From Candidatus Parachristensenella avicola (GTDB lineage Bacteria; Bacillota; Clostridia; Christensenellales; UMGS416): a stretch of DNA of 64,000 nt. The notes beneath the pieces are model-generated. The model saw nothing but the letters and a program-made list of their open reading frames with translations. It made no database searches and had not been told where the DNA came from. Shown one piece after another: positions 1-64,000 of the stretch; position 1 is the first letter of the stretch; every line of letters begins with the position of its first letter. The stretch spans positions 1 to 64,000 of the forward strand of contig CAJFUN010000008.1 of the NCBI GenBank assembly GCA_904420205.1, read 5' to 3'. The position numbers and the translations under genes are program-made.

Positions 1-71
1 AAATTGTTATCAAAAGACTTCTCCGAACGCCGCAAACCCGCATAAATACTGGATTTTTACGGCGTTTCGTT

Positions 72-1313
72 TTATTCCCACTCAATCGTACCCGGAGGCT
101 TCATCGTAATATCATAAGCTACGCGGGCGACAGCGTCCACCTCGCGGATGATACGCTCAGCGGTGCGCTCCAGTACCTCATAGGGGATATGGGCGATGGA
201 GGCTGTCATCGCGTCTACACTGTGGACAGCTCGCAGGATCACGGCCCGCCCATAAAAGCGTTTGGCTTGCTTGATGCCCACGGCGCGCTCGTTGGTCATC
301 ACGGCAAAATACTGCCAGATGCTGCGATCCAGGCCTGCCTTCGCCACCTCTTCGCGGAAAATTGCGTCTGCATCGCGCAGCACATCCAGCTTCTCCTTGG
401 TGACCTCGCCCAAGCAACGCACCCCCAGGCCAGGGCCCGGGAAAGGCTGGCGCCAGACCATATCATCCGGCAAGCCCAACACCGTACCGACAGCGCGGCA
501 TTCATCTTTAAAGAGGTCCTTCAGCGGCTCAACCAGCCCATCAAAGCCCACGTTGGCCGGCAACCCACCCACATTGTGGTGGCTCTTGATAACCGCATTC
601 TTACCGATGCCCGATTCAATAATGTCAGGATAGATCGTGCCCTGCGCCAGGAACTCGATCTGGCCCAACTTGGAAGCTTCCTCCTCGAAGACGCGGATAA
701 ACTCAGCGCCAATGATCTTACGCTTCTGCTCCGGATCATCCACTCCAGCCAGCTTGGACAAAAAACGCGTCTCCGCATTGACTCGGATAAAGTTAAAATC
801 AAACCGAGAGGTAAAGATCTCCTCGACCTGGTCGCCTTCGTTCTTGCGCATCAATCCCGTATCCACAAAGATACAGGTAAGTCGACGGCCAATGGCCTTG
901 CTGATCATCGCAGCGCAGACCGAGCTGTCGACACCGCCGGATAGAGCCAGCAATACCTTCTTATCGCCGACCTGCCGACGAATCGCCTCAATTCCTTCCT
1001 CTACAAAGGCCTCTGTCGTCCAATCCGCATGGCATCCGCACTGATCATAGAGGAACTGCTTACAGGCTTGTTCCGAAGGGATCTCCGCATCCTCCAGCTC
1101 CATCACAGGGACGCCCGCCGTCTTGGCCTTGTTTAGCGCGCATTCATCCCCGCCAATGACGATAACGCCGACCGGAGCTTTCTCCATCAGCTTTTCCTGC
1201 GCAATGTCAAAGGGGGCTAACACGCTGTATACGCCCATGTCACGGGTAGCCCGTGAGACAAGCTGCCCCACGGCCGAACCATTATCCAAGATTACAATGG
1301 TTTCGTGATTCAT
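72..1313 (-). CDS. guaA: GMP synthase with degenerate glutaminase domain
   Basis: Amination of XMP to GMP, the last step of guanine nucleotide synthesis. The C-terminal ATP pyrophosphatase and dimerisation domains are complete: the PP-loop SGGVDSS lies at about residues 125-131, followed by KSHHNVGGLP, the PFPGPGLGVR motif and the family-typical C-terminus KPPGTIEWE. The N-terminal class I glutaminase domain is not complete. It begins normally (ILDNGSAVGQLVSR) but jumps from AGVPV at residue 70 almost directly to the linker, so about 100 residues are absent, including the nucleophile Cys and the His/Glu pair. The protein is 413 residues, against about 510-525 for the family. I start it at 1313, behind AGGAGG at a good distance; a longer reading to 1388 would run through the promoter at 1360-1388. 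Function is secure for the ATPase half; the nitrogen source is an open question. Confidence 0.93.
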   Translation of the reverse strand: MNHETIVILDNGSAVGQLVSRATRDMGVYSVLAPFDIAQEKLMEKAPVGVIVIGGDECALNKAKTAGVPVMELEDAEIPSEQACKQFLYDQCGCHADWTTEAFVEEGIEAIRRQVGDKKVLLALSGGVDSSVCAAMISKAIGRRLTCIFVDTGLMRKNEGDQVEEIFTSRFDFNFIRVNAETRFLSKLAGVDDPEQKRKIIGAEFIRVFEEEASKLGQIEFLAQGTIYPDIIESGIGKNAVIKSHHNVGGLPANVGFDGLVEPLKDLFKDECRAVGTVLGLPDDMVWRQPFPGPGLGVRCLGEVTKEKLDVLRDADAIFREEVAKAGLDRSIWQYFAVMTNERAVGIKQAKRFYGRAVILRAVHSVDAMTASIAHIPYEVLERTAERIIREVDAVARVAYDITMKPPGTIEWE

Positions 1314-1359
1314 CCAATCCTCCTCATAGGAAGCCGCGCTTCCCAAAGCTATATGCTTT

Positions 1360-1388
1360 ATCATAGCAGGCTTTGCTCTGATGATCAA
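1360..1388 (-). promoter_or_regulatory. Sigma-A promoter of guaA
   Basis: TTGATC at 1383-1388 and TATGAT at 1360-1365, separated by 17 bases. Transcription would begin near 1353, leaving a leader of only about 40 nt, which is too short for a purine riboswitch. Confidence 0.7.
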
Positions 1389-1454
1389 GTATGGATCGCT
1401 TTTTTGATGGTTTTTACCGAAAAAGAGAGAATCTTTTCCCTCTGTATGGGGGAA

Positions 1455-2312
1455 CTAACGGTCCATATAAATTACGCCCAGCGTATTGGCTCCGCAGTGG
1501 CTGGTGATAACACAACCCGCCTGGGTGGTGAGCACCTCGCGAAAATAGCCGGCATCCTCCACTTGCTTGCGCACTTGGGCTACCAGCTCTGCATCCATCG
1601 GCGAATGGGTAATGATGATGCGCTTGGGATCCATCGACTGTCCTTCAGCCAAATGATCCTGCGTATAGCGGCCCAACGCTTTTGCGATGCTGCCGCGGTA
1701 CTTGCGTCGGGTGGTCATCTTGCCCTCACGCACAATGATCTCCGGTTTCAGAGAAAGCATATTGGCTCCCAGATATTGCAGGGCAGAGCACCGGCCGCCC
1801 CGATAGAGGAAGGTTAAGGTATCGATGACAAAACTTACGTTTATCTTGGGAACCATAGCCTCAACCGCCTCGCGAACCTGCCGGGCCGACTTGCCTTGCT
1901 GCGCCATCTCCGCCGCTTCCAGCACCAGGTATCCGATTCCTGTCGAGAGATTCAGCGAATCAACGACTTCTACCTGTCCAGGCTCAAACTCCTGAGCCGC
2001 AAGGCGCGCGTTCTGCACGGTAGAAGACATCTCTGAAGAAATGCCAATATAGACGATATCTCTCCCCTCCTGAATGTACGGCGCGAAAAATTGGGTGAAA
2101 TCCACCACTGAAACCGCCGCTGTTTTCGGGGTCGTTTTGTGGCTGTTGCACCAGTCAAGCAGGCGCCCACAATCGATATCCACGCCGTCGCGGTAGCTTG
2201 TTTCATCCAGCACCGTATATAGGGGTATCACTGATATATCATACTTCGATAAAAGCTCGGGGGTAAGGTCGTTGGTCGAATCCGTTACGATCTTCACTGA
2301 GGCCGGCTGCAA
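1455..2312 (-). CDS. DegV family fatty-acid-binding protein
   Basis: DegV/FakB-type protein of 285 residues. Members bind a long-chain fatty acid in a deep pocket and, in characterised cases, present it to the kinase FakA. Family marks are the N-terminal IVTDSTNDL, the PLYTVLDETSYRDG strand, the GISSEMSST loop, VVDSLNLSTG and TLTFLYRGGR. The start is TTG at 2312 behind AGGAGG; another TTG at 2345 lies upstream of the transcription start predicted from TATACT at 2348-2353. The gene stands alone. A second DegV gene (53226-54065) and a FakA homologue (50566-52248) are in this window. Which fatty acid is bound cannot be read from the sequence. Confidence 0.88.
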   Translation of the reverse strand: MQPASVKIVTDSTNDLTPELLSKYDISVIPLYTVLDETSYRDGVDIDCGRLLDWCNSHKTTPKTAAVSVVDFTQFFAPYIQEGRDIVYIGISSEMSSTVQNARLAAQEFEPGQVEVVDSLNLSTGIGYLVLEAAEMAQQGKSARQVREAVEAMVPKINVSFVIDTLTFLYRGGRCSALQYLGANMLSLKPEIIVREGKMTTRRKYRGSIAKALGRYTQDHLAEGQSMDPKRIIITHSPMDAELVAQVRKQVEDAGYFREVLTTQAGCVITSHCGANTLGVIYMDR

Positions 2313-2436
2313 AGCAATCCCTCCTGTCTTCGATTCCAAATACAATCAGTATAGCCAATCCCCGGCAAAGGGGAATACGTTGTCCCTCAATGGTCATTTT
2401 GAGCCGCCCATTTGTCGCATCGCAGCCTTCACTACT

Positions 2437-2925
2437 TTATAGCCAATCATTGATCACGCGCCAACGCAGAAGCTTTTCTGAAAAGGGCAGCGTATAAGCG
2501 GGAGATGTGGAAGGCAGAGCCAGCATAGTTCCCTGCCATTGCAGGTTAGGACGGATCAAGCGGTCAAAGAGTTTTTGCGCGCTGCCGCCATTAAAGGCAA
2601 TCGCCTGAACGGTCGGATAGCGAGCCAGAAAGCCTTCAATATCGTTGGGCGTGGGCTGCCGTATTGCCGCATCCAGCGACCCGGTACGCTCGCATCGAGC
2701 CAGGACATCCCACAGCGCAATGCCCCGCTCCCGGATCATCTGGCAGCGAGCCCCATAGTCCTCAACCGCCTCCACCCGCGCCAGGTGGAACTGGATCGGC
2801 CAGAATGCGTTTCGTGGATGGCCATAATACTGGGCTTTGTCCAACGATACCGCCGATGGCATAGTACCCAGGATTAAAAGGCGCGGGCGTTCCCCCGCCA
2901 CCGGTTCAAAGCCCAACAGTTCCAT
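2437..2925 (-). CDS. DNA-deoxyinosine glycosylase (UDG superfamily)
   Basis: Protein of 162 residues of the uracil-DNA glycosylase superfamily, closest to the hypoxanthine-DNA glycosylase group (family 6). It would excise hypoxanthine, the deaminated form of adenine, from DNA in the cytoplasm. Visible motifs: motif 1 LILGTMPS near residue 20, with Met-Pro in place of the Asp/Gln of true uracil glycosylases; YYGHPRNAFWP with the conserved Asn; GIALWDVL; AFNGGSAQKLF; and the motif 2 region LPSTSPAY near residue 138. The start follows AAGGAG. It lies just downstream of the rpmA terminator, where obg usually sits in other Bacillota, and looks like an independent unit. Substrate preference is inferred from the family. 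Confidence 0.85.
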   Translation of the reverse strand: MELLGFEPVAGERPRLLILGTMPSAVSLDKAQYYGHPRNAFWPIQFHLARVEAVEDYGARCQMIRERGIALWDVLARCERTGSLDAAIRQPTPNDIEGFLARYPTVQAIAFNGGSAQKLFDRLIRPNLQWQGTMLALPSTSPAYTLPFSEKLLRWRVINDWL

Positions 2926-2954
2926 CTTTTTTCTCCTTCACCTTTGCCAAAACG

Positions 2955-2982
2955 AGAAAAAGGCGTCCGTAAGGGACGCCTT
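2955..2982 (-). terminator. Intrinsic terminator after rpmA
   Basis: Stem AAGGCGTCC / GGACGCCTT with a 5-base loop followed by a T run on the minus strand. It ends the rplU-rpmA unit and separates it from the glycosylase gene. Confidence 0.88.
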
Positions 2983-2989
2983 AGCAGGC

Positions 2990-3265
2990 TTAGTTAGCCG
3001 TGGTCTTCTCCGCCACAGGATATACGGAAACCTGGCGGCGAGTCTTATCATAGCGCTCGAACTTCACCACGCCATCCTTCAGGGCAAACAGCGTATCATC
3101 GCTACCCCGACCTACGTTATTGCCGGGATGAATGTGGGTACCACGCTGGCGAACCAGGATGTTTCCAGCCAGAACGAACTGGCCATCGCATCTCTTGGTG
3201 CCAAGACGCTGCGCGGCGCTATCGCGTCCGTTACGCGAAGAGCCAACACCTTTCTTATGAGCCAT
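2990..3265 (-). CDS. rpmA: 50S ribosomal protein L27
   Basis: L27, 91 residues, sits at the peptidyl transferase centre of the large subunit, where its N-terminus contacts the P-site tRNA. The protein begins [16 protein letters not shown] and continues with the typical [22 protein letters not shown] and [10 protein letters not shown]. Most Bacillota make L27 with an extra N-terminal peptide ending in a cleavage site for the protease Prp, whose gene lies between rplU and rpmA. Here both the extension and the prp gene are missing: only 30 bases, holding the ribosome binding site, separate the rplU stop from the rpmA start. L27 should therefore be functional without processing. Confidence 0.97.
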
Positions 3266-3295
3266 GTCTTACACCTCCGTAAGATTTTTGATGGA

Positions 3296-3604
3296 TTAGC
3301 CGTTGATGGCTGTAATCTCGACCTGCGTATAGGGCTGACGATGGCCCTGCTTTTTGCGATAGTTCTTCTTGGCCTTGAACTTAAATACGATGATCTTCTG
3401 GCCCTTGACCTGACGAACCACACGCCCCGTTACCTTCACGCCTTCAACAACGGGCGTACCAACGCGAACGTTCTCGCCATCGGCCACCAACAGCGCGTCA
3501 TAGCTGACCTCGGCGCCGTCCTCTAGGGACAGCTTGTCTACGATGATGACATCGCCCGGAGCCACCTTCTGCTGCGAACCGCCTGCACGAATAATAGCAT
3601 ACAT
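3296..3604 (-). CDS. rplU: 50S ribosomal protein L21
   Basis: L21, 102 residues, a 23S rRNA-binding protein of the large subunit. It begins MYAIIRAGGSQQKV and ends with the basic KAKKNYRKKQGHRQPYTQV segment characteristic of the family. The ATG at 3604 follows AGGAGG; a longer in-frame reading upstream belongs to the leader. It is transcribed from the promoter at 3694-3722 together with rpmA. Confidence 0.97.
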   Translation of the reverse strand: MYAIIRAGGSQQKVAPGDVIIVDKLSLEDGAEVSYDALLVADGENVRVGTPVVEGVKVTGRVVRQVKGQKIIVFKFKAKKNYRKKQGHRQPYTQVEITAING

Positions 3605-3687
3605 GTTTTTGCACCTCCTCAACCCAGTCTCGCCGGACACACAAGGTAGGGCAATCGCCCGTTTATTCACCCGATCCGCGCGGCTAC
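3605..3687 (-). promoter_or_regulatory. Possible structured leader of rplU-rpmA
   Basis: The 83-nt untranslated leader can pair GGTAG with a downstream CTACC around an inner hairpin GGGC-GATT-GCCC. Autoregulatory L21 leaders are known in Bacillota, but I cannot match this one to that family by eye. Position and length fit; the assignment is an inference. Confidence 0.35.
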
Positions 3688-3693
3688 CGGATT

Positions 3694-3722
3694 ATTTTAC
3701 AATAAACGTTGCCTCTTGTCAA
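3694..3722 (-). promoter_or_regulatory. Sigma-A promoter of rplU-rpmA
   Basis: Perfect TTGACA at 3717-3722 and TAAAAT at 3694-3699 with a 17-base spacer, lying between the end of rng and the L21 leader. This is expected of a strongly expressed ribosomal protein operon. Confidence 0.88.
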
Positions 3723-3743
3723 GCAAAAAGCGCGGTAGATGGG

Positions 3744-5201
3744 TTATAAAACCGGTGAAATACGGAAAAATTCAATATGGGCGGAACGGCTACGGTAAAT
3801 CTCCACCCGGTCGTCCAGTAGGGCGCCCTGTTCTAAATAGTCGGCTACGTCGGCATGGGCTTTCAGCATATAGCGGCCTTCCGCATCCTCTTGGCGCAGC
3901 TTACGCAGTTCTTTCAGCACTTTAAGGGCAACCGACTCCGCAGTCAGCACCCGGCCGCTGCCATTGCAATAAGGACATGTCTCATGCAAAATGGTGGACA
4001 CCCGCTGTCGCACCTTTTTCCTCGTCATTTCCACCAATCCAAGAGAGGTCATTCCCAGTACGTTGGTGCGGGTGGAATCGCTTTTAAGCGCGTCCTTCAG
4101 CGCGGCAACAACCTGCTGCTGATGCTCCGCTTGCAGCATGTCGATAAAGTCAATAATGATGATCCCGCCAATATCCCGAAGCCGTACCTGATGGGCAATT
4201 TCCTGCGCCGCTTCCAGGTTCGTTTTAACCAGGGTCTTCTGCAGATCCTTCTCTCCCACGTATTTGCCGGTGTTGACATCTATCGCCGTCAATGCCTCTG
4301 TATGATCGATCACAAGATAGCCGCCGCTTTTAAGCCACACCTTTCGTGAAAAAGACTTATCGACCTTTTCCTCCAGCGAATAATAGTCAAAAATATCGGC
4401 CGAATCCGTAAAATGGCGAATTCTACCCCGGAGCTCCGGACAGATCCGCTCCGCCATGCGCCGCGCCTTTTCATAAGCTTCGGCATCATTGATGACCATC
4501 TCGTCGATGTGATCGCTGAACATATCACGCACGGCTCGCATCAGCAGATCGCTGTCTCTATATAAGCAAGCCGGCGCCGTTGTACGATGGAGCTCATGCT
4601 GAATCTGATCCCATATCTCCAATAGAGAGGCGATTTCCTCGGCCATCTCCTCCTGGGAAGCCTCGGCCGCTACGGTACGCACGATAATACCCATGCCGTG
4701 GGGGCGAAGCGACTCGATCTTAGCCTTCAGCTCGGCTCGCAAATTTTCATCTTCAATCCTACGGGAAACGCCGACATAGTCTACCGTCGGCATTAGTACT
4801 AAAAGCCTGCCCGGCAGGGTCACGTGGGTTGTGATCCGCGCCCCCTTAGACCCTGCCGGATCTTTGGTGACCTGCACCATCAGCTCCTGCCCCGCACGCA
4901 CCAGTTCCCGGATAGAAGGCCGGCTGGCGCCAACTGGGCTGGACTTACTCCCTTCAAACTCAAATTCCTCTGGATTTAGCGCCACATCGCCAGCATATAG
5001 AAAAGCGTTTCGCTCCAGCCCGATGTCTACAAATGCCGCTTCCATCCCGGGCAGCACGTTGGCCACCCTTCCTTTATAAATATTGCCCGCCAGCCGCTCC
5101 CTTCCCGGCCGCTCCACATAATACTCCGCAAGTACGCCGTTTTCCACCAAAGCCACCCGGGTTTGGAGGGGCTGCACTTCGATAACGATCCGATTACTCA
5201 T
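3744..5201 (-). CDS. rng: Ribonuclease E/G family protein
   Basis: Endoribonuclease of the RNase E/G family, 485 residues, acting in rRNA 5' processing and mRNA turnover. It has the N-terminal S1 domain (GNIYKGRVANVLPGMEAAFVDIG, residues about 38-60), the catalytic core with DVNTGKYVG and the metal-binding IIIDFIDM, and the zinc-link CPYCNGSG near residue 408. The C-terminal scaffold of RNase E is absent, so it is RNase G-like in size. Its start overlaps the end of the DUF2344 gene by 8 bases, and it belongs to the radical SAM/rng/rplU neighbourhood common in Clostridia. Confidence 0.93.
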   Translation of the reverse strand: MSNRIVIEVQPLQTRVALVENGVLAEYYVERPGRERLAGNIYKGRVANVLPGMEAAFVDIGLERNAFLYAGDVALNPEEFEFEGSKSSPVGASRPSIRELVRAGQELMVQVTKDPAGSKGARITTHVTLPGRLLVLMPTVDYVGVSRRIEDENLRAELKAKIESLRPHGMGIIVRTVAAEASQEEMAEEIASLLEIWDQIQHELHRTTAPACLYRDSDLLMRAVRDMFSDHIDEMVINDAEAYEKARRMAERICPELRGRIRHFTDSADIFDYYSLEEKVDKSFSRKVWLKSGGYLVIDHTEALTAIDVNTGKYVGEKDLQKTLVKTNLEAAQEIAHQVRLRDIGGIIIIDFIDMLQAEHQQQVVAALKDALKSDSTRTNVLGMTSLGLVEMTRKKVRQRVSTILHETCPYCNGSGRVLTAESVALKVLKELRKLRQEDAEGRYMLKAHADVADYLEQGALLDDRVEIYRSRSAHIEFFRISPVL

Positions 5202-5874
5202 GCCTTACCCCGTCACAGTTCTCCAAGGGAACAAGCTCCCCGTCTTTTATCCCATATAGCGCAGTGCGCTCCACCATCACCCTGCCCAACGAAGGTCCGC
5301 ACAGCAGCGCGTCGGCCAGACTCTGGGGCTGAATGTTGTTTCTGCTGCCCGCATCCAGCAGCGCCGTTATCTCCGGCGCCTTCTCTGCGCATAGCACTCG
5401 GATACCCGCCCGGATATCCACCTGCTGGATGCGTTTCCCGTTGCTTTTCTCCACCATAACCGTTTCTGCCTGCAAGATGCGTGCTGCAGCCTGCTGCAGG
5501 CTGTCCCTATCCGCATCTAGAAAAAGCAGCCGCCACTTTGCCGCGGCGACCATCGCCATCTGCGAGGGGGCTTCCTCCTCCATGATCCATACGCCGGTGA
5601 CCGACAGGCCCTGGGGCTGAACGTCCTGGAGCCGCCGCAATATTTCGTCACAGGGCATCGATTCTGCCAGGGAAAGGTCCATATACTCCCCCTGGGAAGC
5701 AGCTCCGACAGGCAAAGCCATGGCAAAGGATAAAATCGGATGGGGATGATAGCCTTCCGAATAGGCGAGGGGCAGATTCGCCCGCCGGAACATTCGCCGG
5801 GCCGCCCGCATCAGGTCGAGATGGGAGACGTATCGGATCGCCTCTTGCTTGCTAAACCGGATCATGATACGCAT
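5194..5874 (-). CDS. TIGR03936 / DUF2344 radical SAM-associated protein
   Basis: Protein of 226 residues starting MRIMIRFSKQEAIRYVSHLD, followed by LMRAARRMFRRANLPLAYSEG and YHPHP, which mark the DUF2344 family. Members accompany, or are fused to, the radical SAM protein encoded just upstream. The exact reaction is not established, although the pair is conserved with RNase G and ribosomal protein genes, which suggests a role in translation or RNA. The ATG at 5874 follows GAAGGGAG and overlaps the end of the radical SAM gene by 13 bases, so the two are translationally coupled. No catalytic motif is evident to me. Confidence 0.85.
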   Translation of the reverse strand: MRIMIRFSKQEAIRYVSHLDLMRAARRMFRRANLPLAYSEGYHPHPILSFAMALPVGAASQGEYMDLSLAESMPCDEILRRLQDVQPQGLSVTGVWIMEEEAPSQMAMVAAAKWRLLFLDADRDSLQQAAARILQAETVMVEKSNGKRIQQVDIRAGIRVLCAEKAPEITALLDAGSRNNIQPQSLADALLCGPSLGRVMVERTALYGIKDGELVPLENCDGVRHE

Positions 5875-7721
5875 GGCGAAACTCCCTTCTGGCGGGCCAA
5901 GCGATTCATGCCGCACCCCTGGCAGCCCTGGCGGCAATCCGGCGTAGTCTGCTCTTTCAGCGCCTTCTCGTATTCATGCCACAGGAACGCCCGGTTCACG
6001 CCCACATCGATGTGATCCCAAGGAAAAGGTTCATCCTTCCGGCGCGCACGGGCGGCATAGTCATCCGGATTGACGCCGGTATCGCGGAAAGCCTGCATCC
6101 ATACGTCATATTTGAACTGATCGCTCCAACCGTCGAAGCGTGCGCCTAGCTGCCAGGCGCGATAAATCACCCGGCCCACCCGACGATCGCCCCGGGCGAT
6201 AACCGCTTCCAGCCTGGAGAGCTTGCCGTCGTGCCAGTTATATGTCACGCCGGGAATGCCTTTAAGCGCCTTGCGCAGCAGCGCCTGCTTTTCTTCCACC
6301 CTATCCAGCGTATCCTGGGGGCACCACTGAAAAGGCGTAAAGGGTTTTGGCACAAAGACTGAAGTGGATACCGTGACGGTCAGGCGCTTTTTACTGCGCT
6401 GATCTCTGGGGGTCGCCCGATATACTTCCGTCACCTTCCGAGCCAAGTCCGCAATGCCCAGTACGTCCGCCTCCGTTTCAGTAGGCAGGCCCGTCATAAA
6501 GTATAGCTTCACTCGATCCCAGCCGGAAGAAAAGGCGTCCCCTACCGATTCCATCAAGTTCTGCTCGGTCACATTTTTGTTGATCACATCCCGCAAGCGC
6601 TGCGTACCAGCCTCTGGGGCCAAGGTCAGCCCCGCCTTTCGCTCGTTTTCCAGATCGGTCATATAGTCCTTGGCATAGGCGTCGATACGCAAGCTCGGCA
6701 AGGAAATGGTGGTATGGCATTGCTTGGTTCGTGCGACCAGCTGGTGGATCAGCTCGGTCAGCTGGCTGTAATCGCCGGTAGACAGCGACGACAGGGAGAT
6801 TTCATCATAGCCCGAAGCCGCCATATTGTCCATCGCCTGGCGCACCAGCGTCTCCACCGAGCGCTCCCGCACCGGGCGGTAGATCATGCCCGCCTGACAG
6901 AACCGGCATCCCCGGCTGCAACCTCTAAAAATTTCCAGCGTGATCCGGTCGTGCACTAGATCCAGGAAGGGGACGATCGGCTTTTCCGGCCAGGAAGCCG
7001 TTTCAAAGTCGGCTACCAAGCGTTTTTCAATCTTTTCCGGTACCCAGCTATGGATGGGGAACGTTCCCTTAAAGGAGCCGTCCTCGCCATATTCCGGGCG
7101 ATATAGGCTGGGTACATAGAAACCCTTGAGCCGGGCTGCCGCTTCCAAAAAGCTCCGCCGGCTGCCACCGGCCGCCCGATGGGCCATGTATGCCTCCATC
7201 AGCTCCGGCAGCGCCTCCTCGCCCTCGCCGATAGAAAAGATATCGACGAAATCAGCCAGCGGCTCGGGATGATTGGCGCAGGGTCCTCCCGCCAGTACCA
7301 GCGGGTAGTCATCGGTGCGCTCGCATGCCAGCACCGGCACGCCGCCCAGATCCAGCATGTTCAGGATATTGGTGTAGCTCATTTCATACTGCAGGGTGAA
7401 TGCAACGAAATCCAGCTCATGGAGCGGCGTTTTGCTCTCTAGGGTTGTCAGCGGCAGCCCTCTCTCTCGCAGCAGCGCCTCCATATCGCACCATGGCGCG
7501 CATACCCGCTCGCACCATACCTTGTCCATCTTATTGAGGCAATCGTATAGGATCCTAAGCCCCAGATGGGACATGCCAACCTCATAAACATCGGCAAAAC
7601 AAAAGGCAACCCGCGCTTTTATCTGCGCGGGATTTTTGACTACGCTGTTTAATTCCCCGCCGGTATAGCGCGCCGGCTTTTGCACAAGAGGCAGCAGCGC
7701 TTCCAGTTGATCCTTCAGCAT
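5862..7721 (-). CDS. TIGR03960 family B12-binding-type radical SAM protein
   Basis: Radical SAM enzyme of 619 residues. The N-terminal part is a cobalamin-binding-like domain (FADVYEVGMSHLGLRILYDCLN, LAGGPCANHPEP, SIGEGEEALPELM). The core has the cluster motif GCSRGCRFCQAG (CxxxCxxC) near residue 260, followed by GYDEISLSSLSTGDY and a radical SAM barrel (LAPEAGTQRLRDVINK). The C-terminus ends CRQGCQGCGMNRL, a Cys-rich patch that may hold a second cluster. It opens the operon with DUF2344 and rng, with TATAAT at 7748-7753 upstream. The substrate is unknown. Confidence 0.88.
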   Translation of the reverse strand: MLKDQLEALLPLVQKPARYTGGELNSVVKNPAQIKARVAFCFADVYEVGMSHLGLRILYDCLNKMDKVWCERVCAPWCDMEALLRERGLPLTTLESKTPLHELDFVAFTLQYEMSYTNILNMLDLGGVPVLACERTDDYPLVLAGGPCANHPEPLADFVDIFSIGEGEEALPELMEAYMAHRAAGGSRRSFLEAAARLKGFYVPSLYRPEYGEDGSFKGTFPIHSWVPEKIEKRLVADFETASWPEKPIVPFLDLVHDRITLEIFRGCSRGCRFCQAGMIYRPVRERSVETLVRQAMDNMAASGYDEISLSSLSTGDYSQLTELIHQLVARTKQCHTTISLPSLRIDAYAKDYMTDLENERKAGLTLAPEAGTQRLRDVINKNVTEQNLMESVGDAFSSGWDRVKLYFMTGLPTETEADVLGIADLARKVTEVYRATPRDQRSKKRLTVTVSTSVFVPKPFTPFQWCPQDTLDRVEEKQALLRKALKGIPGVTYNWHDGKLSRLEAVIARGDRRVGRVIYRAWQLGARFDGWSDQFKYDVWMQAFRDTGVNPDDYAARARRKDEPFPWDHIDVGVNRAFLWHEYEKALKEQTTPDCRQGCQGCGMNRLARQKGVSPCVS

Positions 7722-7778
7722 TTTGGTTCTCCGTTTTCTTTTCTCGGATTATACTGTATCACTCTTATCCCCTCCGGG

Positions 7779-8660
7779 TCAACCTTTCCCAGGAATTATC
7801 GCGCAAATTCGCGTATTTGCCCCTTTTTTCATCAGCGCTTCCATCACCTCGTTCTCTCCGAGCGTGGCGATGGGGTCGCATTTTTCGTTCAAAACGGTGA
7901 TCAGGTGATAGCGGTGCGGAATAAAGCGCATGGCCAGCTGCCCCAAGGGCATATCCCACCGGGCGACAATTTGCCGTACGGCCATCGTCTCTTCGCTCAG
8001 CAGCTTCTGCTTTTTGCCCGTCAGCTCGCGCAGCCACAGCCAGCTAGCGTTCCTTCGCTCCCGCAGCGCCGTCAAAAGCACCGTCAACCCCAGCAGAATG
8101 GTTACCGCACGCCCCGACCCTCGCAGCCATCCAGCGGCCGCGGCCACGCATAAGGCCGTTCCACCCAGGATACCGAGATCTGCAGCCAGACGCGTGGCCT
8201 TGCCCAAGCTGATGCATCGTGCCAAGGCACTACGGAGAATCCGTCCCCCATCCATTGGCAGCAGCGGCAAAAGGTTAAAGACCGCCAGCTGCAAATTGGC
8301 GGCCACAAAGGGCTCCTGATAAGGAAGCGCCAGCCCTGTATAATGCTGCAGCGTAGTTAGGATCATCACCATCAAAACGTTGGCGGCCGGGCCTGCCAGT
8401 GCGATCAGCATTTCCGACTGAGGCCGCTCTTCAAAAAGCCCCTGGATCTGAGCCACACTCCCGAAGGGAAGCACTTCAATGCGCGTAACGGAGTAACCGC
8501 ACAGCACCGCCGCCAGCACATGGCACAGCTCATGATACAGCACTGATCCAAAGGCCACCAGGAAAAGGGGCAGCTGCCCTGCCCAGGCGGCCAGGACTAT
8601 AAGCGCCATCAGCATCGGGTGGAGCCTGATCTCACAGCCCCTGATCCAGCCGATCCGCAT
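7779..8660 (-). CDS. spoIVFB: SpoIVFB-like intramembrane metalloprotease (M50)
   Basis: Site-2 protease family, 293 residues. In sporulation SpoIVFB cleaves pro-sigma-K in the outer forespore membrane. The zinc motif HELCH lies near residues 43-47, inside the first membrane segments, and the second metal motif NLLPLLPMDGGRIL near residue 130. About six hydrophobic segments are followed by a soluble C-terminal region of about 100 residues that resembles a CBS-type regulatory domain. I prefer ATG at 8660 (MRIGWIRGCEIRLHP) behind GGAGGAG, rather than GTG at 8672. It follows the spoIVFA-like gene, as in the known spoIVF pair. Confidence 0.87.
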   Translation of the reverse strand: MRIGWIRGCEIRLHPMLMALIVLAAWAGQLPLFLVAFGSVLYHELCHVLAAVLCGYSVTRIEVLPFGSVAQIQGLFEERPQSEMLIALAGPAANVLMVMILTTLQHYTGLALPYQEPFVAANLQLAVFNLLPLLPMDGGRILRSALARCISLGKATRLAADLGILGGTALCVAAAAGWLRGSGRAVTILLGLTVLLTALRERRNASWLWLRELTGKKQKLLSEETMAVRQIVARWDMPLGQLAMRFIPHRYHLITVLNEKCDPIATLGENEVMEALMKKGANTRICAIIPGKG

Positions 8661-8711
8661 ACTCTCCTCCACCCTCTCCCGCCGCAGGCTGGCTCCCTCC
8701 GCCGGGAGGCG

Positions 8712-9455
8712 CTATTGTCCGCTGTCCAAAGCGGCAAGATCCACTGCCGTACCGTTCTGGGTGAATTGAAACACAAGTCGCTCCCCTTGGCTGATGGATC
8801 CGATAATATCGCCCGCCCGCAACTCCTGCCCCACGGATACGCTGGTCAGAATGCCCTCGTAAAGGCTTTCATACCCGCTCCCGTGGCGCAGCCGCACATA
8901 GGGTGTGCCATCGTCCCGGGTGCCTTTATAGAATACCGTGCCGTCGGCCACAGCGCACACTGGCCCTTGCGCCGTGTAAACCAGCCCGCGCTCGGTCTTT
9001 TCCGCCGTACCCTCAGCCGGCTGGCGCACGGTAAGCCCGCCTCCTCCAGCGAAAACGGCCACTGCCTGCTCCATCCATTGCCCTACCTGCTGGCGGCCTT
9101 CCTCGACAAATTCGGCGTCGTTCGACACCACGAACCGCAAGCCGTTGACTAGCTCGTCGCTGGCTGGCAGCTCCAGTTTCTGGATACCCAGCACCATCAA
9201 AAAGATCAGGGCGCAAACCATGCACTGCAGCGCTAGGCTGCGGCCCATGGATGGCGAGGCGCGCTTGGCCGGCACCCGGCCGCTGACCTTGGGGCGGTAA
9301 ACCCGCACGCGCCTCGCCTGAACCGACGCCGGCCTGCGCCGGATGGGCGGCGTCGTTATCGGAAGGGGCGCAGCTTTCGGCTTTGCCTCCAAAGGGGATT
9401 CCCTCGGCGGAAGGGGCTGCATTTTCAGCTTTGGTATCGTCTTCTTCGGTTCCAT
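8712..9455 (-). CDS. spoIVFA: SpoIVFA-like membrane protein with degenerate M23 domain
   Basis: Protein of 247 residues: a basic, Pro-rich cytoplasmic N-terminus, one membrane segment (about residues 73-91) and a C-terminal LytM/M23-like fold (GPVCAVADGTVFYKG, YVRLRHGSGYESLYEG, VGQELRAGDIIGSI). The zinc ligands of active M23 peptidases are missing; the final HxH is replaced by VFQFT. This layout, next to spoIVFB, matches SpoIVFA, which holds SpoIVFB inactive until the forespore signals. AGGAGG precedes the ATG. A CATAAGT element at 9484-9490 with GATACTA further upstream loosely resembles a sigma-E promoter. Confidence 0.72.
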   Translation of the reverse strand: MEPKKTIPKLKMQPLPPRESPLEAKPKAAPLPITTPPIRRRPASVQARRVRVYRPKVSGRVPAKRASPSMGRSLALQCMVCALIFLMVLGIQKLELPASDELVNGLRFVVSNDAEFVEEGRQQVGQWMEQAVAVFAGGGGLTVRQPAEGTAEKTERGLVYTAQGPVCAVADGTVFYKGTRDDGTPYVRLRHGSGYESLYEGILTSVSVGQELRAGDIIGSISQGERLVFQFTQNGTAVDLAALDSGQ

Positions 9456-9534
9456 TGCGCATCCTCCTTATTCTATATCCCATACTTATGAGACAAGGGG
9501 CCAATTTAGTATCCGAGCAGCGGGATGCACAAGA

Positions 9535-9566
9535 AAAAAGAAGCCGTGCGTGCACGGCTTCTTTTA
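9535..9566 (-). terminator. Intrinsic terminator after the CotH/VTC/DUF4956 operon
   Basis: Stem AAGAAGCCGTGC / GCACGGCTTCTT followed on the minus strand by TTTTTTC, about 30 bases after the DUF4956 stop. It closes the three-gene unit. Confidence 0.88.
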
Positions 9567-9595
9567 CGATAACTAGAGCGGTATGGGCAACGTGG

Positions 9596-10294
9596 CTAGG
9601 CGGCATAGTCGCCCTGATAGGAAATAAGCGTAGCGTCATAAACGCCCTCAATGGCCATTAAGTCATTGACGATATAGTTGTTATCGCCGTTCAAGCGCAG
9701 CTCTATGGTCAGCTCTACGCCGTTAGGGGTCACGGCCTTGGACTTCATGCGGGCAGGTTTGGGCAGCCGGTTCACCGCATAGGCCACCTCGTTGGTGGCA
9801 TCAAAGGCGTGACGAATAATGAGCAGATACGCAAAGCTGCCCTTACCGCTGAACATATAAAGCAGATACATGACCAAGCCGATGAGCGCGGATCCAACGA
9901 TGGCGTATAGGTAAAACCCTGTGCCCGCGCCAATGGTGATGCCCACTGCGATAGCCCAGAACATATAAACCGTGTCGATGACGTCCTTCACCGCTGTACG
10001 GAAACGGACGATGGACAAGGCGCCGACCATGCCCAGCGACAGCGCCAGGTTTGCCGTGATGCATCGGATGATCAGCGTTGTAACCATGGCCAGCATGATC
10101 AGCGACTGGTTAAACGTCTTGGAATACAGCACGCCGTTAAAGGTACGCTTATAGATAAAGAAGATGAACACACCCAAACCAAAGGATACCGCCATAGCCA
10201 GAAGAAGATCCAGCACGTCTATCGATCCTGAGGTAAAGTTGGCCAGGAATCCATCCTTAATGATGTCGCCAAAGCCGGTTGTGGTAAGTAGCAT
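9596..10294 (-). CDS. DUF4956 membrane protein
   Basis: Protein of 232 residues with about four membrane segments (residues about 25-50, 62-90, 108-125 and 128-145) and a soluble C-terminal domain of about 90 residues. The conserved MVGALSIVRFRTAVKD, between the second and third segments, marks the DUF4956 family. The function is unknown, but the family repeatedly occurs beside VTC-domain polyphosphate polymerases, as here: the gene starts 36 bases after the VTC gene and ends at the operon terminator. A role as membrane partner or channel of the polymerase is an inference. The soluble tail (VELTIELRLNGDN, VYDATLISYQGD) has an ACT/ferredoxin-like look. Confidence 0.85.
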   Translation of the reverse strand: MLLTTTGFGDIIKDGFLANFTSGSIDVLDLLLAMAVSFGLGVFIFFIYKRTFNGVLYSKTFNQSLIMLAMVTTLIIRCITANLALSLGMVGALSIVRFRTAVKDVIDTVYMFWAIAVGITIGAGTGFYLYAIVGSALIGLVMYLLYMFSGKGSFAYLLIIRHAFDATNEVAYAVNRLPKPARMKSKAVTPNGVELTIELRLNGDNNYIVNDLMAIEGVYDATLISYQGDYAA

Positions 10295-10330
10295 ATCAGT
10301 TCCTCCCTCGTTTCATTTCCTTCTTTTCCG

Positions 10331-11029
10331 TCAGTGGAAGCGACGGCATAGGGCATATTTTGAAATCGCAGACCGTGTGGCCTTGATACTGGAAAGGATT
10401 CCCTGAATGTGGGGCGGGAGGAAGTTATCGTACTTAACCTCCAAGATCATAACCCCTGGGGGCAGGATCGGGACCGTAGACACATGGCCGGAAAAGATGT
10501 CCGTGGAAAACTGCCCGGAATGCAGGAATCGGTCGAAAGTGACGCGTACATTCCCCGCCTGATAGGTATAAGCCTCGCGATGATAATCCACGATGACCAC
10601 CGGCTTAAGCAACCGGGTACGCATGTCGGCATAGAGCTCGTCAATCAGCGCGCTCTTACCCAGGCGAATTGACTGCCAATCGTTTTGAAGGATCGAATCA
10701 CACATTTTCCGCGACAGCCCTGTTGAATCTTTAGCGGTCATCTGGTCGAATTTCATCTTTTTCTCCAGCTTTATGCTGTGATCCTGCAGGTTGTAGATAC
10801 GGATACGGAATTTTTTCCGCACGATAACGCCGTCCTGCTTTTCCCACATGGCAGTATTATAAATGTCGTCAAAATACAGCGAACGGATATGGTAGCCCCG
10901 CATATCGTCCCGAGCGTTATCGTCCAGGGGCATTGCCGCTAGGAGACGGTCACGGAGCACCACATACTCGCCTTCGGTTATAAAGTATTTCAGCTCATAG
11001 CGCAGCTGTCTGCCGTTGATGGTCGCCAT
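10331..11029 (-). CDS. VTC-domain polyphosphate polymerase
   Basis: Protein of 232 residues of the triphosphate-tunnel VTC family, which makes polyphosphate from ATP in yeast vacuoles. Tunnel motifs are present in order: RYELKYFI at the start, YHIRSLYFDD, RKKFRIRIYN, IKLEKKMK, VVDYHREAY, VRVTFDRFL and ILEVKYD; the basic and acidic residues that line the tunnel are kept. It lacks the SPX domain of the eukaryotic enzymes. I start it at ATG 11029 behind GAGG; a GTG at 11041 overlaps the CotH stop but has no spaced ribosome site. Coupling with the CotH and DUF4956 genes suggests a membrane-linked polyphosphate function. Confidence 0.88.
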   Translation of the reverse strand: MATINGRQLRYELKYFITEGEYVVLRDRLLAAMPLDDNARDDMRGYHIRSLYFDDIYNTAMWEKQDGVIVRKKFRIRIYNLQDHSIKLEKKMKFDQMTAKDSTGLSRKMCDSILQNDWQSIRLGKSALIDELYADMRTRLLKPVVIVDYHREAYTYQAGNVRVTFDRFLHSGQFSTDIFSGHVSTVPILPPGVMILEVKYDNFLPPHIQGILSSIKATRSAISKYALCRRFH

Positions 11030-11037
11030 CTTCCGCC

Positions 11038-14000
11038 TCACTCTCCAAAGTACTGTGCGTATTCCGCGTCGGTCATGTGGAGATCTTCCCGGATATACTG
11101 CTTAAAATACTCCGGATGCCCCGTCGCATACTCCCGAAGCCGTCCGACCATCTTCTTCCAGCCGGCGTAGGAGATCGCGCCGGCGTTGGGGTCGTCCTTG
11201 CTGTATTGGTTCCAGTAGGTGCGGTCGCGCTCCATCTCGGGATCCAGCATGGCCTCCAGCTCGTTGATGCGCGCCACCACGGTCTCGGGATTGTACATCA
11301 CATTACAGATATAGGCGGCCCGCTCCAGGAACAGGCTGCGGAACTCACTGTTTTTCAGCAAGTTCACCTGCAGGGTGGTATCGAACATATTGCCGGTACC
11401 ATGACCCCGTGGATCGATGTATTCCTCCACCATGTCCAGGGAGATATATCTTGTCATAAAGGACCAGTCCGTATCGTACAGCACCCAGCGCCACTTGCCA
11501 TCGGTGTCCGGCGACATGTAGAACTTAATATTGCCGGTATCGGTATTGCCGCAGTACATCTCGATCAGCATGTAGTCGATAAAGTTCTGCACATCCATTT
11601 TGGTTTTGACGTATTCATAGTTCTCGGTTACGGACATATCATGGGTCTTCACGTATTCCAGCAGGGCCAAATAATCCTCGTTGCTCCCCTGCTGTACGTA
11701 GGAGGCTTTGTTACCATTACCCACCAGTAGGTTCACCTTATCAGGATCGGCGCCGGTATGCCGCGCGATAAACTGCGCGTTTGTCTTTTCCTGGATAAAG
11801 TAGACACCCCAATACTGGCCGTTCAGATACATGACCACCGGCCGGAAGGACTGTGCCAACACGTCAGTGTGGTCCATCGCCAGTGAAGAATTCAGGACAT
11901 CACGGATCATGGTCATGTTCCACTCGGAAGCGCCGGAGCGCAGCACGAAACTCTTATACTGCTCATAGGGCAGATTATCGAAGATCGGATAATTGAAATA
12001 CGCCTCGCCATACTCGCCGCGCGCCATGCAGGCAAAGGACTTTTTCACGTGCCCGCGAGAATACGCGCCAAAGATCCGAAGCCCGAAATTCTGGTCCAAG
12101 GACACGCTGCCATCCGTTTCCAGCAGCTCAATATGACCCAGGCGCTCCCAATTTTGGTTGAAATTGGCGTCCCGATAAGGGAAATCCTCGCTGCTGGGAT
12201 AGGTATACTTGGCCTTTGCTTCGGTGCCTAGTGCATAGATGCCTTTTTCATCGCTGAAAAGGTCGTCGGGATCGGCCACCACCGATACAACCGGCAGCGT
12301 ATGATCTTCGCCAATCAGGATCGTAACGGAATCAATATCACTGCCCAAATACCCGTCCCGGAAAGCCTTTGTGCGGATTACCGTATTCTTGTCCACCGTA
12401 ATAGGGCCGGTGTATTGCGTACTCTGTTGGGTGGGCTCGGTGCAGTCGGTCGTATAGTAGACCGTCGTTCCCTCCGGTACGTTAATCTCCACCTGCTGGG
12501 CGCTATCATAGATTCCCCCCAGCGTAATCGCCTGAGGCATGGGGCACATTCCTAGGTAGCTCTCCCCGCTGTTGGCTGCGCCCGGCGTTGGATTGGACAT
12601 ATAGAGAAAGGCGCTCTCCCCCTCGGCCCGGGCAAAGGTCATCCCTGCAGGAACCCGCGACACCTGGCAAATATCGATCACGTTGTTGTCGGGGTCTGTC
12701 AATACCAGGGTCTCTCCCGAGGAGGAGATACTAAAATTTGCATTCAACTTCTGCGCGGCAGACAACTCGCCTGAGACGCCCTGGCTATTGGCAAAGACAA
12801 TCGTACGCTCACCGGCCTGCAGCGTCACGTCGGGGAACTTCCATGTACCCAAATGCTTCGTATTGTCGGTTAGCCCATATCCGGCCAGGTTAACCGCTTG
12901 TCCGGAACGGTTGGTAATCTCAATCCAGCTGCCGTACTGCTCAAATTCATCGGCCAAGGTATCCACATTGTTGAGCATGACCTCTGTAATGAAAATACCT
13001 GTTTCATTCGCCTGCACACGGCTGGACTGAAAAGCGTTGTAACCATCGTCATTGTTGGCAAATCCCGGCGTGGGCTTGGTCTGTACCGACCAGGAACCGC
13101 TGCCGTCCCGCGCGTAGCTGCTGTCCGCTTCCAGGCCTTTAACTTCCACCTCATCCAGGATACGGCCCTGCTTATCGGATAGCACAACCGTTTCCTCGGC
13201 AGAGTTCAGGCCAAAGTCCGTATGCAGGTACCCCGCTTCATCCGTGGTATTTTTCTTCGAGCAGAAGACGACCAGCATCGCGCCCGGCTCGATCTTCGTC
13301 CCCTCCGGGAAGCTCCACTGCTTGGGGCTGCTTACGGTGTCGCTCAGGCCATAGCCGGACAGGTCGACCGTCTCCGTACCATTGTTCACGATCTCTACCC
13401 AATCGTTATACTGTCCGTCCCCGTCCTTTAGCGTCACGTTATTGGAAGTCATAATCTCATTCAGAAGCAGCGTAGAGTCCTCCACGCGAATCGACTTCTG
13501 GAATGCCTCCCAGCCGGCGTCGTCATTGCTATACCCAGGCGTATATCGTTCATAATTCCGCCATTGGTTGGTAGCCGAGTCCAGCCCATAGGAAATATCC
13601 GAACCCATCGCCGGCAACGCTACCTTCTGCATCTCATTCCCGTATGTATCGCAAAGGTAAATATTATCGCCGGAGGAGCTGAGCTTGAAGGGGGCGTGCA
13701 GCTCGCCTTCGGGCACATTGTCGCCGGTCAGATCCGAGCAATAGACGATGAGGTAGCTCTTCGGTTCCAGCACCATCTTATCAAATACAAACCGGTTGGG
13801 ATTGTCCAGCTTATCCGTCAACCCATATCCCTGCAAGCTGATGGGCTGGTCGGTAGGGTTATAAAGCTCGACCCAATCATAATATCCTCCATCAACCGAG
13901 CAAAGGGCACCCTTGTTGGAGGACATGGCTTCGGTAATCATCAGCGTGCTGCCGTCCACCGGCGTAGTGGTCCCGTCCCCCTGGGAGCTGCCCGGAGCAG

Positions 14001-14349
14001 TGGCGCTGGGCGTGCCGCCTCCGTTGTTCTCCACAAGCGGAGCGACGATAGCGATGATCAGTACAATGGCTACCGCCAAAATCAGAATATCCACGACACG
14101 CGAGCGCTTGGGGCCATGGCCGCCGCTTTTACCGCCTTGTGCGCTGCCCCGCGGTGCAGCGTTCGTCCTCTGGGCGGGCGCGGTGCGGGAATGGGGGGCT
14201 CCTTCGCTTCTGCGGGCCGCATAGCCCTGGGGCGCAGCCTGGCGGCCGGATGCCGTAGCGCGTGCCGCGCCTCGCGCACCCTGAGGAGCGCGTGCGGCCG
14301 GCCGCTGGGCCCTCCTGTCGTCTGGCGTTCTACTGGGCAAATCGATCAA
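11038..14349 (-). CDS. Surface protein with three lamin-tail domains and CotH kinase domain
   Basis: Protein of 1103 residues. In order: a very basic Ala/Arg-rich cytoplasmic N-terminus (1-84); one membrane segment (about 85-106); three lamin-tail domains of about 110 residues (near 136-250, 295-405 and 450-560), each opening with an ITEAM, LNEIM or ITEVM strand and a WVE/WIE core; a chitobiase-type beta sandwich (about 615-675, VYYTTDCTEPT); and a CotH kinase domain (about 690-1090) with MIRDVLNSSLA, GVYFIQEKTN, DTGNIKFY and WRWVLYDTDWSFM. CotH proteins are atypical kinases that phosphorylate spore-coat proteins. Topology places the C-terminal domains outside the membrane. The start is TTG at 14349 behind GGAAAGG. 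Confidence 0.86.
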   Translation of the reverse strand: MIDLPSRTPDDRRAQRPAARAPQGARGAARATASGRQAAPQGYAARRSEGAPHSRTAPAQRTNAAPRGSAQGGKSGGHGPKRSRVVDILILAVAIVLIIAIVAPLVENNGGGTPSATAPGSSQGDGTTTPVDGSTLMITEAMSSNKGALCSVDGGYYDWVELYNPTDQPISLQGYGLTDKLDNPNRFVFDKMVLEPKSYLIVYCSDLTGDNVPEGELHAPFKLSSSGDNIYLCDTYGNEMQKVALPAMGSDISYGLDSATNQWRNYERYTPGYSNDDAGWEAFQKSIRVEDSTLLLNEIMTSNNVTLKDGDGQYNDWVEIVNNGTETVDLSGYGLSDTVSSPKQWSFPEGTKIEPGAMLVVFCSKKNTTDEAGYLHTDFGLNSAEETVVLSDKQGRILDEVEVKGLEADSSYARDGSGSWSVQTKPTPGFANNDDGYNAFQSSRVQANETGIFITEVMLNNVDTLADEFEQYGSWIEITNRSGQAVNLAGYGLTDNTKHLGTWKFPDVTLQAGERTIVFANSQGVSGELSAAQKLNANFSISSSGETLVLTDPDNNVIDICQVSRVPAGMTFARAEGESAFLYMSNPTPGAANSGESYLGMCPMPQAITLGGIYDSAQQVEINVPEGTTVYYTTDCTEPTQQSTQYTGPITVDKNTVIRTKAFRDGYLGSDIDSVTILIGEDHTLPVVSVVADPDDLFSDEKGIYALGTEAKAKYTYPSSEDFPYRDANFNQNWERLGHIELLETDGSVSLDQNFGLRIFGAYSRGHVKKSFACMARGEYGEAYFNYPIFDNLPYEQYKSFVLRSGASEWNMTMIRDVLNSSLAMDHTDVLAQSFRPVVMYLNGQYWGVYFIQEKTNAQFIARHTGADPDKVNLLVGNGNKASYVQQGSNEDYLALLEYVKTHDMSVTENYEYVKTKMDVQNFIDYMLIEMYCGNTDTGNIKFYMSPDTDGKWRWVLYDTDWSFMTRYISLDMVEEYIDPRGHGTGNMFDTTLQVNLLKNSEFRSLFLERAAYICNVMYNPETVVARINELEAMLDPEMERDRTYWNQYSKDDPNAGAISYAGWKKMVGRLREYATGHPEYFKQYIREDLHMTDAEYAQYFGE

Positions 14350-14426
14350 CTGCCTTTCCTTCTATTGTTCCGTCTTTTAAGATATTTTGTTTGACGTTTT
14401 CGTTACAAAGCCGGTTCCATCCCTTT

Positions 14427-14454
14427 ATTATAGTGGACCTGCCGCGTTTGTCAA
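14427..14454 (-). promoter_or_regulatory. Sigma-A promoter of the CotH/VTC/DUF4956 operon
   Basis: TTGACA at 14449-14454 and TATAAT at 14427-14432, both perfect, with a 16-base spacer. It implies vegetative rather than purely sporulation expression of the cassette. Confidence 0.83.
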
Positions 14455-14677
14455 TGAAGCTTTCCGCCGGGAAACGATCTTTTAAAGCATGAAAATCTAT
14501 GATAAAATGAAGAAGCATGTCGAGGCGCCGCGCTGCGGGAACATTGCCGGCAGCCTGCGCGGCCGTTTGCCGGGCAAACCATCCTGCCGCACAGAGGCCG
14601 CCGTGCGCCCAGCCCCGGACGGTTGAAATATACTTCTTCAGAAGTACGGTTTACGATTCTATCATAAGGAGGCGTCC
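14455..14677 (+). other. Intergenic stretch with a short palindrome
   Basis: No gene found between the divergent CotH operon and the UroD-like gene. Near the downstream gene is a perfect inverted repeat TACTTCT-TC-AGAAGTA at 14631-14646, just after TTGAAA at 14623-14628. It could be an operator, but no clear -10 follows. The middle is GC-rich and otherwise featureless. Confidence 0.4.
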
Positions 14678-15571
14678 ATGTTCCAGGCCTATGAGCAACT
14701 TCTTCAGCGTTATCCTGCTTTCCGCACGCTGCCTCTGGCGGCGTTGACGCCCCCTCCTCAGGCCCTGGAATATTTGGCCCGCTGCACCATTCCCACCCTT
14801 TCCTTTGTAACGCCCTACCGCTTGGAGCATCCGCACAGCGCCCTGGTGCGCAAGCATGCGGAGCTGGCCCGGCAGGACACGCTCTATACCCCTGCCGGCC
14901 GGCTTAGCTCAAAATATACCCGCTCTGCTCCTGAAGCGCCCTGGGTCCTACAGAGCAGCTTTGTCCGCCGAAGCAGCCAGCTGGCGGCCCTTTGCGCCTT
15001 TTGCAGCGATATTCAGGCCGTTGGTCTGCCCGAAAGCTTCTTTTCACCCCTGAACGGGGATATTGCTTGGGGGAAAGCCTTTCCCTCGCCCTACAGCCGC
15101 CTAATTCAAGAATGGATCGAGCCGCGGCTGGCCTCTGGATTGGCCAAAGAACCGGAAGGGAAGCAATGCTTAAAAACCCTTGACACCCTTTTTGAGCAGG
15201 AGGCTGCCGCCTTTTCCGGCCATGGACTGCCGCTCATTGCCATGGACGACCAGCTGACGCCCGAGCTTGCGGCAGATCCCCTATGGCAGCGCCATGCGTC
15301 CGCCTCAGCTGCCGCGCTGAGCCGCCATTGTCCGGACGCCATGCTTGCTGTAACCGCCGCTTTTGATCCGCAGTTGGGCGCTGATTTGCTGCCCTATGAC
15401 GGCATCGTGTCGCAGCTTATCCCTGCTTTTGCCTTACAGGAGGCGGACGATGCGGCGAACCGTATCCTCATCTGGCTGGAGGCGCCGCCGGAGGCTTCGC
15501 TCCTCTTGCTGCCGCCGCTACCTGCGCCTCTATACCCGGTCCTGCTGCGCGGCCTGGGCCTCGCCACATAA
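14678..15571 (+). CDS. Uncharacterised protein, distant UroD-superfamily resemblance
   Basis: Protein of 297 residues behind a strong AAGGAGG. I do not recognise it with confidence. The segment DTLYTPAGRLSSKYTRS (about residues 68-84) resembles the TPvGtl strand of the uroporphyrinogen decarboxylase superfamily, which includes corrinoid methyltransferases, but the chain is shorter than the usual 340-380 residues and I cannot find the zinc ligands. Composition is rich in Ala, Leu and Pro, with no signal peptide or membrane segment. It is followed after 58 bases by the MFS gene on the same strand, so the two may be cotranscribed. Confidence 0.55.
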   Translation: MFQAYEQLLQRYPAFRTLPLAALTPPPQALEYLARCTIPTLSFVTPYRLEHPHSALVRKHAELARQDTLYTPAGRLSSKYTRSAPEAPWVLQSSFVRRSSQLAALCAFCSDIQAVGLPESFFSPLNGDIAWGKAFPSPYSRLIQEWIEPRLASGLAKEPEGKQCLKTLDTLFEQEAAAFSGHGLPLIAMDDQLTPELAADPLWQRHASASAAALSRHCPDAMLAVTAAFDPQLGADLLPYDGIVSQLIPAFALQEADDAANRILIWLEAPPEASLLLLPPLPAPLYPVLLRGLGLAT

Positions 15572-15629
15572 AACCCATGCGTCCAACCATACTAAGGCTG
15601 ATGCCTGTATGGAAGGACGTTTTTTTGTG

Positions 15630-16772
15630 ATGAAATGCTCGCATATCCTAAGCCCCATGATGTTTTACTATATGGCTTGCTACGCTGTCACCGGCGTTTA
15701 TCAGAGCTATTCCAGCCTTTATTTTGCCTCACAAGGATTCGATCATGCAGCCGTCGGCTTACTTCAGGCTGCCGCCCCGATGGTCGCTATCGCCGCTCAG
15801 CCCGCCTGGGGCTACGCTGCCGACCGTTCGCCCGACCGCCGTTGGGTGCTCCGCGGCCTTATCGTGGCTTCCGCTCTTGCCGTCGCCGCCTACCCCTTTG
15901 AGCGAAGCTTTGCGCTTTTGGTCATGGGCGTATGTCTTTTTGCGCTGTTCCAAACCAGCCTGCAGCCCATATCCGATTCCATTGTGTTGGATGCCCTTAA
16001 CGCGCAGGGGAAGCCCTTTGGCCCTATCCGCGTCGGCGGTACGCTGGCCTTTGCCCTGGTCACGCTGATATCGGGCCGTATTTTTGAATCCTGGGGTTCG
16101 TGGATGCCCTGGGTTACTGCGCTGGCGCTCCTTGTCAGCCTGGCTGCCAGCTTCACGCTGCTAAAGCAGCCGCCTGCAGAGGATCAGCGTTTCCCCAACC
16201 CCTTCGTGCTCTTCAAGGACAAGCAGCTTATGGTGCTGCTGTCTTTCGTGGCCCTTCTGCAGATTACCATGGGTTTTTTCTTCTCTTTTTATCCGGTCTA
16301 CTTCACCCAGCAGCTGGGCGCCAGCCGTCAGTTGCTGGGTTGGGCTTACTTTATTGGGTCCCTGAGCGAGGTGCCTTTCCTGCTGGCAGCTGACCGGCTT
16401 TTTGAGCGGTTCGGCGCAGGAAAGCTGCTGTGCGTGTCCGCAGCGTTCATGGCGCTGCGCTGGATGCTGCTGGCCCTTTTGCCCTCTCCCGTCTGGGCCG
16501 TGGCCACGCAGCTGCTTCAAGGGGGCGGGTTTATCGTCATGATGTTCGCTATGGCCAAATACATTGCCTTGAACGTACCGGAAAAGCTGCGCTCTTCCGG
16601 GCAGACGCTTTTGGGCATGATCAGCTATGGCTTTGCCCGAGTTGTGGGCGCGCTGGCCGGCGGCCTGCTTTCCAGGCTTTGGGGGCTGCAGATCCTCTTC
16701 GGGGCCAGCGCCGCGCTGGCAGCCCTTTCCTTGGCCACGCTGGGGTGCTACGCATGGAAAAAGAAGCTATAA
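15630..16772 (+). CDS. MFS transporter
   Basis: Major facilitator of 380 residues with about 12 hydrophobic segments. The first cytoplasmic loop motif appears as GYAADRSPDRRWVLR near residue 63, and the second half shows the matching LLAADRLFERFGAGKLL near residue 260. The set SYSSLYFASQGFDHAAVGLL and PIRVGGTLAFALVTLISGRI resembles the LacY/phenylpropionate-permease-like MFS group. The substrate cannot be inferred. I use ATG at 15630; GTG at 15627 is equally possible, and longer in-frame readings overlap the preceding gene. A strong terminator follows. Confidence 0.8.
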   Translation: MKCSHILSPMMFYYMACYAVTGVYQSYSSLYFASQGFDHAAVGLLQAAAPMVAIAAQPAWGYAADRSPDRRWVLRGLIVASALAVAAYPFERSFALLVMGVCLFALFQTSLQPISDSIVLDALNAQGKPFGPIRVGGTLAFALVTLISGRIFESWGSWMPWVTALALLVSLAASFTLLKQPPAEDQRFPNPFVLFKDKQLMVLLSFVALLQITMGFFFSFYPVYFTQQLGASRQLLGWAYFIGSLSEVPFLLAADRLFERFGAGKLLCVSAAFMALRWMLLALLPSPVWAVATQLLQGGGFIVMMFAMAKYIALNVPEKLRSSGQTLLGMISYGFARVVGALAGGLLSRLWGLQILFGASAALAALSLATLGCYAWKKKL

Positions 16773-16810
16773 GCGGCCGCTGTGCCGCCCATGATAAAAA
16801 AACTGATCAA

Positions 16811-16842
16811 AAGGGGGCGCCATCGTGAGATGGCGCCCCTTT
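16811..16842 (+). terminator. Intrinsic terminator after the MFS gene
   Basis: Stem AAGGGGGCGCCATC / GATGGCGCCCCTTT with a GTGA loop. It is long and nearly perfect, and probably works in both directions. Confidence 0.85.
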
Positions 16843-16908
16843 GGATGTATCCCGCTGAATTCGATCTGACGCTAAGTTACGCTTTGCCGCGCCGATGCTT
16901 GGCCGTAA

Positions 16909-17190
16909 TCACTGAGCCAGCACAGAATTGCTGACTGCGACAAGCGCTGCCAGCAGGCCGATAGGAGAAATATCGCCCGTCTTACCCGAACCATGGCTCG
17001 CCTGCGCTGCCGCGGTACGCGCGCCAGACGCGCTGGTTCAGTAAGTGCCGTCGTGATCGCCCGTGATCGATATGGGCTGAATGCCATTTGCCGCAAAGTA
17101 CAGGTCTTGGAGATGGGATGATACGAGCACCTTTTTATGCTTTGCAATGCTCGCTCCCTCCTCACAGGGTTCCGGCGCTATGACTGCGCA
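16909..17190 (-). pseudogene. Decayed tail of a surface protein (sorting-signal-like)
   Basis: One minus-strand frame reads like protein across an in-frame TGA at 17038-17040. Upstream of the stop it gives KHKKVLVSSHLQDLYFAANG and IQPISITGDHDGTY. Downstream it continues with a Ser/Ala/Gly linker, then GSGKTGDISPIGLL, a short hydrophobic stretch and a stop at 16909. KTGD followed by a hydrophobic segment resembles the C-terminal anchor of sortase-type or S-layer-associated proteins. No proper start exists upstream, and the GNAT terminator lies there. I read this as the remnant of the end of a larger gene; the frame could be coincidental. Confidence 0.35.
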
Positions 17191-17221
17191 GGCTTCTCCG
17201 AATCCGGCATGCCGCCGATAA

Positions 17222-17246
17222 GAAAAGGCCCCACCACGAGGGGGCC
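17222..17246 (-). terminator. Intrinsic terminator after the GNAT gene
   Basis: AGGCCCC / GGGGCCT stem with TTTTCTT following on the minus strand. It ends the mutarotase-like/GNAT unit. Confidence 0.8.
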
Positions 17247-17292
17247 TGAACCTGATCGATGAAATTGATTCTAATGCCATGCTATTTCGCCG

Positions 17293-17754
17293 CTACGGCT
17301 GATGGCCGCAGCACCCGCTCAGCGACGCGCCCTTGGGGAAGACCATCCGCTGATGCGGCCGCCCCTCAATTGCAAAGGGCTCCCCCTCCTCCACAAAGCC
17401 AATACGCCGGTAGAATTCCACTGCATGTTGCTGGGCTACGACATAAATAGGCGCTTGCGGCATGGATAGCGCCCTGTCCACCAGCAGCCGCACCACAAAA
17501 TCACCAATATGTTTGCCTCGGAAGTCGGGCAGCACTGCGATACAGCCCAACTTCCAACAGCCTTCCGCGTCCAGGGTAAGCCGACCGGTGGCCACAATCT
17601 CGTCGCCCTCCTGCACCAGCAGATGCCAAGAACGCTCGTCCAGGCTATCAAATTGGCTTTGCTCTGAGAACCCTTGCTCCTGCACAAAAACTTGGCGGCG
17701 GATCGCCTCCGCCTCCGGCGGCATCGCGCCAATGATCCATTTCGAGTAAATCAT
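17293..17754 (-). CDS. GNAT family N-acetyltransferase
   Basis: Acetyltransferase of 153 residues, similar in layout to ElaA-type proteins. It has FVQEQGFSE near the N-terminus, EIVATGRLTLDAEG in the central strand, the acetyl-CoA loop VLPDFRGKHIGDFVVR (Q/RxxGxG/A-like, residues about 77-92) and VVAQQHAVEFYRRIGFVEEGEPF, typical of the last half. The substrate is unknown. The ATG at 17754 overlaps the stop of the preceding gene as ATGA, which suggests translational coupling. Confidence 0.82.
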   Translation of the reverse strand: MIYSKWIIGAMPPEAEAIRRQVFVQEQGFSEQSQFDSLDERSWHLLVQEGDEIVATGRLTLDAEGCWKLGCIAVLPDFRGKHIGDFVVRLLVDRALSMPQAPIYVVAQQHAVEFYRRIGFVEEGEPFAIEGRPHQRMVFPKGASLSGCCGHQP

Positions 17755-18722
17755 CCGTGGCACCCGTGCCCGCTATGGCACTCATCATGGCCGCAGGCAT
17801 CGCAGTCACCGTCGCAGCCGATCGAATCGACAATGGGGCCCATCAGCTCATCTAAGGCTTTATCATCGTTCTCCGGAAGGCCGAATCCGGGCATCAGCTC
17901 CCAAACTTCCACGTGCTCAATCTGCTCGCCCGGCGCAACCAACTCCATAGGAGAAAGGGACTCCATCTCTAGAAAACGCTCGTTCGTGTAGGTTTCAAAA
18001 CTCATGCCGCCGTCGGGGTAGCGTCCGTCCATATCATGCATGAAATATTTGACGAATAGGCAATCATCCTTAAAATACGCCGCCCAACCCGATTCGTTAT
18101 CCATACCCACTTTGAAGGGAGGTTCTCCCTCCAGCGCCCGTTGGGTAAGGGTTACATACCGCTCGCCCCACCAGACACGCGGATCGTTCATGCGGCTATA
18201 GGGCCACAGCGCCAGCGTTCGGTTCGCCAAAAGTCCGGTATCCCGCCGGTTAAATGGGACAACTTCTTTGCCGCCCGGAGCAAGGACGGTCAGCGCCCAA
18301 GCTGCATATTCGATCTCCCAGGGATTATCGTTACGGATACGGTGAACGAGATCCACCACCGAGGTTTCACCATCCATACCGATTTCGATCTCCTTGGACA
18401 ATCCCGAAATCGGATCCTTCTGCCGCCAAAACCGCGCGCCGTTCTCCAAAATCTCATATTCGCAGGGTGTGTTGTCCAGCTCGTAGGTCAGCGGCATTGA
18501 CTCTGGCGCAGCCCAGAGCCGATGACCTCCCCAGATCTTCCAGCCGTTCTCCCACTGCATATCCGGGAGCTCCGCCATCATATTTGCTTTGCCTGGCACG
18601 GCAAACCGTATCACCCGAGGGCCTACCTCCAGGGTCACAATCAATTCTATTAGGGCATTTTCCATCTTCAGGCACCGCCCATACGGCGGCAGCTCAATCT
18701 CTTTGATGATTACGCTGGCCAT
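17751..18722 (-). CDS. Mutarotase-like (DUF4380-type) protein with Cys/His-rich tail
   Basis: Protein of 323 residues. The core (ELIVTLEVGPRVIRFAVPG, GGHRLWAAPES, VVDLVHRIRNDNPWEIEYAAW, AYFKDDCLFVKYF) looks like a galactose-mutarotase beta-sandwich of the DUF4380 kind, which handles sugar-like ligands. No reaction can be assigned. The last 21 residues hold five Cys and four His (CDGDCDACG then HDECHSGHGCHG), a probable metal-binding tail; the protein encoded divergently next door has a similar cluster. The start at 18722 follows GGAGG; the upstream extension lies in the promoter region. It is transcribed with the GNAT gene. Confidence 0.65.
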   Translation of the reverse strand: MASVIIKEIELPPYGRCLKMENALIELIVTLEVGPRVIRFAVPGKANMMAELPDMQWENGWKIWGGHRLWAAPESMPLTYELDNTPCEYEILENGARFWRQKDPISGLSKEIEIGMDGETSVVDLVHRIRNDNPWEIEYAAWALTVLAPGGKEVVPFNRRDTGLLANRTLALWPYSRMNDPRVWWGERYVTLTQRALEGEPPFKVGMDNESGWAAYFKDDCLFVKYFMHDMDGRYPDGGMSFETYTNERFLEMESLSPMELVAPGEQIEHVEVWELMPGFGLPENDDKALDELMGPIVDSIGCDGDCDACGHDECHSGHGCHG

Positions 18723-18759
18723 GCGCGCCTCCTTGCTCTGCATCATAAATACCGCCTTT

Positions 18760-18788
18760 ATTATAGAAGCTTTCGCCCAATCGCGCAA
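18760..18788 (-). promoter_or_regulatory. Sigma-A promoter of the mutarotase-like/GNAT operon
   Basis: TTGCGC at 18783-18788 and TATAAT at 18760-18765 with a 17-base spacer, facing away from the DUF1292 promoter 26 bases further right. Confidence 0.7.
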
Positions 18789-18814
18789 GACGAAAGCTTT
18801 TTCCTGCCTTCCAG

Positions 18815-18843
18815 TTGCATAATTCCCGCAGATTCGGTATAAT
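18815..18843 (+). promoter_or_regulatory. Sigma-A promoter of the DUF1292 gene
   Basis: TTGCAT at 18815-18820 and TATAAT at 18838-18843, 17 bases apart; a 30-nt leader follows. Confidence 0.78.
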
Positions 18844-18873
18844 AAGAGGGGTAATAAAAAACCGGAGGACACC

Positions 18874-19233
18874 ATGGACGAAATGGAAAACATCGTCACC
18901 TTTGAAGATGACGAGGGCAATACCTTTGAGCTGGAGATCATGGACTACTTCAACTATAATGGTAACGACTATGTCGTGCTGGCCGATACCTGCGCAGAAG
19001 AGGATTGCGAGTGTGATCATGAGCATGACGAAAACTGCGAATGCGGCTGCGGTCACGATCATGACAGCGTAGACGTTTATGTCATGCAGGTTGTGCCGGT
19101 CGACGAAGAAAATGAAGAGTTCGTACCCATCCCCGACGAGCTGGAGGAAGAAGTGCTGGCTTTCGCCGATAAGTTCCTTTCCGGCGAATTGGACGACGTG
19201 CTCACCGACGAGGAGCCCGAGGACGAGGAGTAA
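18874..19233 (+). CDS. DUF1292 protein with metal-binding-like insert
   Basis: Very acidic protein of 119 residues. The DUF1292 (YrzB) fold is clear: IVTFEDDEGNTFELEIMDYF, then NDYVVLAD, then VDVYVMQVV and EEFVPIPDELEEEVLAFADKF. DUF1292 proteins are small conserved proteins of unknown role in Bacillota. Between the second and third strands lies a Cys/His/Asp/Glu insert (residues about 40-65) with CxxxxCxCxHxH spacing followed by CxCGCGHDH, a likely metal site not usual in short family members. GGAGG precedes the ATG; single-gene unit with its own promoter and terminator. Confidence 0.85.
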   Translation: MDEMENIVTFEDDEGNTFELEIMDYFNYNGNDYVVLADTCAEEDCECDHEHDENCECGCGHDHDSVDVYVMQVVPVDEENEEFVPIPDELEEEVLAFADKFLSGELDDVLTDEEPEDEE

Positions 19234-19244
19234 CGGAACCTTAT

Positions 19245-19290
19245 CAAAAAAGCGCTGAAATTGATCAATTTCAGCGCTTTTTCTTTTTTA
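19245..19290 (+). terminator. Bidirectional intrinsic terminator
   Basis: Stem AAAAAGCGCTGAAATT / AATTTCAGCGCTTTTT flanked by A and T runs, placed between the converging DUF1292 and purR genes. Confidence 0.9.
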
Positions 19291-19309
19291 TGCCAAGATC
19301 GTAGCGACG

Positions 19310-20140
19310 TCAATACGCACTGCGGGCAAAGAGGCTGGAGGGTCTCACGTCAACCCGACGGGTCTGCTCATCTACCGAATGCAGCACCATCAGGGATTTA
19401 ACGTCGTCCACCATCTTGCGCTCCGGCGTCGCCGTCGCCATGACGACACCCACGCCGGCTACCACAACGGAGAACTCCTTCATCATGTCCATCATGCCTT
19501 TGACCGAGCCGCCGCCCTTCATAAAGTCGTCGATGATTAAAGCCCGCTGCCCCTCCTTAATGGAGCGTTTCGGCAGGGACATTGTCTGGATCCGCTGGCT
19601 TGATCCGGAAAGATAATTGATCGTAACCACCGAACCATCCGTGATACGCACATCCCGCCGCGCTACCACCAGGGGGATATTCAGAGAGCGAGCGACCATC
19701 AGCGCCACCGGGATTCCTTTTGTCTCTACCGTCACCACATAGTCGGGGCGCGACTTGTAAAACCACATGGCTAGGATCTCGCCCATGCGGGCGACCATTG
19801 CCGGGTTCTGTAGGATATCCACCATGTACAGATAGCCGCCGGGCAGGATCCGGTCGGCATCGCTCATCCGCAGGCACATTTCCGATATGTAGCGCCGGTT
19901 TGCCTCCTCGCTGGCCGCCGGAAGGAACTTCACGCCCCCGGCCGCGCCGGTCACCGTTTCCAAGGCGCCCAGGGAAAAGCGCTCCAAGATGCCTTGAGCC
20001 AAGTCGATATCTTCGGAAATGGTGGATTTGGCCGCGCCAAATAGCTCGCTAAAATAGCTGAGCGTGTAAATCTTGTTAGGCGCGTCCGATAAAACCTTAA
20101 TCATAGCGCTGATCCGTTCATTTCGTTTGATTTTATCCAT
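19310..20140 (-). CDS. purR: Purine operon repressor PurR
   Basis: Bacillus-type PurR, 276 residues: an N-terminal winged helix (ERISAMIKVLSDAPNKIYTL, SELFGAAKSTISEDI) and a phosphoribosyltransferase-like domain with the PRPP loop ALIIDDFMKGGGSVKGMM near residue 200. It represses purine synthesis genes and is released by PRPP. The ATG at 20140 lies behind AAGGA; a longer reading to 20194 enters the promoter region, where TATAAT occurs at 20183-20188. No clear pair of CCGAAC PurBoxes is visible upstream. It diverges from murC, a common neighbour in Clostridia. Confidence 0.93.
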   Translation of the reverse strand: MDKIKRNERISAMIKVLSDAPNKIYTLSYFSELFGAAKSTISEDIDLAQGILERFSLGALETVTGAAGGVKFLPAASEEANRRYISEMCLRMSDADRILPGGYLYMVDILQNPAMVARMGEILAMWFYKSRPDYVVTVETKGIPVALMVARSLNIPLVVARRDVRITDGSVVTINYLSGSSQRIQTMSLPKRSIKEGQRALIIDDFMKGGGSVKGMMDMMKEFSVVVAGVGVVMATATPERKMVDDVKSLMVLHSVDEQTRRVDVRPSSLFARSAY

Positions 20141-20356
20141 CGACGCATCTTCCTTACTTTGAATGTTCGTAAAACACTCGTAATTATAGTACATTTACCG
20201 CGTCTTGAACAGCATCATTTGGTATATATCCGAAATTTCTTGAACGCATACAGAAAAACAGTCTGTTTTTTTAGCATTTCACCTTGCCCCCGCCCTATGA
20301 TTTCCCCGAAAAAGCGGAAAAATCCGGAATTATTTTTGAAATTCCCGCCATATCCC

Positions 20357-20386
20357 TTGATGAAACCCCTATCATAAGCGTATAAT
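20357..20386 (+). promoter_or_regulatory. Sigma-A promoter of murC
   Basis: TTGATG at 20357-20362, an 18-base spacer and TATAAT at 20381-20386. Confidence 0.68.
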
Positions 20387-20419
20387 AGGAAAGATTACTG
20401 AATAGGAGATTCATGCTTG

Positions 20420-21793
20420 ATGCATATAAAAGATTTCAAGGATAAAACCATTCATTTCACAGGGATCGGTGGCGTTTCCATGAGCGGCCTGGCGCTCATG
20501 CTGGTAAAAGCGGGATACCGGGTAACCGGCTCCGATCAAAAGGAATCCGAAACTTTGCAACAGCTTCGGGCTATTGGGATCCCTTGCGCCGTAGGGCATA
20601 AGCCGGAGTTTGTCGAGGACGCCGGCCTTGTCGTGCGCACCGCCGCGATTTCCGACGGCAACCCCGAAATCACGATGGCCCGTCAATTGGGCATTCCCGT
20701 CATGGAACGCGGCACGTTGCTCGGTCAGCTTATGCAGGACTATGATGAGGTAATCTGCGTGTCCGGCGCCCATGGCAAGACTACCGCTTCCTCCATGATC
20801 GCCACCATTCTGGAGTTGGCTGGAAAGCATCCCACCATCCATCTAGGCGGTACCTTGCCTCTGATTGGGAGCGCCACGCAGGTGGGCGGCAAGGATTTCT
20901 TTGTTGCGGAAGCCTGCGAATACAAAGATAGCTTTCTGCGCTTCTTCCCCACCCTGGCTGTGATTCTGAATATTGATGCCGATCATCTCGATTATTTTAA
21001 AGATATCGACGCTATCGAAGCGTCTTTTACGCGCTTTATCCAGCTGACGCCAGCCGACGGTCTGGCTCTGGGCAATGGCGACGATCCCCGCGTGCTGCGT
21101 GTGCTCTCCAAGGCCCCCTGTCCTTATGAAACCTTTGGCTTTGATGAAAACGTATCCTGGCGCGCGGTAGCGCTCAGCCAGAATCACGGCAGCTATGCCT
21201 TTACCCTGCTGCATGACGGCGAGCCAGCGGTTCACGTTCAGCTTCAGGTCATGGGCCGGCACAATGTGCTCAACGCCTGCGCTGCCATGGCGGTCGCCTA
21301 TCACGCCGGCGTCCCACTGGAAGAAGCTGCCCAAATCCTCAGCGGCTTTACCGGAGCCCATCGCCGTTTTGAAAAGGCAGGCGACTACCGGAGCGCCAAC
21401 GTATTTCATGATTATGCACACCATCCCACAGAAATTAAGGCCACCCTGTCTGCGGCACGCCAATTGGCCGACCGGCGGCTTTACTGCGTATTCCAACCTC
21501 ATACTTATTCCCGGACCAAAGCGCTGTTTCAGGACTTTATTGAAAGTTTTGATGAAGTCGACCGCCTTGTGCTTTTAGATATTTACGCCGCCCGAGAAAC
21601 CAATCCCGGCGATATCAGTGCCTCCATGCTGGCAGATGCTATCGCCCAGCGCGGCCGCACCCAGGTTTATTATGCTGAAAGCTTTGAAAAAGCGGCGCAG
21701 CTGGTGCGCAGCTGGGCCGAACCCGGCGACACGATTCTCACCCTGGGCGCCGGGGATATTGAAAAAATGAGCCGGCTGCTGATTGAACCTTAA
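20420..21793 (+). CDS. murC: UDP-N-acetylmuramate--L-alanine ligase
   Basis: Cytoplasmic Mur ligase adding L-alanine to UDP-MurNAc, the first step of the peptidoglycan stem peptide; 457 residues. Landmarks are the nucleotide-binding start IHFTGIGGVSMSGLA, the ATP loop SGAHGKTTASSM near residue 113, AEACEYKDSFL, LNIDADHLDYF, the GRHNVLNACAA motif near residue 278 and the C-terminal domain signature DYAHHPTEI followed by FQPHTYSRTKAL. The ATG at 20420 follows AGGAG by 11 bases; an in-frame TTG just before it is an alternative. Monocistronic, with terminator. Confidence 0.96.
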   Translation: MHIKDFKDKTIHFTGIGGVSMSGLALMLVKAGYRVTGSDQKESETLQQLRAIGIPCAVGHKPEFVEDAGLVVRTAAISDGNPEITMARQLGIPVMERGTLLGQLMQDYDEVICVSGAHGKTTASSMIATILELAGKHPTIHLGGTLPLIGSATQVGGKDFFVAEACEYKDSFLRFFPTLAVILNIDADHLDYFKDIDAIEASFTRFIQLTPADGLALGNGDDPRVLRVLSKAPCPYETFGFDENVSWRAVALSQNHGSYAFTLLHDGEPAVHVQLQVMGRHNVLNACAAMAVAYHAGVPLEEAAQILSGFTGAHRRFEKAGDYRSANVFHDYAHHPTEIKATLSAARQLADRRLYCVFQPHTYSRTKALFQDFIESFDEVDRLVLLDIYAARETNPGDISASMLADAIAQRGRTQVYYAESFEKAAQLVRSWAEPGDTILTLGAGDIEKMSRLLIEP

Positions 21794-21814
21794 CCGGTTA
21801 TTTTCCCGGTCAGC

Positions 21815-21848
21815 AACAACCAGAAGGGCGCGCCCTTCTGGTTGTTTT
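21815..21848 (+). terminator. Intrinsic terminator after murC
   Basis: ACAACCAGAAGGGCG / CGCCCTTCTGGTTGT palindrome followed by TTTTG. Confidence 0.9.
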
Positions 21849-21920
21849 GTGTGCCCCGCCTTTACCTTATCCCTCTGTCTTGGCTCCAAACGATGTCGGA
21901 TCGGTCAAAAATTTCATCAC

Positions 21921-21950
21921 AAAAGCACGGCACAAAGGCCGTGCTTTTTG
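21921..21950 (-). terminator. Intrinsic terminator after metQ
   Basis: AAAAGCACGGC / GCCGTGCTTTT stem; closes the methionine T-box operon on the minus strand. Confidence 0.87.
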
Positions 21951-21963
21951 CTATGTTATTAAC

Positions 21964-22824
21964 TTAGAACTTCGGCACCACAGCACCCTCATAGGTATCC
22001 TCAATATACTGGCGGATGGTATCAGAATTGAGCGCTTCCACCAGCTTTTGAATTTCCGGGCGGCTCTCGTCACCCTTGCGCACGGCGATCACGTTGGCGT
22101 AAGTCTCAGCCGCCAGGGAATCCGATGCCTCCGTGGCCAGCGCGTCGGTCACCTTCAGGCCGCCCTGGAGCGCATAGTTACCATTGATGACCGCAAGGTC
22201 CACATCCGGGAGGGATCGGGGCAGCTGCTCGGCAGCCAATTCCTCAATCTTCAGGTTCTTGGGATTCTCCACGATATCGGTCTTGGTTGCGTTGATGCCC
22301 GCGCCCTCCTTGATCTTAATCAGGCCCTCTGCCTCCAACAGCAGCAATGCCCGCGCCTCGTTGGTCGTATCGTTGGGTACAGCGATGGTTGCGCCGTCCT
22401 TAAGCTCCTCCAGCGTCTTGGTCTTGCCGGCAAAGATACCCATGGGCTCGTAATGGACCGTTCCTACTGAAATCAGCTCCGTTTTGTTTTCTAGGTTGAA
22501 GTTATCCAGATAGGGTTTATGCTGGAAAAAGTTGGCGTCCAGCGAGCCGTCGTTCAGCGCGGTATTGATCAGCGGATAGTCGGTAAACTCGACGACCTCC
22601 AGGTTGACGCCCTCCTGAGCCAGCAGATCCTTGACCTGAGCCAAAATCTCCGCGTGGGGGTTAGGCGTTGCGCCCACCTTCAAGGTGACGGTTTCTCCGG
22701 AAGCAGTGGTGGCGTCGCCTCCGGCCGCCGTGGTCGTCGTGGGTGCGCTGTTGGAGCAGCCGGCAAACAGGGCCAGGCACAGCGTCAAAGACAGCAGCGC
22801 TACAGCAATACGATGTTTCTTCAT
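21964..22824 (-). CDS. metQ: Methionine ABC transporter substrate-binding lipoprotein
   Basis: MetQ/NlpA-type lipoprotein of 286 residues. The signal peptide ends in the lipobox LFAGC, with Cys22 as lipidation site, followed by a Thr/Ala-rich linker. The binding domain shows VGATPNPHAEIL, VEFTDYPLINTALNDGSLDANFFQHKPYL in two parts, ATIAVPNDTTNEARALLLL and AVINGNYAL, all family marks. It captures methionine outside the membrane for MetNI. It is the last gene of the operon, 11 bases after metI. Confidence 0.94.
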   Translation of the reverse strand: MKKHRIAVALLSLTLCLALFAGCSNSAPTTTTAAGGDATTASGETVTLKVGATPNPHAEILAQVKDLLAQEGVNLEVVEFTDYPLINTALNDGSLDANFFQHKPYLDNFNLENKTELISVGTVHYEPMGIFAGKTKTLEELKDGATIAVPNDTTNEARALLLLEAEGLIKIKEGAGINATKTDIVENPKNLKIEELAAEQLPRSLPDVDLAVINGNYALQGGLKVTDALATEASDSLAAETYANVIAVRKGDESRPEIQKLVEALNSDTIRQYIEDTYEGAVVPKF

Positions 22825-22835
22825 GATATTCCCTC

Positions 22836-23498
22836 CTAAACCTTTTTCTTATCCAAGCGATTGGCCAGCGTTGTGCCAATCCACTGAAGGATCTGAACGA
22901 TAATGACGAGCAGTATAATGGTTACAAGCATGACGTCCGATTGATAGCGGTGATAGCCATAATTGATGGCGATCACGCCCAGCCCGCCGCCGCCAACTGC
23001 GCCGGCCATGGCTGAATATCCCAGGATGGTCGTGGTGGCGATGGCAGCACCATTCACCAGCGATGGCAGCGCCTCGGGAATCATGACCCGGCAAATAATC
23101 TGGAACGGAGTCGCACCCATGGATTGAGCGGCTTCCACCACGCCTGCATCCACCTCCCGGATGGAGGATTCTACCATACGCCCCACAAAGGGAATGGCCG
23201 CCAGCACCAGAGGAACCACAGTAGCGTTCGCACCGATCGATGTGCCGGTTATGGCCCGCGTAAAAGGGATCACGGCAATCATCAGGATCAAAAAGGGGAT
23301 AGAACGCGTAACGTTGACAATCACATCCAGCACCGCCTTAAGCGGCTTGCAGGGCAGGATCCCTTTCTCGTCGGTCACCACAAGCAACACGCCCAGCGGC
23401 AGCCCGAATACATATGCCAGCAGCGTTGAGGCCAAGGTCATGTAAAGCGTCTCCCAAATACCTTCGCCCATCAACGTCAGCATCGCCTGATCAAACAT
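22836..23498 (-). CDS. metI: Methionine ABC transporter permease
   Basis: Permease of 220 residues with about five membrane segments and the EAA-type cytoplasmic loop VEAAQSMGATPFQIICRVMIPEALP divided over residues about 140-165. The start MFDQAMLTLMGEGIWETLYMT matches MetI. The ATG at 23498 follows AGGAGG and overlaps the end of metN by 8 bases. It forms the channel for methionine import. Confidence 0.94.
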   Translation of the reverse strand: MFDQAMLTLMGEGIWETLYMTLASTLLAYVFGLPLGVLLVVTDEKGILPCKPLKAVLDVIVNVTRSIPFLILMIAVIPFTRAITGTSIGANATVVPLVLAAIPFVGRMVESSIREVDAGVVEAAQSMGATPFQIICRVMIPEALPSLVNGAAIATTTILGYSAMAGAVGGGGLGVIAINYGYHRYQSDVMLVTIILLVIIVQILQWIGTTLANRLDKKKV

Positions 23499-24504
23499 GG
23501 TTTTCCTCCTCCACAATAAGCCCACGGCTCTTCAATTCCGCCACGATCCTTCGCGCCTGATCGGGATCCTGCGGCAAGGACAAGGCCATTTGACCGAAAA
23601 CCTGATCGCCTACCTGCTGCAAATCGCTATGCAGCACGTTCACCAGCACCCCCGTGTCCAGGACGGCTCGGGCAATATATGGCTCAAAGGCGTCTTGACC
23701 GTTAAACACCACCCTGCAAAGCCGCCCTCCAGCAGCCGGGCGGATATCCACCAGCTCCTGTCCGGGGTAAAAAAGATTCAGCGCCGCCTTGGATTTGGGA
23801 TGGGCAAATACAGCCTCCACCGTCCCTTCTTCCACCAATCGCGCGTTCTCCATCACTGCCACGCGGGTACAGATTTCTCGGATCACTGCCATCTCGTGGG
23901 TGATAATCACGATCGTCAGGCCCAATTTGCGGTTAATATCCTTCAAAAGCGCTAAGATGGATCGGGTGGTCATCGGATCCAGGGCGCTTGTTGCTTCGTC
24001 GCAAAGGAGTACCTTGGGCTCCGTGGCTAGTGCCCGCGCGATGGCCACCCGCTGCTTCTGCCCGCCGGATAGCTGGGAAGGATAAGCGCGGGCCTTATCG
24101 GCAAGCCCGACCAGCTCCAGCAGCTCCATTGCCCTTTTCTGCGCATCAGCCTTGGGCATTTTGGCAAGCTTCAGGGGAAAAAGCACGTTGGCCAGCACCG
24201 TGCGCTGCATCAGCAAGTTAAAATGCTGGAATACCATAGCGATATCCCGCCGCAACTGGGCCAGCTCCTGCTTGCTCAGCGATCCCAGCATTCGGCCGTC
24301 CACGGCAACCGTCCCTTTGGTAGGCTGCTCTAGATAGTTCATGCATCGCACCAGCGTGCTTTTGCCCGCACCGCTCATGCCGATAATGCCGTAAATCTCA
24401 CCTGCGCCGATGGAGAGACTGACGTCCTCCAGGGCGGTCACCTCGCCGCTTTTGCTGGCGAAGGACTTGGTCAGGTTTTTAATCTCAATCATTGCCTCCG
24501 TCAT
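23491..24504 (-). CDS. metN: Methionine ABC transporter ATP-binding protein
   Basis: ATPase subunit of 337 residues: Walker A GMSGAGKST, the Q-loop VFQHFNLL, signature LSGGQKQRVAIARAL, Walker B VLLCDEATSALDP and the switch His in VIITHEM. The C-terminal NIL domain (about residues 262-335, LCRVVFNGQDAFEPYI to IVAELKSRGL) is present; in MetN it binds methionine and causes trans-inhibition. ATG at 24504 has AAAGGAG six bases upstream, better placed than ATG 24510. It starts 11 bases after the CBS protein gene. Confidence 0.94.
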   Translation of the reverse strand: MTEAMIEIKNLTKSFASKSGEVTALEDVSLSIGAGEIYGIIGMSGAGKSTLVRCMNYLEQPTKGTVAVDGRMLGSLSKQELAQLRRDIAMVFQHFNLLMQRTVLANVLFPLKLAKMPKADAQKRAMELLELVGLADKARAYPSQLSGGQKQRVAIARALATEPKVLLCDEATSALDPMTTRSILALLKDINRKLGLTIVIITHEMAVIREICTRVAVMENARLVEEGTVEAVFAHPKSKAALNLFYPGQELVDIRPAAGGRLCRVVFNGQDAFEPYIARAVLDTGVLVNVLHSDLQQVGDQVFGQMALSLPQDPDQARRIVAELKSRGLIVEEENHV

Positions 24505-24515
24505 TTCCATCTCCT

Positions 24516-25232
24516 TTAGTCGTCCATGGCCTGCAGTACGTCCCAGGGCGTAATCATGCCCTCAAGGGGCTCAGCAGCGTCTCCGCCTGCTGTGACGAAG
24601 ACCGCCGCTACTTTTCGCCGGCTTTGCTTGGGGCGCTGGAAAAGCTCCTTTACCTGGGTAAGGGGTTCGTCTGCAGCGACGAAAACATATCGTTCATTTT
24701 CATGGCGCTCCAGCTCGATATCCGGCATAAAATCCCTGATCCGCGCCTCATCCATAGGCGGAATCGCCCCCCGGCAAGCTGCCGAAAAGACGGTGCCTAC
24801 CGAGAAGACCGCGATCAACCGGCTCCCCTCCATGACCGGCACATGAGAGAAACCCCGTTTACGCATCTGCCATAGCGTCGGCTGCACGGGGCTATCCAGC
24901 CCTACCGTATAGAGGAACTCACGGGCGCGAGCCGCATCGCTAGCCCGGACGGGATGTTCCAGGTGCTCAATGGTTTCGGACAGCACATCCAGCAGCGCTT
25001 GATCCGGCACGAGCGGCCGCCGCCCCTCAACCGTAGGGAAATGTGAAAGAATATTCCGAATCTGCCGGCAAAGGTCGATCTCATTCCATCGGGCCTGAAT
25101 AAAGGGATCCTGCCGTGCCAATGCGTTGATCATGCCATTGAACTCCCTAGGGCCGGTGCCGGTAAGGGCGTTTTCCCTTAGCGCGGCTTCCAGCCTTCGG
25201 AAAAGATCAATGAATTCGCCCGTCCGATCCAT
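24516..25232 (-). CDS. HEPN-like helical domain plus CBS-pair protein
   Basis: Protein of 238 residues. The N-terminal 95 residues look all-helical and contain DLCRQIRNILSHF, an RxxxxH arrangement (R-NILS-H) like that of HEPN domains. The rest is a CBS pair: the first repeat around FLYTVGLDSPVQPTLWQM / FSHVPVMEGSRLIAVFSVGTVF, the second around RYVFVAADEPLTQVKELF / KVAAVFVTAGG. CBS pairs bind adenosyl ligands, including SAM. The gene begins 1 base after the ribokinase-like gene and precedes metN, in the operon behind the Met T-box. A role in sensing methionine or SAM is inferred from context only. Confidence 0.72.
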   Translation of the reverse strand: MDRTGEFIDLFRRLEAALRENALTGTGPREFNGMINALARQDPFIQARWNEIDLCRQIRNILSHFPTVEGRRPLVPDQALLDVLSETIEHLEHPVRASDAARAREFLYTVGLDSPVQPTLWQMRKRGFSHVPVMEGSRLIAVFSVGTVFSAACRGAIPPMDEARIRDFMPDIELERHENERYVFVAADEPLTQVKELFQRPKQSRRKVAAVFVTAGGDAAEPLEGMITPWDVLQAMDD

Positions 25233-25233
25233 G

Positions 25234-26157
25234 CTATTCTCGCCCCTCTCCCTCGATAAATCGTTTCAATTCTCCCTGCGTAGGCAGCGATTGCTGCGCA
25301 CCCAGCCGGGTCACCGTCAATGCGCCAGCCCGGGTACCCATCCAAACCGCCCGCTGCAGCGTATCGCCGCGTGCCAGGGCGCTGACCATGGCTCCGATGA
25401 AACAATCGCCCGCAGCTGTGCTGTCCACTGCAGTAACCTTGGGACTGGGGCATAGCCATAGGCCATCTTCATTGATGAGCGCTGCTCCACGGCTGCCCAA
25501 AGTAATGATCGCCGCCCCTACGCCCCGTTCAAGAAACCATCGGCCCGCCCGCAGCATGCTGTCTTCATCCTCCGGCATGATCCCGCATAGCAGCGCGCAC
25601 TCATGCTCATTGGGCACGAAAAGCTCTGCCGCTGAAAAGAATTCATCTGTCAGTTCTACCGCAGGCGCAGGGTTTAGCACCGTGTGCAGTCCTCCGGCCC
25701 GCGCCGCCTTCAGCGCCTGCAGCACGGCAGGAAGCGGAATCTCAAGCTGGGCTACCAGGTAGTCCCCCGCCTGCGCACCACATAGCGCATGGCAAAGCTG
25801 CGCTCCGGTTACGCCTCCGTTGGCGCCGGCGTCCAGAATAATCCGGTTATCGCCGCCGCTGACGATAATCATGGCCACGCCGGTATGAAGCTCTGGCGAG
25901 CGTACGATCCATCCCGTATGGGCGCCGCTGGCGCCCAGCGCGGCAATCAGCTCCCGGCCAAATCCATCCTGTCCTACGGAGCCGACCATCTCCACCTCTG
26001 CGCCTAGACGCGCCGCAGCCGCAGCCTGGTTGGCTCCCTTGCCGCCAGGATTTGTGATAAAACCATAACCTGTTACCGTTTCGCCTGATCCGGGTACCCG
26101 GTCAGTCTGAATGGTCAGATCCATATTCAAGCTGCCCGCCACAAAAATTTTGCTCAT
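25234..26157 (-). CDS. rbsK: Ribokinase-like PfkB family sugar kinase
   Basis: PfkB-family kinase of 307 residues with strong ribokinase character: GSLNMDLTIQTDRVPGSGET, NPGGKGANQAAAAARLG, VGSVGQDGFG near residue 60, LNPAPA, NEHECALL, IITLGSRGA and the catalytic TAAGDCFIGAM with the Asp base. It should phosphorylate ribose or a related pentose. No ribose transporter or other rbs gene accompanies it. It is instead the first gene behind a T-box leader specific for methionine, followed by the CBS protein and metNIQ, so the true substrate may be a ribose released in SAM/SAH or methylthioadenosine salvage (inference). ATG 26157 follows GGAGGG. Confidence 0.85.
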   Translation of the reverse strand: MSKIFVAGSLNMDLTIQTDRVPGSGETVTGYGFITNPGGKGANQAAAAARLGAEVEMVGSVGQDGFGRELIAALGASGAHTGWIVRSPELHTGVAMIIVSGGDNRIILDAGANGGVTGAQLCHALCGAQAGDYLVAQLEIPLPAVLQALKAARAGGLHTVLNPAPAVELTDEFFSAAELFVPNEHECALLCGIMPEDEDSMLRAGRWFLERGVGAAIITLGSRGAALINEDGLWLCPSPKVTAVDSTAAGDCFIGAMVSALARGDTLQRAVWMGTRAGALTVTRLGAQQSLPTQGELKRFIEGEGRE

Positions 26158-26175
26158 GTCAGCGCCCTCCCCCAT

Positions 26176-26478
26176 GAAAAAATAAAAGCTCCCGCCGACG
26201 GAATATCATTCCGAGGGACGAGAGCAAACGCTTCGTGTTACCACCCATTTTCATTCATACCTCGCGGTATGAACCTTATCAACTACGGGCCGCAGGGGGC
26301 CGATAGCCTAGCGCAATATAACGGACGCATCCGTCGCAGCCTAACGCCTCTGGCGTTTCGGTGCGCAGCTCCGAGACCATGTTCAGCCGTTTGTCCTTTA
26401 TCCCTTTTCAGCTACCGGGACTCTCTAAAAAAGAACGGAACCGCCTACTCTTCTCTTCACAGCCTTTCCGATTCACTT
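26176..26478 (-). ncRNA. T-box riboswitch, methionine-specific
   Basis: Classic T-box leader on the minus strand. The Stem I distal motif AGAGAG is at 26421-26426, followed by GGTAGCTGAAAA. The specifier loop GAAC-ATG-GTCTCGGAG has codon ATG at 26378-26380. The T-box TGGGTGGTAACACG is at 26234-26247. The terminator has a long GC stem (about 26187-26226) followed by TTTTATTTTTT. The UGGU bulge would pair with an ACCA tRNA end, as in tRNA-Met. Uncharged tRNA-Met should allow read-through into rbsK, the CBS gene and metNIQ. Confidence 0.92.
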
Positions 26479-26484
26479 GTGGGT

Positions 26485-26513
26485 ATTATATGACGGGCAG
26501 GTTTGTTTGTCAA
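26485..26513 (-). promoter_or_regulatory. Consensus sigma-A promoter of the Met T-box operon
   Basis: Perfect TTGACA at 26508-26513, 17-base spacer, perfect TATAAT at 26485-26490, beginning right after the stop of the upstream isomerase gene. Strong constitutive initiation fits control by attenuation. Confidence 0.92.
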
Positions 26514-26520
26514 GCACTTT

Positions 26521-27291
26521 TTAACGCAGCCCCAAGTGCTGAAGGTAGCGATAGCTAATGGCCAAACTCTCAAAGGGATCGCCTTGACAGATATCTTGCT
26601 CCACAATATGCCAGCGGGCGCCTATCTGGCCGCAGGCCTTAATAATCCCCTGCCAGTTCAGGTTCCCTTGGCCAATCTCTGCAAACACCGGGCTTTTGCT
26701 CTTAGGATCATAGACCATGTCCTTGAAATGCACCACATCCATGCGGCCTTTCATCTTTCGGATCCATTCGCAGGGATCTCCGCCTCCGGCAGTGATCCAA
26801 TAGGTATCGATCTCAAACTGGAAGCAGGCTGGATCGGTATGCTCCATTAAAAGCTCCAACCCGGTTTTCCCGCCGAACTTCGCCATCTCAAAATTATGGT
26901 TGTGGTAAATGAGCGTTAAGCCCGCATCGTGAATCTTTTGGGCGGCCGGACCAATCGCTTCAGCAAAGGCAATCATACCCTCGGCGCTGGAACGGAATTC
27001 CTCGGGCATGGCACCCAGGCCGATATATTGCGTGCCGTAGATCTGATGCTCCTCTATGGTTTGTTCCGTATGCTCCACAATATCTGCAAAGCCAACGTGC
27101 GTAGCGCAGATCTCAAGTCCGTTCTGATCGGCCATCTTGCGAAGCAGCTTGGGATCAATGCGCTTCCAAGCCGACATCTGCACCGCCTCATATCCAATGG
27201 CTCGAACCTTTTCCAGCGCCTTTTCGATCCCCTCCGGCGTCTGAAGGAATTCCCGCAGCGTATACATTTGAGCTGCCAGCATGGTATTCAT
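26521..27291 (-). CDS. Sugar phosphate isomerase/epimerase (xylose-isomerase-like TIM barrel)
   Basis: TIM-barrel protein of 256 residues of the AP-endonuclease-2/IolE-like superfamily. Seen are LAAQMYTLREF at the start, IGYEAVQMSAW, LIYHNHNFEM with the metal His, FEIDTYWITAGGGDP, MDVVHFKDM with His and Asp, and FAEIGQGNLNW with Glu: the usual metal-site pattern. The substrate is unknown. It begins 22 bases after aspartate kinase behind AGGAGG and is the last gene of the DUF1015-lysC unit. Confidence 0.85.
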   Translation of the reverse strand: MNTMLAAQMYTLREFLQTPEGIEKALEKVRAIGYEAVQMSAWKRIDPKLLRKMADQNGLEICATHVGFADIVEHTEQTIEEHQIYGTQYIGLGAMPEEFRSSAEGMIAFAEAIGPAAQKIHDAGLTLIYHNHNFEMAKFGGKTGLELLMEHTDPACFQFEIDTYWITAGGGDPCEWIRKMKGRMDVVHFKDMVYDPKSKSPVFAEIGQGNLNWQGIIKACGQIGARWHIVEQDICQGDPFESLAISYRYLQHLGLR

Positions 27292-27313
27292 CTCAAAAGC
27301 CTCCTCTTATAAT

Positions 27314-28636
27314 TTAGCCCTTCCTGGGCATAAAGGCGTGATAGATCGCATCAATGGCCCGTTCGTAATCGCCGGCCTCCACGCCGACAATGACATTCAG
27401 CTCCGACGAACCCTGATCGATCATCCGGATATTGACGTTTGCTTGGGCCAGGCCCACGAATATTTTGGCGGCCGTACCGGGCGTGTTAACCATGCCGTGG
27501 CCCACGGTTGCAATAATCGCCATATTTTCTACAAGCTCTAGATGATCCGGATCGACCGATTCGGCAATATCCTCCATCACCGCGTCGCGCTTTCCCTCCA
27601 TCGAAGCGCTGGATACCACCACCGAAAGGGTATCAATCCCCGTGGGCATGTATTCAAAGCTGATCCCATGGTTCTCAAGCACAGACAGCACCCTGCGGCC
27701 AAATCCCAGCTCCGAGTTCATCATCGCCTTCTCCACCATGATGAAGGTAAAGCCTTTGCGCCCGGCTACGCCGGTGATGACCGAATGTTTCCCCTCCGGC
27801 GTCTTGTTCTCAATAAGCGTACCTGCGTCCTGCGGGCGGTTGGTATTGCGGATGTGGATGGGAATACCCGCCTGCCGAACCGGAAAAATAGAATCCTCAT
27901 GCAGCACATTGGCCCCCATATAGGACAATTCCCGCAGCTCTCGATAGGACATTCGGCGTATGGTCTGGGCATCCGCTACAATCCTGGGGTCGGCCATCAT
28001 AAAGCCCGAAACATCGGTCCAATTTTCGTATTCCTCCGCCTGCACAGCCCGGGCGACGATCGACCCGGTGACGTCGGAGCCACCACGGGAAAAGGTCTTG
28101 ATCCGTCCGTCCTGGTAGGCGCCGTAAAAGCCGGGAATCACCGCCCGCGGACAGCGCCTGAGCCGCTTAGCCAATGAAAGATGGGTGGCGTCGGAATCAA
28201 AGGCCCCGCGCATGGTAAAAAAGATGTGCTCCGCCGGATCGACAAATTCATAGCCGAGCGCGTGGGCCAGAATGCGGCCGCTAAGATATTCGCCGCGGCT
28301 GGCACAATAATCCAGGCTAGCGCCCGAAGCAATACGGCGATAGATCTCTTCAAAGGTATCCGATAAATCAAGCGTCAGGCCAAGTCCGTCTATTATTTCC
28401 TGAAAGCGGGAACAAATATAGCCAAATACGCTTTTTAGCTCGTCCTCATTTCCCTGTACACGGTGGCAGTGCAGCAGCAAATCCGTCACCTTGTCGTCGT
28501 CGCTATGGCGCTTACCCGGGGCGGAAGGAACCACATACCTGCGATCCTCATCGCTTCGGACAATGTCGATCACCTTGGCGAACTGCGCTGCGTTAGCCAG
28601 CGAGGTGCCGCCAAACTTTGCTACCTTTATACCCAT
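27314..28636 (-). CDS. lysC: Aspartate kinase
   Basis: First enzyme of the aspartate pathway to lysine, threonine and methionine; 440 residues. The kinase domain has the N-terminal VAKFGGTSLANAAQF, SRGEYLSGRIL and SRGGSDVTGSIVARA; the C-terminal third carries two ACT domains (around GFTFIMVEKAMMNSELGF and LELVENMAIIATVGHGM), the sites of feedback by lysine or threonine. The loop VVPSAPGKRHSDDDKVTDLL is typical of the Clostridial type. It begins 9 bases after the DUF1015 gene. No lysine riboswitch is present in the short operon leader. Confidence 0.94.
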   Translation of the reverse strand: MGIKVAKFGGTSLANAAQFAKVIDIVRSDEDRRYVVPSAPGKRHSDDDKVTDLLLHCHRVQGNEDELKSVFGYICSRFQEIIDGLGLTLDLSDTFEEIYRRIASGASLDYCASRGEYLSGRILAHALGYEFVDPAEHIFFTMRGAFDSDATHLSLAKRLRRCPRAVIPGFYGAYQDGRIKTFSRGGSDVTGSIVARAVQAEEYENWTDVSGFMMADPRIVADAQTIRRMSYRELRELSYMGANVLHEDSIFPVRQAGIPIHIRNTNRPQDAGTLIENKTPEGKHSVITGVAGRKGFTFIMVEKAMMNSELGFGRRVLSVLENHGISFEYMPTGIDTLSVVVSSASMEGKRDAVMEDIAESVDPDHLELVENMAIIATVGHGMVNTPGTAAKIFVGLAQANVNIRMIDQGSSELNVIVGVEAGDYERAIDAIYHAFMPRKG

Positions 28637-28645
28637 CGGGTCCTC

Positions 28646-29917
28646 CTATATGTTACGAATGCGCCTGCATTCAAAATAATATCGCTTTTCATGAGCCTCT
28701 CCCATGGAGAAGCTTTTTCGGGGCAGCGGGCCCTGAACCTGCACCGTGGGAAAAAGGGCCCCTTTATCAAAGGGCGGCATCACAAGTCCCAGCCTGCCCT
28801 CCTTGGCACATAGGCTGCGCACCGTATCTTCACCATGAATGAAATCAAGGGTTTCCTTCGGATCCAGCGCCTCATCCAGTGCCGGTTGCAGCAGGGACAC
28901 CGGCAGCTGCCGTGGCGCAATTTCCAGCCAAAGCGTATCCATCCCCGCCGAGGTGGTAATCCCAATGGGGCACCCCTTTCCTCCAGGGCCGCGCCTCGTG
29001 GGGCAACCGGCCCGGTTTAAAGCGGCCTCCAATCGATCTAGGCACGCTTGCGGATTGGTATCAAAAACGACCCGATGAATGGGCTCAAAAGTCAACGCCG
29101 GATCATGCAAGTTAACCACCTCCACCAGAGCGTATCGGGCCGGATGGTTTTCCCGCTCTGCCCCTTGCAGCTCCAGCTTTAGCTCCTCCCAGCATGCCTT
29201 CGCCGTTGCCAGGGAATGATTACCGTCGCCCATGGCAAAAAGCATCGGGTGCTCCTGGCCGGCGGCCAATGCTTCCAGCGCATCGGCGATCGGCTCCAGC
29301 GCCCTTTGCTTTACAGCATACCCGCTTACGCGTCCGCCGCCCAGCATCAGGTTGGCCGTATAGAGGGGATGGGTGCGATCAGCTCCGCCGCGGGCGGCTT
29401 GCAGCACGCGATCCTGTGGGTCGTCGATCAGCACCATAATATGGGGCAACTCCAGAGGGGCCTGCCGGCGAATCTTCATGCGCGGCGGGATGCGCTCCAC
29501 AATCGTCTTTTCCGTCGCGCGGATCAGGCTTTGTGACTTTTCGCCATAATCATACCGCTCCAGATCCAGGGCCAGCATCAGGCCACTACGCAATCGTCCC
29601 CCTAGGTCGCGCTCTACCAGGATCATGCCAGGCTCCCGGGCGGTTAACACGCCCTCGTCCAGGTATCGCTGCATGTTTATCGGCCCCTCACGTTCCAGAT
29701 GAGCCGCCCTTTCCGTGCCAAGAAAAGCCTCCGGTAGAATCATCGCCAGCGTGGAGGGCTCTCCGCCCACCTTTTCATAGGCTTGCATCCAATATTCTGG
29801 CTGCGCGGTATATTGATCGCAGGCCACCACGCCCCACCGGTCGAGATCCACGCCTGGGGCCGGCAGCATAATTGCCGGAACCGCAACGCCTAATGACGCC
29901 AAACGCTGATGCACCAT
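28646..29917 (-). CDS. DUF1015 family protein
   Basis: Protein of 423 residues matching the DUF1015 family: GVVACDQYTAQPEYW, ILPEAFLGT, ILVERDLGGRLRSGLMLALDLERYDY in parts, RATEKTIVERIPPRMKIRRQAPLELPHIMVLIDD in parts, LMLGGGRVSGYAVKQ, FAMGDGNHSLATAKACWE and the late IHRVVF. The GDGNHSLATAK motif is the best-conserved part. The function is unknown; in other genomes it often sits with serine or aspartate-family genes, and here it heads an operon with aspartate kinase. AGGAGG precedes the ATG; single promoter upstream. Confidence 0.88.
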   Translation of the reverse strand: MVHQRLASLGVAVPAIMLPAPGVDLDRWGVVACDQYTAQPEYWMQAYEKVGGEPSTLAMILPEAFLGTERAAHLEREGPINMQRYLDEGVLTAREPGMILVERDLGGRLRSGLMLALDLERYDYGEKSQSLIRATEKTIVERIPPRMKIRRQAPLELPHIMVLIDDPQDRVLQAARGGADRTHPLYTANLMLGGGRVSGYAVKQRALEPIADALEALAAGQEHPMLFAMGDGNHSLATAKACWEELKLELQGAERENHPARYALVEVVNLHDPALTFEPIHRVVFDTNPQACLDRLEAALNRAGCPTRRGPGGKGCPIGITTSAGMDTLWLEIAPRQLPVSLLQPALDEALDPKETLDFIHGEDTVRSLCAKEGRLGLVMPPFDKGALFPTVQVQGPLPRKSFSMGEAHEKRYYFECRRIRNI

Positions 29918-29944
29918 GCTCCAATCCTCCTAGCTTTATGTGCG

Positions 29945-29973
29945 ATTATAGCAAAATCCCCCTATGATGTCCA
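29945..29973 (-). promoter_or_regulatory. Sigma-A promoter of DUF1015-lysC-isomerase
   Basis: TGGACA at 29968-29973 and TATAAT at 29945-29950, 17 bases apart; leader of about 20 nt. Confidence 0.75.
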
Positions 29974-29998
29974 CCCACGCATATCCCGATTTCATCGG

Positions 29999-30724
29999 CT
30001 AATTTATAATAATTTCGTCTATAAACCGGCGCATTCTGCTCCATAGCCCCTGCTCCGATGGCGTCGCTTGTCTCGGATCTGCTGCAATACGCGCGCGAAT
30101 CCCTTGGTGGAAGCCGCGCTCCATGGCCTCTTCCGCCAGCCGTACCTGCTTCTCCGACACACCGGGACCCTCCGGTATGAGCCAACGCGGCCCGATGGTG
30201 ATCTCGATCACGGGCCAGCCCAGATTCTGCAGCGCGGCTAGCCTTTCGGGGGTGCTGGGATGGGTCACGACAACCTCCACCAGCAGCTTTCCCTGCCATT
30301 GAGCGGCCGTCTCCGGCGGCTGGCTTGCCAGCACCTCGCAGGATAGATCGGCAATCGCAAGTTCTCCTCCGGGCAGAGGAATGCGCTTTTCCGCCTGCCA
30401 TTCTCCAGCCCAGATCGTCAATTCGCCCTCGGGCAGCAAAAACCTCACCCGTTTCATCCGGCTTAGAATCTCCTTTGCCTTCAGATGGGTCAATGTCTGC
30501 GCCGAGGCGGAGGGCGGCGGATCCGGCAGCTCCTTATAGCGAAAAAACAGCCTTCCCTCCCGGCATACCAGCACAACTTCCCTACGCTGGCTATGATCCA
30601 GTTCCGTGCTGTAATAGCGCAGCAAACGAGCCGACTCCGGATGCTCCCGCCGCAGCCGCTCTGCCTCCCATACATGGATTAGGCGATCTCCTTCAGCCTC
30701 GCGCGCATAGGCGTACAGCTTCAT
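29999..30724 (-). CDS. Hypothetical protein, possible CoiA/endonuclease-like fold
   Basis: Protein of 241 residues, not securely recognised. It begins MKLYAYAREAEGDRLIHVWEA; the central KLLVEVVVTHPSTPERLAALQNLGWPVIEI, read in two parts, has the pattern of acidic strand, THxxxxERL helix and IEI strand seen in CoiA-like and other PD-(D/E)xK nuclease relatives. CoiA-type zinc Cys are not present. No signal peptide or membrane segment. It has its own promoter and stands between the spoVA terminator and the DUF1015 operon. Confidence 0.6.
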   Translation of the reverse strand: MKLYAYAREAEGDRLIHVWEAERLRREHPESARLLRYYSTELDHSQRREVVLVCREGRLFFRYKELPDPPPSASAQTLTHLKAKEILSRMKRVRFLLPEGELTIWAGEWQAEKRIPLPGGELAIADLSCEVLASQPPETAAQWQGKLLVEVVVTHPSTPERLAALQNLGWPVIEITIGPRWLIPEGPGVSEKQVRLAEEAMERGFHQGIRARIAADPRQATPSEQGLWSRMRRFIDEIIIN

Positions 30725-30751
30725 CCCGCTCTTCCTCCGCCGTTTTTTACC

Positions 30752-30780
30752 AGTATAGCATATATGCCGATTCCACGCAA
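30752..30780 (-). promoter_or_regulatory. Sigma-A promoter of the hypothetical gene at 29999-30724
   Basis: TTGCGT at 30775-30780 and TATACT at 30752-30757 with a 17-base spacer, immediately after the spoVAE terminator. Confidence 0.7.
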
Positions 30781-30808
30781 AAAAGCGGCGTCGATCTGAC
30801 GCCGCTTT
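30779..30808 (-). terminator. Intrinsic terminator after spoVAE
   Basis: AAAGCGGCGTC / GACGCCGCTTT stem with a T run on the minus strand. Confidence 0.9.
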
Positions 30809-30816
30809 GCGGATTT

Positions 30817-31173
30817 CTACATTTTGGTTTTGGGTTTGAAAATCAGCGCGACAAGGTAGCCAAAGACCAACGCGGCGGCTACGCCGGCTGCCGTCGCGGT
30901 AATGCCGCCGGTAAAGGCGCCGATAATCCCGTCCGTGCGCGCCGCCTCGGTGGCTCCCTTGACCAAAGAGTGGCCGAATCCCGAAAGGGGAATGGTCGCC
31001 CCCGCCCCGGCAAATTCCACCAACGGCTCATACCAGCCCAGCCCCGAAAGGATTCCGCCCGCGACCACGAACACCACCAGAATACGGGCCGGGGTCAGCT
31101 TGGTTAGATCGATCAGCAGCTGGCCGATGACGCACAGTGCGCCGCCGATCAGGAAGGCCTTGAGATACTCCAT
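30817..31173 (-). CDS. spoVAE: Stage V sporulation protein AE
   Basis: SpoVAE (AEb type), 118 residues, an integral membrane protein with about four hydrophobic segments; conserved are FLIGGALCVIGQLLID, ILSGLGWYEPLVEFAGAGA and PLSGFGHSLVKG. It is part of the SpoVA channel that moves calcium dipicolinate into the forespore and out at germination. ATG at 31173 follows AGGAGG and overlaps the spoVAD stop region by a few bases. Confidence 0.93.
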   Translation of the reverse strand: MEYLKAFLIGGALCVIGQLLIDLTKLTPARILVVFVVAGGILSGLGWYEPLVEFAGAGATIPLSGFGHSLVKGATEAARTDGIIGAFTGGITATAAGVAAALVFGYLVALIFKPKTKM

Positions 31174-31174
31174 G

Positions 31175-32179
31175 TTACTCCCTCCTTTCAAAGGCTACCG
31201 CGTGCGCAATCCCCGGGATACTTTCCTTCTGCATCGTTGTAGTCGGAGAAAGCAGCGCGCCCGTAGCCATAAACAGTACCTTTTGATAAGCGCCTTCCTC
31301 CATGCGGGGAAGGATCACGCCATTGAGTACGCTGGCCGAGCAGGCGGCCCCACTGCCTCCGGCGTCCACATTCTCCAGCCCCTTGTAAATTTCTGCGCCG
31401 CAGTCCATCAGCCGGTCGCCCAGCTTCCACCCGGATTTCTCCATTAACTCCTCCAAGATCTGAATTCCGATCTCGCCTAGGTCGCCGGTAACAATCAGGT
31501 CGTAATCCTCAGGAGTAAGGCCGGCCTCCTCAAAATGCCGGGTCAAGGTATCGGCCGCAGCCGGCGCCATGGCCGCTCCCATCTGGTTCACGTCGGTTAC
31601 TCCCATATCAATCACCTCGCCTATGGTAACCCGCGGGATGACGATGCTGCCGCCTTTTGCTCCCAGTACCGTTGCGCCGGCTCCCGTTACCGTGCGCTGT
31701 GCCGTGGGCGGACGCTGGCAGCCCATCTCCAGCGGCGTGCGGTATTGCCGCTCCGCCGTAGAGAAGTGGCTTGCCGTAGCGCAAACCGCATGCTGTCCAT
31801 ATCCTGCATTCACCAGCAGAGCGCCCAATGCCAGCGATTCGGCCATGGTCGAACAGGCTCCATAGAGGCCCAAAAAGGGCATCTTAATTTGCCGGGCAGC
31901 GAACGAGGCTGAAATAATCTGGTTGAGTAGGTCGCCGGAGAGTAGAAACGAAACCTGATCCGCATTTAGGCCCGCCCGCTCCAAGGCCATCTGGATGCTC
32001 TTCTGCAGAAAAAGGCATTCGCTTTTCTCAAAGCTATCCTCACCCATCTTATCGTCGGCGCATATCTCGTCAAAATATCCCTTAAAAGGGCCCTCGCCTT
32101 CCTTAGGGCCTACGATAGCGGCATGGCTGACCACGCCCGGGCGGTTCGCTAGAACATGTGTGTGATTGATGATACCCAT
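31175..32179 (-). CDS. spoVAD: Stage V sporulation protein AD
   Basis: SpoVAD, 334 residues, a soluble thiolase-fold protein that binds dipicolinic acid at the inner spore membrane. Family marks: FKGYFDEICADDKMGEDSFEK, LLSGDLLNQIISASFAAR, FLGLYGACSTMAESL, VCATASHFSTAERQYR, TGAGATVLGA and TDVNQMGAAMAPAAADT. Length is normal for the family. It starts 12 bases after spoVAC behind GGAGG. Confidence 0.96.
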   Translation of the reverse strand: MGIINHTHVLANRPGVVSHAAIVGPKEGEGPFKGYFDEICADDKMGEDSFEKSECLFLQKSIQMALERAGLNADQVSFLLSGDLLNQIISASFAARQIKMPFLGLYGACSTMAESLALGALLVNAGYGQHAVCATASHFSTAERQYRTPLEMGCQRPPTAQRTVTGAGATVLGAKGGSIVIPRVTIGEVIDMGVTDVNQMGAAMAPAAADTLTRHFEEAGLTPEDYDLIVTGDLGEIGIQILEELMEKSGWKLGDRLMDCGAEIYKGLENVDAGGSGAACSASVLNGVILPRMEEGAYQKVLFMATGALLSPTTTMQKESIPGIAHAVAFERRE

Positions 32180-32191
32180 CTTATACCTCCG

Positions 32192-32650
32192 TCAAATGAA
32201 CATACGGATGAGGGCAATGATGATAGAGGTAAGCAAGCCATGGACCAATACGGGACCGGCTATGGAAAAAATTCGCGCCCCCGTACCCATGATGACGCCC
32301 TCGGACCGAAACTCCATGGCCGGCGCTACCACCGAATTTGCAAAGCCGGTGATCGGCACAGCCGAACCGGCGCCGGCAAAGCAGCCGATTTTATCATAGA
32401 TGCCAAGGCCCGTCAGCAGCGCCCCCAAAAAGACCATGACCATGGAGGTGAAGGACGAAACGTGCTCCGGCGTCAGGCGCAGCACCTCTTCTCCAAACTG
32501 GGAAACACCCTGGCCGAGCATGCAGATAATCCCGCCCACCACAAATGCTTTGACACAGTCCGCCAGGATCGGTGATTTGGGATTATAGCGGCTGATAATC
32601 CGGGCATACTGCTTACGTGCGTTCGGATCTTGGTCGTTTCGGTAATTCAT
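32192..32650 (-). CDS. spoVAC: Stage V sporulation protein AC
   Basis: SpoVAC, 152 residues, the mechanosensitive membrane subunit of the SpoVA channel, with about four hydrophobic segments. Features: SPILADCVKAFVVGGIICMLGQ, LTGLGIYDKIGCFAGAGSAVPITGF in parts, and FSIAGPVLVHG near the end. The ATG at 32650 follows GGGAGG and overlaps the stop of the small membrane protein gene as ATGA, so its translation is probably coupled to that gene. Confidence 0.95.
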   Translation of the reverse strand: MNYRNDQDPNARKQYARIISRYNPKSPILADCVKAFVVGGIICMLGQGVSQFGEEVLRLTPEHVSSFTSMVMVFLGALLTGLGIYDKIGCFAGAGSAVPITGFANSVVAPAMEFRSEGVIMGTGARIFSIAGPVLVHGLLTSIIIALIRMFI

Positions 32651-32817
32651 CTTCCAAATCCTCCCGTCCATACGGCGTTCACCAAAAGAAGCCCGGAGGT
32701 ATCCGGTGTTTTGGTCTGTAGTTTCCAATAATAAAAGATTGCCGCAGCCAAGACGGCCAGCAGAACGGCTACCAGTATGGAAACCGTGATAAGGCCGCGG
32801 CGCTTCGCTTTCTCCAT
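32647..32817 (-). CDS. Small membrane protein at the head of spoVA (56 aa)
   Basis: Small gene of 57 codons with ATG at 32817 behind a strong AGGAGG and stop at 32647. The product starts MEKAKRRG, continues with one hydrophobic segment of about 22 residues (LITVSILVAVLLAVLAAAIF), then YYWKLQTKTPDT and a short outer tail ending GGFGR. Its stop overlaps the spoVAC start (ATGA), and it directly follows a CATACTA element resembling a sigma-G/sigma-F -10. In Bacillus the corresponding place is taken by spoVAA and spoVAB, to which it shows no resemblance I can see. I read it as a sporulation-linked single-pass protein of unknown function. Confidence 0.78.
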   Translation of the reverse strand: MEKAKRRGLITVSILVAVLLAVLAAAIFYYWKLQTKTPDTSGLLLVNAVWTGGFGR

Positions 32818-32842
32818 CGCGCATTCCTCCTTTTGATAGCCC

Positions 32843-32849
32843 TAGTATG
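32843..32849 (-). promoter_or_regulatory. Sigma-G/F-like -10 of the spoVA operon
   Basis: CATACTA on the minus strand, identical to the forespore sigma-factor -10 consensus, about 26 bases upstream of the small gene. The -35 match (GCGTTG, 18 bases upstream) is poor. Forespore expression of spoVA is expected. Confidence 0.6.
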
Positions 32850-32921
32850 CGCCCAAGCAACTTAATTCAACGCTTCTGCCGTCCAGCATGTTTTTCCATC
32901 CTGCCTGCTATACAAAACATG

Positions 32922-32955
32922 AAAAAAAGGGACTTGCGCAGTGCAAGCCCCTTTT
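32922..32955 (-). terminator. Intrinsic terminator after sigF
   Basis: AAGGGGCTTGC / GCAAGTCCCTT stem with a T run on the minus strand; separates the spoIIA operon from spoVA. Confidence 0.85.
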
Positions 32956-32962
32956 TATGCCT

Positions 32963-33673
32963 TTATCCTTCACCCAGCTGCTCCCGTAAGCGCTGCAGCG
33001 CTTTTTTCTCCAGGCGAGACACCTGCACCTGGGAAATGCCCAGCCGCTGGCTTACCTCGCTCTGGGTTTTATCCTGATAGAATCTGAGCAAAAGCAGCCG
33101 GCGCTGCCGCTCATCCAGCCTTTCCAAAGCCTCGCGCGCCGCCATGGCGTCTACCGTCCGCTCCTCCATGTCGGTTTCGTCTTTAATCTGCCTTACAGCC
33201 CCTTCCTCATCCTCGGCATCCATAGAAGCCACAGGCAGCATTGCCTCCAAGTCCAGCGCGGCTTCTTCCGGCGTAATTCCAGCCGCATCGGCCAGCTCCC
33301 GCAGCGTAGGTTTGCGGCCCAGGCGTCCGGTGAGCTCCTCCTGAAAGCGTAGGATTCTCGCCGAACGTCCCGCCGTTCGCCGTCCTACCCGGATGGTACG
33401 GGAGCGGCGGAGCTGTTCGCGCATTTCGCCTAAGATCAGCGGCACGGCATAGGTGGAAAATTGGATGCCGCGTCTTGGATCATACCGATTTGCCGCCTGC
33501 GTCAGCCCGACAAAACCCGCCTGGATCACATCCTCCCGCTCTCCCTCGGGAATGGTCAAGCGGCGGGCCATGGCGTAGACCAGCGCCATATTATCCTGTA
33601 TTTTTGTTTCCCTGATCTGATTCTCCTCTTGCACCGTCCCTGCCGATTGGGGCCCTGCAAGCGCTTCATGCAC
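32963..33673 (-). CDS. sigF: RNA polymerase sigma-F factor
   Basis: Sigma factor of 236 residues, the first forespore-specific sigma. Region 2 shows EREDVIQAGFVGLTQAANRYDPRRGIQFSTYAVP (in parts, residues about 46-80), then region 3 with GRKPTLRELADAAGITPEEA and region 4 with LDERQRRLLLLRFYQDKTQSEVSQ and ISQVQVSRLEKKAL. The start is GTG at 33673 behind AGGAGG, overlapping spoIIAB by 8 bases. Placement after spoIIAA-spoIIAB and before spoVA identifies it as sigma-F rather than sigma-G. Confidence 0.95.
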   Translation of the reverse strand: MHEALAGPQSAGTVQEENQIRETKIQDNMALVYAMARRLTIPEGEREDVIQAGFVGLTQAANRYDPRRGIQFSTYAVPLILGEMREQLRRSRTIRVGRRTAGRSARILRFQEELTGRLGRKPTLRELADAAGITPEEAALDLEAMLPVASMDAEDEEGAVRQIKDETDMEERTVDAMAAREALERLDERQRRLLLLRFYQDKTQSEVSQRLGISQVQVSRLEKKALQRLREQLGEG

Positions 33674-34112
33674 CGCTTCCGGCCTCCTCCGCCCCCTTTA
33701 TGGTCTTCATCATCCGCACCACGGTCCCTTCGCCTGGGTGGGAGACCACCTCCACCTGATCCATAAAGCTTTCCATGATGGTAAAGCCCATGCCGCTGCG
33801 TTCCAAATCCGGTCTCGAAGTATAAAAAGGCGCCCGCGCCTGCTCAATGTTGCCGATGCCCCGGCCATGATCCACAATCTCTAGGGTTATCTGCTGCCCC
33901 TGCGCCAGCGCATAAAGCGTCACTTCGCCCTCTTCCATTCCCTCATAGCCGTGGATGATGGCGTTGGTCACGGCTTCGGATACAGCGGTACGGATATCCT
34001 CCACCTCCTCCAGCGTCGGATCCAGCCGCGCAGCAAAAGCTCCGACTACGGATCTTGCCAGCGCCTCATTTTCTGACATTGCGGGGATCACTAGCTTCAT
34101 ATCATTAAGCAT
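33666..34112 (-). CDS. spoIIAB: Anti-sigma-F factor SpoIIAB
   Basis: GHKL-type kinase and anti-sigma factor of 148 residues. It binds and blocks sigma-F and phosphorylates SpoIIAA. Motifs: SEAVTNAIIHGYEG (N box), VDHGRGI (G1 box) and SGMGFTIMESFMD (G2 box), then GEGTVVRMMK. ATG at 34112 follows GAGTGAGG; the in-frame TTG at 34118 is too close to that site. Confidence 0.95.
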   Translation of the reverse strand: MLNDMKLVIPAMSENEALARSVVGAFAARLDPTLEEVEDIRTAVSEAVTNAIIHGYEGMEEGEVTLYALAQGQQITLEIVDHGRGIGNIEQARAPFYTSRPDLERSGMGFTIMESFMDQVEVVSHPGEGTVVRMMKTIKGAEEAGSGA

Positions 34113-34121
34113 GGTCAAACC

Positions 34122-34430
34122 TCACTCCACATTCATTATTTGATCCAGGCCCGCCATTTCGACGATCTTAGCCACCGCGGGCTTTAGCCCGTAAAGCGTC
34201 ATAACGCCTCTGCGCTCCCGGATGGTCTTATAGCGGCCGATCAGTACGCCGATCCCCGAACTGTCCATAAAATCCAGCTGGCATAGGTTGACCCGCATCT
34301 GGCGAATCTCCGGATGCTGGGCGAGAACTTCATCCAGCTGACTGCGGCATATCGCCGCTGAATGATGATCCAGCTCGCCCTCCAGCTGCACCCAGAGCGC
34401 CGAGCCTCGGTGCTGGTATGTGATATTCAT
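34122..34430 (-). CDS. spoIIAA: Anti-sigma factor antagonist SpoIIAA
   Basis: STAS-domain protein of 102 residues that releases sigma-F when unphosphorylated. It contains LEGELDHHSA, the phosphorylation site MDSSGIGVLIGRYK with the target Ser near residue 58, and the late KPAVAKIVEMAGLDQI. ATG at 34430 follows GGAGGG. First gene of the spoIIA operon. Confidence 0.94.
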   Translation of the reverse strand: MNITYQHRGSALWVQLEGELDHHSAAICRSQLDEVLAQHPEIRQMRVNLCQLDFMDSSGIGVLIGRYKTIRERRGVMTLYGLKPAVAKIVEMAGLDQIMNVE

Positions 34431-34474
34431 CCTTTCCCTCCAAGCGAGTTTGTCCCCTTCGGGATTACCCAGCA

Positions 34475-34504
34475 ATATTCAAGATCTGCGCGCCGCATTC
34501 CTGC
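34475..34504 (-). promoter_or_regulatory. Sigma-H-like promoter of the spoIIA operon
   Basis: GCAGGAATG at 34496-34504 and CTTGAATAT at 34475-34483 with 12 bases between, close to the sigma-H consensus RnAGGAwww / RnnGAATww. The spoIIA operon of Bacillus uses a sigma-H promoter activated by Spo0A. Confidence 0.72.
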
Positions 34505-34617
34505 CGCGAAGATTGGCGAAGCGTCACTATTTTGCAGGAAATTACCCTGCATGGCCGGCCCCGCTTCCGGCCATACTATCCGCATATCGCAACAGCCGGA
34601 TAAAGGAGAGTATATTC

Positions 34618-36987
34618 ATGAAGCATGCGAAGAAAAGCCGGTGGAAATCCGTCCTCATCGGGTGCCTAGCCGCCGCGGCCGCACTGATATTGGCTTGCGG
34701 TATTTTCATCATGGTCTGGATGCAGGGCGATTCCTGGAAGCAGCTCGATCTGGACCGCCTAGAAAATATGAAACAAACCATCTTTATCTATGACAGCCAG
34801 GACCAACCTGTCGCTAATCTTGCCAGCCAGGAGAATCGCGTGTTGGTACCGCTGTCCAAAATATCTCCTTACTTGCAGCAAGCCTTTATCGCTACCGAGG
34901 ACACGCGTTTTTATTCCCATCCCGGAATCGACATTAAGCGCATCTTCGGAGCCCTTTGGGCGGATCTTAAATCCGGCAGCCGCGCCCAGGGGGCCAGCAC
35001 GCTGACGCAGCAGCTGGTCAAGCTGACGCACCTATCCAATGAAAAGACGTTCACCCGCAAAATCCAGGAAGCAATCCTGGCCCTGCAGGTAGAGCAGCAC
35101 TACACCAAAGATGAGATTTTGACGCTATATTTGAACGTGGTGTATTTTGGTAACGGCGCATACGGCGCTGAAGCTGCTGCACAGTCGTATTTTGGCAAGT
35201 CCGCGGCTGACCTGACGTGTGCGGAGGCAGCGCAGCTGGCGGGTATCGTCAAAGCGCCCAGCACCTATGCGCCCCACATCAACATGGAGAAGTCCGTGGA
35301 ACGGCGTAATCTCATTCTGCGTCTGATGCGAGAACAAGGCTTCATTGACGAAACGCTATATCAAAGCGCCCTTCAGGAGGAACCGGAGCTTAAGCTTTCC
35401 CGGCCTGGCCAATATGATTATGGCTACTATATCGATGCTGCCATCAACGAAGCGATGGAAAAGCTGGGGATGTCTTATGAGGAACTGGTGAGCTCCGGGT
35501 ACCGTATCTATACCGGTCTAGAGCCTTGGCTGCAGCAAGCGTGCGAGGAGGCGTTTGCCGATGACAGCCTCTTTCCCTCCAACGCTGCCGACGGCACCCA
35601 GGTACAGGGCGCGATGGTATTTCTTTCTTCGGATACCGGCTTAGCCGCAGCGCTGATGGGAGGCCGGGAATATACCGCGCGCCGGGGGTTTGACCGCAGC
35701 TCCCAGGCCCTGCGGCAGCCCGGGTCCACGATTAAACCGCTGCTTTGCTTTGGGCCGGCCATCGAGCTAAAGGGCTATTCCCCGGCCACGCCCATTCTAG
35801 ATGAACCGATGGATTTTAACGGCTATACGCCCCGCAATGCCTCCGATACCTATCAAGGCTGGATCACGCTGCGCTATGCCCTGAGCCATTCGGTTAACGT
35901 GCCGGCCGTGCAGCTGCTTCAGCAGACCGGCGTATCGCTGGCGAAAAGCTACGCGGAAGCCGCCGGCATTACCTTCGATCCCCAGGATAATAGCCTGGCC
36001 CTGGCGCTGGGCGGCTTCACCCAAGGGGTTTCGCCCATCTCGCTGGCTGGGGCCTATACTACCTTTGCCGACGGCGGTATAGCCCATGAGCCGGCGCTGA
36101 TCCGGCGGATTACCGATAGCACAGGAAAGGTCGTCTATGAGCATAAAGATGAGCAAAAGCGCGTATTCAGCGAAGAAACCAGCTTCCTGATCAGCGACAT
36201 GCTAACCGATACCGTAGAAGAAGGCAGCGCCCAGGCGCTCAAGTCCGCCGGAATTCCGCTGGCCTGCAAAACCGGCACGGTGGCTTACGAGCAAGACGGC
36301 GTAGAAGGCGTTCGGGATATCTGGGCGGCGGCCTATAATGAGGAATATGTCGGGGTATGTTGGATGGGATTTGATACTACCGACCCGGAGCACTGCATGC
36401 CCTCTTCCGCCAGCGGGGGGAAGTATCCGGTTCCTATGCTGGCCCGCGTGTTCGCTGCGCTTTACCCGCAAGGCGGCGCGCCGGATTTTGCACCGCCTGC
36501 CGGCGTGGTACAGGCCACGGTCGATCAGGCGGCCATTGAGCATGGTCAGCTGATGCTGGCATCGGCCTATACGCCCGCCGCTTCCCGCCTGGTCGATTAT
36601 TTCAAGCGCGGTACCGAACCTACAGCCTCCAGCACCTACTGGAGCTTTCCTGCCGCACCGGTTATCACTGGCAGCGGGGTAAACGAAGCAGGGCGGCCCT
36701 ACATCCGCTTTCTACAGAAGGAGCCGGACTATGCCACTTACCTATACCGCAGCAGCGACGGCGGTCAAAGCTATCAAAAGGTCGCTCAATTTGATCCGGG
36801 ACACGCAGCCGTCGATTGGGAGGATCGAACGGCCCAGGATGGACAAGTCTATCAATACTATCTGCAATCCGTGCTTCTGGATACCGGAGAGCATCCCTTT
36901 CTTGGCGGTAAAACCGATATCATCACCCTTGGAGCAGAAGAACCCCGTCACGAAAGGGACTTCTTTTCCCGCTTCTTTGACTGGTAG
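34618..36987 (+). CDS. Class A penicillin-binding protein (PBP1A family)
   Basis: Bifunctional peptidoglycan synthase of 789 residues, anchored by an N-terminal membrane segment (about residues 17-40). The glycosyltransferase domain has EDTRFYSHPGID (Glu94), QGASTLTQQLVK, RKIQEAILALQVE and NVVYFGNGAYGAEAAAQ. The transpeptidase domain has the active-site STIK at Ser370, SVN about 60 residues on, and KTGT at Lys551. The C-terminal extension from about 690 is fibronectin-III-like (VITGSGVNEAGRPYIRF, YLYRSSDGGQSYQKVAQF). ATG at 34618 follows AAAGGAG. It diverges from spoIIA, so a sporulation role is possible but not shown. Confidence 0.93.
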   Translation: MKHAKKSRWKSVLIGCLAAAAALILACGIFIMVWMQGDSWKQLDLDRLENMKQTIFIYDSQDQPVANLASQENRVLVPLSKISPYLQQAFIATEDTRFYSHPGIDIKRIFGALWADLKSGSRAQGASTLTQQLVKLTHLSNEKTFTRKIQEAILALQVEQHYTKDEILTLYLNVVYFGNGAYGAEAAAQSYFGKSAADLTCAEAAQLAGIVKAPSTYAPHINMEKSVERRNLILRLMREQGFIDETLYQSALQEEPELKLSRPGQYDYGYYIDAAINEAMEKLGMSYEELVSSGYRIYTGLEPWLQQACEEAFADDSLFPSNAADGTQVQGAMVFLSSDTGLAAALMGGREYTARRGFDRSSQALRQPGSTIKPLLCFGPAIELKGYSPATPILDEPMDFNGYTPRNASDTYQGWITLRYALSHSVNVPAVQLLQQTGVSLAKSYAEAAGITFDPQDNSLALALGGFTQGVSPISLAGAYTTFADGGIAHEPALIRRITDSTGKVVYEHKDEQKRVFSEETSFLISDMLTDTVEEGSAQALKSAGIPLACKTGTVAYEQDGVEGVRDIWAAAYNEEYVGVCWMGFDTTDPEHCMPSSASGGKYPVPMLARVFAALYPQGGAPDFAPPAGVVQATVDQAAIEHGQLMLASAYTPAASRLVDYFKRGTEPTASSTYWSFPAAPVITGSGVNEAGRPYIRFLQKEPDYATYLYRSSDGGQSYQKVAQFDPGHAAVDWEDRTAQDGQVYQYYLQSVLLDTGEHPFLGGKTDIITLGAEEPRHERDFFSRFFDW

Positions 36988-36992
36988 GCGTA

Positions 36993-37021
36993 TTGAAAGG
37001 CGTCTTGCGCCGTGTTATGAT
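36993..37021 (+). promoter_or_regulatory. Sigma-A promoter of the VOC gene
   Basis: TTGAAA at 36993-36998 and TATGAT at 37016-37021 with a 17-base spacer, starting just after the PBP stop codon. Confidence 0.75.
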
Positions 37022-37062
37022 AGGCGTAAGTCCCAATCGTATCCAAAGGAGGAGCACATATC

Positions 37063-37440
37063 ATGGCAGAATCCCTTAAAACCGGTTTTCATCATGTGGC
37101 GCTGCGGGTGCCCAATTTCGACGAGGCGCTGGCTTTCTATACCGAAGCGCTAGGCCTTACCATCCGCGCCCGTTGGGAAGGCGCAGCTCTCTTGCAGCTG
37201 TCTGACGGGGGCCATCTGGAGCTCTTTGCCGGAACCGAGCCCGTCCCTCAGACCCAAAACGGATACTATCATATGGCCTATCGCGTGGATGATGTGGATG
37301 GAGCGCTGGCCCGTGCCGCCCAGTTTGGCGCGCCGACCACCATTCCCGCCAAGGATGCCCGTATCGGAGACATGGCGATCCGATGCGGCTTCTGCCAGGG
37401 GCCCGGCGGAGAAAGCATCGAATTCTTTAAGGAGCTGTAG
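37063..37440 (+). CDS. VOC/glyoxalase superfamily protein
   Basis: Vicinal-oxygen-chelate protein of 125 residues with two beta-alpha-beta-beta-beta modules: FHHVALRVPNFDEALAFYTEALGL and, in the second half, YYHMAYRVDDVDGALARAAQFGA. Metal ligands can be seen as the His of FHHV, Glu in HLELF, His in YHMAY and Glu in ESIEFF, like lactoylglutathione lyases and related lyases. The reaction is not predictable at this length. Good AAAGGAGG site; monocistronic. Confidence 0.85.
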   Translation: MAESLKTGFHHVALRVPNFDEALAFYTEALGLTIRARWEGAALLQLSDGGHLELFAGTEPVPQTQNGYYHMAYRVDDVDGALARAAQFGAPTTIPAKDARIGDMAIRCGFCQGPGGESIEFFKEL

Positions 37441-37461
37441 CCGTATTCAATATTGCCGATA

Positions 37462-37495
37462 AAGCCCAGCTGCCGGTTGTCCGGCAGCTGGGCTT
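37462..37495 (+). terminator. Intrinsic terminator after the VOC gene
   Basis: AAGCCCAGCTGCCGG / CCGGCAGCTGGGCTT with a TTGT loop. Confidence 0.87.
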
Positions 37496-37540
37496 ATATT
37501 TATCCCATTGCATGCGTCATACCCCGCCGTTTATCCATAA

Positions 37541-37572
37541 AAAGGCCCCTGCCATCAACGGCAGGGGCCTTA
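37541..37572 (-). terminator. Intrinsic terminator after clpX
   Basis: AAGGCCCCTGCC / GGCAGGGGCCTT followed by TTTAT on the minus strand. Confidence 0.87.
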
Positions 37573-37598
37573 TGATATCAAAAGTTATATCGATCCGG

Positions 37599-38891
37599 TT
37601 ATCCGGCGTGCGAAGAATCCTGCTCCTCCAACGCGGGCGCTGGCGGCGGCGTCGGAAGCGAGCGGGTCGCTGTAATCAGCACGGGCGGCTTCCCTTCTTC
37701 GATGGTCTCCCGGGTCACCACGCACTTTTTCACATCTTCCCGTGACGGGATATCATACATGATGTCCATCATGGCGTTCTCCAGGATTGCTCTCAGGCCT
37801 CGAGCGCCCGTTTTGCGCTCCATGGCTTTATGGGCCACCGCCTTAAGGGCTTCCGGTTCAAACTCCAGCTCCACATGATCCATGCTAAACATATATTGAT
37901 ACTGACGAACCAACGCATTACGAGGCTTGGTCATCACATTAATGAGTGCCTCTTCATCCAGCCCATGGAGCGTCACCATCACCGGCACGCGGCCGATAAA
38001 TTCAGGAATCAAGCCAAACTTGAGCAGATCTTCCGGCAACGCCTGCTGGAACAGCGCGCCCACATCCATCTCATGGGGCGCTTTTACATCGGCACCAAAT
38101 CCCATGGTCTTCTGTCCGACCCGCGCCTCGATAATCTTTTCCAGTCCGTTAAAGGCGCCGCCGCAAATAAACAGGATATTGGTCGTATCGATCTGCAAAA
38201 ACTCCTGATGGGGGTGCTTACGGCCGCCTTGAGGCGGTACGGAGGCTACGGTGCCTTCCAGGATCTTCAGCAGCGCCTGTTGCACGCCTTCGCCGGATAC
38301 ATCGCGGGTGATCGAGGGATTCTCGCTCTTACGGGCAATTTTATCGATCTCATCGATATAAATAATCCCCTTCTCCGCCCGGGCGATATCGTAATCGGCT
38401 GCCTGGATCAGCTTCAGCAGGATGTTCTCTACATCCTCGCCCACGTAGCCCGCTTCCGTCAGCGCCGTAGCATCGGCCACTGCAAAGGGCACGTTTAGAA
38501 TGCGGGCGAGACTTTGGGCCAGATAGGTCTTTCCGCAGCCGGTAGGGCCCAGCATCACAATGTTGCTTTTCTGCAGCTCCACATCGGCGTTCTTGGTGTC
38601 GGTATAGATACGCTTATAATGGTTATACACGGCAACCGCCAATGATTTCTTGGCATATTCCTGGCCGATTACATACTCGTCCAAGGTGGCCTTGATCTCA
38701 GCGGGCTTAAGGATCTCTTCCGGCGCGGCGGGAGCGGCATCATGGAGATCTTCTTCGATAATCTCCTGGCACAGCTCGATGCACTCGTCGCAGATATAGA
38801 CCCCGGGGCCCGCTACCAGGCGGCGCACCTGCTCCTGGGCTTTGCCACAGAAGGAACACCGAAGCTGCTTTTTGTCGTCTACTTTCGCCAT
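37599..38891 (-). CDS. clpX: ATP-dependent Clp protease ATPase ClpX
   Basis: AAA+ unfoldase of 430 residues that feeds substrates to ClpP. The N-terminal zinc domain has CSFCGK and CDEC (C4 site, residues about 12-40); Walker A is GPTGCGKT near residue 118; Walker B gives [11 protein letters not shown]; then [15 protein letters not shown] with the pore loops, the IGF-type ClpP-contact loop region and the C-terminal domain [25 protein letters not shown] in parts. The last 25 residues are a Pro/Ser-rich tail. Third gene of tig-clpP-clpX. Confidence 0.97.
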
Positions 38892-38914
38892 TCACTATCC
38901 TCCGGTTCCTGAGC

Positions 38915-39499
38915 CTACCGGGCGGGCGTAATCACCTCGTCGATAAGCCCATATTGTAGCGCGTCCTGCGCCGTCATGTAGTTGTCCCGCTCCACATCCG
39001 CCTGAACCTTTTCCAGGGGCTGGCCGGTCATTTCCGAGAGCAGGCGGTTCATATTCCGCTTAACCCGCAGAATCTGTTCAGCCTGGATGGCAATATCCGT
39101 GGCCTGGCCCTGCGCGCCGCCCGAAGGTTGATGGATCATAATTTCGCTGTTGGGCAGGGCTTTGCGCTTGCCCTTCGCGCCTGCAGCCAGCAAGAACGCA
39201 CCCATAGACGCCGCCAGGCCGACACAGATCGTCGATACATCTGAGCGGATATACTGCATGGTGTCGTAAATCGCCATGCCCGCGGTGACGGAGCCGCCGG
39301 GGCTGTTGATGTACAGCATGATGTCTTTGCCCGGATCCTGGGCCTCCAAATACAGCAGCTGGGCCACGATGGTGTTGGCCATATCGTCGCGCACCTCGCC
39401 GCTTAAGAATATAATCCGGTCGTTCAGCAGCCGCGAATAGATATCATAGGACCGCTCGCCCCGGTTGGTTTGCTCTACGACATAGGGGATCAGATTCAT
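38915..39499 (-). CDS. clpP: ATP-dependent Clp protease proteolytic subunit
   Basis: Serine protease of 194 residues forming the tetradecameric chamber used by ClpX. It has [22 protein letters not shown] at the start, [20 protein letters not shown], the active Ser in [12 protein letters not shown] near residue 96, the His in [10 protein letters not shown] and the Asp in VERDNYM. ATG at 39499 is better spaced from AAGGAAGG than the ATG two codons upstream. Confidence 0.97.
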
Positions 39500-39532
39500 T
39501 TTCATACCTTCCTTCTTGGAAAATCAAACCGC

Positions 39533-40816
39533 CTATCTGATGACCGCATTATCCTCCAGCAGCTGCAGAGTCTTCTCCAGCAGCACGTTGCCCTTGAGAT
39601 AATCGTAGTCCGAATCGCGCAGCGTCTTTTTGATGTCCTCTACCGTACGGGTTTCCGTAGCCATTTTGGCGATCTCCGCATCCAGCTCCTCGTCGGATAC
39701 CTCCAGGCCAGCGTCCTTCTGCAGGGCTTCCAGCACCAGCTGGCGCTTGACGATCTTCCCAGCCTCCTCGCGGTTCTCCTCGCGGATAGACTCGCGGGTC
39801 TGGCCGGTCATACGGGTGTAGTCCTCCATGCTGATGCCCTGATACATCATACGGTACTCCATCTCCTGGAGCATATAATCCAGCTGGGAGTTGACCATGC
39901 ATTCGGGAATTTCCACCTCAGAGGCCTCTACCACCGCATTGACCAGCTGCTCATCCAGTTCGTTCTTGGCGCGGGTTTCAGCCGTCTTTTCCAGGCGCTC
40001 ACGAATCTTGGCCTTATACTCCTCCAGCGTATCGCAGTCGCTGACGTCCTTGGCAAATTCGTCGTCCATTTCCGGCAGCTCTTTCACCTCGATCTTGTGA
40101 ACCTTCACGTTAAAGATGGCATCTTTACCCGCTAGATCCGGCGCATGATACTCAGCGGGGAAGGTGACGTTAACCGTACCCTCTTCTTCCAGCTTCATTC
40201 CTACCAGCTGCTCCTCAAACCCAGGAATAAAGCGGCCGGAGCCCACCTCCAGCGTCTGATCGGTGGCGGTGCCGCCGGGGAACTGCTCGCCATCGCAGAA
40301 GCCGGCATAGTCCAGGGTGATACGGTCGCCGTTTTCCACCGCGCGATCCTCCACCGTGATCCAGCGGGCTACCCGCTCCTGATCCTTTTTCAGCTCATCC
40401 TCCACATCGTCATCGGTGACATTATACTCGGGACGAGTCGCTTCTATACCTTGATAGCTGCCCAGCTTTACCTCGGGCTTCACCGTTACATCGCAGGTAA
40501 AGACCAAATCTTCGCCGCCGCCAATGGTCGTTACATCAACGCTGGGGCGGTCGACAGGGTAGATCCCCGTCTCGACAATCGCATCGTCATAGGCCTTGGG
40601 GAAAACCATATCAAAGGCGTCCTCGTAAAAAACCGCCTCAGAGTAGAAATTTTCAATGACCTTGCGGGGCGCCTTACCCTTACGGAATCCAGGGATGTTG
40701 ATGGACTTACGGGCCTTCAAATAGGCTTTGTTCATAGCCTCCTCAAACTCGGCCGCGCCTACGGTAATCGTCAGCCGCACCTCATTGGTACCGGTCTTCT
40801 CACAAACAGCGCTCAT
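39533..40816 (-). CDS. tig: Trigger factor
   Basis: Ribosome-bound chaperone and prolyl isomerase of 427 residues. The ribosome-binding domain holds the signature NIPGFRKGKAPRKVIE near residue 44; the FKBP-type domain (about 150-245) has GDRITLDYAGFCDGEQFPGG and FIPGFEEQLVGM; the C-terminal helical domain follows. ATG at 40816 lies behind AGGAGG; upstream in-frame sequence includes the promoter and is not coding. First gene of the conserved tig-clpP-clpX unit. Confidence 0.96.
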   Translation of the reverse strand: MSAVCEKTGTNEVRLTITVGAAEFEEAMNKAYLKARKSINIPGFRKGKAPRKVIENFYSEAVFYEDAFDMVFPKAYDDAIVETGIYPVDRPSVDVTTIGGGEDLVFTCDVTVKPEVKLGSYQGIEATRPEYNVTDDDVEDELKKDQERVARWITVEDRAVENGDRITLDYAGFCDGEQFPGGTATDQTLEVGSGRFIPGFEEQLVGMKLEEEGTVNVTFPAEYHAPDLAGKDAIFNVKVHKIEVKELPEMDDEFAKDVSDCDTLEEYKAKIRERLEKTAETRAKNELDEQLVNAVVEASEVEIPECMVNSQLDYMLQEMEYRMMYQGISMEDYTRMTGQTRESIREENREEAGKIVKRQLVLEALQKDAGLEVSDEELDAEIAKMATETRTVEDIKKTLRDSDYDYLKGNVLLEKTLQLLEDNAVIR

Positions 40817-40898
40817 ACAATTATTCCTCCTCAAGAGAATAAGATTCATAGAAGAACACAGAAAAAGCAGATTTGCATACCTGTGCACATTAACTGCA

Positions 40899-40927
40899 AT
40901 CATACCATACACGGCAAATCCGCGCAA
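40899..40927 (-). promoter_or_regulatory. Sigma-A promoter of tig-clpP-clpX
   Basis: TTGCGC at 40922-40927 and TATGAT at 40899-40904 with a 17-base spacer; leader of about 75 nt. Confidence 0.72.
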
Positions 40928-41028
40928 CTCTTTCCCCGGCAAATCCGCGCATTTTTTTCTTTATCCCGCGGTTTTGGATGCACTTATGGCAACGGTATGG
41001 TACAATAAAGCAAAAAAGGAGAACCCCT

Positions 41029-42273
41029 ATGCCCTTTTCTGATTTGACAAAAAAGCCTCGCTTTCTATTTGACGGCGGCATGGGCACCATGCTGCAGGCA
41101 AGCGGAATCGAAACCGGCGAATGCCCCGAGCTGCTCAACCTAACCCATCCAGAGGCCATCGCCGCCATCCAGCGGCAGTATGTCGAGGCCGGCGCCATGA
41201 TCGTAGAGACAAATACGCTGGGTGCCAATGCCATTAAGCTAGAAAAATCCGGATGCCAGCCGCAGCTGGAGGCCATCAACGCCGCAGCGCTGGCCATTAT
41301 CCGCGACCGCCTGCCCGCCGGCACGCTGGCCGCCCTCTCCATAGGCCCTACCGGCGATTTCCTGGAGCCCTATGGCAGCCTGACCCTAGATGCCCTTTAC
41401 GCCGCATATGCGGCGCAAATGCAATCCGGTCGCAGCGCCGACGTATTTTATATTGAAACCCAATGCGACTTGGCCGAAGCCCGAGTGGCCATGTTGGCCG
41501 CCAAAGGTTGCGGCGGAACGCCGTACGTGGCATCGTTCACCTTTGAAAACGGGCGTACGCTTATGGGCAATCCGCCTGAGGTCTGCGCATATCTCACCCA
41601 GGCGCTGGGCGCCAGCGCTGTGGGGGTCAACTGCTCCGGCGGCCCTGAAGAGTTGCTGCCCATCGTTCAAGCCATGCGCGCCGCTACCAGCCTGCCGCTG
41701 ATCGTGCAGCCCAATGCCGGGCTTCCTCAGGTGGTAGATGGAAAAACCTGCTTCCCCTTCGCTCCCGAGCCCATGGCCCAACGCATGCAGGACATTTTGG
41801 CGGCCGGAGCCGACGGGATTGGCGGCTGCTGCGGCACAACGCCGGCTCACATCGCTGCCATGGCTCATTTGATCGAAGGAATGCCCGCTCCCGCGCATCC
41901 AGCGGTTGCGCCCCAGCTAACCACCAAGCGCTCGCTTCTACCCCTTGATCAGGCGCTTGCCCGTCCCTTTACGATTCGCTGCGCCGCAGGTAGCGACCTC
42001 TACGACCTGCTGGACGAAGCGATGGAGGCGCAGGATGAGGAAGCCGCCTGCCTGCTCCTTGAGCTGGGCGATATGCCGCCGGAAGAAATCGCCTCGCTCC
42101 TGGCGGAAGGCCAGGACATGTTCAAACTCCCGCTTGTTTTCTCCGCTCCCACTGCTGCACAGGCTGAAGCCGCGCTCCGGGCCTATCATGGCGTCGCCGC
42201 GCTGGCCTGCGCCGAAGATGCAGCTCCAATCGCCGCCTATTACGGCGCCCATTGGCTAGGCGCACACCTATAG
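41029..42273 (+). CDS. Homocysteine S-methyltransferase family protein with truncated pterin-like C-terminus
   Basis: Protein of 414 residues. Residues 1-290 are a complete homocysteine-binding barrel of the MetH N-terminal type: LFDGGMGTMLQASG, ETNTLGANAIKL, SIGPTGDFLEPYG, the first zinc Cys in GVNCSGGPEELLP and the Cys pair in GIGGCCGTTPAHI. It should transfer a methyl group to homocysteine to make methionine. The remaining 110 residues resemble part of the next MetH domain, the methyltetrahydrofolate-binding barrel (LLLELGDMPPEEIASLL, AEAALRAYHGVAALACAED), but are too short for it and lack its opening motifs. No cobalamin domain is present. AAGGAG precedes the ATG; a TACAAT at 41001-41006 may be its -10. 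Confidence 0.88.
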   Translation: MPFSDLTKKPRFLFDGGMGTMLQASGIETGECPELLNLTHPEAIAAIQRQYVEAGAMIVETNTLGANAIKLEKSGCQPQLEAINAAALAIIRDRLPAGTLAALSIGPTGDFLEPYGSLTLDALYAAYAAQMQSGRSADVFYIETQCDLAEARVAMLAAKGCGGTPYVASFTFENGRTLMGNPPEVCAYLTQALGASAVGVNCSGGPEELLPIVQAMRAATSLPLIVQPNAGLPQVVDGKTCFPFAPEPMAQRMQDILAAGADGIGGCCGTTPAHIAAMAHLIEGMPAPAHPAVAPQLTTKRSLLPLDQALARPFTIRCAAGSDLYDLLDEAMEAQDEEAACLLLELGDMPPEEIASLLAEGQDMFKLPLVFSAPTAAQAEAALRAYHGVAALACAEDAAPIAAYYGAHWLGAHL

Positions 42274-42288
42274 TCTCCCGCCTCACAC

Positions 42289-42314
42289 GCGGCCCGAAAA
42301 GGGCCGCTTTTTTG
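42289..42314 (+). terminator. Intrinsic terminator after the homocysteine methyltransferase gene
   Basis: GCGGCCC / GGGCCGC stem with GAAAA loop and a TTTTTT tail. Confidence 0.88.
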
Positions 42315-42327
42315 CGCAATTCCACCT

Positions 42328-42372
42328 AAAATAGAACCGGGCTACGCGCCTATAATCTCGCGTGGCCCGGTT
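42328..42372 (-). terminator. Intrinsic terminator after the PrsA-like gene
   Basis: AACCGGGC-C-ACGCG pairs with CGCGT-A-GCCCGGTT around a 10-base loop, followed by CTATTTT on the minus strand. Confidence 0.75.
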
Positions 42373-42383
42373 GCAATCGATCG

Positions 42384-43607
42384 CTACGACAAACGATCGG
42401 TATAGGTCTTAACGGAAAGCTCCTCCGACCAAGTCGCTAGGGTTTCCGTCAGCTTTTCCGTCTGCATCTCGGAAAGCAGCTGCTCGCTGATCTCATCCTT
42501 TACATCTCCCAGCGGCACTGCACCGGAGGTGGGGATCTGCGTGCACAGCAAAATATGATAACCAAAGTCGCTGGCGACAAGGCCGCTCATTTCGCCGACT
42601 TCCTTCATGGCCAGCGCCGCGTTCATGAATTCCTCGGCATAATAACTGCCTCCCGGCGCCACGGCGAATTCCATGCCGTCAGCCGAACCAGTATCGTCGC
42701 TGTTCTCCTTCATCACATCCAAGAAATTCGCATGGTCGGCGCTAATCTTACCCAGCACCTCGTCAGCTTCCGCCTTAATCCCCGCCAGGTATTCTTCGCG
42801 CTTGGCGTCTGCCTCGTCGTTTTTGTCCTCGCCGCGCAGGGTGCTCAGCTCCGTTTGCTGCTCTTCCGTCAAACCAATCAGGATATGCTGCACGATGCGC
42901 ACGCCTTCGGGCACATAGTAAATGACGCTGCCGCTGGCAAAGGCAGATTCATAGTTCCTCGGCGTTTCGGTGTAGTCCTCCTGGGCAGATTGTACCTTTT
43001 CATCGTAGGTGGTCTGGATTTCCTCCTCGGTGGGTGCCAAACCTTCGGTGATCTTATCCTGTACCTTGTCCATCACCGCGTACATCTCAAGATAGTCCAT
43101 ATAAGTTTCCCGGGTAAAATACATGGCCTCAAAGGCGGCGTCAATCTCCTTTTCCACCGCTTCGTTAAATTCTGCCTCGGACATCGTGACATTGTTGTCG
43201 GTGTTCTCTTGGGTAACCGTGGCCTCGGCCGATTCCTTCAGCGTTGCGATGGTATCGTCATAGGAAGCCTGCACGGTGGCCTGCTCCTCTTCCGTCAGCG
43301 TGTCCAAGCCCATTTCCTTGGCCTTAATTAACATGATTTTCTGGTTTACCAAGGCATTCAGCGTCGTTGTAGAAATATAGGAAACATATTCGGCTACGCC
43401 TGAATCCGTGCTCTCCGGATCGATCCCGCTCTGCATCAGCGTGCGGTTCAGCGTGTCCTTGAAGTCCTTCTTATATATTTCCTCGCCGCCAACAACGGCG
43501 ACAACCGTCTGCCCGTCGCGCTCTTCATTGACCTGCACCATGGAGCAGCCGGTCATTGCCAGCAGCAGCGCCAGGGCCAGGGCCAAAATGGAAAAACCTC
43601 TTCTCAT
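42384..43607 (-). CDS. PrsA/SurA-like foldase lipoprotein (parvulin)
   Basis: Extracytoplasmic peptidyl-prolyl isomerase of 407 residues. The signal peptide ends in the lipobox LLLAMTGC with Cys21 as lipidation site. A long helical SurA-type chaperone region (about 35-225) precedes a parvulin domain from VRIVQHILIGL near residue 240 to FGYHILLCTQI near 360; in the middle an acidic helical insert (LRGEDKNDEADAKREEYLAG) interrupts the domain. It would help fold secreted proteins at the membrane surface. It follows mfd, with its own promoter in the 94-base gap. Confidence 0.88.
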   Translation of the reverse strand: MRRGFSILALALALLLAMTGCSMVQVNEERDGQTVVAVVGGEEIYKKDFKDTLNRTLMQSGIDPESTDSGVAEYVSYISTTTLNALVNQKIMLIKAKEMGLDTLTEEEQATVQASYDDTIATLKESAEATVTQENTDNNVTMSEAEFNEAVEKEIDAAFEAMYFTRETYMDYLEMYAVMDKVQDKITEGLAPTEEEIQTTYDEKVQSAQEDYTETPRNYESAFASGSVIYYVPEGVRIVQHILIGLTEEQQTELSTLRGEDKNDEADAKREEYLAGIKAEADEVLGKISADHANFLDVMKENSDDTGSADGMEFAVAPGGSYYAEEFMNAALAMKEVGEMSGLVASDFGYHILLCTQIPTSGAVPLGDVKDEISEQLLSEMQTEKLTETLATWSEELSVKTYTDRLS

Positions 43608-43654
43608 GTTTCTCGTCCTTTCGCTATTCCTCTTTGCCCAAAGGCATGTATCCT

Positions 43655-43684
43655 ATTATACCAGAAAGCCTATGCCTTTTTCAA
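43655..43684 (-). promoter_or_regulatory. Sigma-A promoter of the PrsA-like gene
   Basis: TTGAAA at 43679-43684, 18-base spacer, TATAAT at 43655-43660 preceded by TGG (extended -10). Confidence 0.78.
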
Positions 43685-43701
43685 AACAATTTGTGAATTT
43701 C

Positions 43702-46700
43702 TTAATTTTCCTGCCGCCTGCAAGCCCCTAGTTGTTCCGTTAGCTCCAGCAGCAGCTCCAGCACCGGCTTTTTTTCATCCCGTGGCAAAATCAGCCGCAG
43801 CGTGGGCGGCTCCTTTGCCGTCAAGGCCAGCTTGCCGTCCCACCCGGTCAGGAGAGCGAAAAGCTTTACTCCATCGATGGGCGCGGCGGGAATAAACCGG
43901 ATCAGGCAGGTAAAGCCGTCTTGGCGGATAGAGTCAATTCCCGCGTGCATGCAGCGGCTGCGCAGCTGAGCCACGTCCAGCAGCCGGAGGGCCGGCGCCG
44001 GCGGTTCGCCAAAGCGGTCGATAAGCTCGTCCAGCACGTCTTCCCGCTCTTCGCTGCTGCGCACCTGGGCAATGCGGCGGTATAGCTCTAGGCGGTCGCT
44101 GCTGTCGGGGACATAGCCGTCGGGCAGGTAGGCATCCACCTTAACGTCCAGCACCGGATCCACCGCCGTTTCGTCCACCTCGCCGCGCAGGCGCGCCACC
44201 GTCTCCTCAATCATCTTGCAGTATAGGCCATAGCCCACCGAGGCCATATGACCGCTTTGCTGGGCGCCCAGCAGGTTGCCCGCGCCCCGGATCTCCAGAT
44301 CCCGCATTGCCACCCGGAACCCGCTGCCAAACTCGGTGAACTCCCGGATTGCAGTGAGCCGTTTCTCGGCCACCTCGGAAAGCACCTTCTCCCTTTGATA
44401 GGTGAAATAAGCGTAAGCCAGGCGGTTCGAGCGCCCCACGCGCCCCCGCAGCTGGTAAAGTTGCGCCAGGCCAAAGCGATCCGCCTCATAAACGATCAAC
44501 GTATTCGCCGAGGGGATATCTAGCCCTGATTCGATGATGGTAGTACACAGCAGCACGTCAAACTCACCCTGCATAAACTGCATCATAACCTTTTCCAGCT
44601 CGTGTTCGGCCATCTGTCCATGACCCACAGCGATCCGCACACCCGGCGCCAGCGCCTGGAGCCGCCGGTGCATATGGTCGATGGACTCCACCCGATTATA
44701 CAAAAAGTATACCTGTCCGCCCCGGCCTACCTCCCGATAGATCGCATCCCGAACCATTCCCTCATCATACTCCATCACCAAGGTCTGTACGGGATAGCGC
44801 TCCTCCGGCGGGGTATCCAGCACAGAAATATCCCGGATACCGACCATGGACATATGCAGGGTGCGCGGAATAGGCGTCGCCGTCAGGGTCAGTACGTCCA
44901 CCGAATGCTTCAGCTGCTTAATCTTCTCCTTCTGGGCCACGCCGAAGCGCTGCTCTTCATCCACAATCAAAAGGCCCAGATCCTTAAAGATCACGTCTTT
45001 ACTCAGCAGCCGGTGCGTGCCGGCGATTATGTCGGTCTTGCCCGCAGCCAGGCGGGAAAGGGCCTGCTTAACCTCATGGGGCGTGCGAAAGCGCGAAATT
45101 ACATCCACATTGACGCTGAAGCCCTCAAATCGCTTAAGCATGGTGGCATAATGCTGGTGCGCCAGCACGGTGGTCGGAGCCAAAAAGGCTACCTGTTTAC
45201 CGTCCATAACGGCCTTGAAAGCGGCTCGTAGCGCTACCTCCGTCTTCCCATAGCCCACGTCCCCACATAGCAGCCGGTCCATCACCTGCGGCGATTCCAT
45301 GTCCTCCTTGATCTCCTCGATGGCTTTAAGCTGATCCGGGGTTTCCTCATAGGGAAAGTTCTCTTCCATCTCCCGCTGCCAAGGCGTATCCGGCCCAAAA
45401 GCGTGGCCCTTGACCGCCTGGCGTTTGGCGTAAAGCGCCAGCAGCTCGTCCGCCATGTCCTGAATATGCTTGCTGACGCGCCCCTTGGCGTTACGCCACT
45501 CGTTGCCGCCCAATCGGTTTACCGTGGGCTCCTTCCCCTCAGCTCCGATGTATTTCTGCACCCGGTCCATCTGTTCGGTGGGCACGTAAAGCGCGTCCTC
45601 CCCGCGGTAGCTGATTTTGATATAATCCCGCGTGACGCCGTCGGCAGTCAGTTTGACGATCCCGTCAAAGCGGCCGATACCGTGTACTTCATGCACCACA
45701 TAATCGCCCACGGAAAGATCCGTAAAGATATCCAGCACGTTGCCGGTGTTGCGCCGCTTGCGTGTGGGTTTGGGCGAGCGGGAAGCGCCGAAAAGCTCCC
45801 GCTCAGAAATCACAGCCAGCGGGCACTGGCTGTATTCAAAGCCCTGATGCAGGCTCATGGGCAAGATCACCGTCTCGCCGGGCTCCAGCTCCCGATCCTT
45901 TTCCAATACCGAGGCAAAGATATCAAAATCCACCAGCGTGGCTTGCAGCCGTTGAGCGCGGTGCAGGCTGCCTGCCAGCAGCGCTACCCGGCATCCCGCC
46001 TGTTTCCAGCGGGAAAGGTCGCCCCGCAGCATATCAAACTGCCCCCGCAAGGTATGCATACCGCGCCCTTCCAGGCGCACAACCTTCACGGGTTGGACGG
46101 CTAACTGAGCCGTAGCCATCGTTTGAAAGCAAAAAAGAGGCGTTCCGGCGCAGGATTCCAGAATTCCTTCAAAATCCCGCATAAGCTGAGCCTGGATAGG
46201 CAGCGCCCCCCCTGAGGCCATGGCATCTTCATAGGATCGCTGATATTCCATCAGTGCGTTTTCTATCCGCTCTTTGGACCGCTGGGGCTCGTCCAGCACC
46301 AGGCAGCCCGGCTTAAAGTAATCCACTAGCCCCGCCGTCTGGGGATAAAAGCAGGGGATGAGGTTCTCCATCCCCTCAAAGCGCCCCTGCAGCGCCAGTT
46401 TCTGCTCCCATTGAGCCAGCCGCTCCGTCAACCGCTCCCATGGCTGCTGCTCCCGCGCTCCGGTTAAAAGCGCAACGCTTTGAAGCGTATCCTCATGCCG
46501 CCGGCTCTCTGCCGTTTGCGCCATCCGCTTGAGGCGGCGCACACCTTCCGCCACCTGCTTGCGCAGATGGTTGACGCCATATTCCATGGCCGCCTCATCA
46601 ATGGGGCATTCTCCAGCTGGAAGTATCCGTGCCTGCGCAAGCGCTTCGATGGAGCGCTGATTCATCACGTCAAAGCTCCGTAGCGCGTCGATCTCATCGT

Positions 46701-47298
46701 CAAAGAATTCCACCCGCACAGGGTGCTCGGCGCCCACGGGGAAAATATCCACGATGCCGCCCCGCGCCGCAAATTGGCCCGCGCCCTCTACCCGTTCCTC
46801 CCTGGCATATCCGGCGCCAACCAGCCGCATGCAAAGCGTTTCTACTGCAATGCGCTGGCCTGTTTCCAGGGTAAACATAGCCTGACGGAAAGCCGAAGCC
46901 GGCGGCAGCGGCTGGCACAGCGCATCAGCCGGGGCACACAGCACGTCGATATGCCCCTCCAACAGCGCACCTAAAACCCCAATACGGCGCGCCTCTATTT
47001 CCCGGGACACCGCCTCCGCGCGATAAAGGGTCGCAGGCCTTGCAGGAAACGATGCGGCGCGGATCCCGCCCATTGCCTCCATGTCCTCGCAGATGCGCGC
47101 AGCCGCCTCATCAGAGGGCGTAATGACGAGAACCGGCCCATAACCCTTGAGCATAAGCGCCGCAACCAGGTGGCTCTTCATGCCCTCGGAGGGCCCCAGC
47201 ACAGCGCAAGGCGTCCTTCCTTCCTGTGCCGCTCGCTCGATTTGCTGCCAGCCAGCCGAACTGTACAGCGGGCCCATCAGGGCCTGTTCATAATGCAT
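43702..47298 (-). CDS. mfd: Transcription-repair coupling factor
   Basis: Mfd, 1198 residues, a DNA translocase that removes stalled RNA polymerase at lesions and recruits UvrA. In order: UvrB-like N-terminal domains (GYGPVLVITPSDEAA, AREERVEGAGQFAARGGIVDIFP), the RNA polymerase interaction domain (LSVGDYVVHEVHGIGRFDGI near residue 515), the helicase core (Walker A GDVGYGKTEVALRAAF, DEEQRFGV box, TATPIPRTL, LGQ-type QLRGRVGRS) and the TRCF C-terminal domain. Length is normal. It starts 14 bases after pth and is cotranscribed with it. Confidence 0.97.
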   Translation of the reverse strand: MHYEQALMGPLYSSAGWQQIERAAQEGRTPCAVLGPSEGMKSHLVAALMLKGYGPVLVITPSDEAAARICEDMEAMGGIRAASFPARPATLYRAEAVSREIEARRIGVLGALLEGHIDVLCAPADALCQPLPPASAFRQAMFTLETGQRIAVETLCMRLVGAGYAREERVEGAGQFAARGGIVDIFPVGAEHPVRVEFFDDEIDALRSFDVMNQRSIEALAQARILPAGECPIDEAAMEYGVNHLRKQVAEGVRRLKRMAQTAESRRHEDTLQSVALLTGAREQQPWERLTERLAQWEQKLALQGRFEGMENLIPCFYPQTAGLVDYFKPGCLVLDEPQRSKERIENALMEYQRSYEDAMASGGALPIQAQLMRDFEGILESCAGTPLFCFQTMATAQLAVQPVKVVRLEGRGMHTLRGQFDMLRGDLSRWKQAGCRVALLAGSLHRAQRLQATLVDFDIFASVLEKDRELEPGETVILPMSLHQGFEYSQCPLAVISERELFGASRSPKPTRKRRNTGNVLDIFTDLSVGDYVVHEVHGIGRFDGIVKLTADGVTRDYIKISYRGEDALYVPTEQMDRVQKYIGAEGKEPTVNRLGGNEWRNAKGRVSKHIQDMADELLALYAKRQAVKGHAFGPDTPWQREMEENFPYEETPDQLKAIEEIKEDMESPQVMDRLLCGDVGYGKTEVALRAAFKAVMDGKQVAFLAPTTVLAHQHYATMLKRFEGFSVNVDVISRFRTPHEVKQALSRLAAGKTDIIAGTHRLLSKDVIFKDLGLLIVDEEQRFGVAQKEKIKQLKHSVDVLTLTATPIPRTLHMSMVGIRDISVLDTPPEERYPVQTLVMEYDEGMVRDAIYREVGRGGQVYFLYNRVESIDHMHRRLQALAPGVRIAVGHGQMAEHELEKVMMQFMQGEFDVLLCTTIIESGLDIPSANTLIVYEADRFGLAQLYQLRGRVGRSNRLAYAYFTYQREKVLSEVAEKRLTAIREFTEFGSGFRVAMRDLEIRGAGNLLGAQQSGHMASVGYGLYCKMIEETVARLRGEVDETAVDPVLDVKVDAYLPDGYVPDSSDRLELYRRIAQVRSSEEREDVLDELIDRFGEPPAPALRLLDVAQLRSRCMHAGIDSIRQDGFTCLIRFIPAAPIDGVKLFALLTGWDGKLALTAKEPPTLRLILPRDEKKPVLELLLELTEQLGACRRQEN

Positions 47299-47312
47299 GA
47301 CGCACTTCCTCC

Positions 47313-47882
47313 CTATCCCTGGAACGTATTGGCAAACCGCATTGCCTCATCCATATCGCCCCGGATGATCTCTGTGGCGGCGTCTGCCGCCGCTTGCCTT
47401 ACCTGTGCCAGGGTTTCCCGCTCTGCCTTGGTGGGAATGCCGAGCACATAGTCCGCTAACAGCGTGCCAGGTTCAGGCTTGCCCACGCCGATGCGGATCC
47501 GGGGAAACTCCCCGCCTCCCAGGTGGGCGATCAGCGACTTCATGCCATTATGCGTCCCCGCCGATCCTGCCTGACGCACCCGAAGCCTTCCTACCGGGAG
47601 GTCAATATCATCATATATCACTAAGATATGATCCTTGGGCACGTCAAAATACCGGGCCATGGCGCCCACGCATTCGCCCGAAGCGTTCATATACGTCTGC
47701 GGCGCTACCAGCATCACCCGCTCGCCCGCTGCTATCCCCTTACCATAAAGGCCCTGAAAGCCCTTGGTCGAAAGGGGAATCCGCCATCGCTCAGCCAGCA
47801 CGTCCAGCGTCAAAAAGCCCATGTTGTGGCGGGTTTGGGCATATTCCCTACCCGGATTTCCCAGGCCTACAATGATATACAT
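47313..47882 (-). CDS. pth: Peptidyl-tRNA hydrolase
   Basis: Releases tRNA from stalled peptidyl-tRNA; 189 residues. Signature residues are present: VGLGNPGREYAQTRHNMGF with the conserved Asn and the catalytic His of RHNMG, PQTYMNASGECV, VIYDDIDLPVGRLRVRQAGSAGTHNGMKS (in parts) and FPRIRIGVGKP. AAAGGA precedes the ATG. A GGGGGATTCGCCAATCCCCC hairpin lies 25 bases upstream. Followed closely by mfd. Confidence 0.96.
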   Translation of the reverse strand: MYIIVGLGNPGREYAQTRHNMGFLTLDVLAERWRIPLSTKGFQGLYGKGIAAGERVMLVAPQTYMNASGECVGAMARYFDVPKDHILVIYDDIDLPVGRLRVRQAGSAGTHNGMKSLIAHLGGGEFPRIRIGVGKPEPGTLLADYVLGIPTKAERETLAQVRQAAADAATEIIRGDMDEAMRFANTFQG

Positions 47883-47959
47883 AGCATAATCCTTTCATGC
47901 AAATAAGGGGGATTCGCCAATCCCCCCGGTATCCTATCATGATCGGTATTATTTTATCG

Positions 47960-47994
47960 AAAAACAGGCTAGGATGCAAGCATGCATCCTAGCC
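47960..47994 (-). terminator. Intrinsic terminator after prs
   Basis: GGCTAGGATGCA / TGCATCCTAGCC stem with a TGTTTTTC tail on the minus strand. Confidence 0.88.
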
Positions 47995-48021
47995 CTTCCG
48001 AATCCTTTATGCTACTCGAGG

Positions 48022-49023
48022 CTACAGTGCCTCCATGCGCTCCTGATAGCCGATGGGCCGCACTGTTGCCGGCGCTTCATCAAAAAGTGGGCTCACCGGC
48101 CGGCGCTGGTAAATGCGCTCAATGGCTTCCGCAAAAATAAGCTCCACGGAGAGCACCTTTATTTTGGGGATACGCTTATACGCCGGCAGCGCAATGGTAT
48201 CCAGCAGGACGACTTCCTGAATGGGCGAAGCGGATAAGCGCTCCACAGCCGGGCCGGAAAGCACGCCGTGCGTCGCGCAGGCTCGCACCTCTGTTGCGCC
48301 GGCATGCACCAGTGCATCGGCCGCGTGGCATAGCGTGCCGGCTGTATCGATCATATCATCCACAAGCAAGCATCGTTTCCCTTCCACGTCTCCGATAATG
48401 TGCATTACCTCGGATACGTTGGCCCGCTGCCGCCGCTTATCGATAATGGCCATGGAAGCCCCTAACCGGGCTGCAAAGCTGCGGGTGCGGCTCACGCTGC
48501 CCAGATCCGGCGATACCACCACAAGCTGCTCGCCCCCCAGTCCCTCGCCGGCAAAATAGCCGCTTAGGATGGGCGCGCCCATAATATGGTCTACCGGCAC
48601 ATTGAAGAAGCCTTGGATTTGCGGCGCATGCAGGTCCATTGTCAGCACGCGGTCCACGCCGGCCGCTGCAATCAGGTCCGATACCAGCTTGGCGGTGATG
48701 GGGTCGCGGGCCTTGGTCTTCCGATCCTGCCGGGCGTAACCGAAGTACGGAATTACGGCCGTTACACTGGCAGCCGAGGCACGCCTGCAGGCGTCGGTCA
48801 GAATCAGAAGCTCCATCAGGCTGTCATTGACCGGGTCGGATGTGGACTGCACCAGGAATACGTCCATTCCTCGGACGGTCTCCCGGATATTGACCGATAT
48901 TTCGCCGTCGCTGAACCGGCCCACCTCGCAGTCGCCCAGTTCAAGCCCCAGCACGGCCGCGATCCGCTCCGCCAGCGTCCTTGACGCATTGCCCGCAAAG
49001 AGCTTGATCCCCTGCTGCTGCAT
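48022..49023 (-). CDS. prs: Ribose-phosphate pyrophosphokinase
   Basis: Makes PRPP from ribose 5-phosphate and ATP; 333 residues. Family marks: IKLFAGNASRTLAERIA, GRFSDGEISVNI, FLVQSTSDPVNDSLMELL, PYFGYARQDRK, DLHAPQIQGFF and the PRPP loop CLLVDDMIDTAGTL near residue 222. A C-terminal extension of about 15 residues (DEAPATVRPIGYQERM) is longer than usual. AGGAGG precedes the ATG, 36 bases after glmU; glmU-prs is a widely conserved pair. Confidence 0.97.
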   Translation of the reverse strand: MQQQGIKLFAGNASRTLAERIAAVLGLELGDCEVGRFSDGEISVNIRETVRGMDVFLVQSTSDPVNDSLMELLILTDACRRASAASVTAVIPYFGYARQDRKTKARDPITAKLVSDLIAAAGVDRVLTMDLHAPQIQGFFNVPVDHIMGAPILSGYFAGEGLGGEQLVVVSPDLGSVSRTRSFAARLGASMAIIDKRRQRANVSEVMHIIGDVEGKRCLLVDDMIDTAGTLCHAADALVHAGATEVRACATHGVLSGPAVERLSASPIQEVVLLDTIALPAYKRIPKIKVLSVELIFAEAIERIYQRRPVSPLFDEAPATVRPIGYQERMEAL

Positions 49024-49059
49024 TCCTTTTCCTCCTTGATCCGCCCCAAGATAGGGCGG

Positions 49060-50418
49060 TTATTGCTTTCGCCGCTTTTGAGCCCAATCCGCCTTGTTTT
49101 CCTGCCGGCTGCGGGCGATCCCCAGCGCGCCGTCTGGCACATCCTCCGTAATGGTGCTGCCCGCCGCCGTATAGGCGCCTTCGCCCACCGTTACCGGAGC
49201 CACCAGATTGGTATTGCAACCGATAAAGGCCGCGTCGCCCACCCGCGAGCGCTGCTTACGCTGCCCGTCATAGTTAACGAATACCGTGCCGCAACCCACG
49301 TTCACGCGGCTGCCTACATCCGCATCCCCTACATAGCTCAGATGGGATACCTTGGTATCGTGCCCAATATTTGCATTTTTTATTTCCACAAAGTCGCCGA
49401 TACGGCAATCGGATTCCACATGAGCGCCGGGCCTAAGATACGCAAAGGGACCGACCTGACAACGGTCGCCTACCTGGGCCTGCTCCATCACCGAGGCTTC
49501 GGCGCAGCATCCGTCTCCTAGGCGGCTCTGACTTATGCGGTTTCCGGGATACAGCACACAGCCCTCGCCGATCACCGTGCCCGACTGAAGATAATTGTCC
49601 GGATAGATCAGCGTATCCCGCCCGATCTCCACGCCTTTTTCAATATAGGTACGCTCCGGATCCACCAGCTCCACGCCGTTGAGCATGTGTTCCCTGGCGA
49701 TGCGCAGACCCATAACGCGACCTGCCTGGGCCAGCTGCGCCCGGTCGTTCACACCGGCCGATTCCGCTGCGTCAGCCACCATAGCGGTTACCTTTTCGCC
49801 TGCTTTCACCAAAAGACCGATCACATCGGTTAGATAGTATTCATGCTGGTCATTGTGGTTGTCCAGCCGCTCCAGGCCCCACGCCAGGCTTTGGGCGTCA
49901 AAGCAGTACACCGAGGTGTTGATCTCCCGCACTTGCCGCTGCTGTTCAGTGGCGTCCCGATGCTCCACAATACAACATACCTGGCCCTTCTCGTCACGGA
50001 TGACCCGTCCATAGCCCGTCGCATCGGGCAGCACCGCCGTCAGCACGCAGGCCTTGGCGCCGTCCTGCCGGGCTGATTCCACCAGACGGGCGACGGTTTC
50101 CCCCTTGAGCAAAGGCATGTCGCCGGCCATAACCACCACGTATCCCTGGCTTGGAATAAAATCTTTCGCCATCATCACCGCATGCCCAGTGCCTTTTTGC
50201 TCTTGCTGCACAGCAATATCCACATCAGCCAGCCGTCCGATCAGCTGATCCCGTCCGTGACCCACGATCACCACCGGATGTGGATCGGCCGTCCGGGCTG
50301 CATCCAGCACCCAATCAATCATCGGCCGTCCATGGACCTGGTGCAGCACCTTCGCAAGGTTCGATTTCATCCGCTTTCCCTCGCCGGCCGCCATGATCAT
50401 CACACGTATCTGCTGCAT
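49060..50418 (-). CDS. glmU: Bifunctional UDP-GlcNAc pyrophosphorylase / GlcN-1-P acetyltransferase
   Basis: Makes UDP-GlcNAc for peptidoglycan; 452 residues. The N-terminal uridylyltransferase has VMIMAAGEGKRMKSNLAKVLHQV, GTGHAVMMAK and VVVMAGDMPLL; the C-terminal left-handed beta helix of hexapeptide repeats spans about 255-440, with the catalytic YVGDADVG and NVGCGTVFVNYDGQRKQ. ATG at 50418 is 10 bases after AAGGAG; upstream in-frame sequence contains the promoter. Confidence 0.96.
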   Translation of the reverse strand: MQQIRVMIMAAGEGKRMKSNLAKVLHQVHGRPMIDWVLDAARTADPHPVVIVGHGRDQLIGRLADVDIAVQQEQKGTGHAVMMAKDFIPSQGYVVVMAGDMPLLKGETVARLVESARQDGAKACVLTAVLPDATGYGRVIRDEKGQVCCIVEHRDATEQQRQVREINTSVYCFDAQSLAWGLERLDNHNDQHEYYLTDVIGLLVKAGEKVTAMVADAAESAGVNDRAQLAQAGRVMGLRIAREHMLNGVELVDPERTYIEKGVEIGRDTLIYPDNYLQSGTVIGEGCVLYPGNRISQSRLGDGCCAEASVMEQAQVGDRCQVGPFAYLRPGAHVESDCRIGDFVEIKNANIGHDTKVSHLSYVGDADVGSRVNVGCGTVFVNYDGQRKQRSRVGDAAFIGCNTNLVAPVTVGEGAYTAAGSTITEDVPDGALGIARSRQENKADWAQKRRKQ

Positions 50419-50473
50419 ACTCGATAAACTCCTTTTCCCAACTTCGCCATTTTGGCGCAAAAGATGTAAAGCC

Positions 50474-50479
50474 ATTATA
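50474..50479 (-). promoter_or_regulatory. Extended -10 promoter of glmU-prs
   Basis: TGGTATAAT (TGn extended -10) on the minus strand; the -35 region TTCCGA, 17 bases upstream, is weak. Confidence 0.6.
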
Positions 50480-50530
50480 CCACAGGCTGACGAATTTCGG
50501 AACAAGGAGGTTTTTTACCCCATAATGCGC

Positions 50531-50558
50531 AAAAAAGCCGGCGGATCAAACCGCCGGC
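50531..50558 (-). terminator. Intrinsic terminator after fakA
   Basis: GCCGGCGG / CCGCCGGC with a TTTGAT loop and a TTTTTT tail on the minus strand. Confidence 0.9.
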
Positions 50559-50565
50559 CGAAGGA

Positions 50566-52248
50566 CTATTCCAACGAAAGAATGTAATAATAAAGGGGCT
50601 GCCCCGCATTATGCGCTTCCACGTCGCAGTCAGGATAGCGCTCCCTAAGGTCATCTCGAAGCGCGATAGCTTCCTCCTCGCTCACGTCCTTGCCATAGTA
50701 GAGGGTAATGATCTCCTCATCGGCGCGCATTTTCTCGACCAGATCCAACGTAACTTCCCGGACGGAGGTGCCCAGCACCTCGATTTTCCCTTCGTTCATC
50801 CCCATGATATCGTCCTTATGGATATCCAGGCCGTCGAAATTGGAATCGCGCACCGCAAAAGTGACCTGCCCGGTTTTAACGAAGGAAATCGCGTCGGTCA
50901 TCTCCTGCTCGTTCTGATCGCCATCGGCGTCGGGATTAAAGGCCAGCACAGCCGCCAGGCCCTGGGGCACGGTCTTGGTGGGAATTACATGCACCTCACA
51001 CTGGGCCAATTCCGCCGCCTGTCGCGCGGCCATGATGATATTGGAGTTGTTGGGCAGCACATATACGCAATCCGCGTTTAATCCTCTAATCGCTTCCAGG
51101 ATATCTTCCGTAGAGGGGTTCATCGTCTGCCCGCCCTCCACGAAGCCGTCTACCTGAAGATCCTTAAAGATCGCCCGGATGCCCGCACCAGCTGCTACCG
51201 TTACCATTCCATAGGGCTTATGGGGCACAGGCTCTGCCGCGGCCTCAGCTGCCTTGACCACCAGATTACGATGCTGCTCGCGCATATTATCGATCTTGAT
51301 GTTGCTTAATTCGCCCAGGCGCAGCGCATATTGCAGCACCTTGCCGGGCATATTGGTATGCACGTGTACCTTGATGACCGACTCGTCGCCTACGACCACC
51401 AACGAATCACCAATGATGCTTAAGCGGCCTTTCAGCCTGTCCACATCCGCTTCATCAACGCCCTCTTTCAGGTGGGTCACAATGAATTCGGTGCAATAGC
51501 CGAAAGTAATCTCCTGCAGTGACCCGGCAGCGGCGGAAAGCGACTCATCCCCGTCTGCTTCAGCCGGGCCTGCCGGGGCAACGGAAGGCTCTGTCTCCGC
51601 TTCACCCTCAATTTCTTCGCCCCGCAGCGCGCCCAACCAGCCTTCGTAAATGGTGAGCAGCCCTTTGCCGCCAGCATCCACTACACCGGCCTGTTTCAGC
51701 ACTTCCAGCATGTCCGGCGTACGCTCCAGCGTCGCCTGGCCCGCCGCCAGCGCCTCTTCCATCATCAGGATCATATCAGCGTCCGCGCCCTGGCGTTCAG
51801 CGCTGGCAATTGCAGCATCGGCAAATCCTCGGGAAACCGTGAGTACCGTACCTTCTCGGGGCTTCATAACCGCCTTATAGGCCATTTCCACTCCGCCCCG
51901 GAAAGCGGCCGCCATATCCGCCGGCGTTAGCTCTTCCTTACCCTGTACCCCTTTAAAGAATCCTCGGAAAAGCTGGGATAAGATCACGCCGGAGTTACCC
52001 CGCGCGCCCTTCAGCGCGCCGCGGGACATGGCTTCGGCCACGTCGCCTGCCGAGTTGCTTTGGGTCTTTTCCACTTCCTTTGCAGCGCTGCGGAGCGTCA
52101 GCGACATGTTGGTGCCCGTATCGCCGTCCGGCACTGGGAACACGTTCAGCGCGTCTACCGCCTTTTTATTGCGCTCCAGCAGCATCAGGCCGTTATGGAT
52201 CATCTCCTTAAGCAGCCCTCCATCGATCTTTGCAATATTCACGTCCAC
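50566..52248 (-). CDS. fakA: Fatty acid kinase FakA-like (DAK2/YloV)
   Basis: Protein of 560 residues. The N-terminal DhaL-type kinase domain (1-200) has LNVFPVPDGDTGTNMSLTL, with the Asp cluster that holds Mg-ATP, and RGARGNSGVILSQLFRG. The middle and C-terminal parts (FGYCTEFIVTHLK, GDSLVVVGDESVIKVHVHTN, VAAGAGIRAIFKDL, LPNNSNIIMAA) match YloV/FakA. FakA phosphorylates fatty acids bound to DegV-type FakB proteins, two of which are encoded in this window. It follows the Asp23 gene, an arrangement conserved with rpmB in Bacillota. Confidence 0.92.
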   Translation of the reverse strand: MDVNIAKIDGGLLKEMIHNGLMLLERNKKAVDALNVFPVPDGDTGTNMSLTLRSAAKEVEKTQSNSAGDVAEAMSRGALKGARGNSGVILSQLFRGFFKGVQGKEELTPADMAAAFRGGVEMAYKAVMKPREGTVLTVSRGFADAAIASAERQGADADMILMMEEALAAGQATLERTPDMLEVLKQAGVVDAGGKGLLTIYEGWLGALRGEEIEGEAETEPSVAPAGPAEADGDESLSAAAGSLQEITFGYCTEFIVTHLKEGVDEADVDRLKGRLSIIGDSLVVVGDESVIKVHVHTNMPGKVLQYALRLGELSNIKIDNMREQHRNLVVKAAEAAAEPVPHKPYGMVTVAAGAGIRAIFKDLQVDGFVEGGQTMNPSTEDILEAIRGLNADCVYVLPNNSNIIMAARQAAELAQCEVHVIPTKTVPQGLAAVLAFNPDADGDQNEQEMTDAISFVKTGQVTFAVRDSNFDGLDIHKDDIMGMNEGKIEVLGTSVREVTLDLVEKMRADEEIITLYYGKDVSEEEAIALRDDLRERYPDCDVEAHNAGQPLYYYILSLE

Positions 52249-52258
52249 AACTCCCTCT

Positions 52259-52609
52259 TTAGTTTACGCGAATGCCTTCAACCGTGACATTCACCTTGCT
52301 GACCTTCAATCCGGTCTGATTTTCCACGTTGTACTTGACCGTATCGATGGCCGAGGAAGAGACGGCAAAAATCGAAATGCCGTATTCCACGATCACAAAC
52401 ATATCAATTACAAGCTCGTTATCCGTCGTTGACACGCGGATCCCCCGGGTAAAATTCTCACGGTTGAGCAGCTCAACCAGCCCGTCGCTGGCCTTTTTGG
52501 CGGCCATACCTACGATGCCATAGCAGCTTTCCGCGCTGCGGCCGGCTATTTTAGCGATCACATCATCCGCGATCTGGATGGTGCCCATCTCATTGGTCAA
52601 CGTAGCCAT
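52259..52609 (-). CDS. Asp23/Gls24 family envelope protein (YloU-like)
   Basis: Protein of 116 residues with the Asp23 pattern: GTIQIADDVIAKIAGRSAES, YGIVGMAAKKASDGLVELL, GIRVSTTDNELVIDMFVIVEYG and the final VSKVNVTVEGIRV. Family members attach to the membrane through partners and respond to envelope stress; no membrane segment is present here. ATG at 52609 has AGGAGG 6 bases upstream, better than the adjacent ATG at 52612. Cotranscribed with fakA, 10 bases downstream. Confidence 0.92.
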   Translation of the reverse strand: MATLTNEMGTIQIADDVIAKIAGRSAESCYGIVGMAAKKASDGLVELLNRENFTRGIRVSTTDNELVIDMFVIVEYGISIFAVSSSAIDTVKYNVENQTGLKVSKVNVTVEGIRVN

Positions 52610-52660
52610 CATGATCCTCCTGTTCTCCTGCGGCCTTGACTTTTGCCTATTTACGGTATT

Positions 52661-52689
52661 ATTCTAAACGATAATGGCGCTAAATACAA
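52661..52689 (-). promoter_or_regulatory. Sigma-A promoter of the Asp23-fakA operon
   Basis: TTGTAT at 52684-52689 and TAGAAT at 52661-52666 with a 17-base spacer, divergent from the rpmB promoter. Confidence 0.75.
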
Positions 52690-52770
52690 GTTGATCGGTC
52701 CCTTTTCTTTTCTCATGCGCCTGTATCGGCGTAATTTTCGTTCAAATTGTCGTGATCCGTGAAAAAAGGC

Positions 52771-52799
52771 TTGCCAAATTTCTTCTGGTCTGTTAGAAT
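52771..52799 (+). promoter_or_regulatory. Sigma-A promoter of rpmB
   Basis: TTGCCA at 52771-52776 and TAGAAT at 52794-52799 with a 17-base spacer. Confidence 0.8.
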
Positions 52800-52850
52800 A
52801 ATCATGTTTTGAATTTGAAGAATTTACTCACCATGAGGAGGTGTTTAGCT

Positions 52851-53042
52851 ATGGCTAAATTCTGCGAGATCTGTGCAAAAAAGGCCGTGCACGGTAACCG
52901 TGTCAGCCATTCCGTCCGCAAAACGAAGCGCACCTGGGCGCCCAACATCCAGCGTGTCCGCGCCATCGTGGACGGTACCCCTACCACGCTGAACGTATGC
53001 ACCCGTTGCCTGCGCTCTGGCAAGGTTCAGCGCAACGTATAA
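52851..53042 (+). CDS. rpmB: 50S ribosomal protein L28
   Basis: L28, 63 residues, a large-subunit protein. It begins MAKFCEICAKKAVHGNRVSHS and ends CTRCLRSGKVQRNV. Two CxxC pairs (CEIC, CTRC) make this the zinc-binding form. The ATG at 52851 follows AGGAGG; in-frame sequence upstream lies in the leader. Single gene with its own terminator, divergent from Asp23-fakA as in many Bacillota. Confidence 0.97.
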   Translation: MAKFCEICAKKAVHGNRVSHSVRKTKRTWAPNIQRVRAIVDGTPTTLNVCTRCLRSGKVQRNV

Positions 53043-53068
53043 CGTCCGGCGCCTGAAGGCAAGAAACG

Positions 53069-53097
53069 AACATGGCTCTTTTGTGCCATGTTTTTTC
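53069..53097 (+). terminator. Intrinsic terminator after rpmB
   Basis: AACATGGC / GCCATGTT stem followed by a run of T. Confidence 0.88.
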
Positions 53098-53174
53098 TTT
53101 TTTCGCCTTGGCCCATCGTATGCGCCCGGACGCTGAAATATGCCGGAATCATCCGGTCTTTCCCTGATTGCAGC

Positions 53175-53210
53175 AAAAGGCGGTATGCGCGCGCATACCG
53201 CCTTTTTTGC
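53175..53210 (-). terminator. Terminator of the fatty-acid synthesis operon
   Basis: Perfect palindrome AAAAGGCGGTATGCGC / GCGCATACCGCCTTTT. T runs on both sides make it usable from either strand; on the minus strand it ends the long fab-acc-degV operon. Confidence 0.9.
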
Positions 53211-53225
53211 TTGAACGCGTTCTCT

Positions 53226-54065
53226 CTATAGATCGTCCTGCTGCTCCCATACAATACCGATTACGTCCATCCCCAGATGGATACCCAGCACCGGGCCCAC
53301 GCTGCGTCGCTGAATGCTTACGCCGGGATATTGCTGGCTCAGCCGCTCCTGCAGCGCCTGGCTGGCGGTACCGCCGCCGATTTCGTGAACGATGAGCCGG
53401 TCAACCCGCTCAGGCACTCGGGCGATCATCTGACGCATCTGGTCATGCCGTCCGCGGGCAATGCCATCGGATACGACGCATCCTTCATACACCTTTAAGA
53501 TGGGGCGAATATTGAGCACCGTACCCACCGATTGGCGCACGATGCCCAACCGGCCGCTGCGCCGTAACGGCCCCATATCGCTGACAGAAAAAACGATCCC
53601 GATCCGCTCCCTCAGCTTCATCAGCCGGTCAATGATCTCCTCCATGGAGCGTTCCTGGCGGATCATCTCCGCCGCCTTCTGTATTAGAAGATAGGTGCCT
53701 CCTGCAGCCAGCATACTGTCCACAATGTGAATATGCGCCCCGCCCAGGTTCCGCGCCGCCACCGATGCGTTGGAATAAGTGCCGCTGAGCCGCGAGGACA
53801 GGGTAATGCACAGCACCTCATATCCTTTTCGGATCAGCTCCTCGAACGTGGCCATAAATACCGGCAGCGTCGTTTGTGAGGTCGTCACCTGGCAGTCGCC
53901 GCCGGAAAGCGCGATGATCCGCTCGAAGTTTCCGTTCTTGTCGGCGTAGGTTTCGTTGTAGCTTCGTGAATTAACCGTATAGGAAATCGGGACCAGCCGC
54001 ACGCCCATCTGCTGCGCTTCGCGCTGCGTCAGATAGGCGGTACTGTCCGTAACGATTGCAATCAT
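53226..54065 (-). CDS. DegV family fatty-acid-binding protein, end of fab operon
   Basis: DegV/FakB-type protein of 279 residues: IAIVTDSTAYLT at the start, RLVPISYTVNSRSYNE, TSQTTLPVFMATFEEL, CITLSSRLSGTYSNA, HIVDSMLAAGGTYLL, MGPLRRSGRLG and VGPVLGIHLGMDVIGI. Its ATG overlaps the accA stop (ATGA), which puts it firmly in the FabT-controlled synthesis operon. This supports a role in delivering or sensing fatty acids, with the FakA homologue encoded 1 kb away. Ligand unknown. Confidence 0.92.
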   Translation of the reverse strand: MIAIVTDSTAYLTQREAQQMGVRLVPISYTVNSRSYNETYADKNGNFERIIALSGGDCQVTTSQTTLPVFMATFEELIRKGYEVLCITLSSRLSGTYSNASVAARNLGGAHIHIVDSMLAAGGTYLLIQKAAEMIRQERSMEEIIDRLMKLRERIGIVFSVSDMGPLRRSGRLGIVRQSVGTVLNIRPILKVYEGCVVSDGIARGRHDQMRQMIARVPERVDRLIVHEIGGGTASQALQERLSQQYPGVSIQRRSVGPVLGIHLGMDVIGIVWEQQDDL

Positions 54066-54838
54066 TGCTGCTCTCCTATTTTGCGAAATTTCTGATAGCG
54101 CCGCGCAAGCAGCTCTTCCAGCGGCCGCTGGATGTTCTCGGTCACGACCCGATCCATCGCGTCCCGCAGGCCGGCAAAAATCATGTCCCAGGGCTGATCC
54201 TCCCCAATGACCCGCTCAATGACGCCCAGGGAAAACAGGTCTTGGGCCGTCAAGCGCAGACATGCCGCAGCCTGCTGTGTCTGGGCTGGATCCTTCCACA
54301 GGATGGATGCGCAGCCTTCCGGCGAGATTACCGAGTAGATGGCGTTCTCCATCATCCAAACCTCATCGGCGACAGCCAGGGCCAGCGCCCCGCCGCTGCC
54401 GCCCTCGCCGATCAGCAGCGAGAGCACCGGCGTTTTCAGGGTCATCATCTCCATTAGGTTTTGGGCGATGGCTTGGCCCTGCCCCCGCTCCTCGGCGCCA
54501 ATACCGCAGTATGCGCCGGAGGTATCCACCAGGCAGATAACCGGCCGGCGAAACTTTTCAGCCAGCTTCATCTGTCGCAGGGCCTTACGATATCCCTCGG
54601 GATGGGCCGCGCCAAAGTTTCGTTTCACCTTTTCTGCGGTATCCACCCCCTTTTCCAGGCCAACGACCGTAACCGGCCGCCCATTCAGCCTGGCCAGGCC
54701 GCAGACCACCGCGGGATCGTCGCCGTAGCACCGGTCGCCATGCATCTCTATAAAATCGGTAAATATCGCATCAATATACGCCTGGGCCGTGGGCCTTCCC
54801 TTGGCTCGGGCTGCCGTCACCCGTTCCCATGCGGTCAT
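54062..54838 (-). CDS. accA: Acetyl-CoA carboxylase carboxyltransferase subunit alpha
   Basis: Alpha subunit of the carboxyltransferase that makes malonyl-CoA; 258 residues, shorter than the 315-320 of E. coli because the N-terminal helical part is reduced, as in other Clostridia. Seen: FTDFIEMHGDRCYGDDPAVVCGLA, NFGAAHPEGYRKALR, CLVDTSGAYCGIGAEERGQ and LLIGEGGSGGALALA. Overlaps both neighbours by ATGA. Confidence 0.95.
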   Translation of the reverse strand: MTAWERVTAARAKGRPTAQAYIDAIFTDFIEMHGDRCYGDDPAVVCGLARLNGRPVTVVGLEKGVDTAEKVKRNFGAAHPEGYRKALRQMKLAEKFRRPVICLVDTSGAYCGIGAEERGQGQAIAQNLMEMMTLKTPVLSLLIGEGGSGGALALAVADEVWMMENAIYSVISPEGCASILWKDPAQTQQAAACLRLTAQDLFSLGVIERVIGEDQPWDMIFAGLRDAMDRVVTENIQRPLEELLARRYQKFRKIGEQQ

Positions 54839-55701
54839 GAGCCCACCTCCTCATCATGCAGCGCCAGCAGCTGCGCCAGGCAACGTTTCTCATCCCTGCG
54901 ATCCACAATCGCGTCCACAAATCCCTTCTCCAGCAGGAATTCCGCCCGCTGAAAGCCTTCGGGCAGCTTTTGCCGGATGGTCTGTTCGATTACCCGCGGC
55001 CCCGCAAAACCGATAAGCGCCCGAGGCTCGGATAGGATGATATCGCCTTCCATAGCGAAGCTGGCCGTTACACCGCCGGTGGTCGGATCAGTCAGCACCG
55101 TAATATATAAAAGTCCGGCGTCGCTGTGGCGCTTTACCGCGCCGCTGGTTTTCGCCATCTGCATCAGCGAGAGGATGCCCTCCTGCATACGGGCGCCGCC
55201 GGAAACGGTAAAGCCCACCACCGGCAGCCGTGCCTGAAGTGCGGTCTCAAAGAGGCGGGTAATCTTCTCTCCGACCACAGTCCCCATGGAGCCCATCATA
55301 AAGGCGGCATCCATGACAAATATCGCTACAGGGTGACCGTCGATGCTGCACCGGCCGCAGACCACGCCTTCGGCGAGGCCGCTGGCCTTCTTTGCAGCCT
55401 CCAGCTTTTTTTCGTATCCGGGAAAATCGATTAGATTACGGGAATCCAACGATCCGTCCAGCTCCTCAAAGCTACCTTCGTCGCAGATCAGAGCCAACCG
55501 CTCACGGGCGTTCATGCGGAAATGATAGCCGCAGCTGGGGCACACATAAGCGGATTGAGCCAAATCACGGGTGAAAAGCGTGCGTTTGCAGCCTTTGCAG
55601 GCCACGCAAAGCTCCTCCGGAATGGCGGCCTGGCTACCCGGGCGGCTGCCTTCCGCTTCCAGGGGAATATTCGGCTTTCTGAAGAGACCTCGTTTAAGCA
55701 T
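54835..55701 (-). CDS. accD: Acetyl-CoA carboxylase carboxyltransferase subunit beta
   Basis: Beta subunit of 288 residues. The N-terminal zinc ribbon has CVACKGCKRTLF and CPSCGYHFRM; the crotonase fold follows with FEELDGSL, GFTVSGGARMQEGILSLMQMA, TDPTTGGVTASFAM and ALIGFAGPRVIEQTI. It pairs with AccA, whose start overlaps its stop. Confidence 0.96.
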   Translation of the reverse strand: MLKRGLFRKPNIPLEAEGSRPGSQAAIPEELCVACKGCKRTLFTRDLAQSAYVCPSCGYHFRMNARERLALICDEGSFEELDGSLDSRNLIDFPGYEKKLEAAKKASGLAEGVVCGRCSIDGHPVAIFVMDAAFMMGSMGTVVGEKITRLFETALQARLPVVGFTVSGGARMQEGILSLMQMAKTSGAVKRHSDAGLLYITVLTDPTTGGVTASFAMEGDIILSEPRALIGFAGPRVIEQTIRQKLPEGFQRAEFLLEKGFVDAIVDRRDEKRCLAQLLALHDEEVGS

Positions 55702-55710
55702 AAACCCTCC

Positions 55711-57036
55711 TTATCCCAGCATGTCGGTGGTATAGGAACCGTCTAGGAAGCGCTCGTCCCCCAGCAGCTCCATCTGCAGCTCACCATTATGATCCACGCC
55801 TTCAATGACCAGTTCGCATAGGGCGGCCTGCATCTTACGGATGGCCTCCTGACGGGTGCTGGCGCTGACGATCAGCTTGCCGATCATGGAATCATAGAAA
55901 GGAGGCACCTGATAATCCTGGTAAAGCGCCGTATCAAATCGCACCCGAGGGCCTCCCGGGATATGGAGCAAGCTGATGCGCCCGCAGCTGGGCCGGAAAT
56001 TAAGATCAGGATTTTCCGCGTTGATCCGGCACTCAATGGCATGGCTATCCAGCCGGATATCCTCTTGGGTAAAGTCCATGGGAAGTCCAGCCGCAATGCG
56101 GATCTGCCATTTGACCAGGTCGATATTGGTTACCATCTCAGTCACGGGATGCTCCACCTGCAGGCGGGTATTCATTTCCATGAAGTAATAGTTTCCTTCC
56201 TGATCCAGCAGGTATTCGATTGTACCCGCGCCCAGGTAGCCTGCAGCCCTGGCGGCCTTGACGGAGCTTTCCATCATGCGCTGCCGGAGCGCTTCATCCA
56301 CCCGGTAACAGGGGCTTTCTTCAATGAGCTTTTGATTCTTGCGCTGGACAGAGCAATCCCGTTCTCCTAAACACACGACGGAGCCGCTATGATCGCACAG
56401 CAACTGCATCTCTACATGCTTCACCGGTTTCAAATACTTTTCCATATAAACCGCGCCGTCGCCAAAGGCGTTTCGTGCCTCGAAAGAGGCGTTTTGAAAG
56501 GCCTCTTCCACCTGATCCGGGCCCTTCACCATGCGGATGCCCCGCCCGCCGCCGCCGGCCCGCGCCTTAATGAGCAGTGGATAGCCAATCCGCTCCGCTT
56601 GGCGCTTGGCTTCCTCCACCGTCTCCACCAGGTCGCATCCGGGAATAACCGGTACGCCCGCTTCGATCATGGTGCGGCGCGCCGCCTCCTTGTCGCCCAT
56701 CCGGGCGATTACCTCGGCCGGCGGCCCAATAAAGACCAGGTTGCACTGGGCGCATAGTTCGGCAAACTTGGCGTTCTCGCTGAGTAAGCCATAACCGGGA
56801 TGGACCGCTTCCGCACCGCTGGCCACCGCCACCGACAAGATCGCGCCCATGTTCAGGTAGCTATCCGCGACCTTGGCCGGACCGATACAATAGCTTTCAT
56901 CCGCCAGGCTCACGTGCAGGGCATCCCGGTCCGCCTCGGAAAATACCGATACGGTTAAGATTCCCATCTCCTTGCAGGCACGGATGATCCGCACCGCGAT
57001 TTCGCCGCGATTGGCGATTAAAATCTTGTTAAACAA
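55711..57036 (-). CDS. accC: Acetyl-CoA carboxylase biotin carboxylase
   Basis: Biotin carboxylase of 441 residues, carboxylating the biotin on AccB. ATP-grasp marks: FNKILIANRGEIAVRIIRACKE at the start, VHPGYGLLSENA, KARAGGGGRGIRMV, EMNTRLQVEHPVTEMV and RFDTALYQDYQVPPFYDSMIGKLI (in parts). The start is TTG at 57036 with AGGAGG 7 bases upstream; the ATG further upstream has no ribosome site. Confidence 0.96.
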   Translation of the reverse strand: MFNKILIANRGEIAVRIIRACKEMGILTVSVFSEADRDALHVSLADESYCIGPAKVADSYLNMGAILSVAVASGAEAVHPGYGLLSENAKFAELCAQCNLVFIGPPAEVIARMGDKEAARRTMIEAGVPVIPGCDLVETVEEAKRQAERIGYPLLIKARAGGGGRGIRMVKGPDQVEEAFQNASFEARNAFGDGAVYMEKYLKPVKHVEMQLLCDHSGSVVCLGERDCSVQRKNQKLIEESPCYRVDEALRQRMMESSVKAARAAGYLGAGTIEYLLDQEGNYYFMEMNTRLQVEHPVTEMVTNIDLVKWQIRIAAGLPMDFTQEDIRLDSHAIECRINAENPDLNFRPSCGRISLLHIPGGPRVRFDTALYQDYQVPPFYDSMIGKLIVSASTRQEAIRKMQAALCELVIEGVDHNGELQMELLGDERFLDGSYTTDMLG

Positions 57037-57111
57037 GCCGTAGCCTCCTTGGATAGACGGACTTTTCACATTGGCCCGCCGCTGAGCAACCCCATGCGGC
57101 GGGCCAACATG

Positions 57112-57534
57112 TTATGAATCCTTCTGAATCAAAGCAAAGGAAAACTCGCCGCTGGCCACAAGCTTCCCATCCACCGTCGCCTTGCCTTCGGTGAAGTAGA
57201 AGGGGCCCTTTGTCCGGCGCAAGCGAATCTCCAGATCCAACCGGTCGCCGGGCTTTACCTGTCCCTTGAACCGAACCTTGTCAATGCTGGTATAAAGGGG
57301 CGTGGACTGCTTGAGCTTCTCGGCAAAGAGCACGCAGGCGGCCTGTGCGATGATTTCGCACTGCACCACGCCGGGCACAATGGGATTGCCGGGAAAATGC
57401 CCCTGCAAAAACCACTCATCGCCCCGCACGAGGTAGCTGCCCCGCGCTACGCCGTCCTCATCCAGCTCGGCCTCGTCCACCAACAGCATAGGTTCCCGAT
57501 GGGGTAAAATCTGCTTCAATTCCTCGCGATTCAT
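57112..57534 (-). CDS. fabZ: 3-hydroxyacyl-ACP dehydratase
   Basis: Hot-dog-fold dehydratase of 140 residues of the elongation cycle. ILPHREPMLLVDEAEL, the active-site His in FLQGHFPGNPIVPGV near residue 49 and the Glu in VQCEIIAQAA are visible. ATG at 57534 sits behind GAAGG, 15 bases after accB; an in-frame extension upstream overlaps accB and is not used. Confidence 0.96.
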   Translation of the reverse strand: MNREELKQILPHREPMLLVDEAELDEDGVARGSYLVRGDEWFLQGHFPGNPIVPGVVQCEIIAQAACVLFAEKLKQSTPLYTSIDKVRFKGQVKPGDRLDLEIRLRRTKGPFYFTEGKATVDGKLVASGEFSFALIQKDS

Positions 57535-57548
57535 TTTTTCACCTTCGC

Positions 57549-57989
57549 CTAAAAAATCTTGAACACCGTCTGTCCGAATTCCACAATCTGCCCGTCCTGG
57601 GCGCAAATATCCACGATTTCGCCGTCCTTTTCGGCGGTGATCTCGTTCATAAGTTTCATCGCCTCGATCAGGCAGAGCACGTCTCCCGCCTTTACCTTGC
57701 TCCCAATGGATACATAGGGCTGGGCGCCCGGAGCAGGCGCCGCGTAGAACACGCCGACCATGGGCGACTTGATCTCCGTAATGTGGTTAAAGTCTACCGC
57801 CGGAGAAGGGTCCGGCTGCACCGGCTCTACCGGCGCCGCCACAGGCTGGACGGGCATGACCGGCGTCGTATTCGCCGCCGTGCGTTCCCGCTCCAGGCGA
57901 ATGCGCATTGCACCCTCGCTTACCTCCAGCGCCGTCAGATCCGATTGGCGGATCAGCCGAGCCAGCGCTTCGATTTGCTGCAAATCCAT
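57549..57989 (-). CDS. accB: Acetyl-CoA carboxylase biotin carboxyl carrier protein
   Basis: BCCP of 146 residues: a short helical N-terminus, a Pro/Val/Ala-rich hinge (about 40-65) and the biotinyl domain with IEAMKLMNEI, the Lys being biotinylated, and the thumb region GVFYAAPAPGAQPYVSIGSKV before it. Starts 1 base after the fabF stop behind AAGGAGG. Confidence 0.96.
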   Translation of the reverse strand: MDLQQIEALARLIRQSDLTALEVSEGAMRIRLERERTAANTTPVMPVQPVAAPVEPVQPDPSPAVDFNHITEIKSPMVGVFYAAPAPGAQPYVSIGSKVKAGDVLCLIEAMKLMNEITAEKDGEIVDICAQDGQIVEFGQTVFKIF

Positions 57990-57990
57990 A

Positions 57991-59223
57991 TTATGCCTCC
58001 TTCACAGGGCAAAAGGCCAAACAGCCGTTATGCCCGCCGAAACCCAGCGAAAGGGAAAGCGCGAGATCCGCCTGCACCTTGCGGGCCCTGTGGGGGATAT
58101 AGTCCAAATCACACTCCGGATCCGGCTCGTCCAGCCCGATGGTCGGCGGCAGGATGCCCTCTGTCAGGGCGTAGACACAGGCAATCGCTTCCACTGCGCC
58201 GGCAGCGCCCAGCATATGGCCGGTCATCGATTTGGTGGAGCTGATCATCGCGCGTGCTGCCCCCTGGCCCAAGGCCTTATGGATGGCCTGGGTTTCGGTC
58301 TTATCATTGAGGGGCGTGCTGGTGCCGTGGGCGTTAATATACAGCTGTCCATCGGCTGCGTCGCCCGCGCCGGCCAATGCCAGGCGAATCGCTCGGGCGC
58401 TTTCATTCGCCTCCGGATCCGGAGCTGTCACATGGTAGGCGTCGCAGGTATTGCCGTATCCGCAGACCTCTGCCAGGATGCGGGCACCGCGGGCTATGGC
58501 GTGCTCATATTCTTCCAGCACGAGGATGCCTGCACCCTCACCCATCACGAAACCGTCGCGCCGCCGGTCAAAGGGAATGGAAGCCGTCGCCGGATCGTTG
58601 CGGTGCGTCAACGCCATGCAGCTTGTAAAGCCCGCTACCGCTAGGGTGGTAATAGCCGCCTCCGCGCCGCCGGCCAGGATTACGTCAGCCCTGTCGCCGG
58701 CGATGGCAAGGTAGGCTTCCCCAATGGCATGGGTACTGGTGGCGCAAGCCGTCACCACGGGCAGGCAGGGCCCTTTGGCCCCAAAGCGCATGGCTATATT
58801 GCCTGCCGCAATATTGGATATCATCATGGGGATAAAGAAGGGGGAAATCCTTCCCGGCCCCCGGGTGAAAAGCTTATTTGCCTCGGTCAGCAGCGTATTC
58901 ATGCCACCAATGCCTGAGCCCACATAGACGCCGGTGCGTTCCGGATCAGGCTGCGTGATGCCGCTCATTGCCATTGCCTCGGTAGCGGCAGCCATCGCAT
59001 ACTGGGTATACAGATCGCACTTACGGGCCTGTTCCTTGGTCATGCAGCATTGGTAGTCGAAATCTTTGACCTCTGCGGCAATCTTGACGGCATAATCCGT
59101 GGTGTCAAACCGTGTGATCCTATCGATCCCACACCGGCCGGCGACAAGGCTCTGCCAGTATTCGGGGGCCGTATTGCCGATGGGCGTAACCGCGCCCATA
59201 CCGGTAATCACAACTCTGCGCAT
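57991..59223 (-). CDS. fabF: Beta-ketoacyl-ACP synthase II
   Basis: Condensing enzyme of 410 residues. VVITGMGAVTPIGN at the start, catalytic Cys in VTACATSTHAIGEAY near residue 163, His in NAHGTSTPLNDKTE near 302 and SSTKSMTGHMLGAAGAVEAI with Lys and His near 335-342. The usual ATGTHAIG has Ser in place of Gly (ATSTHAIG). It follows fabG by 12 bases. Confidence 0.96.
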   Translation of the reverse strand: MRRVVITGMGAVTPIGNTAPEYWQSLVAGRCGIDRITRFDTTDYAVKIAAEVKDFDYQCCMTKEQARKCDLYTQYAMAAATEAMAMSGITQPDPERTGVYVGSGIGGMNTLLTEANKLFTRGPGRISPFFIPMMISNIAAGNIAMRFGAKGPCLPVVTACATSTHAIGEAYLAIAGDRADVILAGGAEAAITTLAVAGFTSCMALTHRNDPATASIPFDRRRDGFVMGEGAGILVLEEYEHAIARGARILAEVCGYGNTCDAYHVTAPDPEANESARAIRLALAGAGDAADGQLYINAHGTSTPLNDKTETQAIHKALGQGAARAMISSTKSMTGHMLGAAGAVEAIACVYALTEGILPPTIGLDEPDPECDLDYIPHRARKVQADLALSLSLGFGGHNGCLAFCPVKEA

Positions 59224-59235
59224 ATTCCCCTCCTG

Positions 59236-59976
59236 TTACATATTCAACCCGCCGTCCACGGGAATCACCGCGCCTGTGATATACCCTGCCTCCTCCGAGG
59301 CAAGGAAGGCGCAAACCGCAGCGATTTCCTCCGGCGTTCCCATGCGCTTAAGCGGAATGGCCTGCTGTGCGGCGCTGAGCACCTGCTCCGGCAGCTTGCC
59401 GGTCATGTCGGTATCGACGAACCCCGGCGCCACCACGTTGCAGGTTATGCCCCGCCCTGCCAGCTCTTTGGCCGTGGTTTTGGCCAGCCCGATCATGCCT
59501 GCCTTAGCGGCAGCGTAGTTGGCCTGGCCGGCGTTGCCCATGAGGCCTGCGACCGATGCGATGTTGATGATCCTTCCAGCGCGTTTCCGGATAAAATTGC
59601 GGTATAAATGCTTAATCATATGAAAAGCGCCTTTGAGGTTGGTATCAATCACACGGTCAAAATCTTCCTCCTTCATTTGGAAGATCAGGCTGTCGCGCGT
59701 AATGCCGGCATTGTTAACCAGAATGTCCACGCCGCCGAAATCCTTGAGTACCTGCTCGGTTATGCGCGCCGTCTCCTCAAAGCTGGATACGTCGCAGCGG
59801 TAGCACCGGGCGCATACGCCCTGTGATTCGATCTGCTGCCGGGTCTGCTGGGCCGCTTCCTCGTTGGAGGCGTAAACCAGGGCGATATCGGCCCCCTCAC
59901 GGGCCATGGCAAGGGCGACTGCACGGCCGATGCCTCTGGATGCCCCGGTAATCAGGGCTACCTTCCCTTTAAGCAT
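59236..59976 (-). CDS. fabG: 3-oxoacyl-ACP reductase
   Basis: NADPH-dependent short-chain dehydrogenase of 246 residues. The dinucleotide motif TGASRGIGRAVALAMA is near residue 10, NNAGITRDSL near 87, the catalytic SVAGLMGNAGQANYAAAKAGM (Ser, Tyr, Lys) near 138-155, and the C-terminal YITGAVIPVDGGLNM is typical of FabG. Overlaps fabD by 8 bases. Confidence 0.97.
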   Translation of the reverse strand: MLKGKVALITGASRGIGRAVALAMAREGADIALVYASNEEAAQQTRQQIESQGVCARCYRCDVSSFEETARITEQVLKDFGGVDILVNNAGITRDSLIFQMKEEDFDRVIDTNLKGAFHMIKHLYRNFIRKRAGRIINIASVAGLMGNAGQANYAAAKAGMIGLAKTTAKELAGRGITCNVVAPGFVDTDMTGKLPEQVLSAAQQAIPLKRMGTPEEIAAVCAFLASEEAGYITGAVIPVDGGLNM

Positions 59977-60910
59977 GATTACCCTCCCTCAGCGCTTCCA
60001 CCGCCGCCTTCAGGCTTGCAGGATCGCAGATGGAACAGGCGGTCAGCGTCTTGTCAATCTTACGGTTCAAGCCCGTCAGGGTTTTACCCGCACCGACCTC
60101 CACAAAGGCCGTTATGCCGTCGGCCTTCAGCCGCTCAATGGTTTGCTGCCAGCGCACCGGACTCATGGCCTGCTTGGCCAGCGTCCCGGCAGGGTCGTCT
60201 TCATAGGGCCGTGCGGTCAGGTTAGCATAAAGCGTGGGGAATGGCTTCTTCAGATCCATGCCATCTAGAATCTGCCTTAGCCCCTTGGCGGCTTCCTCCA
60301 TAAAGGGGCTATGGAAGGCGCCGCTGACGTTCAACCGCATCGTCCGCCCGCCTGCCGCCGCCACCGCCTGCGTAAAGGCCTGCTCTTCCCTGGCCGCCAT
60401 CGCGCAGACGACCTGCCCGGGGCAGTTATAGTTCACCGGATAGACTGCCTCGAATCCGCGGCAAATCTCCTCCACCTGCTCTGCGGAAAGGCGCAGCACG
60501 GCTGCCATGACGCCCGGATTGCGCTGAGCGCATTCCTGCATCATCTCGCCCCGGCGGATCACCAGCCGGAAAGCATCCTCCAACGTCAGCATCCCGGTAA
60601 AAGCTACGGCCGCTATCTCGCCCAGCGAAAAGCCAGCCGCCGCTTGAGGCTCCAGCCCCGCCTCTTTGGCCGCTTCCGCGCAAGCCAGGTCCATGGCGAA
60701 AAGGCAGGGCTGCGTATTGACCGTCTGGGAAAGCTCTTCCATCGATCCTTCAAAGCACTGGCGAAGCGTGCCGGGCCGCAGGGCTTCACACGCGTCAAAC
60801 ACACGCCGGGCCGCGGCGCTTTCATCGTAAAAGGCCCGGCCCATGCCCGGAAATTGCGCCCCCTGTCCCGCGAACAGGAAAGCTACTTTTCCCATTTGGC
60901 TGCTGTGCAT
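59969..60910 (-). CDS. fabD: Malonyl-CoA:ACP transacylase
   Basis: Transacylase of 313 residues loading malonyl groups on ACP. VAFLFAGQGAQFPGMG, the nucleophile in AGFSLGEIAA (GFSLGE rather than the common GHSLGE) near residue 93, and the catalytic His in SGAFHSPFM near 205. The ATG at 60910 follows AGGAGG and overlaps fabK by 28 bases. Confidence 0.95.
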   Translation of the reverse strand: MHSSQMGKVAFLFAGQGAQFPGMGRAFYDESAAARRVFDACEALRPGTLRQCFEGSMEELSQTVNTQPCLFAMDLACAEAAKEAGLEPQAAAGFSLGEIAAVAFTGMLTLEDAFRLVIRRGEMMQECAQRNPGVMAAVLRLSAEQVEEICRGFEAVYPVNYNCPGQVVCAMAAREEQAFTQAVAAAGGRTMRLNVSGAFHSPFMEEAAKGLRQILDGMDLKKPFPTLYANLTARPYEDDPAGTLAKQAMSPVRWQQTIERLKADGITAFVEVGAGKTLTGLNRKIDKTLTACSICDPASLKAAVEALREGNHA

Positions 60911-61827
60911 AGTACCTCCTCAGCCTGGCGCATCATCCCGTCGATAATGGCCTTGGCGCTTTCTTTTTGGTTAACCATAGCGGCGCACTGGCCCGCTAGG
61001 AAGCTGCCCCGCTCCAAATCGCCTTCCTGGGCGGCACGGCGCAGCGCACCTACGCCGTAGGCTTCCAGGTCTTCGTCGGATACGGACGCGTCATATTCCA
61101 TCTGGGCATACTGGCGGCTGAAGGGGTTCTTTAAGGCCCGCACCGGATGGCCCAGCCGCCGTCCGGTCACGATGGTATCAATATCCTTGGCCTTCAGCAC
61201 CTTCTCCTTATAGCGCTCATGGACGGTGCATTCGTCGGCTACCAGAAAACGGGTGCCTACCTGCACGCCTACCGCACCCAGCATCAGGGCAGCCGCCACG
61301 CCCCGGCCATCGGCAATGCCGCCGGCGGCTATAACGGGAATCTTTACCGCGTCTACCACCTGGGGCACCAGGGTCATGGTGGTCAAGTCGCCCACATGGC
61401 CGCCGGATTCGCCACCTTCGGCAATCACCGCAGCCGCGCCGGCCCGTTCCACCATGCGCGCCATGGCCGTGGAGGGAACCACAGGCACCACTTTGATACC
61501 CGCCTCCTGCCACCGGGCCATAAAGCGATTGGGTAAACCGGCGCCGGTCGTAACCACCGGCACGCGTTCCTGTGCAACCACCTGAGCAACCTCATCCACA
61601 TGGGGGCTCATCAGCATAATATTAACGCCAAAGGGCCGATCGGTCGCAGCCCGCACCTGGCGGATCTGCTCCCTTAGGTAATCGGCCCCGGCGTTCATGG
61701 CTGAGATAATCCCCAAGCCGCCCGCCTTGGATACTGCCCCAGCCAGGGAGGCGTCCGCGATCCAGGCCATGCCGCCCTGCAGGATCGGCTCTTCGATCCC
61801 CAGCAGTGAACAAAGCGGCGTCCTCAT
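60883..61827 (-). CDS. fabK: Enoyl-ACP reductase II (FMN-dependent)
   Basis: FMN flavoprotein of 314 residues that reduces enoyl-ACP, replacing FabI. Landmarks: PILQGGMAWIADASLAGAVSKAGGLG (in parts), NIMLMSP, AEGGESGGHVGDLTT with the catalytic His, IAAGGIADGRGVAAALMLGA and GRRLGHPVRALKN. FabK rather than FabI is usual in Clostridia and streptococci. The ATG overlaps the acpP stop. Confidence 0.96.
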   Translation of the reverse strand: MRTPLCSLLGIEEPILQGGMAWIADASLAGAVSKAGGLGIISAMNAGADYLREQIRQVRAATDRPFGVNIMLMSPHVDEVAQVVAQERVPVVTTGAGLPNRFMARWQEAGIKVVPVVPSTAMARMVERAGAAAVIAEGGESGGHVGDLTTMTLVPQVVDAVKIPVIAAGGIADGRGVAAALMLGAVGVQVGTRFLVADECTVHERYKEKVLKAKDIDTIVTGRRLGHPVRALKNPFSRQYAQMEYDASVSDEDLEAYGVGALRRAAQEGDLERGSFLAGQCAAMVNQKESAKAIIDGMMRQAEEVLCTAAKWEK

Positions 61828-62042
61828 TTTACGTTCTCCTCGATCAGGGCAACCAGCTCGCCCACGGTGGAGAGCTTTTCGTTCATCTCGATGGTGATGT
61901 TGAATTCGTCTTCCAGATTCATAATGAGCTCGGCCGTGTCCAGCGAGTCCACGCCCAAGTCGGCAAAGGTGCTGTCCATGGTAATGGTCGATACGTCGAT
62001 ATCCTTGTAGTCAGCAAGAATCTGTGCAACTTTTTCAAACAT
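61824..62042 (-). CDS. acpP: Acyl carrier protein
   Basis: ACP of 72 residues. It is acidic, with the phosphopantetheine site DLGVDSLDTAELIMNLED, the Ser being modified, near residue 36. ATG at 62042 (MFEKVAQILADYK) has GGAGG 8 bases upstream; an ATG two codons earlier is too close to it. Confidence 0.96.
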   Translation of the reverse strand: MFEKVAQILADYKDIDVSTITMDSTFADLGVDSLDTAELIMNLEDEFNITIEMNEKLSTVGELVALIEENVK

Positions 62043-62107
62043 GGTCATTTCCTCCGAAATTCTAATTTGATTACGCTTTATGTGAAAGGGAAAGCTCCCC
62101 TTTCAGC

Positions 62108-63067
62108 CTATTTTCGCCAGGTCATAAGCGCCGCGCCGGTTGTCAACCCCGCGCCAAAAGCGCTCATCATGATCCGCTGGCCCTCCTTCAGCAGCCCCTG
62201 CCGGTTCATCTCGTCCATGAGCACGGGGATGCTGGCCGAAGATATGTTACCGTACCGCTCGATGGTGGTGGGAAACTTTTCTCGAGGCTGCTTAAGCCGC
62301 GCACGGGCCGCCTCGATAATCCGAAGGTTTGCCTGGTGCAGCAGATACCAATCCACCTGCCCCGCCTCCAAACCGTTGTTCTTCAGCATGGCGCGTATAT
62401 CCCGCGTAATGGATGATACGGCAAATTTATAGACCTCCTGCCCATTCATGGTCAGATAGGGATGCTGGGGCCGCCCCTGGAAAAAGGGGCTGTTGCCCTT
62501 GGGTGCGTCGGCCACCAGCCATTCCTCGCTGGGCTTGGCGGTGAGCATCAGATCGTTAAGCCCGTTTCCAGGCCCCAGAACCACCGCTCCCGCTCCATCA
62601 CCGAACAGCACGCAAGTGGAGCGGTCGGTCCAGTCCGTAAGAAAGGACAGGGCCTCGGCCCCGACGATGGCCATGCGCTTCACCCGTCCCGCGGTTAGAT
62701 AGGCGTCGGCCACGTCCAGCGCCGCGATGAATCCGGCGCAAGCGCCGTTGAGATCGATCGCCGGGCAGTTAATCCCCAGCTCCCGCTCGATCATGTTGGC
62801 CAGTGCCGGCGTAGCCGTGTCGCCCCGCACCGTGGTGCATAGGATCATTTCCAGCTCTCCGGGCGCGCAGCCGGCGTTCTCCAGTGCCAGGGACAAGGCC
62901 TTCGCCCCCAAGCTTGAAAGGGTTTCCGTGGTGATGACGCGGCGCTCATGGATCCCCGTACGGGTCACGATCCATTCGTCGGACGTATCCACCATGTGCG
63001 TCAGCTCCTCGTTGGTCAGACGCTTTTCCGGCATTGCGCTGCCGGTTCCCAGAATGGTAAGACTCAT
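62108..63067 (-). CDS. fabH: Beta-ketoacyl-ACP synthase III
   Basis: Initiating condensing enzyme of 319 residues, joining acetyl-CoA (or a branched starter) with malonyl-ACP. ILGTGSAMPEKRLTNEEL, catalytic Cys in LNGACAGFIAAL near residue 110, His in WYLLHQANLRII near 243 and Asn in GNISSASIPVLMDE near 273. Second gene of the operon, after the MarR-type regulator. Confidence 0.96.
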   Translation of the reverse strand: MSLTILGTGSAMPEKRLTNEELTHMVDTSDEWIVTRTGIHERRVITTETLSSLGAKALSLALENAGCAPGELEMILCTTVRGDTATPALANMIERELGINCPAIDLNGACAGFIAALDVADAYLTAGRVKRMAIVGAEALSFLTDWTDRSTCVLFGDGAGAVVLGPGNGLNDLMLTAKPSEEWLVADAPKGNSPFFQGRPQHPYLTMNGQEVYKFAVSSITRDIRAMLKNNGLEAGQVDWYLLHQANLRIIEAARARLKQPREKFPTTIERYGNISSASIPVLMDEMNRQGLLKEGQRIMMSAFGAGLTTGAALMTWRK

Positions 63068-63081
63068 ATCACGCCTCTACT

Positions 63082-63540
63082 CTATTTTTTCTCGTCAGGA
63101 TAGACTGATTGCAGGTATTCATCCATCCGCTGGATAGCCGTCAGCAGCACCCGCTTCTCTTCGTCGGTAAATCCCCGGGCAATATGGTTCAACAGCAGGC
63201 GGTGAAAATAGCGGTGAGCCACATCCGCCTTGCGGCCTAAGGGTGTGACGCGCACGCAGACCATGCGGCCGTCCTTCTCATCGCGGAATTTCTCCACATA
63301 TCCCTTTTTCACCAGCTTGTTGATCGCGACTGTCACCGTTGGCAGCGAAAGGGAATGCTCCTGGGCGATATAGGTGATGCTTTTGGGCGTTTTATCCTTG
63401 GCGATGGTTTCAATCAGATGCAGCTCGTTGATGCTCAACTCTGCATTGCTTTTATCCCGGGTCATGCGCTCTTCGATCCGGTCAATATCCCGATAGGTGG
63501 ACAAAAGCAGCCGGTTCAACTGCGATAGAAAATCGTCCAT
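63082..63540 (-). CDS. fabT: MarR-family regulator of fatty acid synthesis (FabT-like)
   Basis: MarR-type winged-helix protein of 152 residues: ELSINELHLIETIAKD, IAQEHSLSLPTVTVAINKLVKKGYVEKFRDEKDGR (in parts, residues about 58-92) and RVTPLGRKADVAHRYFHR. It is the first gene of the fab operon; in streptococci and lactococci FabT occupies the same place and, with long-chain acyl-ACP, represses the operon. The palindrome at 63569-63583 in its own promoter is its likely operator. Confidence 0.92.
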   Translation of the reverse strand: MDDFLSQLNRLLLSTYRDIDRIEERMTRDKSNAELSINELHLIETIAKDKTPKSITYIAQEHSLSLPTVTVAINKLVKKGYVEKFRDEKDGRMVCVRVTPLGRKADVAHRYFHRLLLNHIARGFTDEEKRVLLTAIQRMDEYLQSVYPDEKK

Positions 63541-63568
63541 GGAATCCTCCGCTGCAATAGGGTTTTAC

Positions 63569-63583
63569 TAGTTAGACTAACTA
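63569..63583. promoter_or_regulatory. Palindromic operator, probable FabT site
   Basis: TAGTTAG-A-CTAACTA, a perfect 15-base inverted repeat directly after the -10 and over the expected transcription start. Position and symmetry fit autorepression by the MarR-type protein. Confidence 0.8.
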
Positions 63584-63612
63584 AGTATAAGGTTGGAATA
63601 GCGCTTTGTCAA
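63584..63612 (-). promoter_or_regulatory. Sigma-A promoter of the fatty-acid synthesis operon
   Basis: Perfect TTGACA at 63607-63612, 17-base spacer, TATACT at 63584-63589. I see no other promoter of this quality until the operon ends at 53175. Confidence 0.88.
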
Positions 63613-64000
63613 GACTTCTTCCCTGTACCATGCCAATGTCCCCGCACATCTTTACGAGGGCGCCCATCAGCCCGAACCCTTGCTATTTCCGCTTAGCCTG
63701 TTATAAACCTCCATATCAGGTCTGTTTCTTTCGGTATGGCGTTGGCTGGAAATTGTCGTATGCGCTGATCCGATCGGTGCCCGTTCATCGTCTGCAGCGT
63801 GTCCTTCATCCGTCCGTTCCTTTCACCGGCCTTTTCGTAGTCGCATCCGGCAGCGCGATTGGGGAAACGGCCCTCTCCATAACCGGAAACCGCGGCTGAC
63901 GGCATGAATCATCGTATCCGGGCTGCCGTTTATTGGAAAGCCGCCCAAGGCCGCTTTCTAGCGAGGGGTATCGCCCGTGCAAAGATAAACAGCGCAAAGC
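63613..64000. other. Right-hand edge with no recognisable gene
   Basis: About 390 bases upstream of the fab promoter without a convincing gene. Short frames exist on both strands; the best is a 38-codon frame on the minus strand starting MKDTLQTMNG, with AAAGGAACGG upstream. None resembles a known family or is supported by context. No repeat or RNA structure stands out. Confidence 0.4.

Follow-up and report, generated by a model that had tools for sequence, protein, structure and literature searches.

A CotH, VTC and DUF4956 gene cassette in Candidatus Parachristensenella avicola as a candidate envelope polyphosphate module

The 64,000-nucleotide stretch of Candidatus Parachristensenella avicola DNA analysed here (the window) carries three packed genes for a lamin tail domain (LTD)-CotH surface protein, a VTC-type polyphosphate polymerase and a DUF4956 membrane protein. 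We read this operon as an envelope polyphosphate module, in which VTC and DUF4956 would be combined with an exchangeable extracytoplasmic effector, and put the probability of this reading at about one half. The triad itself is a widespread envelope module and more than an accessory of one biofilm sugar. What had been a curiosity of Pel loci becomes a general arrangement of a polymerase and a membrane protein with two interchangeable secreted partners. It is a specific candidate for a bacterial system in which polyphosphate is made in connection with the cell surface, and it prompts one to ask how extracellular kinase-like proteins are supplied.

The cassette and its three products

All three genes lie on the minus strand, in the order promoter, LTD-CotH, VTC, DUF4956 and terminator, and all coordinates of the cassette given below refer to that strand. 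Specifically, a sigma-70 promoter (TTGACA-16-TATAAT, 14427..14454) that matches the consensus at 12 of 12 positions precedes the gene for the membrane-anchored LTD-CotH surface protein (1103 aa, 11038..14349; supported by the ORF, Pfam and the same architecture in relatives). This gene overlaps the VTC gene (236 aa, 10331..11041) by 4 nt, the DUF4956 gene (232 aa, 9596..10294) follows after 36 nt, and an intrinsic terminator recognizable from the sequence (9536..9565) closes the unit with a 13-pair stem and a T-rich tail. The first-pass annotation had proposed one promoter and three tightly packed genes of these identities, and both points are borne out, with the Pfam matches for LTD/CotH, VTC and DUF4956 all above their cut-offs. 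The cassette is far above chance, since these scores lie well past the curated cut-offs and the three-gene order is repeated in the window's own family, where 7/7 other genomes searched have VTC and a CotH-VTC-DUF4956 array; in four of the seven the CotH protein has three lamin tail domains (the contig ends within one of the copies).

The LTD-CotH protein begins with a basic, Arg/Ala-rich tail that is predicted to be cytoplasmic (residues 1-84, 14098..14349; 19 Ala, 15 Arg, net charge +13), followed by a transmembrane segment predicted from hydropathy (residues 85-101, 14047..14097). Domain matches then place three lamin tail domains (residues 136-238, 13636..13944; residues 294-399, 13153..13470; residues 452-559, 12673..12996; 174 bits for the three copies), and Pfam adds a CHB_HEX_C_1/Fn3_assoc domain (residues 611-671, 12337..12519) and the CotH kinase-like domain (residues 757-1081, 11107..12081; 154 bits). 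Membership of the latter in PF08757 is supported by the profile match and by conservation of the catalytic residues, including the aspartates, in the alignment to 5jd9 (N935, D937, D959 and K769/K770 are kept). The single-pass topology with an outward CotH domain that had been claimed earlier is likewise what the N-terminal transmembrane segment predicts. The likeness to the Bacillus spore-coat CotH (5jd9) lies in the kinase-like domain with its conserved catalytic aspartates, whereas spore-type proteins are short, have neither signal peptide nor transmembrane segment and are unlinked to VTC; the window protein, at 1103 aa, is membrane-anchored, predicted to face outward and encoded behind a sigma-70-type promoter. 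The module is not the spore-coat CotH system.

The Arg/Ala-rich N-terminus is probably real and not an annotation artefact, since a Shine-Dalgarno-like AGAAGGAAAGG (14353..14363, read from the sequence) stands ahead of the TTG start. It had also been suggested to bind polyphosphate on the inside. Basic tails are indeed found in most near relatives, and this part stands; yet they vary from 8 to 74 residues (net +1 to +12) with no evident sequence conservation, and positive-inside topology could by itself be enough to account for them, which leaves polyphosphate binding doubtful.

The second product scores 133 bits against PF09359 (cut-off 23) and consists of a single domain at residues 14-231. 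The VTC profile reaches yeast Vtc4 with an E of 1e-20, and all eight of the Vtc4 residues K200, R264, R266, K281, K294, Y359, R361 and R373 align to matching profile residues, with counterparts in the window protein that are invariant among 54 proteins. A C-terminal set outside the Vtc4 alignment (E201, K203, S227 and K228) is also invariant or nearly so. A PDB sequence search with the window VTC alone as query gave chance matches only; its predicted structure (pLDDT 94.9) has Vtc4 (3g3r) as its best Foldseek match, with an E of 5e-14, ahead of other tunnel enzymes. Because the eight aligned residues are conserved, a catalytically dead enzyme is unlikely, and residues and predicted fold together suggest polymerase activity. 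Triphosphatases and class IV adenylate cyclases appear among the lower-ranked structure matches, and the shared fold could in principle accommodate another tunnel metalloenzyme (a tripolyphosphatase or a nucleotide-processing enzyme) and no polymerase at all; with Vtc4 on top in both sequence and structure and its eight residues kept, we consider this highly improbable. The yeast VTC complex (Vtc4 with Vtc1/Vtc3) is thus comparable in its polymerase domain fold, its catalytic residues and its membrane-partnered polymerase, but the bacterial protein has no counterpart of Vtc4's SPX and transmembrane regions, its partner DUF4956 is distinct from Vtc1, and the membrane concerned would be that of the cell as opposed to the vacuole.

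The third product reaches 39.4 bits against PF16316 (cut-off 30.6) and has several predicted membrane helices followed by a C-terminal ACT-like domain. In Foldseek, MgtC C-termini rank first and second for this C-terminal fold, but with no E below 0.001, and by VIA-align other ACT domains match it as well as MgtC does. The NCBIfam MgtC/SapB profile gives 18.4 bits, below its cut-off of 214, and a PDB sequence search with the window DUF4956 alone as query gave chance matches only. The protein looks MgtC-like. Two arginines, R97 and R99, do not vary across 50 sequences and lie in a loop between predicted helices, where one may speculate that they line a polyphosphate path. Against the envelope-module reading, the nearest solved folds (the ACT-like ends of MgtC and other ACT domains) are regulatory and not channels.

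Distribution across genomes and the exchangeable third partner

Every family was sought in one common set of 348 genomes from the phylum, with 14 control genomes besides; gene neighbours at VTC loci were found by scanning all ORFs, and a scan for relatives used a 17-sequence VTC alignment and gave 80 named ones. VTC and DUF4956 occur in identical sets of genomes (59 = 59 of 348, 32 families; Fisher p 3e-68, which, like the other p-value of this survey, is too small owing to relatedness among the genomes, although the pattern spans many families). Their genes are almost always adjacent, with a median gap of 9 nt and an overlap in 47/147 pairs. CotH is present in 52/348 genomes and splits by length and N-terminus into secreted and short forms. 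The secreted form, found in 46/348, is nearly confined to genomes with VTC (45/59, vs 1/289 without; p 6e-43, subject to the same relatedness), and an N-terminal hydrophobic segment is present in 103/112 VTC-linked CotH ORFs, most of the other nine looking truncated. Short CotH proteins without signal peptide are not near VTC, and occur in four genomes without it. The co-occurrence of the families, named beforehand as the point on which the first-pass annotation could fail, has therefore held. The sole exception for the secreted form is G068 (93% complete), in which no VTC was detected and whose contig C9 (L102) encodes a lipoprotein-like CotH.

Where CotH is not the partner, a second protein family takes its place. 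The Cthe_2159 beta-helix protein is encoded in 39/348 genomes, 34 of them with VTC; either it or a secreted CotH is encoded in 59/59 VTC genomes (32 families), and the third gene at sampled VTC loci is CotH at 38 and Cthe_2159 at 19. In the control genomes, VTC and DUF4956 are both present in the same three, all of other phyla (C. glutamicum, M. acetivorans and B. ihuae); C. glutamicum and M. acetivorans also have CotH, and B. ihuae has Cthe_2159. Among the 80 named relatives, DUF4956 is near 79 VTC genes and CotH near 70.

Many VTC loci (33) are also adjoined by response-regulator and kinase genes. Taken with the match of the DUF4956 C-terminal fold to MgtC C-termini and ACT domains, and with the weak MgtC profile match, these neighbours would suit a role in phosphate or magnesium sensing, where an MgtC-like DUF4956 uses its ACT domain to detect a ligand in the cytoplasm and controls VTC, polyphosphate stays internal and the surface protein is merely co-regulated. 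This account leaves unexplained why one of two secreted partners is found in every VTC genome, and why secreted CotH is so nearly restricted to them, and we regard it as unlikely.

A few loci depart from the usual form. At L229 (6019-7356) a fusion protein joins VTC to the C-terminal half of a CotH domain, and DUF4956 is absent from the neighbourhood; this is probably what a deletion left of a VTC-DUF4956-CotH array. The VTC proteins of L226, L227 and L228 carry N-terminal extensions of roughly 190-275 residues.

Relation to Pel loci

The three families had been thought to lack a joint described function. This is incorrect, since genes for CotH, a polyphosphate polymerase and DUF4956 have been published as accessories of Gram-positive Pel loci (PMC7112168; PMC12345266), with mutant phenotypes. 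In S. intermedius (SIR_1592-1594) the same three families are adjacent and CotH is secreted, and the accessory DUF4956 protein has been described with an MgtC-type membrane domain and an ACT domain (PMC7112168; PMC12345266). Without the CotH gene, cells aggregated less in sputum medium and had less Pel; without the DUF4956 gene they also aggregated less, but had more Pel (PMC12345266). The mutants reported to differ in Pel or aggregation include these two but not the one that lacks the polymerase gene (PMC12345266), a further point against the envelope-module reading. The window differs from these loci in its gene order (CotH-VTC-DUF4956), in the three lamin tail domains and basic cytoplasmic tail of its CotH protein, and in having no PelG match in its genome (assembly 90.8% complete).

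The arrangement was reported not to be found outside the Pel locus (PMC12345266). Contrary to that report, the triad is common outside Pel loci, since PelG is found in only 2/59 VTC genomes and near only 11/80 named relatives, and is absent from the window's genome; the module does not depend on Pel. Where Pel is present, fusions of PelG with CotH that occur naturally in two Paenibacillus loci (L147 2877-5984 and L166 2877-5984; 1036 aa each), with VTC and DUF4956 immediately after, support an action of CotH outside the cell at the polymer exporter.

These fusions, together with the Pel loci that carry all three genes and the altered Pel or aggregation of the CotH and DUF4956 mutants (PMC7112168; PMC12345266), would also fit a triad that tunes how a surface polysaccharide is made or exported. 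In that case CotH would phosphorylate either the polymer or a component of the synthase, and polyphosphate would be secondary. In L067 the triad has a GT2 glycosyltransferase gene as neighbour, and related genes occur in L015 and L053, which points the same way. Given the rarity of PelG among these genomes and a window cassette without a polysaccharide synthase, we hold such an accessory role to be possible but rather unlikely. A comparable grouping has been described in C. perfringens NELoc-2, where a CotH gene has two VTC genes beside it, a gene for a small membrane protein coming after each of the two, in a locus with a glycosyltransferase (PMC2879425); the small membrane genes were annotated there as tubulin/FtsZ GTPase (PMC2879425), and we infer that they encode DUF4956.

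A working model and the second locus

In the envelope-module reading, VTC would act as a soluble tunnel enzyme at the cytoplasmic face of the membrane and make polyphosphate from ATP, while DUF4956 would be its constant membrane partner that (i) anchors or regulates VTC and (ii) perhaps moves the chain to the other side of the membrane, a part taken in the yeast VTC complex by the transmembrane subunits. The third gene would supply the exchangeable extracytoplasmic effector, served or accompanied by polyphosphate: in the window this would be the transmembrane-anchored LTD-CotH kinase, putatively modifying surface proteins or polymers, and at a second locus of the same genome the Cthe_2159 beta-helix protein.

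That second locus (contig C7, L006 7135-10361) has a VTC-DUF4956 pair followed by the Cthe_2159 gene; upstream of the pair lie sensor kinase and response regulator genes. PPK1 is encoded elsewhere in the genome, so VTC is not needed there for bulk storage, and the presence of both partner types and a separate polyphosphate synthase in one genome fits a specialised, non-bulk role of VTC. The argument is not general, because 40/59 VTC genomes are without PPK1, which also speaks against the envelope-module reading; in those genomes polyphosphate might ordinarily be made by VTC.

A more specific proposal makes VTC and DUF4956 a synthase-exporter, and lets the secreted CotH take exported polyphosphate as its phosphate donor, since ATP is scarce outside the cell. 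Among VTC-linked CotH proteins, those that have no lamin tail domains mostly keep the aromatic pair at chain positions 143 and 246 of 5jd9, which we take to sandwich the nucleotide, and the LTD type has partly lost it (the window protein has N and Y there); for this reason we consider the proposal very unlikely; the presumed nucleotide pocket is mostly retained in CotH, which counts against polyphosphate as the sole donor. In the literature searched, nothing turned up on polyphosphate that donates phosphate at the bacterial surface, and a search on CotH in combination with VTC and DUF4956 gave no hits either.

Two further features of the window lie outside the cassette. M50 and M23 peptidase genes stand beside a TIGR03960 radical SAM gene at 7779-9455, which resembles the clostridial spoIVFB/spoIVFA arrangement, and a T-box leader (Rfam RF00230, 98 bits) is found at 26211-26469 on the minus strand.
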